Positions 1 to 33,382 of a DNA stretch of 33,382 bases are shown piece after piece. The DNA is from Planctomycetota bacterium (GTDB lineage Bacteria > Planctomycetota > Phycisphaerae > Phycisphaerales > SM1A02). The notes beneath the pieces are model-generated. The model had not been told where the DNA came from. It worked only from the letters and a program-made list of their open reading frames with translations, and made no database searches. The translations under genes were made by a program, and so were the position numbers. The DNA lies in contig JACNLO010000067.1 of NCBI GenBank assembly GCA_014381555.1, positions 1 to 33,382 on the forward strand. The letters are read 5' to 3'. Position 1 is the first letter of the stretch, and each line of letters starts with the position of its first letter.

Positions 1-1034
1 TCCAAATACTCTTCCACGGTATATCCGCGATTCATCATTTTCAAAATACGGTTTGAACCCGACTGGGCTGGAACGTGCAAGTAATTACATATTCGTGGGC
101 AATCACGCATCACTTCTAAAATATCATTACCAAAATCCTTTGGGTAACTTGTGACAAATCGAAGCCGTAAAATCTGTGGAACTTCATCATGAATGCGCTG
201 AAGTAAATTCGCAAACGTCGTTACGTGCTCATTTTCATCGACTGGCTTACTAAACGCAGTAATACTTGGACCCACTTGTGGAACTTCGTTGCCAGCGCTG
301 TTGAGAGCAACCCCATGTGTGTATCTGTAGTGATTAACCGTCTGCCCAAGTAACGTAATTTCAATTGCTCCAGTTTGAACCAGTTGCTTACATTCTTCAA
401 TAATTGCCTCAGGCGGGCGGTGTACTTCTGCACCTCGCGTGTTTGGAACAACACAATACGTACAAAACTTGTTGCATCCCCGAGTAATTCGAACATACGC
501 ACTCTTGTTAGAAGAGCTTCGGTGGTCAGGGTTAAAGGCTCTTGCAAGATCAAGCAATTCTAAATTGTCGTCAACTGCCGAAAGTGCAGCCGATCTTCTT
601 GAACGGTTCCCCTGCAGAGCACTTCGCTCTGATGCACTTAATCGCTCGCCAGCAACTGCATTGTGCAACATCGTTGGAAGGCGGTCGAGTTCACTTGGAC
701 CACAAATAAAATCGATCTGAGGATATTTCCCAAGCAATCGTTTTCCTTCACGCTCGGGCAAGCACCCAAGCATGCCGATAACTACTTCTCTTCCCTCGTT
801 TTTCTCTACACCCAGTTCGCCAATTCGGCTGAGTACCTTATTTTCGGCTTGCTCCCTAACAGAACATGTATTAAACAGAATCACATCAGCGGTTGCCCTA
901 TCTCCGTGAAAAACATAACCAAGGGCATCAAGTTGCCCCTGCACAAGTTCACTATCGAGTTCATTCATTTGACACCCAAAGGTCTCAAGATAAATAGATC
1001 GCTCTTCAACGTGTTGTTTAGTAGAGATTGGCAT
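1..1034 (-). CDS. miaB: tRNA-2-methylthio-N6-dimethylallyladenosine synthase MiaB, 3' end outside window
   Basis: Radical-SAM methylthiotransferase that adds the 2-methylthio group to i6A37 of tRNAs reading UNN codons. Translation from ATG at 1034 gives 344 codons with no stop before the window edge. The usual length is about 440-470 residues, so the C-terminal TRAM RNA-binding domain is cut off. The N-terminal UPF0004 domain starts with ETFGCQMNELDSE and supplies three cysteines (C21, C57 in FNTCSVRE, C91 in MLGCLPERE) for the auxiliary 4Fe-4S cluster. The radical-SAM CxxxCxxC (C187, C191, C194) lies in RGCNKFCTYCVVPNTRG. Downstream motifs FVTSYPKDF and LHVPAQSGSNRIL are typical of MiaB. RimO is less likely given the QMNELDSE N-terminus. 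The gene is divergent from ftsW across 76 bp. Confidence 0.93.
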   Translation of the reverse strand, partial: MPISTKQHVEERSIYLETFGCQMNELDSELVQGQLDALGYVFHGDRATADVILFNTCSVREQAENKVLSRIGELGVEKNEGREVVIGMLGCLPEREGKRLLGKYPQIDFICGPSELDRLPTMLHNAVAGERLSASERSALQGNRSRRSAALSAVDDNLELLDLARAFNPDHRSSSNKSAYVRITRGCNKFCTYCVVPNTRGAEVHRPPEAIIEECKQLVQTGAIEITLLGQTVNHYRYTHGVALNSAGNEVPQVGPSITAFSKPVDENEHVTTFANLLQRIHDEVPQILRLRFVTSYPKDFGNDILEVMRDCPRICNYLHVPAQSGSNRILKMMNRGYTVEEYL

Positions 1035-1056
1035 TTGCAACAGCGTAGTATGACCG

Positions 1057-1080
1057 AAACCACAGCAGATTGTGTGGTTT
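1057..1080. promoter_or_regulatory. inverted repeat between miaB and ftsW
   Basis: An 8-bp perfect inverted repeat, AAACCACA (1057-1064) and TGTGGTTT (1073-1080), separated by 8 nt, lies in the 76-bp divergent spacer. It could be an operator or a hairpin in the ftsW leader. No clear Shine-Dalgarno sequence is seen before ftsW. The symmetry is seen directly; any function is inferred. Confidence 0.3.
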
Positions 1081-1110
1081 TCTTGTCAATACGGTCGATA
1101 GTCAACAAAT

Positions 1111-2271
1111 ATGCGAGCTGGCCAAGGCATCATCGTCATTTCAATCACCCTTCTCATGCTAGGCGTTGTCATGGTGAACTCTGCGGGCATGCAGGTCTCA
1201 GTTGACCCACCTACTTTTCACGACATGCTCACAAGCAGACCAACAATGCTTGCATTTTTTGCAATCGTCGCAATGTTCATTGGAAGCAGATTCCCTCTTC
1301 ACTTGTTTGAGAAGTCATTTTTTAGAATTCCACTCGTACTCTGGATTCTATCTCTTGCAGTGCTTTTCCTTTTGTTCGTGTATGTTCCCGGCATCGGTCG
1401 CGAAGTTAATTCGTCCAATAGATGGATTCATTTCAGCGGATTCAGTTTTCAACCAAGTGAGGTAGCAAAATGGACGCTGGTTCTTGCTGTTGCATGGTGG
1501 GGTTCATCGCATATTCAAGATATCCAACGCTTTTGGAAGGGATTCGTTCCACCTATGCTTGGAATTGGAGCGATTGCTGCATTCATTGCGATTGAAGACC
1601 TTGGCACAGCAGTCTTAATAGGTACGGTTTCATGTCTACTTTTATTAGCTGCGGGATCAAAAATTATCCACTTCGCAACCCTCATCCCAATTGCTGTAGG
1701 TGGTTTTATTCTCGCGGTGATTTTGAGCCCGTATCGAATCGCCCGCTTGCAAACGTATCTCCATCCATTTGATGATCCGGAAAATTCCGGATACCACATT
1801 TTACAATCGATGTCGACAATTTCGGGGGGTGGACTTTCCGGACTCGGGCTTGGAAACGGCATTCATAAATTTGGGTATCTCCCTGAGGATACGACTGATT
1901 TTATTTATTCCGTTATCTGCGAGGAACTTGGTATCTTCGGAGCCGTTGCGGTAGCAACTTTATATATAGGTTTAGTCGTTTTGGGTGTATGTGTAATCCG
2001 CAAGACAAAGAATACCTTTGAGCAACTCATTGCACTTGGTTTTATTGTCACAATAGGTATTCAAGCGGGGATGAATATTCTTGTTGTCACAGCGCTTGTG
2101 CCAACAAAAGGAATTGCGCTGCCGCTCTTGAGTAATGGTGGCACTGGATGGTTGCTCACGGCATTTTGTATTGGTCTACTCAATGCAATAGACCGAAAAA
2201 ACGATACAGTGATGGAAATGTCTTATCCATCAATCTCAAAAACAACTAACCCTACATGCCCAACATCCTGA
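1111..2271 (+). CDS. ftsW: FtsW/RodA/SpoVE (SEDS) peptidoglycan glycosyltransferase, FtsW type
   Basis: Multi-pass inner-membrane SEDS protein that polymerises lipid II into glycan strands, FtsW at the division site. The 386 residues contain about ten hydrophobic segments. SEDS signatures are present: NRWIHFSGFSFQPSE at about 103-117, GLGLGNGIHKFGYLPE at 244-259, and TTDFIYSVICEELG from 261, with the Asp of TDF (D263) matching the proposed catalytic Asp. The late motif reads PLLSNGGTGW (338-347) rather than the common SYGGSS. The FtsW rather than RodA assignment rests on murG following immediately: the two reading frames overlap by 16 bp, a classical division/cell-wall cluster order. An ATG start at 1111 gives a normal first membrane segment. 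Confidence 0.9.
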   Translation: MRAGQGIIVISITLLMLGVVMVNSAGMQVSVDPPTFHDMLTSRPTMLAFFAIVAMFIGSRFPLHLFEKSFFRIPLVLWILSLAVLFLLFVYVPGIGREVNSSNRWIHFSGFSFQPSEVAKWTLVLAVAWWGSSHIQDIQRFWKGFVPPMLGIGAIAAFIAIEDLGTAVLIGTVSCLLLLAAGSKIIHFATLIPIAVGGFILAVILSPYRIARLQTYLHPFDDPENSGYHILQSMSTISGGGLSGLGLGNGIHKFGYLPEDTTDFIYSVICEELGIFGAVAVATLYIGLVVLGVCVIRKTKNTFEQLIALGFIVTIGIQAGMNILVVTALVPTKGIALPLLSNGGTGWLLTAFCIGLLNAIDRKNDTVMEMSYPSISKTTNPTCPTS

Positions 2272-3341
2272 TTGCTGGTGGAGGAAGTGGTGGGCACGTT
2301 GCACCAGCAATTTCTGTTGCGGAGGCGTTGCTTGACAAAAAATGCAACGCAATTCTTGCGCACTCAACCCGCGATGTAGATTCGCTGATGACAAAACAAA
2401 CACCATTTAAATGCATCACCGTTCCTGCGTCACCACTTTCCTTAAATCCAATAGGCTTTGTTCGTTTTTGTAATGGATTTAGAAAAAGTGAAAAAGTTGT
2501 TTCTGCATTTATCAAAGAAAATGGAATTGATTGTGTACTTTCAACAGGTGGTTTTATTGCTGCACCAGCGTTACGTGCAGCAAAAAAACAATCTTGTCCA
2601 ACAGTTTTGTTAAATTTAGATAATCCACCTGGAAAAGCGAATCGCCTTGCAGTTAGATGGGCTGATACTGTTCTATCAACAGTAGAGTGTGGGCTTCCAA
2701 GTTCAAAACGAATCCCCCCGCCCCTTAGGAAATGTGTGATTAGCTCTTCAAATGTAACTAATAGTTATGAAAAATTTGGACTTGATCCAAAACTAATGAC
2801 ACTTCTTGTTACTGGAGCTTCTCAGGGTGCTACAACTATTAATGAACTTGTACCTGCTCTTGCAAAACTCCATCCAGACCAGTTTCGTGGCTGGCAAATA
2901 CTCCATGTTGCAGGCACGGGGCATTCAGATACAGTGAAGGAATCTTGGAAGGATCTAAATATTCCCTGCAACGTTACTGATTTCGTAGATGAAATGGGGC
3001 TCGCTTGGAAAATTGCTGATCTTGCTATTACAAGAGGCGGAGCAAACACGATTGCTGAGCTCGCAATCAACGCTGTACCTGCAGTCATTCTTCCTTATCC
3101 TTATCACAAGGATGACCACCAAAAGACTAACGCAGAAAAACTTGCTTCTGTTGGCGGAGTTGTTGTTGAAACAGATTTCATCCAAGTATCACACAATCTT
3201 GATTGCGCAGGAAACACCATTCTCAAATTATTAAAAGATCATCAACAACGCCTTATTATGCGTCAAGCAATTGCGTCACTCTCAACTCGTAATGGCTCAA
3301 TAGCGATTGCAGACACCTGTATCGCAAGTGTTCGTAGATAA
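2256..3341 (+). CDS. murG: UDP-GlcNAc:MurNAc-(pentapeptide)-PP-undecaprenol GlcNAc transferase MurG
   Basis: Peripheral GT28-family (GT-B fold) enzyme that converts lipid I to lipid II on the cytoplasmic face of the membrane, giving the substrate used by FtsW. The 361 residues match the family length. The N-terminal lipid I-binding glycine loop GGGSGGHVAPAIS begins at residue 8. The second glycine-rich loop is TGASQGATTIN. The UDP-GlcNAc site is TRGGANTIAELAINAVPAVILPY followed by KDDHQKTNAEKL, equivalent to the SGALTVSE...HKDRQQ region of E. coli MurG. The start lies inside the end of ftsW (16-bp overlap), so translation is probably coupled. No other mur gene is adjacent, so the cluster is only a fragment of a full dcw operon. 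Confidence 0.95.
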   Translation: MPNILIAGGGSGGHVAPAISVAEALLDKKCNAILAHSTRDVDSLMTKQTPFKCITVPASPLSLNPIGFVRFCNGFRKSEKVVSAFIKENGIDCVLSTGGFIAAPALRAAKKQSCPTVLLNLDNPPGKANRLAVRWADTVLSTVECGLPSSKRIPPPLRKCVISSSNVTNSYEKFGLDPKLMTLLVTGASQGATTINELVPALAKLHPDQFRGWQILHVAGTGHSDTVKESWKDLNIPCNVTDFVDEMGLAWKIADLAITRGGANTIAELAINAVPAVILPYPYHKDDHQKTNAEKLASVGGVVVETDFIQVSHNLDCAGNTILKLLKDHQQRLIMRQAIASLSTRNGSIAIADTCIASVRR

Positions 3342-3404
3342 CAGAGAGAATTCGCCAGTTTTTTCTAGATTTTCATCAAAATCGAGGTATTCTAGAGTAG
3401 GTTT

Positions 3405-3851
3405 ATGAGCGAGAAAAACAACAATCTTTCTTCGAAATGTGTCGTGTTGGTGCCACTGGAACGCATTGATGCCGCCAAGGATATTGCACAAAAATATGAG
3501 TTAAACGCAATATTTGAGCATCATCCTACACTGGCCATGGCTGAGATTTGTTTGTTACAAAAGGCGATGAGCAATTCGAAAGCTTGGAGTGAAGACTCAC
3601 CAAGCCCACATCTATTACTTGTCCACATTTCAAAGATGCAAGACACAGAAGTAATGGTAGATGCGATTCGAAAATATCTCCCCAACGTTCGAATTTCTGA
3701 ACTGCGTAATGGCCGTTTAGAACCGTTTGAAAACCATGGTGCAGTCGTTGACATGCTTGAAGATCCACCAATCATTCACTCGGAAGCAATAGATGCAGAT
3801 GAACTTTCAATGCTTTTAGATCCTTCCCACCAAGAGGTCAAAGAAGAATGA
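3405..3851 (+). CDS. hypothetical protein, degenerate receiver-like
   Basis: 148-residue soluble protein, not confidently recognised. The pattern of short hydrophobic strands (CVVLVPL, HLLLVHIS) alternating with helices resembles a response-regulator receiver fold. However, the position where the phospho-accepting Asp would sit (LLLVHISKMQD) carries His, and no acidic pocket is clear, so it would not be phosphorylated normally. The C-terminus is acidic (DADELSMLLD). The stop overlaps the start of the following diguanylate cyclase in an ATGA, so the two are probably translationally coupled and work together. A short inverted repeat (GATTTT/AAAATC, 3368-3383) lies between murG and this gene. 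It could instead be an unrelated alpha/beta protein. Confidence 0.6.
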   Translation: MSEKNNNLSSKCVVLVPLERIDAAKDIAQKYELNAIFEHHPTLAMAEICLLQKAMSNSKAWSEDSPSPHLLLVHISKMQDTEVMVDAIRKYLPNVRISELRNGRLEPFENHGAVVDMLEDPPIIHSEAIDADELSMLLDPSHQEVKEE

Positions 3852-5098
3852 CAGAACGTAACACTAGAGGATCGATTGTATTTGCAGGATCGTTTGATGA
3901 AGAATTCATATCAAGCGTTGACCAACCAGTTCGACGCGTGTATTCCTTGTTCGATGCTATTGGTGAACTAGCGACATGTTGTTCCTCTGATCTTGTAGAT
4001 GCCATAGTAGTCGATGAAAATTTGCTTCAGGAACAATCAAGCAATCACATTGACGCTCTTCGTAGAGTAGATCCAACAGCAATTATTATTGTCTCTGGGT
4101 CAGGTGCTCGTGTTAAACATGCAGATGGTTCAATTCCAAAAGATTCCACCGCTGCAAAACTTTCTTCTGAAATTTCGAGCGTAAAATCAAAACCGGAATG
4201 TGAAGATCCTTATTACGAATTGGATTTAGATGAAGTGCTTGGCATCTCTGACGGTATAAAAATTGTAAAAGAGTCATCACACCTTGGTGTGATAGATTTG
4301 GTTAGAGCTCTAATACACGCACCTGCAAGTTTCAAGGATGTCCTTATTGACTTGCTAAAACAACAGACAGGTTGGTCATTCTGTGCAATTATTGATGATC
4401 GCGCATCGGCTCCAGAAGATGCAAGCGTCGCATCACTGCGTTATGGACATGAAGAACACGGGCTTCTTGTTGCAATAGGATCCACTGATAGCGAACTCAC
4501 TCGTTTATCTCGTTGGGCAGCATGTTGGCTAGATCTTGCACACAGGCAACAAAAATTAAAACTTCTCGCTTACAAAGATGATTTATCAGGGGCTTGGAAC
4601 CGAAGGTTCCTGCGAACTTGTTTTTCAAGAGAATTACAAATTGCCCGAGATGAACGGCGTCCACTTACAATCATGATTTTTGATATCGATAATTTCAAAC
4701 ATTACAACGACTGTTGGGGACACGATGCTGGAGATGAGATTATTCGCGAAATAGTCCGTTTGTTACGAACAATAATTCGCCGTGGAGATCACGTTTGCAG
4801 AATTGGTGGAGATGAATTTGCAGTCTTGTTCTGTGACCCAGAGCCCCCAAGAGAGCCAGGTTCAAACCATCCAACGGATGTAAAAATACTTGCAAAGCGT
4901 TTCCAAGAACAAGTTGCAAATGCTCGATTCCCAAAACTCGGTGAAGAAGCGACGGGTGTTTTGTCGATTTCAGGTGGATTAGCAACATTCCCATGGGACT
5001 CCTCCGACCTAGACGAACTTCTCAAAAAAGCAGACCAGCGTTTGTTCCAATCCAAACGTGACGGAAAAAATTCCATCAATATTGGAAACAAAGGATAA
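3848..5098 (+). CDS. diguanylate cyclase (GGDEF) with N-terminal receiver-like domain
   Basis: Makes the second messenger c-di-GMP from two GTP. The C-terminal GGDEF domain spans roughly residues 240-410: DDLSGAWNRRFL, then FDIDNFKHYND with the metal-binding Asp, and an intact GGDEF at 320-324. An RxxD product-inhibition site (R311-D314) lies exactly five residues upstream. Residues 8-90 look like a receiver domain (SGSG near 83-86; D56 in IVVDENLL is a possible phosphoacceptor). Residues 150-235 form a GAF-like or linker region. There are no membrane segments, so it is cytosolic. It overlaps the preceding receiver-like gene by ATGA. Activity and feedback inhibition are expected from the motifs; the input signal is unknown. 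Confidence 0.92.
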   Translation: MTERNTRGSIVFAGSFDEEFISSVDQPVRRVYSLFDAIGELATCCSSDLVDAIVVDENLLQEQSSNHIDALRRVDPTAIIIVSGSGARVKHADGSIPKDSTAAKLSSEISSVKSKPECEDPYYELDLDEVLGISDGIKIVKESSHLGVIDLVRALIHAPASFKDVLIDLLKQQTGWSFCAIIDDRASAPEDASVASLRYGHEEHGLLVAIGSTDSELTRLSRWAACWLDLAHRQQKLKLLAYKDDLSGAWNRRFLRTCFSRELQIARDERRPLTIMIFDIDNFKHYNDCWGHDAGDEIIREIVRLLRTIIRRGDHVCRIGGDEFAVLFCDPEPPREPGSNHPTDVKILAKRFQEQVANARFPKLGEEATGVLSISGGLATFPWDSSDLDELLKKADQRLFQSKRDGKNSINIGNKG

Positions 5099-5118
5099 CT
5101 CAACTGTGTACTAATCAA

Positions 5119-5904
5119 ATGAGTAAAACGCTCATTCTCTCAGACATTCATTTTTGCAGATCCAGATCACCAAATAAATCAGCAAAGGCGTTCTACGATC
5201 TCGTGAATGGATTCGACGCCTTGGTTCTAAACGGGGACACAACCGAAGAGCACTCTTTACTTACTCTAGAATCTTCCAAAGAACAAACTGACGCTCTCAT
5301 TTCATTCGCTTCTAAAGAAGGAATTCAAACTTCTCTAATCTGTGGGAACCACGATCCAGTTACAAGTGACATTGACCATGTTTGGTTTTGTGATGAATCT
5401 GTCCTTGTTTTTCATGGGCATGCCGCATTTCCGGGAATTGCTCCATGGAATTGGCGATCGAAATATATGAGAAAGTCACGGGAAGAATTTCTCTCGGTCA
5501 ATGGAAATGGTTTTGACGAACAACTCAATGCAGTCAGACAAGCATCGTTTGAAGCAGTTAGCGGAAAATTTAAGGACCATCGTCCCTCACTGCCACACAT
5601 GCTCATGTTAGGAATGCCAGCAGTATTTCATATTCTCAATAGTTGGAGAAGTTACCCAAAACTTGTTTCAGATTGGGCTGATAAATATGCACCTAGTGCA
5701 AGATACATAGTTACTGGGCACACACACCACGCTGGAATTTGGGAGCGAAATAACAGAGTCATCATCAATACAGGTTATTTTGGTTTCCCTAGTCACCCAA
5801 GAGCAGTTGTTCTAGAGAACAACACAATTACCGTCCATCGTCTTACTTCATTAAATGGCAATTATTCGCTAGGTCGAGTTTGTGCATCTTGGAATGTGCG
5901 GTAA
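5119..5904 (+). CDS. calcineurin-like metallophosphoesterase
   Basis: 261-residue protein with the full dinuclear metallophosphoesterase motif set: SDIH (D9, H11), NGD (D40), GNHD (N77, H78), a mid-protein FHGH (H99, H101), and GHTHH (H201, H203). This resembles LpxH/YbbF-like or UDP-diacylglucosamine-hydrolase-like members, but the substrate cannot be read from the sequence. There is no signal peptide, so it is probably cytosolic. It starts 20 bp after the diguanylate cyclase on the same strand, with no good ribosome-binding site. Its last 43 bp overlap tail-to-tail with the HMG-CoA lyase gene on the other strand. Confidence 0.85.
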   Translation: MSKTLILSDIHFCRSRSPNKSAKAFYDLVNGFDALVLNGDTTEEHSLLTLESSKEQTDALISFASKEGIQTSLICGNHDPVTSDIDHVWFCDESVLVFHGHAAFPGIAPWNWRSKYMRKSREEFLSVNGNGFDEQLNAVRQASFEAVSGKFKDHRPSLPHMLMLGMPAVFHILNSWRSYPKLVSDWADKYAPSARYIVTGHTHHAGIWERNNRVIINTGYFGFPSHPRAVVLENNTITVHRLTSLNGNYSLGRVCASWNVR

Positions 5905-6782
5905 GCAGTGCTACGTAAGTTGCAATCTAATTCTTTTTCGATGACTCTGGACGCTGATACTAGTTTTTCAAAATCAATCCCCGTTTCAATTCCCTGTTCA
6001 TGCGCGAATGAAACCAAATCTTCGGTCGCAAGATTCCCTGCAGCCCCTGGTGCATATGGGCAACCACCGAGACCTCCGCAGGATGAATCAAACTGTGCAA
6101 CTCCACAATGCATCGCTTCAGTTGCACATGCCAATGCATTGCCATGTGTATCGTGAAGGTGTAATACTGAATCGCTTGGACTCAAAACACCGTCAAGAGC
6201 GTGGTACAACCTACGAATGTCACTTGGTACCGCTACACCGATAGTCTCGCCAAGCGCGATAGTTGAAATACCCATATCCAACATTCTTTGCACGATTTTT
6301 CTGACAACTGAGAGGTTTGTAGGGCCTTCATACGGGCACTCGATGACGCAACTTATGTATCCTCGAACATCAATCCCACATGCTGTAGCATGTTCCACAA
6401 TTGGGAGAAGGCGTTGAATTGAACCCTCAATTGATGTGTTTGTATTTCGTTGACAAAAAGTTTCAGTCGCCGCTGTTAATACAGCTACTTCATCGACTCC
6501 TGCGGCTAGTGCTCGAGTCCACCCGCGTTCATTTGGTACAAGAGCCGTATACTTTACTCCATCGACTCTTTGAATGCCCTCAAATACATCATCTGCATCT
6601 GAAAGTTGAGGGACCCATTTTGGATGAACGAAGGCGCTTGCTTCAATTGTTTTTAAACCAGTTTGTGATAGCGCATCGATTAACTCAATCTTCTTTTGTG
6701 TCGAAATAGGTTTTGCTTGATTTTGCAATCCATCGCGAGGTCCTACTTCTGTAATTTGAATTTGTTTTGGAAAAGATGTCAT
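5862..6782 (-). CDS. mvaB: hydroxymethylglutaryl-CoA lyase
   Basis: Cleaves HMG-CoA to acetyl-CoA and acetoacetate in leucine catabolism or ketogenesis; TIM-barrel, metal-dependent HMGL family. Family signatures: EVGPRDGLQN at residues 12-21 (R16 catalytic, D17 metal ligand), the FVHPKWVPQ segment, LGETIG near 178-182, metal-binding HLH (H208, H210) in HLHDTHGNA, and the active-site loop GGLGGCPYAPGAAGN with C241. The 306 residues match bacterial HMGL. It overlaps ygfZ upstream by ATGA and is the last gene of a three-gene operon. No other leucine-degradation genes are in the window. The closely related citramalate or isopropylmalate synthases lack the GCPYAPG loop, which favours HMGL. Confidence 0.93.
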   Translation of the reverse strand: MTSFPKQIQITEVGPRDGLQNQAKPISTQKKIELIDALSQTGLKTIEASAFVHPKWVPQLSDADDVFEGIQRVDGVKYTALVPNERGWTRALAAGVDEVAVLTAATETFCQRNTNTSIEGSIQRLLPIVEHATACGIDVRGYISCVIECPYEGPTNLSVVRKIVQRMLDMGISTIALGETIGVAVPSDIRRLYHALDGVLSPSDSVLHLHDTHGNALACATEAMHCGVAQFDSSCGGLGGCPYAPGAAGNLATEDLVSFAHEQGIETGIDFEKLVSASRVIEKELDCNLRSTAYRTFQDAQTRPSE

Positions 6783-7885
6783 GATGAGGTAAGTTCTGCA
6801 ACTGTTGCTGCAACTAGAGTTGAACCAACATACATGTAAATATCTGCACCTGGAGTAGCGTTCTTCTTCCCTACCATCGCTATTACACAGGGAATCCCAC
6901 CTCCAAGTGGGCTAATCGCACTTGATGTCACGACTCCAATCGGGGTGTTCATTCCAGACTCATCTTCAAACAGTTGAGCGCCAGCAATTGGCAAATCATC
7001 CGTTTTCATTTGAAGTTTTACCAGACGCTGTTTCGGTTGACCAAGAGATTCCATCCGCGCAACGATTTCTTGCCCAAGATAACAGCCCTTATCAAATCGA
7101 ACCCTGCTCTGAACCAAACTCGTCTCGTGGGGAAGATTGCTTGAGTCAAAATCAATCATGAATATTGGTTTTCCCAATTCAACTCTCGCCATATTCAATG
7201 CATGCCACCCAATTGGCGTAATACCTTGCTCGATAAGTTCACCCCAAACTTGAACAACTTCACTCGGGTGCAATGCTATTGCAACCCCATCAATTCCTAA
7301 AAATTCAAGAGGCAATGTAAATGTAGTTCCTTTTTCAATTGAAATATGTTGGGACGTAGGACCAAGACACCACATCCAATGCGTAGAGCTTGTCACATTT
7401 TGTGTCTGCACATCTTCCATAACAATATATGAAGTAATATGATCACATACTTGATCTACAACCGTAATATCCATGTCAAGAAGAATCTTGTTGGGCAAGA
7501 CGTGGATGATTGCATCGGCAAGAACACCGCCAGTTCTGCTAATTAAAAACGCTACTCTCGATTCGCCTTCTTTCAAATCAAGCAACTGCTGTGTCGTAAG
7601 TCGATTGATACACTCTAGCCGTTCTTCTCCGGTCAATTCAAGAGTGCCCCTACACGATGCATCAAAAACTGTTGAAGATTTTTTTAACGCTGCGTATTCC
7701 AATTCAACAATACCAGTTGTAGCTAAGACGGAACACCCGCCATCTCCCCACGGTAAAAACTCTGAGAGTACTTGTGATTTAAACATACCCTCTGCTGCAC
7801 CACTTCGTTGTACATCTTCAAGTTGAACCTCAAAATTAACTTCGAACTGCTCAAGTGATTCTTGCAATGGCGACGGTAGTGTCAT
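6779..7885 (-). CDS. ygfZ: YgfZ/IBA57-like folate-binding protein (GcvT fold)
   Basis: Tetrahydrofolate-dependent protein of the aminomethyltransferase (GcvT) fold that supports maturation or repair of certain Fe-S enzymes, including MiaB-type tRNA modifiers. The diagnostic motif is KGCYLGQE (K266-C268 from this start); GcvT itself lacks this Cys motif. About 50 extra N-terminal residues precede the GcvT-like part (IVELEYAALKKSSTVFDAS). The start at 7885 is chosen because it forms an ATGA overlap with the upstream gene and has AAGGT about 10 nt upstream. An in-frame ATG at 7912 would add nine residues (MYSSKGRNP) and a 31-bp overlap. It is 368 residues long and the middle gene of the minus-strand operon. 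MiaB, a plausible client, is encoded about 6 kb away. Confidence 0.85.
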   Translation of the reverse strand: MTLPSPLQESLEQFEVNFEVQLEDVQRSGAAEGMFKSQVLSEFLPWGDGGCSVLATTGIVELEYAALKKSSTVFDASCRGTLELTGEERLECINRLTTQQLLDLKEGESRVAFLISRTGGVLADAIIHVLPNKILLDMDITVVDQVCDHITSYIVMEDVQTQNVTSSTHWMWCLGPTSQHISIEKGTTFTLPLEFLGIDGVAIALHPSEVVQVWGELIEQGITPIGWHALNMARVELGKPIFMIDFDSSNLPHETSLVQSRVRFDKGCYLGQEIVARMESLGQPKQRLVKLQMKTDDLPIAGAQLFEDESGMNTPIGVVTSSAISPLGGGIPCVIAMVGKKNATPGADIYMYVGSTLVAATVAELTSS

Positions 7886-8553
7886 GGGATTGCGACCTTT
7901 TGATGAGTACATGCTTGCACAAGTTTTGTAAATAATCCTTGACCGAGTTGAGTATTATCAGTTCGTTCAGGATGCCACTGCACTCCAAAGTACCAATCAT
8001 GATTGGAATCTTGTATGGCTTCGATAACACCATCTTCAGCAACGGCCACTACCTTCAAAGAACCAACTGAGTTCATTGCTTGGTGGTGATGGCTATGCAC
8101 CACACCTTCCCCAATTGACCCAGTAATTAGATGGTTAGATTCTTTGTGATTTGTAGCGAGCGGCTCTTCAAGATCCTGATTCAACGTTCCACCAGCAAGT
8201 AGAGCCATCCATTGCATTCCAAGACAAACTCCTAATACAGGCACTTCACGATGACTTTGTAATAGAGTGAGTAGTGACAACTCGAACGTTTGTCTTTCGA
8301 TTGAGACGGGAGTGGCGCAAGGGTGAGTAGCTATCCCCCAATGTTCCATAGTTGGATCATCACCACCAGAAAAAATAAAACCATCACAAATATTCAAAAA
8401 ATGCGATTCTAAACCTGTCAGGGTTGGTAATAGAATGGGAATTCCGCCAGCTCTTTGCACCGATTCGGAGTACGCTACGGCAACGCGATGCCGTTTTTCG
8501 TGATAATCAACGGTTATTCCAATACAGGGTTTCATTAGGTGTGCAGGATACAT
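7882..8553 (-). CDS. class-I glutamine amidotransferase, PuuD/peptidase C26 type
   Basis: Predicted gamma-glutamyl hydrolase of the gamma-Glu-GABA hydrolase (PuuD) family. Catalytic triad: Cys110 in GVCLGMQ, His194 and Glu196 in GVQWHPER. FSGGDD at 61-66 and the VHSHHHQAM segment are typical of this family. The 223 residues are slightly short of the usual ~250. The start is ambiguous: ATG 8553 (MYPAHLMKP) or ATG 8535 (MKPCIGIT), the latter matching where the family usually begins; neither has a good ribosome-binding site. It heads the operon with ygfZ and mvaB and is divergent from rpsR. No putrescine-pathway genes are nearby, so the substrate is uncertain. Confidence 0.85.
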   Translation of the reverse strand: MYPAHLMKPCIGITVDYHEKRHRVAVAYSESVQRAGGIPILLPTLTGLESHFLNICDGFIFSGGDDPTMEHWGIATHPCATPVSIERQTFELSLLTLLQSHREVPVLGVCLGMQWMALLAGGTLNQDLEEPLATNHKESNHLITGSIGEGVVHSHHHQAMNSVGSLKVVAVAEDGVIEAIQDSNHDWYFGVQWHPERTDNTQLGQGLFTKLVQACTHQKVAIP

Positions 8554-8567
8554 CCCTCATGCAACGC

Positions 8568-8596
8568 TTGCTGTGAGAGGAAAGGTTTTGTACAAT
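8568..8596 (+). promoter_or_regulatory. candidate sigma-70-type promoter for rpsR
   Basis: TTGCTG (8568-8573) and TACAAT (8591-8596) are separated by exactly 17 bp. The -10 matches the consensus at five of six positions and the -35 at three. Transcription would start near 8603, leaving a leader of about 65 nt before rpsR. Read by eye only. Confidence 0.45.
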
Positions 8597-8610
8597 TACA
8601 TGTTCTCGTC

Positions 8611-8635
8611 GCCTCATCCAATACCGTGATGGGGC
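8611..8635 (+). promoter_or_regulatory. hairpin in rpsR leader
   Basis: GCCTCAT (8611-8617) pairs with ATGGGGC (8629-8635), one G-U pair included, enclosing an 11-nt loop that contains CCG. Ribosomal protein S18 genes in many bacteria are controlled by an S6:S18-binding leader with an unpaired CCG. This hairpin could be an equivalent, but the match is only suggestive. Confidence 0.3.
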
Positions 8636-8669
8636 TACATTCGTACCCACGACGAAAGGACTCTATTTT

Positions 8670-8906
8670 ATGAACAAAGATTACGGCAGAAGCCAACCAA
8701 AAACGTATCTCAAAACTGACAATCGAGATAAAAAATACATCGATTACAAGTCTGTTGATGATTTACGGCGTCTAATGACCCCGAACGGAAAAATCTATTC
8801 GCGGAAGCGCTTAGCAACATCTGCCAAGGAACAACGCATGGTCGCTCAAGCAATCAAACGAGCCCGGTATATGGCGTTGCTCCCCTTCACTTCTGGAACA
8901 ATGTAA
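8670..8906 (+). CDS. rpsR: 30S ribosomal protein bS18
   Basis: 78-residue component of the small-subunit platform, binding 16S rRNA with bS6. Diagnostic family segments are present: KYIDYKSVDDLRR, GKIYSRKRL and SAKEQRMVAQAIKRARYMALLPF. AAAGGA at 8655-8660 is a good ribosome-binding site, 9 nt before the ATG. In many bacteria rpsR lies between rpsF (or ssb) and rplI; here it stands alone between the amidotransferase operon and a TPR gene. No CxxC zinc motif is present, so it is the zinc-free form. A dispersed CCGCGG repeat begins right at the stop codon. Confidence 0.97.
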   Translation: MNKDYGRSQPKTYLKTDNRDKKYIDYKSVDDLRRLMTPNGKIYSRKRLATSAKEQRMVAQAIKRARYMALLPFTSGTM

Positions 8907-8923
8907 AAAACGAACCGCGGGAT
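8907..8923 (+). repeat. dispersed CCGCGGGAT element, copy 1
   Basis: ACGAACCGCGGGATAGTTT (8910-8928) directly follows the rpsR stop. It matches, with one difference in the core, the elements at 19316-19337 and 24797-24818. The core CCGCGG is palindromic. The similarity to copy 2 continues through ATAGTTT into the following tandem repeat. Confidence 0.7.
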
Positions 8924-9027
8924 AGTTTCTCGCTGTGCATAGAAGTCATTTGGTGCAATACCCAATTGTATAAACAGTTTCTCGCAGTGCATAGAAGTCA
9001 TTTGGTGCAATACCCAATTGTATAAAC
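8924..9027. repeat. 52-bp tandem duplication, two copies
   Basis: Two head-to-tail copies of a 52-bp unit, 8924-8975 and 8976-9027, start at AGTTTCTCGC. The only difference is T at 8934 versus A in the second copy. The unit contains no gene. The near identity indicates a recent duplication in the rpsR-TPR convergent spacer. Confidence 0.95.
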
Positions 9028-9035
9028 AGATATGT

Positions 9036-9069
9036 ATCCCTCCGTGCTTCTGCGCCTCTGTGGCGTTTC
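9036..9069 (+). repeat. dispersed CTCTGTGGCGTTTC element, copy 1
   Basis: A 34-bp stretch ending CTCTGTGGCGTTTC matches, at 29 of 34 positions, the reverse complement of 19354-19387. It is therefore a dispersed intergenic element present in opposite orientations relative to the CCGCGGGAT element next to it. Confidence 0.75.
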
Positions 9070-9114
9070 CTGATTACAATAATTTATTGCACCTAAAAAA
9101 ATAGGTTAACTGTA

Positions 9115-10467
9115 TTAAGGGGAAACCTTGGAGCCCCATAATTTTCGAATAAACTTTGCCACCCCTTCCAAAATTAATCTGTAACGGAGCCGTCGCAAAT
9201 CGCTGTCTAGTGGATCCACGGAAAGACCTCTGCGTACCCAACCCCACGCTGCGCGATAGCGGTTGTTTTTCACAGAAGCAAGTGCTAAGTTGTGAATCGA
9301 AGCAATACAGTTTGGGTCAAAACGAAGAACTTTCCGGCTAATAGCAGCACCATCATCAACGTTACCCATTGCGAACATCGAGAATGCAAGCAGCCGTAAA
9401 CACTTCAATTTCATAGGATCTTCATCAGAAAGTGTGGGTCGTAGTGTTTCAAGTAATGTTGTTGCCACAGATGGTTCGCCCGAGGCAAGCAATAATTCTG
9501 CTATGAATATTTTTTCTTCTACTGACTTACTCTCATCCATTCGCTCCACATACTCTTGAAGAAGTGGTTTTGCAGCAGTAGGTCTGTGCATTGCAAGCAA
9601 TGTTTGGGCAAGGTGAAGACACGCCGTCGGATGACTCGGGTCAAGCCGCCGAACTAAACCCCAAGCTATAAACGCCTCTTCCCACCGCTGTTCTTCCATT
9701 GCAAACTTACCTGCACGAATATGTGCATCCACATTAGCAGGTTCTAACTCTAAAACTCGGTGAAGTCTAATTAACGCTTCATTCGTTCGACCAGATTCTG
9801 CGAGAACATCTGCATGGAGGAGCAAGGCCTGAACATTACCAGGGTCTTCTCTTAACTCTTGCAGAAGAATTTGAGATGCTTGTTGCCCCTGTCCTGAAGC
9901 TACTAGCGTGCTAGCAAGTCGTAGACGACCTCCTGCAACCTGTGCATCTATTTTGAGCGCTTCTCTTGCACACCAAACCGCTCGTTCAAAAAGTGAACGT
10001 GATAGTAAACTACCGCTCATAGCGACAAGCACATTCGCACTTGGTTCTTCTAGTGCATCTTGAGCCATATAAAACGCCGTTTCAGATGCGTCGTGATTAC
10101 CTATGGCAGCATTTGCATCAATAAGCATTGCCCACGCTGGCTCAACGGAGGGCTGAAGTGCTAGCACCTTTTCAACCCATCGAATTGAATCTTCAAATCT
10201 TTCTAGGCGAAGGCAGGTGGAGCCCGCAGCAAGTTGAGGATCGATAGATTCGATGAGCAATCTTGAAGAGTGTTCATAACTGGACAACGCTTCCCCGTCA
10301 CGGCCAATTCGTTCAAGAGTTAGTCCAAGATTAAAGTGCCAATCCCCCTGCTCTGGGTCTATCTCAAGCGCTTTTCTAAGCTCAGTTTCAGCTTCTGCCC
10401 ACCTTCCACGCTCAAACATTTCAAGTGCACGGTCTGCGTGCTGTTCTGCATCTTGCCAACTACTCAT
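9115..10467 (-). CDS. tetratricopeptide-repeat protein
   Basis: About 450 residues composed almost entirely of TPR units, for example ALEMFERGRWAEAETELRKA and LGLTLERIGRDGEALSSYE, with the typical W/L-G-Y-A-P spacing. There is no signal peptide or membrane segment, so it is probably a cytosolic protein-interaction scaffold. The start at 10467 (MSSWQDAEQ) is preferred because the TPR region begins just after it; the longest frame starts at 10506 and adds 13 residues (MQQVHV...). Neither start has a clear ribosome-binding site. It is divergent from the HEAT-repeat lipoprotein gene. The specific function is not recognised. Confidence 0.85.
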   Translation of the reverse strand: MSSWQDAEQHADRALEMFERGRWAEAETELRKALEIDPEQGDWHFNLGLTLERIGRDGEALSSYEHSSRLLIESIDPQLAAGSTCLRLERFEDSIRWVEKVLALQPSVEPAWAMLIDANAAIGNHDASETAFYMAQDALEEPSANVLVAMSGSLLSRSLFERAVWCAREALKIDAQVAGGRLRLASTLVASGQGQQASQILLQELREDPGNVQALLLHADVLAESGRTNEALIRLHRVLELEPANVDAHIRAGKFAMEEQRWEEAFIAWGLVRRLDPSHPTACLHLAQTLLAMHRPTAAKPLLQEYVERMDESKSVEEKIFIAELLLASGEPSVATTLLETLRPTLSDEDPMKLKCLRLLAFSMFAMGNVDDGAAISRKVLRFDPNCIASIHNLALASVKNNRYRAAWGWVRRGLSVDPLDSDLRRLRYRLILEGVAKFIRKLWGSKVSP

Positions 10468-10555
10468 ACATGCGTATTGTATGTCCGAAACATGAACTTG
10501 TTGCAACTTATTCCGCTTGATTTGTTAAGAATCGAATACACTGCACATACTTCTC

Positions 10556-11998
10556 ATGAATGCAAATTCACAGTACATTTTTAAAGCATTAATCGTGGTT
10601 TGTAGCGCCTATTTCGTCATTGGATGCGAAGCCCCTCCAACAACAAATCCACTGCCTCAAGAGGTCACAAAACGAACTTCAACTATACCGTTTGTTTCTA
10701 CAAATGAATCATCTAAAACAATTGATTCGCTCAAGGCACGTTTACTTGAATCCTATTCTTTGTATTGGCCACTCATCTCATCTGAACACCAACATGAGCA
10801 ATTACCAGGCGTTTTAAGTGATCCTCTTCCAGAATTGAGGGAATTTGGAATAGAACGAGTCGCAGTCTTACTGAGAGATGGAGATGCAACTGATCAAGAA
10901 TTACAACTTGTTGTTGATCTACTGAGAGACCCTAGCCCGTCAGTCAGAATTGCTGCTGCAAAGCTATTACCTGAAATTAATGTTCCTGGTTTATCCGAGT
11001 ATGTTGCAAACTCTTTGTCGATTGAAAAAGATTCACTCGTAATAAAAGAAGAACTTTTGTTTTTCATGACTCGCCCACATCCAAAGGCAATTGAACCAAC
11101 AATTGCACTCCTTTCACATTCTCCGGTTGATTCTGCTGCAAACACGCTTATAGTCTTGCTTAATGCCAACGAAATTTCAGGCGATACAAAACAGCGCGTA
11201 GTTCAAACTGTTCAAAAATCAAGAAAATCGGACGATAGCCCTTCGCTCATTACTCTTGAAGCCATGTTGGGTGATAAAACTGTACAACAAAAACTAATTC
11301 GTTTACTTGAACACCAAGACGAAGAGATTCGTTTTGCTGTTGCGGAAGGTTTTGCTTCAGCAGGATATGCGCAACCACTCATTGAGCGAGCAGATAATCC
11401 TGAGTTGTATGAGTATGCACTTACTGCACTTCAAGGACGTGTTGGGATTGAGTCTTTCAAACAGCTCATGGATTTATATATCCCAGATAATGACCTATGG
11501 AATGCCTCTGCATTTTCAATTGCAACGGCACTTGATACAAGCTCTCTTCTTCGAGCTGATGACATGCTCAAGCGAATCGGGATGAATGAGCTTAGACTCC
11601 AGGTGCTAGGTGCAATCTGGGAAAAGGCGTCTGAAAAAAGTCTTGCTGCACGCAAAGCGATTGCACGAAGAGCAGTCCCACTTATGATTTCTTCTGATGA
11701 TGCTGTTGGTGCATTGCAACTTCTTGATGTATTTGGAGAATCACTCGTTGATGAGGACTTACTAACTCTGCGGTTTAGGGCTGCAATCTCAGCATCTGCT
11801 TGGGATGCTGCTGCTGATGCAAAACCTACTCCGGAACCCTGGATTGGTGCTTGGGAACTAGAAAGAAAAGCTGATCCAACAGCTGCATCTGTTATTCGTC
11901 AGCAAATTACTTCAAGGTTCAAAGACGAACTAACGCCAGAACAAAGAGAACTGCTAGGAATTGTGCAAGTAGACGCAACACCAAACCAAGACCAATAA
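10556..11998 (+). CDS. HEAT-repeat lipoprotein
   Basis: 480 residues. The N-terminus is a lipoprotein signal peptide: a hydrophobic core (ALIVVCSAYFVIG) followed by Cys24 in VIGC, the expected lipidation site. The mature part is built of helical repeats with the HEAT pattern, for example LVVDLLRDPSPSVRIAAAKLLPEI and LIRLLEHQDEEIRFAVAEGFASAG. It is therefore probably anchored to a membrane facing the periplasm and acts as a binding scaffold. It is 16 bp upstream of fumC on the same strand, but no functional link is evident. Family not recognised beyond the repeats. Confidence 0.85.
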   Translation: MNANSQYIFKALIVVCSAYFVIGCEAPPTTNPLPQEVTKRTSTIPFVSTNESSKTIDSLKARLLESYSLYWPLISSEHQHEQLPGVLSDPLPELREFGIERVAVLLRDGDATDQELQLVVDLLRDPSPSVRIAAAKLLPEINVPGLSEYVANSLSIEKDSLVIKEELLFFMTRPHPKAIEPTIALLSHSPVDSAANTLIVLLNANEISGDTKQRVVQTVQKSRKSDDSPSLITLEAMLGDKTVQQKLIRLLEHQDEEIRFAVAEGFASAGYAQPLIERADNPELYEYALTALQGRVGIESFKQLMDLYIPDNDLWNASAFSIATALDTSSLLRADDMLKRIGMNELRLQVLGAIWEKASEKSLAARKAIARRAVPLMISSDDAVGALQLLDVFGESLVDEDLLTLRFRAAISASAWDAAADAKPTPEPWIGAWELERKADPTAASVIRQQITSRFKDELTPEQRELLGIVQVDATPNQDQ

Positions 11999-12014
11999 AG
12001 CACGAGAAAACGAA

Positions 12015-13454
12015 ATGGCAAAACGAAAAACAAAAACACGAATTGAACGTGACTCTATGGGGGAAATGGAAGTTCCGTCACATGTTCTATTTGGAGCGAC
12101 CACACAACGTGCATTGCTAAATTTTCCAATCTCTGGAAGGACATTGCCACCATCATTGATTTGTGCATTTGCGTTACTAAAACGTTCCGCAGCAGTTGTC
12201 AATCATAAACTTAAGTTACTTGACCAACGCCGTGCAAGATACATCGCTGATGCTTGTGATGGGATTCTTGATGTTTTTGATGATCCAAATCGAGTTGATG
12301 GCATGATGGATCACTTCCCACTCGATATTTTTCAAACTGGTTCTGGGACTTCAACCAATATGAATGTCAACGAGGTCATTTCAAATATTGCTTGCAGAGA
12401 AGCTGGAAAACCAATTGGAGCGAAAGACCCAATTCACCCAAATGACCATGTCAACATGGGACAATCTTCAAACGATACATTCCCAACTGCGATGCAAATT
12501 GCTGCGTGCATCGACATCAAAACTTTACTAATTCCAAAACTCAAATCTATGAGAAAGAGTTTAAAAGCGAAAGAGAAAAAATGGGACAAAATAGTGACCA
12601 TTGGGCGTACACATCTTATGGACGCCACTCCAATTCGAGTTGGTCAAATATTCTCCGGTTATGTTGCCGCAATTGATTATGGTATATGTCGTGCAGAACG
12701 AGCAATGATGCGACTTGCTGAAAATTTGCCAATTGGCGGAACAGCCGTCGGCACTGGAATGAATACGCATTCAAGGTTTGCTTCAATGGTCTGCAAGGAA
12801 CTCAAAAAGTCGACTCGAATTTCCTTTCAAGAAGCAAGCAATCATTTTGAAGCGCAATCAACCAGGGATTGCGTCGTCGAAGCGCATGGTGAACTCAAAA
12901 CCATCGCAACAAGTATGTCTAAAATTGCAAATGACATTCGTTGGCTTGGGTCTGGACCTCGATGTGGTTTATTTCTACTCTCTTTACCTGCAGTACAACC
13001 AGGCTCATCAATTATGCCCGGAAAAGTGAACCCCGTCATTTCAGAATCTGCAATGCAAGTGTTTTGCCAAGTCGTAGGAAACGATGTTTCAATAACGACT
13101 GCTGCAAGTGGCGGAATTGGTTCATTGTTGGAGCTCAACTTATGTATGCCATTAATTGCAGATCGTCTTATTGAATCTATTTTGCTCTTGAGCCAAACCG
13201 CAGAAACCCTTGATGAAAAACTTATTCAAGGGCTCGAAATAAATAAAGAAATTGCAGAAGGGCTTGTAGAGCAAAGTCTGATGATTGGGACTGCATTAGC
13301 CCCAATTATTGGATATGACCGAGCTGCTCAACTTGCTAAAGAGGCGTTTTCAACTGGCGAAACGATTCGTGAATGTGTTTTACGCCACAATTTGCTTGAC
13401 GAAGAAGAACTCGATGAACATTTAGATTTTTATGCCATGACCGAGCCCTCATAG
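12015..13454 (+). CDS. fumC: class II fumarate hydratase
   Basis: Reversibly hydrates fumarate to L-malate in the TCA cycle; iron-independent homotetramer of the fumarase/aspartase superfamily. The family signature GSSIMPGKVNP occupies residues 330-340. Other conserved regions are TGSGTSTNMNVNEVI (108-122), HPNDHVNMGQSSNDTFPTAM (141-160) and GRTHLMDATPI with H200. The 479 residues match FumC. Aspartase is the main alternative, but the NDHVN...SSNDTFPTAM region and GRTHLMDATP favour fumarase. It lies close behind the HEAT lipoprotein gene and is followed after 48 bp by the permease, so all three may be co-transcribed. Confidence 0.92.
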   Translation: MAKRKTKTRIERDSMGEMEVPSHVLFGATTQRALLNFPISGRTLPPSLICAFALLKRSAAVVNHKLKLLDQRRARYIADACDGILDVFDDPNRVDGMMDHFPLDIFQTGSGTSTNMNVNEVISNIACREAGKPIGAKDPIHPNDHVNMGQSSNDTFPTAMQIAACIDIKTLLIPKLKSMRKSLKAKEKKWDKIVTIGRTHLMDATPIRVGQIFSGYVAAIDYGICRAERAMMRLAENLPIGGTAVGTGMNTHSRFASMVCKELKKSTRISFQEASNHFEAQSTRDCVVEAHGELKTIATSMSKIANDIRWLGSGPRCGLFLLSLPAVQPGSSIMPGKVNPVISESAMQVFCQVVGNDVSITTAASGGIGSLLELNLCMPLIADRLIESILLLSQTAETLDEKLIQGLEINKEIAEGLVEQSLMIGTALAPIIGYDRAAQLAKEAFSTGETIRECVLRHNLLDEEELDEHLDFYAMTEPS

Positions 13455-13502
13455 CGTCAATAATGCGGCTTTGACCAAAATGGTGCATAATGTGGATACA
13501 TC

Positions 13503-15614
13503 ATGGCGTTCATACCATCAACTAAAAAGAATCTAGGTCTGTTTGGCGTTTTCGCCCTTGCAACTGGGGCAACTTTAAGCAGTGGATTTTTCTTGTTGCC
13601 AAGTTTCGCAACCCAAATAGCAGGCCCAGCAGTGGTTCTTGCGTATTTGATTGCAGGGCTCTTGCTGATTCCTCCCATGCTGAGCAAAATCGAGTTAGGA
13701 ACTGCAATGCCAAGATCCGGTGGTGAATACTACTTCCTCGACAGAAGCCTAGGCCCTATGGTCGGGACGATTGGCGGTCTTGGAATTTGGTTAGCACTTC
13801 TCTTAAAGATCTCCTTCGCACTTGTAGGAATGAGTGCATACATCCAACTCTTTCTTCCAGATAGTACTAGCGATTCTGTGTATACCTTTATCGCGCTCGG
13901 ACTCGTGGTGTTCTTTGGTGGACTAAATCTCCTTGGAGCAAAAAAGACGACAACCTTTCAAATTATACTTGTCGCCTCTCTTCTCTCATTGCTAGGGTGG
14001 TTTCTTACGGCGGGAAGTTTAGAAATTAAACCGATAAATTTCTCGGGATTCTTCGATAGTGGGTCTCAAAATATCCTATCCGCAGCTGGTCTTGTTTTTA
14101 TTAGTTACATTGGTGTAACTAAAGTCATAAGCGTAGCTGGTGAGATAAAGGATCCAGAACGTAACTTGCCACTTGGGCTCTTTCTTGCAATAGGAACTGC
14201 TATTACTGTTTACATAGTTGGCTTGTTTATTATGGTGGGTGTTGTAGGAACAGACTCACTCTCCATTAAAAATGGCGAGATAAACCTCACTCCTGTTTCT
14301 ACCGTTGCAGCAGCAATTACTGGATCAAGGACGGGTGCATACATTATGGGGGTTGCAGCAATCATCGCATTTCTTTCTGTTGCGAATGCGGGGATTTTAA
14401 GTGCATCTCGATATCCGCTTGCCATGAGTAGGGACCATTTACTTCCTAAGACTCTGCGAAAAGTCGATGGCAACGGCACACCTGTCGTTGGAATTATTCT
14501 TTCTGCGTCGCTCATCATCGCCGTTATTTTATTTTTAGACCCTTTAAAGATAGCAAAACTCGCAAGTGCATTTCAACTACTCATATTTTCGATACTTTGC
14601 CTTTCTGTGATTGTGATGAGAGAAACAAAACTCAATTCGTATGACCCTGGCTTTAGAGCTCCCTTTTATCCTTGGCTACAGTTAGTCGGTGCTTCTGCAT
14701 GTATCACCTTTATCTTTATGATGGGTTGGCTCCCAGTCTTCTTTTCTTCTGGCATCGTTGTCGTTGGTACTGTTTGGTATTTTGCCTACGCACGTAAGCG
14801 AGTCGAGCGGTACGGTGCGATTTACCATATATTTGAACGCCTTGGAAGAAAAAGATTTGGTGCCCTTGACACCGAACTCCGAGAAATTTTAAAAGAAAAA
14901 GGGTTACGAGCACATGACCCATTTGATGAAATTGTTGCAAAAGCAACTGTTGTCGATGCGTCCCATGGAAACACGTTTGAAGATATTGTTCTCAAAGCAT
15001 CTGCAGAATTAGCTTCTTTGTTACCAACTACAGCAGAAGCGCTATCGCAGGGCTTCCTACATGGAACGCGCGTTGGTGCAACGCCTGTCACTGGCGGCGT
15101 TGCTCTTCCTCACTTGCGGCTTCCAAATCTTGAACAATCCATGATGGTCATCGCCCGAAGTAAGGATGGCGTCACGATTGACGTGGGCGACGCGTTTGGC
15201 GGGCACCATGAAGAACAATCCATCCATGCCATTTTCTTTTTAGTGAGTCCAGAAGATGATCCCTCACGACATTTACGATTACTTGCACAACTTGCTGGAC
15301 ATGTCGACAAGGAAGGGTTTATGGAACTCTGGCTAAAATCTAAAACCAACCAGGATATGAAGGAAATTCTCCTTCGAGAGAATCGGTTTATGTCATTGCA
15401 TCTCGACATTGGCACAGTAGCGGAGTCGATTATAGATTTGCAACTCAGCCAATTGAATATTCCTGATAATTGTCTCGTTGCTCTTATCCATCGAAGAGGA
15501 TACATGGTTGTCCCAAGGGGAAGTACGGTTCTTGAAAAAGGCGACAAACTAACAATTATTGGGGAAGAACAGGGTATTCAAGAACTCAAAAGCCAATACT
15601 ACAATTCCAAATAG
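13503..15614 (+). CDS. APC-family permease fused to PTS EIIA-type and RCK_C domains
   Basis: 703-residue three-part protein. Residues 10-430 form an APC-superfamily amino-acid permease with about 12 membrane segments, including SSGFFLLP at 26-33 and the PRSGGEYYF motif at 70-78. Residues 480-625 resemble a PTS fructose/nitrogen EIIA domain: FLHGTRVGATPVTGGVALPH carries the candidate phospho-accepting His537. Residues 640-700 are an RCK_C (TrkA-C) ligand-binding domain with GYMVVPRGSTVLEKGDKLTIIG. The C-terminal part likely gates transport in response to phosphorylation state and a small ligand. Substrate unknown. No other PTS gene is in the window, so the phosphoryl donor, if any, is elsewhere. 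A strong hairpin follows the stop. Confidence 0.85.
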   Translation: MAFIPSTKKNLGLFGVFALATGATLSSGFFLLPSFATQIAGPAVVLAYLIAGLLLIPPMLSKIELGTAMPRSGGEYYFLDRSLGPMVGTIGGLGIWLALLLKISFALVGMSAYIQLFLPDSTSDSVYTFIALGLVVFFGGLNLLGAKKTTTFQIILVASLLSLLGWFLTAGSLEIKPINFSGFFDSGSQNILSAAGLVFISYIGVTKVISVAGEIKDPERNLPLGLFLAIGTAITVYIVGLFIMVGVVGTDSLSIKNGEINLTPVSTVAAAITGSRTGAYIMGVAAIIAFLSVANAGILSASRYPLAMSRDHLLPKTLRKVDGNGTPVVGIILSASLIIAVILFLDPLKIAKLASAFQLLIFSILCLSVIVMRETKLNSYDPGFRAPFYPWLQLVGASACITFIFMMGWLPVFFSSGIVVVGTVWYFAYARKRVERYGAIYHIFERLGRKRFGALDTELREILKEKGLRAHDPFDEIVAKATVVDASHGNTFEDIVLKASAELASLLPTTAEALSQGFLHGTRVGATPVTGGVALPHLRLPNLEQSMMVIARSKDGVTIDVGDAFGGHHEEQSIHAIFFLVSPEDDPSRHLRLLAQLAGHVDKEGFMELWLKSKTNQDMKEILLRENRFMSLHLDIGTVAESIIDLQLSQLNIPDNCLVALIHRRGYMVVPRGSTVLEKGDKLTIIGEEQGIQELKSQYYNSK

Positions 15615-15615
15615 A

Positions 15616-15647
15616 ACACTCCCCACGGTTGAAACCGAGGGGAGTGT
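15616..15647 (+). terminator. strong hairpin after permease gene
   Basis: ACACTCCCC (15616-15624) and GGGGAGTGT (15639-15647) form a perfect 9-bp stem. It continues inwards, after an A-A mismatch, with CGGT/ACCG around a TGAA loop. It starts 2 nt after the stop codon. No T-run follows directly (CGCTCCTTT), so it may be a weak intrinsic terminator or an mRNA 3'-end stabiliser. Confidence 0.55.
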
Positions 15648-15668
15648 CGCTCCTTTGTAGGAGATTTT

Positions 15669-15729
15669 GGGGAGAGAGAGGGGGAGAATTAAGAGAGAGT
15701 GGAAATAGGAGAGGAAATAAAGAGAGAAG
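15669..15729 (+). other. GA-rich strand-asymmetric tract
   Basis: About 60 nt that are almost entirely purine on the + strand (GGGGAGAGAGAGGGGGAGAA and similar), broken only by a few Ts, in the 268-bp convergent spacer between the permease and the kinase genes. No ORF, repeat unit or known RNA is recognised. The rest of the spacer (15730-15882) holds a T-run at 15773-15780 and the small hairpin listed separately. Confidence 0.7.
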
Positions 15730-15824
15730 TTTTGAGTAGTACGATTGTTAGAGTGTTAGGTTCGAGGTTTGTTTGTTTTTTATCAGATACCCCCTTCTAT
15801 CCACAACAACACAATTTGTGAACC

Positions 15825-15841
15825 GTTTTTCCAAGAAAAAC
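15825..15841 (-). terminator. possible weak terminator hairpin of kinase gene
   Basis: GTTTTTC/GAAAAAC form a perfect 7-bp AT-rich stem around a 3-nt loop, 42 bp past the stop of the kinase gene. The low GC of the stem makes terminator function uncertain. Confidence 0.25.
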
Positions 15842-15882
15842 AGCAAAACCTTGATTATAAGCCAATATCGGCGTATTCCCTA

Positions 15883-18135
15883 TTATTCGGCTGTAGCTAC
15901 TTGACCCATATCTTCGTGAATTACCTTCACTTTGTCATAGATTTCTGAAAGTGCATAGTTTTCAGGGTTATCTTCTACAACTGGCTGGAGTGCTAGTAGA
16001 ACACCATAGCAACTCTCTTTAGCGCGTTCGCGTTGTTTGAGTGCTTCACATTTGTCAGCGTAACTTCCTAGATACAGCGTGACATCATTTCGAGCTCTCG
16101 CGTTTGTTGGGTCTCCAACGCATCGATTCTGAACGATCCTAAGACCTTCTTCTAAGTAATCAAGACCAACATTTATCTGTGAATCCACAAGATACGCTTC
16201 TCCCAAAAAGTAATTTCCCCAAGCAACATCGCGAAGTAACCACGAATTTTCTGGGTGCTTCTCCACTAACGAATTTCTAATGTCAAGAGCGGCCTGGTAT
16301 TGAAGAATCGAATCCTTGTATTCCTCATCTTTAAGATGCATTGAAGCAACTCTAAGCAATATATTTGCATAGTCCCGCTGTAACTCAAACTGATTTGGAG
16401 ATTCCGAGGATATTTTTTTCCTGTACTCAACAAGGTCTGCTAGTTTCTCTCGCACTTCGTCGATGCGCTCAAGTTTAACGAGTACATCAATATTTGTTAA
16501 TCTGATTCTACTATCAAAGCGTAAAGCGTTCACATCGTCAGGAAAATCCTTAATCAATAAAGCAATTGTATCCTTTGCATTCTTGATGTGTATCAAACTT
16601 TGGGCATACTCCTCTTCCATTCGATTGAGATGCGCCAAATTCCCATACCCCAACGCTACATTAAAGTTATATCTTTTAAACCCATCGTCAACGAGTTTTT
16701 TATACATTTCCACAGATTTAAGATTGTGTTCTTTAGATTTTGCAATGTCCCCAAGATTTGCACTAGTTAGCCCACTGTAATATGCACCGTAAAGCCCATG
16801 AGTTTTAGCTTTTGCGGCGCGAATTTTTTCAGTTGATCCAGCAGTTTTTTCTAAATCATTGAGATGCCCCATTGAAGAATCTAGAACCAACTTTCGTACT
16901 TCCATCGCTGCATTAAGTCGTTCAATCCCCTCATAAAAGTCACCAATAACCTCTCGGGAGATATCCATAATGGCTTCATACCTCTCTTGGGCAATATCAC
17001 GTTGTTCCATAGCAATCGCTTCTTGGCGATTCGCTTCAACCATTCCCCACGTAGTTCCTAGCAAACCCAATACAACAGAAATTACAAGTAATATTACAGC
17101 AGCACACGTTCGTTTATATTTCTTCGTGAAGAGTCGAACTTGGTAACCGATGCTTAAAGGACGCGCAATGATTGGTTCGTTGTTTAAGAAGTGATTTATA
17201 TCATTAGCAAGTTCAGCAGCTGATTGATATCTTCGGTCGCAATCTTTCTCCATCGCCTTCAATGCTATTGTGTCAATATCCCCCCGCAAAATCGTGCTTA
17301 CTGTTGACATTGAAATTGGACGTTGCTCTTTAATAATGCGAACAGCTTCGTGAATTGCTTGACGGCGTAAATCGTAAGGAAGTTTCCCAGATAATAATTG
17401 GAATAAAATAACCCCAAGAGCATAAACATCACTTCTTGTGTCAATACGATCTGGATCTGCGTCGCATTGCTCTGGACTCATGTATTGCAACGTACCGATA
17501 AGTTGCCCCATAGTTGTTTGCATTGTTGTGACAGCTAGGTCAGCATCAGTTGCACGAGCAACACCAAAGTCAATAATTTTTGGATCGCCATTTGCATCTA
17601 TCAATATATTGTCTGGCTTCAAGTCACGGTGAATAATTCCTTTTTGGTGGGCGTGATGTACAGCATCGCACACTTTAGAGAAAAGTTCTAAGCGGTCCCT
17701 AATGGGAAGGTTTTTCTTTTCTGCATAAGAAACAATTCCACGCGCTCCGGGAATATATTCCATAGCGAAAAATGGGACTTCACCATTTTCGCTTTCCCAA
17801 GTTCCAGCTTCGTAAACCTGTGCAATATTAGGGTGGCTCAATTTAGCAAGCGTTTGTGATTCAAAATGAAAACGATGCAACGCCATTTCACTCGCTGCAC
17901 CAGCTTTGATGACTTTCAACCCAACACGCCTGCGAGGAGCTTCTTGCATCGCTTCGTATACGACACCCATGCCACCACTTGCGATAATCCCAAGAATTTT
18001 ATACCGCCCTATTTCTGAAGGCATCCCAGAAGTTACAAACTTGCCCGGCTCGGGAACACTTCCCTTTCCGGAATCATCACTTGGTAAACCGACAGTTTCG
18101 GCGTTTGGATCTGTTGGATAATCGTTAGTAGTCAT
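15883..18135 (-). CDS. transmembrane Ser/Thr protein kinase with TPR-rich C-terminus
   Basis: PknB-type (Hanks) kinase, 750 residues. Kinase domain at about 44-320: glycine loop ASGGMGVVY (52-60), catalytic Lys74 in VGLKVIK, HRDLKPDN (H169-N176), DFG (189-191), and SPEQ in place of APE at 220-223. All catalytic residues are present, so it should be active. One membrane helix at about 344-364 (VILLVISVVLGLLGTTWGM) puts the kinase in the cytoplasm. The C-terminal 380 residues (TPR-like helices with coiled-coil character, such as GNLAHLNRMEEEYAQSL) lie outside, as a possible sensor. It is divergent from an FHA-sigma factor gene 144 bp away, the probable phospho-target partner. Confidence 0.92.
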   Translation of the reverse strand: MTTNDYPTDPNAETVGLPSDDSGKGSVPEPGKFVTSGMPSEIGRYKILGIIASGGMGVVYEAMQEAPRRRVGLKVIKAGAASEMALHRFHFESQTLAKLSHPNIAQVYEAGTWESENGEVPFFAMEYIPGARGIVSYAEKKNLPIRDRLELFSKVCDAVHHAHQKGIIHRDLKPDNILIDANGDPKIIDFGVARATDADLAVTTMQTTMGQLIGTLQYMSPEQCDADPDRIDTRSDVYALGVILFQLLSGKLPYDLRRQAIHEAVRIIKEQRPISMSTVSTILRGDIDTIALKAMEKDCDRRYQSAAELANDINHFLNNEPIIARPLSIGYQVRLFTKKYKRTCAAVILLVISVVLGLLGTTWGMVEANRQEAIAMEQRDIAQERYEAIMDISREVIGDFYEGIERLNAAMEVRKLVLDSSMGHLNDLEKTAGSTEKIRAAKAKTHGLYGAYYSGLTSANLGDIAKSKEHNLKSVEMYKKLVDDGFKRYNFNVALGYGNLAHLNRMEEEYAQSLIHIKNAKDTIALLIKDFPDDVNALRFDSRIRLTNIDVLVKLERIDEVREKLADLVEYRKKISSESPNQFELQRDYANILLRVASMHLKDEEYKDSILQYQAALDIRNSLVEKHPENSWLLRDVAWGNYFLGEAYLVDSQINVGLDYLEEGLRIVQNRCVGDPTNARARNDVTLYLGSYADKCEALKQRERAKESCYGVLLALQPVVEDNPENYALSEIYDKVKVIHEDMGQVATAE

Positions 18136-18240
18136 TGTAGGGTAGAGTTTCCGTCAATTAGAGGTTAAGACCCACTTATTAATACTACAATAGCACCGAA
18201 ATACTGCATAGCGTAGTAAAAAAACTACAATCTCAAGAAA

Positions 18241-18270
18241 TTGAATGCAGTAACCCCAATTTTATAGAAT
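18241..18270 (+). promoter_or_regulatory. candidate promoter of FHA-sigma gene
   Basis: TTGAAT (18241-18246) and TAGAAT (18265-18270), 18 bp apart, or TATAGA (18263-18268) at 16 bp, precede the GTG start at 18280 by under 20 nt. Transcription from here would give an almost leaderless mRNA. The 144-bp divergent spacer also holds a small GTAGT/ACTAC hairpin at 18213-18228. Weak by eye. Confidence 0.3.
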
Positions 18271-18279
18271 TATTACACC

Positions 18280-19290
18280 GTGACAGATTCAAACAAACAA
18301 CAAAATCTACTTGTATTAAATCAAATACATGGCAAGGAACTCCCTTTAATAAGCGGCCAGCCAAATGATGAGATTATTTTAGGGCGAAGTCCAGAGTGCT
18401 CATTTCAACTCACAAATCGATATATTTCGCGAAAACACGCACAACTAACATTCAAAAAAAATCGATGGATCTTGAAAGATTTGGAAAGCAGAAGTGGAAC
18501 CTATCTCAATACGATTCGGATGGAATCTGGAGAAGAAGTGCAACTCCAAAGAGATGACTTGATTCAAGTTGGACCTTGGAAGTTTTTAGTTCGAATCGGA
18601 ATCGAATCAGAAAATCTAGATGAAGCAATGGTGAAGGAACTTGATCAGGCTCCGATGCAGGATTCAGGTGACGAGGTTCCAACACTTGTCCGAACAGTTA
18701 ATGGTCGTTACGAAACAAACATGGATTTGCTTCTTCAATTGAAATCTGATGAAACAGTCAACCGAGAAATGGGCTGGGGAATTTTCGTAGATCGCTATGG
18801 ACCAATCATTTGTGGGTTTGCAAGAAATGCAGGTCTACCAAGTAGTGAGGCTGACGACATTATGCAAACAGTCTTATTCAACTTTTTCAAAGTTGCTGAT
18901 CGCTTTGAATATGACCCAAGCAAGGGACGATTTCGAGGGTATCTCAAACGAATAACTCTTAACGCAATTCGTCAGCGCTATCGAAAAAAACGCGAAGGCA
19001 ATCTTGACACCCACGGAATGAATGTTGCAGAGGATCCGCGCGATGATCTTGAAGCGGTATTTGATCGCGAATGGGCAGAACATTTACTCTCTGAAGCTAT
19101 GACAGAAGCTCGACCAAAGTTTGAGCCAAAGACATGGGAAGCGTTTGAACTTTACGGTCGACGAGGTATGAGTGCTGCAAGAGCTGCTGAGAGATTAGGG
19201 ATGACCCCAGAGTCCGTTCGCCATGCTAAAAGTCGAGTAATGCGTAGTGTTCGTGAAATCGTCATTCGATTACGTGAAGAAGAACTTTAG
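18280..19290 (+). CDS. FHA-domain sigma-70 (ECF-like) RNA polymerase sigma factor
   Basis: 336-residue fusion, GTG start. Residues 16-108 form an FHA phosphothreonine-binding domain: LGRSPEC (GR at 35-36), ISRKH (49-53), SGTYLN (72-77). After an acidic linker containing several Thr residues (about 110-155), residues 165-240 match sigma region 2 (DDIMQTVLFNFFKVADRF, then KGRFRGYLKRITLNAIRQRYRKK). Residues 285-335 match the region-4 helix-turn-helix (FELYGRRGMSAARAAERLGM, then SVRHAKSRVMRSVREI). It probably binds a phosphorylated kinase or protein through FHA and then recruits RNA polymerase to target promoters. The divergent Ser/Thr kinase is the obvious upstream partner. No anti-sigma gene is present. 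Confidence 0.92.
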   Translation: MTDSNKQQNLLVLNQIHGKELPLISGQPNDEIILGRSPECSFQLTNRYISRKHAQLTFKKNRWILKDLESRSGTYLNTIRMESGEEVQLQRDDLIQVGPWKFLVRIGIESENLDEAMVKELDQAPMQDSGDEVPTLVRTVNGRYETNMDLLLQLKSDETVNREMGWGIFVDRYGPIICGFARNAGLPSSEADDIMQTVLFNFFKVADRFEYDPSKGRFRGYLKRITLNAIRQRYRKKREGNLDTHGMNVAEDPRDDLEAVFDREWAEHLLSEAMTEARPKFEPKTWEAFELYGRRGMSAARAAERLGMTPESVRHAKSRVMRSVREIVIRLREEEL

Positions 19291-19315
19291 AAATCTTCAC
19301 AACAATTTCAAGATG

Positions 19316-19337
19316 AACAATAAACGACCCGCGGGAT
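19316..19337 (+). repeat. dispersed CCCGCGGGAT element, copy 2
   Basis: A 22-bp sequence with the core ACGACCCGCGGGAT, identical over its full length to 24797-24818 and closely related to 8907-8923. It lies 26 bp after the FHA-sigma stop codon. The 8-bp core CCCGCGGG is a perfect palindrome. Confidence 0.8.
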
Positions 19338-19353
19338 AGTTTTTTAGGAATTA

Positions 19354-19387
19354 GAAACGCCACAGAGACTCAGAGACACGGATGGAT
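19354..19387 (-). repeat. dispersed CTCTGTGGCGTTTC element, copy 2 (inverted)
   Basis: The reverse complement of this stretch matches 9036-9069 at 29 of 34 positions. Here the element points towards the CCCGCGGGAT element, the opposite arrangement to copy 1, so the two repeats move or form independently. Confidence 0.75.
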
Positions 19388-19448
19388 ATCTTTTTGGTTT
19401 AGGAACTGAGAACCCAAATCTTATCTATGTGTCTTGTATGTTCCACGT

Positions 19449-19454
19449 TACAAT
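19449..19454 (+). promoter_or_regulatory. candidate -10 box for tRNA-Arg/crcB transcript
   Basis: TACAAT ends 10 bp before the first tRNA base, the expected spacing. No good -35 is seen 16-18 bp upstream. Confidence 0.3.
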
Positions 19455-19464
19455 CCACCACTGT

Positions 19465-19538
<74 letters not shown>

Positions 19539-19541
19539 TTT

Positions 19542-19943
19542 ATGGAATTCTCAACTTTTTTTGCTGTTGCTGTTGGTGGTGGGCTCGGTGCAGTTTCAAG
19601 ATACTTGGTTGCGAACCTTGGCCAATCTTGGACAACGGCTGATTTTCCTCTTGGCACTTTAGTTGTAAACATAATAGGATGTGCTTTGATAGGTCTAGTT
19701 ACCGCTTTGTTAATAGGACCACTCTCACAACATCGAGAATTTTTACGACTTCTGCTAATCGTAGGAGTCTTAGGTGGGTTCACAACTTTTTCCACATTTG
19801 CGCTAGATTCAATTGAACTGTTTGAAGACGGGAGGATTCGACAAGCAGTTATATACATATTGATTAGCAATGTTGTGGGTATTTTGGCAGCATGTATTAG
19901 TTACAAAATTGGAACAACTTTTTTAATTTCAACTCAAACATAA
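19542..19943 (+). CDS. crcB: fluoride channel/exporter CrcB (Fluc)
   Basis: 133-residue membrane protein with four hydrophobic segments; forms dual-topology dimers that export fluoride. Fluc motifs: GGGLGAVSRY (12-21), GTLVVNIIGC (38-47, with conserved N43) and GGFTTFSTFALD (78-89), the phenylalanine-box and sodium-site region. ATG at 19542 is the only start that keeps the first membrane segment, yet it lies 3 nt after the tRNA-Arg 3' end, so no ribosome-binding site can exist outside the tRNA. No fluoride riboswitch is visible. It is 18 bp upstream of the M14 pair. Confidence 0.93.
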   Translation: MEFSTFFAVAVGGGLGAVSRYLVANLGQSWTTADFPLGTLVVNIIGCALIGLVTALLIGPLSQHREFLRLLLIVGVLGGFTTFSTFALDSIELFEDGRIRQAVIYILISNVVGILAACISYKIGTTFLISTQT

Positions 19944-19961
19944 AGCAGAGGAAATATAGTT

Positions 19962-21842
19962 ATGTTAACTATTTGTTTGACAACAACACTATTCTATTTA
20001 CAGGAACCAGAACCTCTTCCTGACCGTAACTGGCGCACACCTACAGAAATATCCGAACAAGTTTCTGCATTAGACAACAATTATGAATCGGTTACTAGTT
20101 CAATCATAGGGTACTCTGGCTCGGGTTTGCCGATTCATTGTTTAGAAATTGCAAGAGAAGGCAGTGTACCAATCAAAGATAGGACTGCTATTCTTGTTGT
20201 AGCAGGAATTGATGGCGATCATTTACTAGGCACCGAGGTTGCTGTTGACCTTGTAAGTAAAGTTCTTACACAAGAACCAGAAAAGTCAGAAGCCCTTCTA
20301 ACTTCAAACAAATTGTACGTAATCCCTCAGGTAAACCCAGACAGCGCGAAGTTTTATTTTAATGAAGTGAAACATCAACAGCAAAGAACTCCTACCCCAT
20401 TTGACAATGATCACGACGGGGTAAAAGACGAGGATGGGTTCGAAGATCTAAATGGTGATGGATTCATCACAATGATGAGAGTCCCTGATTTAGAAAAAGC
20501 AAACCTCCTTGCTGATGTCGATAATCCTAGATTAGAAATTAAACCAAATCCCCTAGATGGAAACGTCGCTTCTTTTATTGTTTACACTGAAGGAATCGAT
20601 AACGATGGAGATGGCAAATACAACGAAGATGGCGTTGGTGGTGTCGATTTAAATAAGAATTTCATGCATGGCTACGAATACCACGGAGATGGCGCAGGGC
20701 ACTGGCAACTTTGTGAAAGTGAATCTAGGGCGCTTGCTGATTTTGTTTTGAATCACCAAGAAATAGCATCCATCATTGTCTATGGGCATCACGACACACT
20801 CTCAAAACCATTTACTGAAAGCGGGAAGGACGAAGCGGGAGCACCAAAAAAACTCGCAGAAGAAGATGTTGAACTCTATAAACATATAAGCAAGAGATTT
20901 GTTGAATTAACAGAACTTAAAGATGTCAATCAACCAAACTGGGACGGTAGTTTTGTGGCTTGGGCGTATGCTCAATATGGAGTTCCTTCGTTCTCTACTT
21001 CACTCTGGACTAGGCCAGAGTTGAATAAAGAGGGAAACAAGGAGCAAAAAACTGAAGATAAATCAGATGCTAATACCGAAAATAATGAGTTAACAACCTC
21101 TTCTGTTGGGGATATTTCTCAAGAAACACTCGATGAACTTCTGCAAGCCGCAGAGGCAGCTGGTTTTCCCGTTACCGAAGAAATGATGGAAGGAATTACT
21201 CCAGAGGATATTGAAATGTATGCAAAAATGTCTGGTGTGCAAATTAAAAGAGTAAAGGAAAAAGACGCTGGTAATAAATCCAATTCGGAAGATGTTGCAT
21301 GGTTAGTTTACAGTGATGAACAACGAGATAGAAACGGCTTTATTGAGTGGAGTACATTCGATCATCCTCAACTTGGCACAGTAGAAATCGGCGGATGGGT
21401 CCCATACTTTAAAACACTTCCCCCGACAGATGAAATCGATTCCATAACAGAAAAACAAGTGGGCTTCATTAATGATATTGCTAACCGACTACCAAAAATC
21501 CAACTTTCAACCCCAACGGTAACAAAACTTGGAAACAACATTTGGGAGATAAAAGTTGCAGTAGTCAATAATGGCTGGTTCCCAACTGGAACTGCTATGG
21601 CTAAGAAGAACAAACGCGCTCGCCCGTTAGTCGTTCGTCTTGATGTTCCAAATGACACCATCGTATCTGGGCAGAAAGTAAACCGGATATGGTCTCTTCA
21701 GGGAAGCGGAACAAGACAGTGGTATAAGTGGATTCTGAAAGGTAAGCCAGAAAAAAAAGTAACTATTACACTCTTTAGTGAAAAATTTGGCAGTAAAACT
21801 ATTTCTGTCTCTCTAAAAAATACTGATGGAGGTGACGCATGA
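19962..21842 (+). CDS. M14 carboxypeptidase-like protein, probable pseudoenzyme with Ca-type loops
   Basis: 626-residue paralogue of the next gene, with the M14 zinc-carboxypeptidase fold but altered active site. The HxxE zinc motif is replaced by DGDH (D84, H87). Substrate-binding NRN is NKN (K232). The third zinc His is kept (H276 in YGHHDT). The catalytic Glu of FTNELW is Ser347 in FSTSLW. Inserted calcium-type loops: DNDHDGVKDEDG (148-159), DLNGDGFITM (162-171), DNDGDGKYNEDG (213-224). Residues 355-445 are an acidic, low-complexity and helical insert absent from the partner. A C-terminal beta-rich domain (about 520-620) is shared. A weak signal sequence (MLTICLTTTLFYLQ) suggests export. 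AGAGGA before the ATG supports this start. The stop overlaps the next gene by ATGA. Confidence 0.85.
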   Translation: MLTICLTTTLFYLQEPEPLPDRNWRTPTEISEQVSALDNNYESVTSSIIGYSGSGLPIHCLEIAREGSVPIKDRTAILVVAGIDGDHLLGTEVAVDLVSKVLTQEPEKSEALLTSNKLYVIPQVNPDSAKFYFNEVKHQQQRTPTPFDNDHDGVKDEDGFEDLNGDGFITMMRVPDLEKANLLADVDNPRLEIKPNPLDGNVASFIVYTEGIDNDGDGKYNEDGVGGVDLNKNFMHGYEYHGDGAGHWQLCESESRALADFVLNHQEIASIIVYGHHDTLSKPFTESGKDEAGAPKKLAEEDVELYKHISKRFVELTELKDVNQPNWDGSFVAWAYAQYGVPSFSTSLWTRPELNKEGNKEQKTEDKSDANTENNELTTSSVGDISQETLDELLQAAEAAGFPVTEEMMEGITPEDIEMYAKMSGVQIKRVKEKDAGNKSNSEDVAWLVYSDEQRDRNGFIEWSTFDHPQLGTVEIGGWVPYFKTLPPTDEIDSITEKQVGFINDIANRLPKIQLSTPTVTKLGNNIWEIKVAVVNNGWFPTGTAMAKKNKRARPLVVRLDVPNDTIVSGQKVNRIWSLQGSGTRQWYKWILKGKPEKKVTITLFSEKFGSKTISVSLKNTDGGDA

Positions 21843-23599
21843 TTCGCATACTTCTACTTCTTCTTTTTACAGCAGCATTGTCACACGCACAAGCACCCTA
21901 TCCTTCTAAAGTGGACTTGCGATTTGACCATTGGTATGACTACGCAGAATTGACAGAGGCGCTTCACGATTTAGTTGAGGCGTATCCAGAATTACTTTCA
22001 ATCGATTCAATTGGAAAAAGTGTTGGTGATAGAGATATTTGGCTTGTCACCCTCAATAATCCTGCAACAGGAAGTGACCGTGAAAAGACCGCCATGTTTA
22101 TCGATGGGAATATTCATGGAAATGAAATTCAGGCAGCAGAAACCGTGCTGTATTCCATATGGTACTTATGTAAAAGTTATGGCGTGATAGACCGCATCAC
22201 TGAACTCGTTGATGAACGCTCGTTTTATTTTGTTCCAATGGAAAACCCAGACGGTAGAGAAGTTTGGTTCCATCAACCAGCAACACCACACTTTTTGCGC
22301 GGTGGCATTCGCCCAGTCGATAATGACCACGATGGGCTGCTTGACGAAGATGGACCAGATGATCTTGATGGAGATGGACACATAACTTCAATGTGGATTA
22401 AAGACGAACTTGGGCGGTACGAAATTGACGAAGACGACCCAAGATTTTTTACACGAGTTGATTCAGACGATCCACCAGGTGGATGGTCTCGTCTTGGCCA
22501 AGAAGGCATCGATAACGATGATGATGGACGAATCAACGAAGATGGAATCGGCGGATACGACCCAAATCGAAATTGGCCCGCTGACTGGCAACCTGAGTGG
22601 ATTCAATATGGAGCAACTGATTATCCATTTAGTTTGCCAGAGACAAGAGCGGTTGGAGAGTTTTTACTTGACCATCCAAACGTTGCTGCTTGTCAAAGTT
22701 ATCACAACGCTGGAGGCATGATTCTTCAGGGACCAAGTGCTTCTTATATTAAATATCCTCGCTCTGATGAACGAGTACACACTGCAATTGCAAACAAGGG
22801 TGCAGAAATGCTTCCATTCTATGAACCAATGATTGCATACAAAGATTTGTATACCGTGCATGGTGGAGAAGACGGGTTTACTTATGAAACACTTGGCATA
22901 GTCAGTTTCACTAATGAACTTTGGACCGACAAGCGCATGTACGCAAAAGATGAAAATCCATCTAGAGAAGAACGGACGCAATTCCGTGACTTGTTGCAAT
23001 TTGAAGACGTGTTTGTGCCATTTCATGAAGTTGATCATCCGACTTACGGAAAGGTGATGGTTGGTGGTACTACTAAATACTCTAGTCGTGTTACTCCACC
23101 TTGGATGCTTCAAGAGGGTTGTCACAGAAATTTCGCTTTCACTATGTACCATGCAGATGAGATGCCGCTTCTTCAGTGGGGGGCGATTGATGTAAAAAAA
23201 ATTGGCGATCAACTTTGGAAAGTAACTGCAGAAGTCGCAAACGATAAAATCATCCCTTCTCGTACTGCAATGGCAGCGAAACATCACATTGGTTCGCCTG
23301 ATGTGTTCACTTGCAAAACAAGTGGCACCAACAAAGTTAGTGCCTCAGGAACAGTACGTTCGTTACAAAAAACAGCCAAACTCGATGAGATTGAGTCCGA
23401 ACACCCACAAAAAATTCTTGTAAACAATGGAATCTCTGGAAAAGACAGTACACTCTTCCAATTTATTATCAGTGGTTTTGGAGATGTTAACGTTACATAT
23501 AAAGCGGAAAAAGGTGGAATATTACACCGTAAAGTGCAACTAAAAGAGCAGTTTGTTACTAAAGAGATTGAACACAAGCGAGCAATTCCAGTCGATTAG
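21839..23599 (+). CDS. secreted M14-family zinc carboxypeptidase with Ca-type loops
   Basis: 586 residues with a clear signal peptide (MIRILLLLLFTAALSHAQA, cleavage near 19). The M14 active site is complete: HGNE (H93, E96), NRN (N243, R244), H289 in SYHNAGG, catalytic E360 in FTNELW. Inserts carry calcium-type loops DNDHDGLLDEDG (161-172), DLDGDGHITSM (175-185) and DNDDDGRINEDG (225-236), similar to thrombospondin type 3 or EF-hand loops. The C-terminal region from about 455 is a beta-rich domain homologous to that of the upstream gene. It probably trims peptides or peptidoglycan stems outside the cytoplasm. It overlaps the pseudoenzyme gene by ATGA, and an MFS transporter follows after 2 bp. 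Confidence 0.92.
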   Translation: MIRILLLLLFTAALSHAQAPYPSKVDLRFDHWYDYAELTEALHDLVEAYPELLSIDSIGKSVGDRDIWLVTLNNPATGSDREKTAMFIDGNIHGNEIQAAETVLYSIWYLCKSYGVIDRITELVDERSFYFVPMENPDGREVWFHQPATPHFLRGGIRPVDNDHDGLLDEDGPDDLDGDGHITSMWIKDELGRYEIDEDDPRFFTRVDSDDPPGGWSRLGQEGIDNDDDGRINEDGIGGYDPNRNWPADWQPEWIQYGATDYPFSLPETRAVGEFLLDHPNVAACQSYHNAGGMILQGPSASYIKYPRSDERVHTAIANKGAEMLPFYEPMIAYKDLYTVHGGEDGFTYETLGIVSFTNELWTDKRMYAKDENPSREERTQFRDLLQFEDVFVPFHEVDHPTYGKVMVGGTTKYSSRVTPPWMLQEGCHRNFAFTMYHADEMPLLQWGAIDVKKIGDQLWKVTAEVANDKIIPSRTAMAAKHHIGSPDVFTCKTSGTNKVSASGTVRSLQKTAKLDEIESEHPQKILVNNGISGKDSTLFQFIISGFGDVNVTYKAEKGGILHRKVQLKEQFVTKEIEHKRAIPVD

Positions 23600-23601
23600 A
23601 C

Positions 23602-24804
23602 ATGACCGAAAAACTACATAAGAATTTACGCCTTTATCCTTGGTACGTTGGATTATTCCATGCTTACTTTTGGTTGCCTGTGTACTTTTTATTTTTTAAT
23701 AGCAAATTAGATTTGTCAGATGTTCTGTATCTTGCTTCTATTTACTTTGCGAGCGTTGTGGTTGTTGAAGTTCCGTCGGGTTGGTTTAGCGATACATTTG
23801 GAAGAAAGAAAACATTAGTAACTGCCAGCATTTTTCTTTGCATCGCTTACGCCATCTTTATTTTCGCAAATTCATTTGAACAATTTGTAGTTGCCCAAGT
23901 GTTTTTAGCCGCAGGTATTGCCTTCAATAGCGGCAGTGACACAAGTTTGCTCCTAGAAACAACTCAAGCATTAGATAACGAGGAAGCATACGGTCCTTGT
24001 GAAGCAAAGGCGATGAAATTTAACTTTCTTGGCACTGCCTCTGCTGCGGTACTTGGTGGGCTTGCTGCAATTCCCGACTATCGAGGTGCGTACATTCTCT
24101 CGCTTGTAGGAGGAATTGGACTGCTTATCATCACGTTAAATTTCAAAGAACCGCTTCAAAATAAAACGGAAGACCGAGACAATTTTGTAAAGCAGATTTT
24201 TTCTTGTTTCGGATTGTTGCGTAATGTCCGTTTGCTTTGGCTTTCAGTGTTTGCTGTATTTATGATTGTGATTAATCATATTCCTTATGAGTTCTATCAG
24301 CCATATATAGAAGTACTTGCAAAGGAATACAACGCAATCAAACTTACCCCATTTCTATCAAGTTTACATTTAACTCTAACTATGCTTGTAGCATCTTGGA
24401 TAGCGGCACACTCGATTCGCATAAAAAACAAAATCGGCACTGGAGCAACTTTGCTATCTGCAACAGGTTTACAAATTGCAATGATGGCGATTATGCACTT
24501 CTTTGTGAGCATCCCAGCAGCAATTGCAACATTACTTCGTAGTTGCCCCCGCGCACTCATGACAGCGCCATTAAATGTTGCCGTTGCTCCAAACGTTCCC
24601 GCTTCTAAACGGGCAACATTTCTTTCCCTTCAAAGTTTATTTGGTCGTTTGGGCTATTCAGCAACTCTTGCATTCTTTGCAACGAAGGCGGGAGGAACTG
24701 ATGAATGGCCGGCAATCGCAACAATGCTCGGCTGGGGTATGTGGTGCGGGCTCGCGGGCTTCGCCTTACTTCTAATATCAGTTCGTTGCCTAAGTAAACA
24801 ATAA
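23602..24804 (+). CDS. MFS transporter
   Basis: 400-residue major facilitator with about 12 membrane segments. Motif A between segments 2 and 3 is GWFSDTFGRKK (60-70) with D64 and R68. The substrate is not recognised. The start is 2 bp after the M14 peptidase stop, so it is probably co-translated. Import of peptidase products (amino acids or small peptides) is a reasonable guess but only inferred. The last codons (AAACAATAA) and stop lie inside the dispersed CCCGCGGGAT element, so the terminal residues of the protein come from the repeat. Confidence 0.88.
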   Translation: MTEKLHKNLRLYPWYVGLFHAYFWLPVYFLFFNSKLDLSDVLYLASIYFASVVVVEVPSGWFSDTFGRKKTLVTASIFLCIAYAIFIFANSFEQFVVAQVFLAAGIAFNSGSDTSLLLETTQALDNEEAYGPCEAKAMKFNFLGTASAAVLGGLAAIPDYRGAYILSLVGGIGLLIITLNFKEPLQNKTEDRDNFVKQIFSCFGLLRNVRLLWLSVFAVFMIVINHIPYEFYQPYIEVLAKEYNAIKLTPFLSSLHLTLTMLVASWIAAHSIRIKNKIGTGATLLSATGLQIAMMAIMHFFVSIPAAIATLLRSCPRALMTAPLNVAVAPNVPASKRATFLSLQSLFGRLGYSATLAFFATKAGGTDEWPAIATMLGWGMWCGLAGFALLLISVRCLSKQ

Positions 24805-24818
24805 ACGACCCGCGGGAT
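24797..24818 (+). repeat. dispersed CCCGCGGGAT element, copy 3
   Basis: Identical over 22 bp to 19316-19337. It overlaps the last codons and the TAA of the MFS gene. The sequence then diverges from the other copies (TTCGACGTG). Confidence 0.8.
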
Positions 24819-24838
24819 TTCGACGTGACTCCGATCGT

Positions 24839-24877
24839 ACTTGCTATGGGGACACCCAGCGAGTATTAATAGTTTTT
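24839..24877 (+). terminator. candidate intrinsic terminator of crcB-M14-MFS unit
   Basis: ACTTGC (24839-24844) pairs with GCGAGT (24859-24864). After a 2-nt bulge, TGGG pairs with CCCA around a GACA loop. A T5 run lies at 24873-24877, 8 nt further than usual. It sits between convergent genes. Confidence 0.4.
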
Positions 24878-25036
24878 CTACTTGCCGCCGATTGTCAGTT
24901 TAGTTTTCTTTGGCTTTGAAGCATTGCTACAACATGAATCCTTAGTCCACCGTGGGAAAAAAGGACGGATAAGAAGACAAAGCGCAAATAGCATAATCAA
25001 CGTCACAAGCCAAAATTGCCAAGAAGAAACTGACAT
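24878..25036 (-). CDS. small FeoB-associated Cys membrane protein
   Basis: 52-residue protein with one membrane helix (FWLVTLIMLFALCLLI, about 8-23), then a basic tail with a Cys pair (DSCCSNASK). Its ATG overlaps the feoB stop as TAATG, so translation is coupled. Small membrane proteins with one helix and adjacent cysteines are commonly encoded directly after feoB (FeoB-associated Cys-rich family) and occupy the place of FeoC. An upstream in-frame ATG at 25129 exists inside feoB, but the TAATG start is far more plausible. Role inferred from position: assisting or sensing in Fe(II) uptake. Confidence 0.75.
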   Translation of the reverse strand: MSVSSWQFWLVTLIMLFALCLLIRPFFPRWTKDSCCSNASKPKKTKLTIGGK

Positions 25037-26976
25037 TAGACCATTCCCGATACAATTAAAAATGTAAGGGATGCTGCTACCCAAGCAAGCACGGTCATGT
25101 AACCAAGTTGCAAGAGCGCCCAGTTCCAAGAACCAGTTTCACGTCTAGTTACTGCAATTGTGGGCAAACATTGCATTGCAAGAACGAAGAAAACAAGCAA
25201 GCTTGCCGAAGTTGGAATTGTAAATAATGGCGTTCCATCATCACGTTTTGCTCGTTCAATTTTTTCAATCACTCCCTCATTTTCGACATCATCATCTCCT
25301 GCTGTTAGCACAGCAAGAGTAGACACAAAAACTTCTCTTGCTGCAAAACTTGTCATAACTCCGACTGTAAGTTTCCAATCGTAACCCAGCGGAGAAAATA
25401 CTGGCTCAAAGAACTTGCCCAATTTCCCAGCAAAACTGCCAGATAATTGTTCTGAATATTCTATGGAGTTTGCTTCGTTTAGAAGTTGCTCTGAAGCATC
25501 CGTACTAATTGCAACTGTTGCCTGTTCTCTTAGTGCAGTTACTCTATCTGATGCGTCAACTTTGGGATACGCCGACAACCACCAAAGGATTATGACTATC
25601 GCAAGAATCACTGTACCAGCGTTCTTTAAAAATACCCAAGCGCGGTCAAATGTATTCAACAGAGCGGTTCTTAAAGATGGCAGTTTATATGTTGGCAACT
25701 CCAACATCATGGGACGTGATTTCCCTGGGATAACTGTCTTTCGAACAATAAATGCTGTAAAAAACGCTGCCCCTGCTCCAAGTGCGTAACAACCGAAAAA
25801 TGCTAACCCAGCAAGAAATGGCGAGTCGGCAAAGAGTACGCCAACAAGTAAAACATAGACAGGAAGACGAGCTGCACAACTAAAAAAAGGTGCAACTAGA
25901 ATTGTTGCTATTCTATCCCTCCGGTCTGGGACAATTCGAGCAGCCATAATTGCGGGTATCGCACAAGCATGAGCGGACAAAAACGGTACAAATGATTGCC
26001 CAGGTAATCCGAATTTTCGAAGCAACCTATCCATAACAAATGCTGCTCTTGCCAAGTAGCCAGTATCTTCAAGCAAACTGATTAAGAAAAACAATAGGCA
26101 GATCTGTGGCAAGAAAACCACAGTTCCAGCAACACCACCAATTACCCCGTCCACAACCATGTCGTGCAAATCGCCTTCTGGAAGAAGAGCCCCAACAATC
26201 GTACCAACATGACCAAATATCATTTCTACAATATCCATTGGAAATGCCGCTAAGGTAAAAATAGTCCAGAATAAACCAGTCATTACTGCTGCAAAGACAA
26301 TTAATCCCAGAATCGGATGCGTGAATGCTTTATCAACTCGGTCTGTAAATGTACCTGTTGCAAGTTCTCCACCAACGCTAGAAGCGATGACTTCGTTGGC
26401 CCATTTATTAACTTCTTTAGGATCTTCAACAGAGGGCAAACTTACATTCGAGCAATGGGATTCATTTAGTGCTTCGTGCAATTCTTTCGAGCCAGCGCCT
26501 GTTCTAGGATGAACTGCGATAACTTTGCAACCAAGTTGTTTGCCGAATTTAAGGGTATCAATAGTAAGTCCGGACTTTTGAGCGATATCAACCATCGACA
26601 ACGCAACAACACAAGGAACACCATGGTGTAAAACCTCATTGACGATAATCAAATTTCTTCTTAAATTCGTTGCATCTGCAACAACGATGACTGCATCAGG
26701 TTTATCACAATCCACTCCATCGAGTGACTGCCTGCAAACACTGGAAAGTTCATCCTTTGCATTTAAACTGTAAATACCGGGAAGATCTGTAAATGTTCTT
26801 TTTGTGTTGCCCGAAGTACACGTTCCCTTTCGTGCTTCTACTGTGCTTCCGGGAAAGTTTGCTGTTGCACTACGCAAGCCGCAAAGGCGATTAAACAACG
26901 TTGTTTTTCCAACGTTCGGATTTCCTAAGAGTAAGATGGAAGAGGCAGCACTTGGTTGCGAATCAGGTGATGTCAT
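25036..26976 (-). CDS. feoB: ferrous iron transporter FeoB
   Basis: Fe(II) uptake protein of the inner membrane, 646 residues (somewhat short for the family). N-terminal G domain: G1 GNPNVGKT (18-25), G2 region FPGSTVE, G3 DLPG (64-67). The G4 position reads SMVD (127-130) instead of NMxD, and the G5 region (HPRTG) also departs from the usual form. Two Gate regions carry the conserved Cys motifs SAHACAIPAIMAAR (334-347) and APFFSCAARLPVY (362-374). C-terminal SFAAREVFVSTLAV is typical. It is 12 bp after feoA and probably Fur-controlled. The N-to-S change could alter guanine specificity. Confidence 0.95.
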   Translation of the reverse strand: MTSPDSQPSAASSILLLGNPNVGKTTLFNRLCGLRSATANFPGSTVEARKGTCTSGNTKRTFTDLPGIYSLNAKDELSSVCRQSLDGVDCDKPDAVIVVADATNLRRNLIIVNEVLHHGVPCVVALSMVDIAQKSGLTIDTLKFGKQLGCKVIAVHPRTGAGSKELHEALNESHCSNVSLPSVEDPKEVNKWANEVIASSVGGELATGTFTDRVDKAFTHPILGLIVFAAVMTGLFWTIFTLAAFPMDIVEMIFGHVGTIVGALLPEGDLHDMVVDGVIGGVAGTVVFLPQICLLFFLISLLEDTGYLARAAFVMDRLLRKFGLPGQSFVPFLSAHACAIPAIMAARIVPDRRDRIATILVAPFFSCAARLPVYVLLVGVLFADSPFLAGLAFFGCYALGAGAAFFTAFIVRKTVIPGKSRPMMLELPTYKLPSLRTALLNTFDRAWVFLKNAGTVILAIVIILWWLSAYPKVDASDRVTALREQATVAISTDASEQLLNEANSIEYSEQLSGSFAGKLGKFFEPVFSPLGYDWKLTVGVMTSFAAREVFVSTLAVLTAGDDDVENEGVIEKIERAKRDDGTPLFTIPTSASLLVFFVLAMQCLPTIAVTRRETGSWNWALLQLGYMTVLAWVAASLTFLIVSGMV

Positions 26977-26988
26977 CTTGATTTTCGA

Positions 26989-27252
26989 TTAGTTACAAAC
27001 ACCGCAGCGCCGAACCATGATTCGGCTCGTGATTTCTTTTGAAAGCCCAAGGCGAGTCGCTTCAACTTGAATAATGCAGGGTTGACCTTGTTGGCAGAGT
27101 TCAAAGGAAGCGTCCTCATGTAAACCCATTGCAGTAAGTGCATCTTGTTCATCTGCATCAAGTTCTGTCATATGTACCACTGCTTTTTCTCGCTCACCAA
27201 GTTGGGAGAGCGGAATACATTCGTGTTCGATTGTCGGGCTTACAATGGTCAT
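26989..27252 (-). CDS. feoA: FeoA-domain protein
   Basis: 87-residue SH3-like cytosolic partner of FeoB. It matches the family pattern: IPLSQLGEREKAVVHM, ALTAMGLHEDASFELCQQGQP, then IIQVEATRLGLSKEITSRIMV. It ends RRCGVCN, giving a CxxC that is not universal and might bind iron or respond to redox. First gene of the feoA-feoB-small protein operon. A promoter overlapped by a Fur box ends 18 bp upstream of the ATG. There is no obvious ribosome-binding site. Confidence 0.9.
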   Translation of the reverse strand: MTIVSPTIEHECIPLSQLGEREKAVVHMTELDADEQDALTAMGLHEDASFELCQQGQPCIIQVEATRLGLSKEITSRIMVRRCGVCN

Positions 27253-27269
27253 AATTAGTGGTGCTCGCT

Positions 27270-27288
27270 GTTAATGATACTCATTCTC
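27270..27288 (-). promoter_or_regulatory. Fur box of feo operon
   Basis: Minus-strand GAGAATGAGTATCATTAAC matches the 19-bp Fur consensus GATAATGATAATCATTATC at 15 positions. It covers the -10 box of the feoA promoter, the usual arrangement for iron-dependent repression. Confidence 0.75.
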
Positions 27289-27302
27289 AACTGAGTAGTA
27301 AA
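27274..27302 (-). promoter_or_regulatory. feoA promoter (-35/-10)
   Basis: On the minus strand, TTTACT (27302-27297) and TATCAT (27279-27274) are separated by 17 bp. Matches to TTGACA/TATAAT are 4/6 and 5/6. Start of transcription near 27267 would give a leader of about 15 nt. The Fur box overlaps the -10 and the spacer. Confidence 0.6.
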
Positions 27303-27343
27303 GGATACCATCCCAACTCAACTACGACAAGTAATTAATGGAG

Positions 27344-30300
27344 TTACTTATCAGATTTAACCTTACAAATAGCTTTGGCTGTAATATCAAGTATTTTTTT
27401 CTCACTAATTAGCGCCAAAATGGCGGTTACTGAAGAAGTATCGATATCAAGTAATCTTGCAGCAGCAAGCCGATATGAAGCCAATTGTGGTGCATAATTA
27501 GATACTAGATTGTCCACAGTTTTTCCACCCTCAAGTTTGTCTGTTTTCCAATCGATGACTTCTGCGCGAACCACGTTACCGTTTGAATCTTTGTGAACTA
27601 CAAGACGATCAATTGTTCCTCGTATGTCGGTTGGTTCTTTAATATCAACCTCAACAAATGAAGTCCCCTTTTCAACTCGTAACACAAAATCTTGTTCGCG
27701 GTAAACCACTACGTCGCCATCTGGTTTACTCAACAAGTTTTGGAAAGATTCTTCTTGCAAAGAAGAAACACAAGTTTGCGCAGCCAGAATTAATTTGTCA
27801 TTACCAAGACGCCCACCCTCTTCACTTGGAGCCGATTCAATTAAATCACCCGTTGATGGAACTTTCCCATCAAACCACTCGATATCTTCAAACCATTTGT
27901 GAACAACTGTTCCCCAATCAAATGCAGTGTTTGTTCCGCCTTTGAATCGCTCTCCAACCTTTGTCTTTCCTCCACCCTCTAAACTTGACGGCGAAGTAGT
28001 TGCTAATCCCCTGCCTACTTTTGTATGGTCACTTGGCGGTGATATAGTGAATTTAGGAATTGATTTTACTGATTCTTCTTCCTTTTTCTTGAATGAATCA
28101 ACCCACGAACTATCACTACCCTCTGCAATCCACAACTTATCGTTGTCAGGTGGTTGTTTATAGTGTTCTCCAAGTGCTTGCAAAAGCAGTCCGCTTAATT
28201 GTTTGTAGTGCCTTGTTGCACTCTCGCTACTTTGAATAATTAAATGCAGAGCATGTTTTGCCCTTGTCATCGCAACGTAGAGTAAACAAAGCGCATCATT
28301 CACTTGACCCCTCTGGGATTCGTCTCGCATGGGTTGATACTCAGGAATTATCTCATCAAGATAATCACTTGTATACATTCCAACACGAATTGGATTTGTG
28401 CATGGTTCGTTATCGTGCCATTCCATCGTATTGGGGGTTTTCCAGAGAGAAGAATCCAAATCACAAACAATAACCGCATCGAACGAGAGCCCCTTTGATT
28501 TGTGAATTGTCATAACTTGAACTTGCGACGATGCTGGATCAAGAACTTGCGTTTCTTCAACCAATCGAACAAAATCCGATGGTCTTAAAGTTTTCTCGGA
28601 GGCATATTCCTCCGCGAATTCAACGAGTTGCCAAAGTCGAAGACGTTCCCTGTCGTCAACGTGTTCAGTAAGTTGCTCTGCATATTCGTTAATGAGTTTT
28701 GCGTAGCCACCCTTTAGTAATTGTTTACGAATAAGCCCACCATCAAATTCTTTGATGTAATCACCAAGAGGAGATTGCTTAACGTGAAATTCGTGTACAG
28801 AATTGCCGCTATCATCTGCTAGCAGAAGAGCCGAAAGGATTACAGTAACTGCAGGAGAATCCGTTAATGGATTACCCCCAAATTCAGATGCTGGAACTGG
28901 TGAATCGTTTGTTCTAAGCGCTTGCACTATTCTCTGAATCTGTTGTTTTTTATTTCCACGAACCAATATACCAATAGAGGCTGCAGGAGCATCGGTATGT
29001 ATTTGTGAGACCACTTCGACAACTTTCTCAATACAAAGTTGCAAACTTGGTTTAGAAGAATCTTCTCCAGCCGTTTGCACCACGGCATACCCTTTTTTCT
29101 TTTTTGTTGGAGGCGCTGACTCGTGTCTCTTAAAATCGTTCAGCCAAATTTCAGCAGCGTTTGGTGAGTGGTCTTTCAATAACGGGGTATTAGCTACATT
29201 TCCAAAAATAGTATTCACAGCATCCAAGATTGGAGGCGTACAGCGCCAACTTACTTCAAGCCGCCTAGTACTTGCGTTTTGCAATTCATTTTCCAAACCA
29301 CGAAGGAGCGCTGGCTCTCCACCCCTAAAACCATATAAACTTTGTTTCACATCACCAACAAAAAACAGTGAGCGATCTTCATTTTGGAAATCTTGATTTA
29401 TTTCTTGAACGATTGGTTGAAGCACCCCCCACTGGGTCAAAGAAGTGTCTTGAAATTCATCAACAAGTAAATGATTTATTGCTCCATCCATTCTGAACTG
29501 CAATTCAAGCAATCTTTCATTGTCAAGACAATCCACTGCTCCACTTTCACCAAGTTGGTAAGTCACATCATCAAATGAGTACAACCCTCTTTCGTGTTTA
29601 ACTTCCATCCAGCATGATTGCAACTCACGCATTAGTTTGAATGTGTTTACATTCTTATCAATCAAACGGTTAGCCATGACTTTTAGACCGTGGTCAATGA
29701 GCGGTGCATATCTGTCTTCTATTCGTGGATCTAACTCCGCCCTAGAATAGGTTGTCGAACCCTCAATAATTTTTGGAGCAATTCCTGCTGTCAAAAATGC
29801 TTTCCAATCACCTTTGCGCATTGATAGAACTGCTTTATAGAGCGCTGTTATTTGAGATTTCTTTTCTAAATCCAAACTTTCAGCATCGTCAATGTACTTG
29901 TCCACTTCAGATTGATTAAGAACAGTATGTTTAGTACCCCAATTCCATACACCTTCATTTACACACCGTACCTTATAAAATGCTTCGGCGCTTATATCAT
30001 TAAGTGTTTTGGAAATAGGCACTTTAGCGCCCGATTTACTAAGTCGAAGTTTTGTTGACATTTCACTAGTTTTACTTTTATCTTTTGTTAACCGAGAAAC
30101 AGCATCAGAAAAAACTTCGTCTTCATGCACCTCATCTAATATGGACCAGCCATGAGTAAACTCTAACAAATCAGAAAAAGCCAAAGCAGTTTTTACGAAA
30201 AAACTATCAATTGTGCCAATGTTAAGTCGGTGCAACGTGGCAATGAGTTTTTCAAGCAATAAAACGCAATCCTCAAGACATGTAATTTCAGGAACTTCTC

Positions 30301-30532
30301 TTTGTAGTTCATCAAGTTTATCTTGCTCAAGAATTGCTTCAGCGAGCATCTCAACAATACGGTCGCGGATTTCACCAGCCGCCTTGCGGCTAAATGTTGT
30401 TGCGAGGATGGATTCAGGGTCAACGCCAAGTTGCATCAATCGAATAAAACGATACGCAAGCATTTGTGTTTTTCCAGAGCCCGCAAGCGCTTGAATAATT
30501 TGTACTGGTTCAAACTTATGCACTGTAAGCAT
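27344..30532 (-). CDS. addA: AddA/RecB-like helicase-nuclease subunit
   Basis: 1062-residue SF1A UvrD-family helicase with a C-terminal PD-(D/E)XK nuclease, for resecting double-strand breaks with AddB. Helicase motifs: Walker A ALAGSGKT (15-22), Ia TTFSRKAAGEIRDR, II LLVDEFQDTS, III FVGDVKQSLYGFRGG, IV SWRCTPPI, V TIHKSKGLSFDAVIV, VI LLYVAMTRAKHALHL. Nuclease: VVHKWFEDIE near 900, then EVIDWKTDK (D994, K996). Walker A is only 14 residues from the start and a stop lies just upstream in frame, so there is no N-terminal Q motif. GGAG lies 7 nt before the ATG, inside addB; the two genes overlap by 17 bp. Confidence 0.85.
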   Translation of the reverse strand: MLTVHKFEPVQIIQALAGSGKTQMLAYRFIRLMQLGVDPESILATTFSRKAAGEIRDRIVEMLAEAILEQDKLDELQREVPEITCLEDCVLLLEKLIATLHRLNIGTIDSFFVKTALAFSDLLEFTHGWSILDEVHEDEVFSDAVSRLTKDKSKTSEMSTKLRLSKSGAKVPISKTLNDISAEAFYKVRCVNEGVWNWGTKHTVLNQSEVDKYIDDAESLDLEKKSQITALYKAVLSMRKGDWKAFLTAGIAPKIIEGSTTYSRAELDPRIEDRYAPLIDHGLKVMANRLIDKNVNTFKLMRELQSCWMEVKHERGLYSFDDVTYQLGESGAVDCLDNERLLELQFRMDGAINHLLVDEFQDTSLTQWGVLQPIVQEINQDFQNEDRSLFFVGDVKQSLYGFRGGEPALLRGLENELQNASTRRLEVSWRCTPPILDAVNTIFGNVANTPLLKDHSPNAAEIWLNDFKRHESAPPTKKKKGYAVVQTAGEDSSKPSLQLCIEKVVEVVSQIHTDAPAASIGILVRGNKKQQIQRIVQALRTNDSPVPASEFGGNPLTDSPAVTVILSALLLADDSGNSVHEFHVKQSPLGDYIKEFDGGLIRKQLLKGGYAKLINEYAEQLTEHVDDRERLRLWQLVEFAEEYASEKTLRPSDFVRLVEETQVLDPASSQVQVMTIHKSKGLSFDAVIVCDLDSSLWKTPNTMEWHDNEPCTNPIRVGMYTSDYLDEIIPEYQPMRDESQRGQVNDALCLLYVAMTRAKHALHLIIQSSESATRHYKQLSGLLLQALGEHYKQPPDNDKLWIAEGSDSSWVDSFKKKEEESVKSIPKFTISPPSDHTKVGRGLATTSPSSLEGGGKTKVGERFKGGTNTAFDWGTVVHKWFEDIEWFDGKVPSTGDLIESAPSEEGGRLGNDKLILAAQTCVSSLQEESFQNLLSKPDGDVVVYREQDFVLRVEKGTSFVEVDIKEPTDIRGTIDRLVVHKDSNGNVVRAEVIDWKTDKLEGGKTVDNLVSNYAPQLASYRLAAARLLDIDTSSVTAILALISEKKILDITAKAICKVKSDK

Positions 30533-33362
30533 CCCCTAACTCCACGGTAACACTGTTGTCTTGGCAAATCCATGAGTAGTCCACGCTAAATCTAGGCGCT
30601 GGGTCAGTAGGTTTGTCAGAATAATTGTTATCTAAAATAGATATGATTGTTGAATCAATAGTATCTTGAAGAATTGCTTGCAATTCTACCTTAGGTTTTA
30701 ATAAGTCAATACCACCAGTTGACTCTTGATCACCAATTATGAAGTAGCCAAGTTCAACGTTTTTTGATTCTAAATTACAACCTTCCAGTTCATTAATCTT
30801 TGTAAGCAATTCTCCGTAGAGTGGGAGTTGTAAATCAACCCAACTATCTTTTGTCAAATGCGCCTTGTTTGCTGTTGTGGAGCCGGTTTTATAATCAAGT
30901 ACTCTTATTCGACCATCTATGTTCTTCTCCACTCTATCAATCATGCCGCGAATGGTGAACTTCCTTCCTTCCACTTCAAGTTCTTTTTTAAGAAACTTTT
31001 CAGCACAAACAATCGTCCATCCATCTTCTACACTTTTTGCTTGATGTTTGGCGAATTCCCTTAAACGGTACCTCGCAAGTTCCAATTGGATTTCTATCTT
31101 GTTACTTACGTTTGGTCCAAGTTGTTCGTTTGCAACATAATCAAGTAAAGCAAAAACTTTCTTCTCAATTACTTTTACATCTGAGACCGTTCGCATCGCA
31201 TCTTCTTTTCCAAAACGTTCAAGTACGCTGTGCACAAATGATCCAAACAATTTAGCATCAAGTTCAGTATTGCCATCTTCGGTTGCTTTGAGTTTCAAAA
31301 CATGTTTTAACCAAAATCTATACGTACAAGCAATGTAATCCTTAAAACCAGTAACACTGAGTTGTGTTAGTGGCTCAAATGTTGTCTCTGATGGTTTTGG
31401 AATTTTGATTCCAGTACCTTCAACGGATGGAACGTATTGTGGTGGGACTTCTGGTTTCTCGTTATCAAAAGAGACAACGAGTTTTTTAGAGCGTGTAGCA
31501 AGCGCACTTGGATTAGTACATCTCATCAGCAACGGACTAGGAATAAGTGGATCCGCGTCGGTATTTTTCCTGCCAACTATCCAAGTCAGGTTTCCGTTGT
31601 CTGCCCTTGATTGCAGCATTGCAACAACCGCATGTGCGTCACGAGCCATCCTTCTTTCCATGGTCTCAAGCCCCAAAGCATCAAGCAATCTGTCGGGGAA
31701 ATAAGCATCGCTCGGATTATTACTTCCTGCAAGATCCGAACTCATGCCAACAACAATCAAATGTTCGGTATCTACCACCATGCCTTCAAGCCAACCAACT
31801 GTCTCTATGGCAAGTGGATCAGGCAACTCAGGAATTGTGTCTTTTTCGAGTTCGCTGAACATAAAGCGAATGACTTCTGATAACCGGACGCCACCAAGAT
31901 TGTTACAAATGTCTTCTGAGATAGCGTCGAATGAATCAAGAACACCAAACATTTTTTGCAAAGACTTTAACCGAGTGCTTGTTCGGTCAAGTTCTTCTTG
32001 ACCGTAGATGTGTAATAAAAGTTCGCGAATAGCAGAGGCACAATCATGGAATGAGGAGGGTTTCTTATCCAACTCGATATATGGTTTGAAGAATGCAAAC
32101 ATCTCTTCATGTAGTTTTGGTAGAAGTGTAAAATCACTCCTAGTCTTCTTTGGCAAAAACCATTCGAGTTCATTTAGCCAGCAGGGTATTACGTTTGCGG
32201 AATAATCTCCTAACTGTTTCAGGGTTTCTTCAGTCACTGTTGCAATCCTTGAAATCTCAGGATGCCGTATCAGTGCGGCGTACGAATAATAAGACAGCGA
32301 CGAAACAAAATCAGCAACACCAGAAAGTAACATTGCTTCTGGTGTTTGCAATGTTGGCTTACCGCCTGAATACCTGCAATGAACCTTATGTCCAACCAGA
32401 TGTCGTTGCAGCGTTGGAATCATTTTTTCATCGGTTGCAACAATCGTGATACATTCAGCACTTGTTGAATTATCAAGCAACGACAGAGCGCGGACAACTT
32501 CAGCGGATTGAGAACTTGGCGACCCAGCTACAACAATCGTTTCATCTTTAATATCAATGTCTTTGTCCATCCAATACGATGAAATTAAACGACCGTACGG
32601 TCCAAAACCATCGCTTTCTAGTTCTGGTGCTCGAACGAATGTATGAACCGCAATCCCTTCACTTTGCAACCGTTCTAACAGCAAGGTCGCTCCACTTGAA
32701 AGATCAGAACAACCAAAAATAACCACCCGCTTAAGGTCATCGATGTTCAACTCCGAATTAGGTTGTAGCATACTTTGTTGAATCAACTCAAATACTTCCA
32801 TGCCATCCTTAGAGAGTGCCTGCTGTACATGTTTCTGAATTTCGAACAACAATGCAAATCGTTCAATTGAATCTGGCGTAAGTTTATGCTGAGCGCTATC
32901 TGGCCATGTTTGCGTTTCAATCGAAAGTCCACCACTTGAAGCAATCCGAATTGTTTGCCAAATTTTCTTTGCGGCTTGTAGCCAAGAAACAAAATCATCG
33001 TCGTTCATTGGTCTTGCGCCGACAATAATTTTAAGTTTCTCTGGTGGTATCAACTTCAAAACGGAGACGGTTGTAAGTAACACACATTGAGAATCTGCGA
33101 GGCGAATGTTCGTTGGAACTAAGTTTCTAACAAATTCGGACGTCGTCACAATCGAAGGGAGTTCTACTGCTCGCCCATCTTTAGTCGCTTCATTTACTAA
33201 AAATGTTTGCAAACGACGAGCGACTGCTTTGCCAGAAACAAGCACTGCAAGGTCGTCAACTGACCCAAGTTCACCTCCTAAATAGTGTTCTTGCAAATAC
33301 TTGGCAGCAGTTGATAAAAATGGCTTGTCCCAGCCCAGAAAGTGTTTTTGAACCTCGGTCAT
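30516..33362 (-). CDS. addB: AddB-like nuclease subunit (PD-(D/E)XK superfamily)
   Basis: 948-residue partner of AddA. The N-terminal helicase-like region has no Walker A motif (LVSGKAVARRL near 42-52 only), so it should not hydrolyse ATP. The C-terminal nuclease has TIRGMIDRVE, then VLDYKTGS (D823, K825) and LQLPLYGELL, as in RecB-family nucleases. In classical AddB four Cys bind a 4Fe-4S cluster around the nuclease; here the first is present (IACTYRFWLKHVL), but only one Cys (C933) remains near the C-terminus, so the cluster is probably absent. First gene of the addB-addA pair. The start at 33362 leaves only 20 bp to the window edge. Confidence 0.8.
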   Translation of the reverse strand: MTEVQKHFLGWDKPFLSTAAKYLQEHYLGGELGSVDDLAVLVSGKAVARRLQTFLVNEATKDGRAVELPSIVTTSEFVRNLVPTNIRLADSQCVLLTTVSVLKLIPPEKLKIIVGARPMNDDDFVSWLQAAKKIWQTIRIASSGGLSIETQTWPDSAQHKLTPDSIERFALLFEIQKHVQQALSKDGMEVFELIQQSMLQPNSELNIDDLKRVVIFGCSDLSSGATLLLERLQSEGIAVHTFVRAPELESDGFGPYGRLISSYWMDKDIDIKDETIVVAGSPSSQSAEVVRALSLLDNSTSAECITIVATDEKMIPTLQRHLVGHKVHCRYSGGKPTLQTPEAMLLSGVADFVSSLSYYSYAALIRHPEISRIATVTEETLKQLGDYSANVIPCWLNELEWFLPKKTRSDFTLLPKLHEEMFAFFKPYIELDKKPSSFHDCASAIRELLLHIYGQEELDRTSTRLKSLQKMFGVLDSFDAISEDICNNLGGVRLSEVIRFMFSELEKDTIPELPDPLAIETVGWLEGMVVDTEHLIVVGMSSDLAGSNNPSDAYFPDRLLDALGLETMERRMARDAHAVVAMLQSRADNGNLTWIVGRKNTDADPLIPSPLLMRCTNPSALATRSKKLVVSFDNEKPEVPPQYVPSVEGTGIKIPKPSETTFEPLTQLSVTGFKDYIACTYRFWLKHVLKLKATEDGNTELDAKLFGSFVHSVLERFGKEDAMRTVSDVKVIEKKVFALLDYVANEQLGPNVSNKIEIQLELARYRLREFAKHQAKSVEDGWTIVCAEKFLKKELEVEGRKFTIRGMIDRVEKNIDGRIRVLDYKTGSTTANKAHLTKDSWVDLQLPLYGELLTKINELEGCNLESKNVELGYFIIGDQESTGGIDLLKPKVELQAILQDTIDSTIISILDNNYSDKPTDPAPRFSVDYSWICQDNSVTVELGDAYSA

Positions 33363-33382
33363 AGAGTGAGAAGAATACCACA

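Follow-up and report, generated by a model that had tools for sequence, protein, structure and literature searches.

According to a published account (PMC11266112), the bacterial M16B peptidases and the mitochondrial processing peptidase (alpha/beta) pair a catalytic subunit with a dead homologue; in bacteria the two are encoded by a two-gene operon, and in M16A and M16C such units are joined in a single chain. For the M14 family, the same account describes CPD-III of carboxypeptidase D, an inactive domain that is joined to active ones, is needed for full function in Drosophila and may serve in substrate presentation. It also describes AEBP1/ACLP, CPXM1 and CPXM2 of vertebrates and Ecm14 of yeast as M14 pseudopeptidases with substituted catalytic residues, and its table shows the three zinc ligands intact in Ecm14 and CPXM1. 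Active/inactive heterodimers thus have precedents among M16 peptidases, and eukaryotic proteins are known that are M14 pseudopeptidases. Our searches of an open-access library found no account of a bacterial M14 active/inactive pair.

The window analysed here, i.e. the whole stretch of 33,382 nucleotides from a Planctomycetota bacterium, encodes two adjacent M14 homologues, referred to below as A and B:

19962 to 21842, + strand: gene A, an open reading frame for a predicted catalytically dead M14 carboxypeptidase homologue of 626 aa
21839 to 23599, + strand: gene B, an open reading frame for an M14 carboxypeptidase of 586 aa with a complete catalytic set
21839 to 21842, + strand: ATGA, the start of B overlapping the stop of A
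21324 to 21821, + strand: C-terminal beta-rich part of A (residues ~455-620), from the secondary structure of the model and aligned to B

On our reading, the pair resembles M16B and the mitochondrial processing peptidase as outlined there, having one catalytic and one dead homologous subunit and a two-gene operon in bacteria. It differs in fold and family, as A and B match M14 only and lack the M16 fold with HxxEH, and we claim no shared ancestry; furthermore the M16B heterodimer has been solved, whereas we infer the one between A and B. Like CPD-III as described there, A has lost most of its active-site residues. Carboxypeptidase D, however, is a single eukaryotic chain that also has transthyretin-like domains and is anchored in the membrane, whereas A and B come from two bacterial genes and have acidic loops of the calcium type; the active and inactive units are on separate chains in the window, and are fused only in L053 among the loci read. 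A shares its substituted catalytic residues with AEBP1/ACLP, CPXM1, CPXM2 and Ecm14, which the same account presents as single genes with an extracellular matrix role or no known role, and not as obligate partners of an active paralogue. Carboxypeptidase T and the pancreatic carboxypeptidases A and B share their M14 fold with A (Z ~30), and both fold and catalytic residues with B, but they are single active enzymes with neither a dead homologous partner nor the C-terminal part.

Active sites and acidic loops

Both proteins match the Pfam domain Peptidase_M14 (PF00246), A at 4.4e-14 and B at 1.8e-43, with B scoring 149.6 bits against a cut-off of 21.6; the NCBIfam search gave no useful match. 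The preliminary description had reported two coupled paralogous reading frames with an ATGA overlap, acidic calcium-type loops common to both and a C-terminal beta-rich part, and our data agree on each point. The frames lie at the coordinates given above and are paralogues with 26% identity (BLASTP 2e-22), the loops were confirmed, and hhalign aligns A to B with probability 100 over 508 columns, including the C-terminal part, for which beta structure is predicted in A. The residues at the active sites are as follows:

22115 to 22126, + strand: B zinc motif His93-Gly-Asn-Glu96 (H and E each in 181/181 distinct B)
22565 to 22570, + strand: B Asn243-Arg244, for binding the substrate carboxylate (177/177 each)
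22703 to 22705, + strand: B third zinc ligand His289 (176/176)
22916 to 22918, + strand: B catalytic Glu360 (173/173)
20211 to 20222, + strand: A Asp84-Gly-Asp-His87, aligned with the zinc motif HxxE (BLASTP, hhalign)
20784 to 20786, + strand: A Gly275, in the position of His196, the third zinc ligand (alignments; strand ends in models)
20790 to 20795, + strand: A His277-Asp278, 2 and 3 residues past the third-ligand position, frequent in A without being universal
21000 to 21002, + strand: A Ser347, in the position of the catalytic Glu270 (BLASTP, hhalign, joint alignment)

The downstream protein had been said to keep HxxE, NRN, the third His and the catalytic Glu, and the window B does have HGNE, NRN, His and Glu. 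All six canonical residues are present in 172/172 complete distinct B proteins and Arg127 in 182/182, which suggests that B would be active as a carboxypeptidase. In A, BLASTP and hhalign place DGDH opposite HGNE, NKN opposite NRN and Ser347 opposite Glu360, in line with the DxxH, NKN and Ser noted earlier; i.e. the zinc ligand His69 is replaced by Asp84, Glu72 by His87 and the catalytic Glu270 by Ser347. The earlier assignment of a retained third-ligand His in A was rejected, as Gly275 occupies the ligand position by BLASTP, hhalign and a joint MAFFT alignment and His277 stands two residues beyond it. In the model of a natural A-B fusion (see below), strand 259-265 of the A half ends one residue ahead of Gly266, and strand 909-915 of the B half one residue ahead of His916.

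Conservation of the exact letters DxxH, NKN and Ser across genomes, as contemplated in the preliminary description, was not found: the loss is conserved and the letters drift. Across 184 distinct A sequences, the residue at position 69 is D in 98, E in 43 and H in 11 of 175; position 72 is H in 95, R in 33 and Q in 13 of 178; and position 270 is P in 45, N in 23, R in 22, D in 20 and S in 16 of 178. The third-ligand position is Gly or Ser in 162/181. The complete canonical set is found in 0/163 complete distinct A proteins and Glu270 in 0/178, with two intact upstream genes set apart, and hence by sequence A is an M14 homologue and not an M14 peptidase. The column of the catalytic Glu is among the more variable ones of A (86th percentile), and in divergent A families the entire zinc motif site has turned into GARD, GRRP or similar.

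The acidic segments show a different pattern of conservation:

20403 to 20459, + strand: first acidic calcium-type loop of A, Asp148-Asp166
20589 to 20630, + strand: second acidic loop of A, Glu210-Asp223
22319 to 22363, + strand: first acidic loop of B, Asp161-Asp175
22502 to 22543, + strand: second acidic loop of B, Glu222-Asp235
21015 to 21281, + strand: acidic insert of A, residues ~352-440, a low-confidence stretch followed by helices 387-424 in the model

In the first loop of A, residues D148, D150, D152, E157, D158 and D162 are kept in 97-100% of A and are invariant in B, and in the second loop E210, D213, D215, D217, E222 and D223 are kept in 99-100% of A. Of the 47 columns invariant in B, A conserves 18 at a level of 95% or more (12 of these are loop acids) and has lost 21, including all seven catalytic or substrate-binding ones. 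The loops of the pair may bind calcium. The acidic insert that A was proposed to have gained is a real extra segment after the catalytic strand, with 119 residues from Trp349 to His468 against 38 from Trp362 to His400 in B; its length varies among A proteins, and that of the window has a confidently predicted helical stretch at ~387-424.

Co-occurrence, gene order and selection

Many uncultured bacteria, spread over several phyla, carry the pair; the genome titles read are those of MAGs, with no cultured host among them. The upstream protein, the possible rarity of which had been raised as an objection, is not rare. A is present in 61 of 101 relatives, the same 61 having B at E < 1e-100, and two genomes of the same genus (G007 and G010) have neither. 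B is found at E <= 1e-160 in 82 of 392 genomes of the phylum, and all 82 also have A; the pair was read on one contig in 77 of them, and the presence of A in G199, G210, G223, G284 and G326 rests on match tables. Many loci were found via A, which favours pairs, and the counts that start from B are those of the B searches in the relatives and the phylum genomes.

Of 176 distinct B genes, counted after removal of duplicates that were identical over a stretch of 140 residues, 174 are preceded on their own strand by an A-type gene. One of the other two B genes is at a contig edge, and the other (G462) has its A elsewhere, unlinked; in G023 two genes lie between A and B. The junction is ATGA, GTGA or TTGA in 110 of the 174 distinct pairs, TAATG-like in 15 and of another kind in 49. 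The flanking genes vary between loci, and no conserved neighbour of the pair was found among the 34 loci viewed. Of the 174 upstream partners, 165 are readable at the catalytic position and 163 of these have no Glu there. The two that keep it are Aminicenantes genes with intact catalytic residues (L172 1-1902 and L238 1-1368), which had been left out of A before the residue counts and were put back for this one; a working upstream partner therefore also exists, and this intact sub-pair looks like the state before A was inactivated. The fused locus was excluded from the adjacency and residue counts and is presented apart.

Relaxed selection on A, another earlier doubt, is ruled against by dN/dS values of 0.08-0.20 for the nearest A pairs (0.05-0.13 for B in the same five pairs), and the frames of A are open across the sampled genomes. 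With its M14 fold, substituted catalytic residues and a gene under constraint, A has the features of an M14 pseudopeptidase. A tree of 40 A and 38 B proteins splits cleanly into the two groups with support 0.97, and A evolves faster (mean tree distance 2.72, versus 1.67 for B). The A and B distances correlate with r = 0.70 over 38 loci, the best of 2000 shuffles giving 0.235. Co-inheritance and mirrored trees would also fit operon mates that form no complex.

Structure models and the role of A

The model of A (pLDDT 91.6, pTM 0.86) has the M14 fold, superposing on carboxypeptidase B 1zli with VIA Z 30.5 and 2.6 Å over 270 residues. In one genome (G027, locus L053) A and B form a single ORF of 1235 residues without the N-terminal hydrophobic segment of B. 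The model of this fusion reached a pTM of 0.80 with 125/1198 residues below pLDDT 50 (one fusion, 22 alignment rows); by our own estimate ~0.5 would be expected if the modules were placed independently, pTM being an indirect measure of A-B contact and the single fusion being modelled without a negative control. When the fusion was aligned with separate A and B sequences, the A rows fell on the B half, and that alignment was set aside. The fusion model favours a physical A-B heterodimer over peptide binding, inhibition or chaperoning by A. Both window proteins pass a crude test for a hydrophobic N-terminus, as do 89/167 A and 72/162 B proteins overall, and hence export is not established for all pairs.

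The conserved enzyme/pseudoenzyme couple put forward in the preliminary description is borne out by the co-occurrence, the fixed order, the purifying selection on A, the catalytic loss in A and the retention in B. As A has lost its catalytic residues yet is kept beside a B that retains them, it is probably a required partner of B. We consider it fairly likely that A and B act as one functional unit, a metallocarboxypeptidase heterodimer that binds calcium and is probably exported. Its sole functional zinc site would be that of B, and A would be a non-catalytic M14 subunit, required for folding, holding or completing B and its substrate cleft.

That A is instead an inhibitor, chaperone or prodomain-like partner, acting transiently on B for folding or for inactivity before export and absent as a subunit of the mature enzyme, would suit its position ahead of B and the translational coupling in many pairs, as expected of something needed before B, and PMC11266112 describes, in general terms, M14 enzymes that have inactive partners with regulatory roles. 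We regard this as unlikely, because A matches B in architecture over its full length, C-terminal part included, and the fusion suits a stable unit better. It is hardly to be expected that the two proteins do separate jobs, A binding e.g. peptide or cell wall, and are kept adjacent solely to be co-expressed. Proteins encoded in one operon often make no contact, and vertebrate M14 pseudopeptidases bind collagens rather than enzymes according to that account, but here the neighbours turn over while the pair stays, both genes persist even when unlinked (G462), and the natural fusion and its model point to one unit. Decay of A as a pseudogene, or a sequencing artefact, might be read from its faster evolution; we rejected it as practically negligible in view of the open frames, dN/dS well below 1, the invariant loop acids and the confident fold.

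The residues now found in A could also be those of an enzyme with changed chemistry, where the acid first ligand, the His second ligand and the nearby His277-Asp278 form a new site. His277 is present in 93/136 and Asp278 in 115/136 A rows with a residue there, and among 120 unique A proteins 109 have an acid at 84, 81 have His87 and 77 have His277. However, all three occur together in only 48/120, so that an alternative catalytic set kept strictly throughout A was discarded, and the third-ligand Gly or Ser, the variable Glu270 column and the divergent families argue against it as well; such an enzyme is quite improbable. A rebuilt zinc site in A is unlikely given that Gly or Ser and that no counted A has Glu at 270. 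We also give little credence to a two-site machine, in which A, with acid-xx-His in place of the HxxE zinc motif and a shifted His-Asp as a swapped ligand set, would catalyse a second reaction, or bind a metal, or a peptide for B to process.

If A is a required subunit of B, the metallocarboxypeptidases would have evolved their own alpha/beta design, and the many database entries naming A a zinc carboxypeptidase would mislead. The natural fusion offers a ready construct for studying the pair. An ancient tandem duplication probably gave rise to A and B, and A would have lost catalysis once the tandem existed. The pair could serve as a clean system for the evolution of an enzyme into a partner, as various forms of A all survive: the intact-intact tandem, partly degraded sites (HGDE, AGDE) and fully degraded ones.

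The tandem genes and their active-site residues

The two genes lie in tandem in the window, the stretch ATGA being common to the end of A and the start of B:

19962-21842, plus strand, gene A, ORF encoding 626 aa
21839-23599, plus strand, gene B, ORF encoding 586 aa

Pfam Peptidase_M14 matches both proteins, which are paralogous across nearly their full length (BLASTP 2e-22; hhalign probability 100 over 508 columns). The genome of the window (2.0 Mb, 97.7% complete) has M14 matches at three genes only, i.e. A, B and one elsewhere. B has the complete set of ligands His93, Glu96 and His289, together with Asn243-Arg244 and Glu360. The residues of A aligned to this set by BLASTP and hhalign are Asp84, His87, Gly275, Asn231-Lys232 and Ser347. 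The preliminary description had placed a histidine at the third-ligand position of A, which the alignments assign to Gly275; the conserved His277 of A lies two residues beyond it.

We found the canonical set in all 172 complete proteins among 182 distinct B, and in none of the 163 A proteins readable at all sites (184 distinct A, two Aminicenantes upstream genes, L172 1-1902 and L238 1-1368, having been excluded beforehand from the residue counts). Glu270 (canonical carboxypeptidase numbering) is missing from 178 of 178 A proteins, and the third-ligand column (n=181) holds Gly in 134, Ser in 28 and His in one. By every sequence test B is a member of M14 and A is an M14 homologue failing the catalytic features. 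B has 47 invariant columns. Eighteen of these are retained by 95% or more of the A proteins, 12 being acidic positions in the two loops, whereas 21 are lost in A, among them all seven columns for catalysis or substrate binding; A is thus constrained, yet not at its former active site.

Co-occurrence and gene order

A is matched in 61 of 101 relatives and B, at E < 1e-100, in the identical 61; a further 15 give only weak M14 matches to B, and G007 and G010, of the same genus as the window, have neither gene. The B profile matches at 1e-60 in 99 of 392 genomes drawn from the phylum. The weaker matches are partly another intact M14 type (HSSE...GWVPELW), with no dead neighbour within the stretch read at L226, L228, L229, L233, L252-L254 and L258. 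A is present in all 82 phylum genomes with B at E <= 1e-160. Both genes are on one contig in 77 of the 82; from the match tables, they are adjacent in G210 and G284 and on separate contigs in G199, G223 and G326.

We obtained 80 loci by scanning named genomes, with titles of Planctomycetota or Phycisphaer-, Aminicenantes, Bacteroidota, Rhodothermales, Calditrichota, KSB1 and Acidobacteriota, and A precedes B at nearly all of them, the exceptions being contig ends and a lone A (L114) whose genome carries B at another place. One record, L137, carries the title Vicinamibacteraceae, which looks wrong, its genome being assigned to the same order as the window. Over all loci, an A-type gene is upstream of 174 of 176 distinct B genes and B is downstream of 180 of 186 A-type genes, the other six being five contig ends and L114. 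ATGA, GTGA or TTGA occurs at the stop of A in 110 of 174 pairs. G023 (L051:3-2647) has two unrelated genes between A and B, epimerase-like and phosphogluconate dehydrogenase-like by our reading of the sequence; both A and B are kept, with the C-terminal part of A visible.

Selection and origin of the pair

The dN/dS ratios of the five closest pairs are 0.13, 0.08, 0.11, 0.20 and 0.18 for A and 0.06, 0.05, 0.08, 0.12 and 0.13 for B in the matching pairs. They come from the best 40 comparisons for each gene (out of 64 for A and 245 for B), among which there are duplicates and some saturated dS values. A evolves faster (mean distance 2.72 vs 1.67 for B). In the tree, 40 A and 38 B proteins fall into separate groups (support 0.97), and A distances mirror B distances (r = 0.70, 38 loci), as expected from long co-inheritance, which does not by itself demonstrate contact.

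The two Aminicenantes upstream genes, L172 (complete) and L238 (start cut), retain the catalytic residues and adjoin B-like genes (tandem stretches L172:1-3811 and L238:1-3195). They group beside the A clade, with support 0.96 for A alone and 0.866 for A plus both, and may represent the state before inactivation. Basal A proteins keep part of the motif (HGDE in L230, AGDE in L225). Taken with the intact upstream genes, this suggests that the tandem arose first and A was inactivated later. The motif is half lost (HGDE, AGDE, RGDE or HGRE) in the A proteins of L230, L225 and L243-L247, which have no catalytic Glu and are intermediate stages.

Predicted arrangement, known relatives and neighbouring genes

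The model of A (pLDDT 91.6, pTM 0.86, 90 sequences) is confident and comprises an M14 domain, which superposes on carboxypeptidase B with Z 30.5 and 2.6 A over 270 residues, and a C-terminal beta-rich part. In G027 a single ORF of 1235 residues encodes A and B connected by a linker, and the N-terminal hydrophobic segment of B is absent. We modelled this fusion from an alignment to which 21 natural in-frame A-B stretches contributed, giving pLDDT 81.1 and pTM 0.80, with 125 of 1198 residues below pLDDT 50. It concurs with glycine at the third-ligand position: the pre-ligand strand stops one residue short of Gly266 in the A half and of His916 in the B half, and the strands preceding the first ligand and the catalytic residue are equally spaced in both halves. 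We estimate that a pTM of about 0.5 would result if the two modules were placed independently of each other; judged by overall pTM against this estimate, rather than a control, the single fusion model claims a defined A-B arrangement.

We propose that, beyond the observed pairing, order, residue loss, constraint and fusion, A and B would associate as a heterodimer, with cutting done by B and the particle completed by A; A-B contact, export, calcium binding, activity and a substrate would be its putative elements. According to a review from 2024 on pseudoenzymes among the metallopeptidases (PMC11266112), M14 includes four vertebrate pseudopeptidases and one characterised in yeast, the inactive third domain of CPD helps the active ones, and M16 has dead and live subunits, the bacterial ones from a two-gene operon. 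As a heterodimer the A-B pair would work like M16B, yet it is not a member of M16B. We found no account of a bacterial M14 active/inactive pair in the open-access literature searched.

An MFS transporter gene (23602-24804) starts 3 bases past B in the window and also lies 3' of B in some same-genus loci; elsewhere a flavoprotein-like or different gene comes next, in some cases overlapping B. Upstream of the pair is a tRNA-Arg (CCT) gene (19464-19539), overlain by a probably spurious minus-strand ORF (19448-19870). An FHA domain and sigma-70 region 2 are combined in a single protein at 18280-19290. The opposite strand nearby (15883-18135) encodes a Ser/Thr protein kinase that also has a TPR match, and the FHA protein is perhaps a kinase-controlled sigma factor. 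At 13503-15614, PTS EIIA-2 and TrkA_C domains are fused to an amino acid permease.
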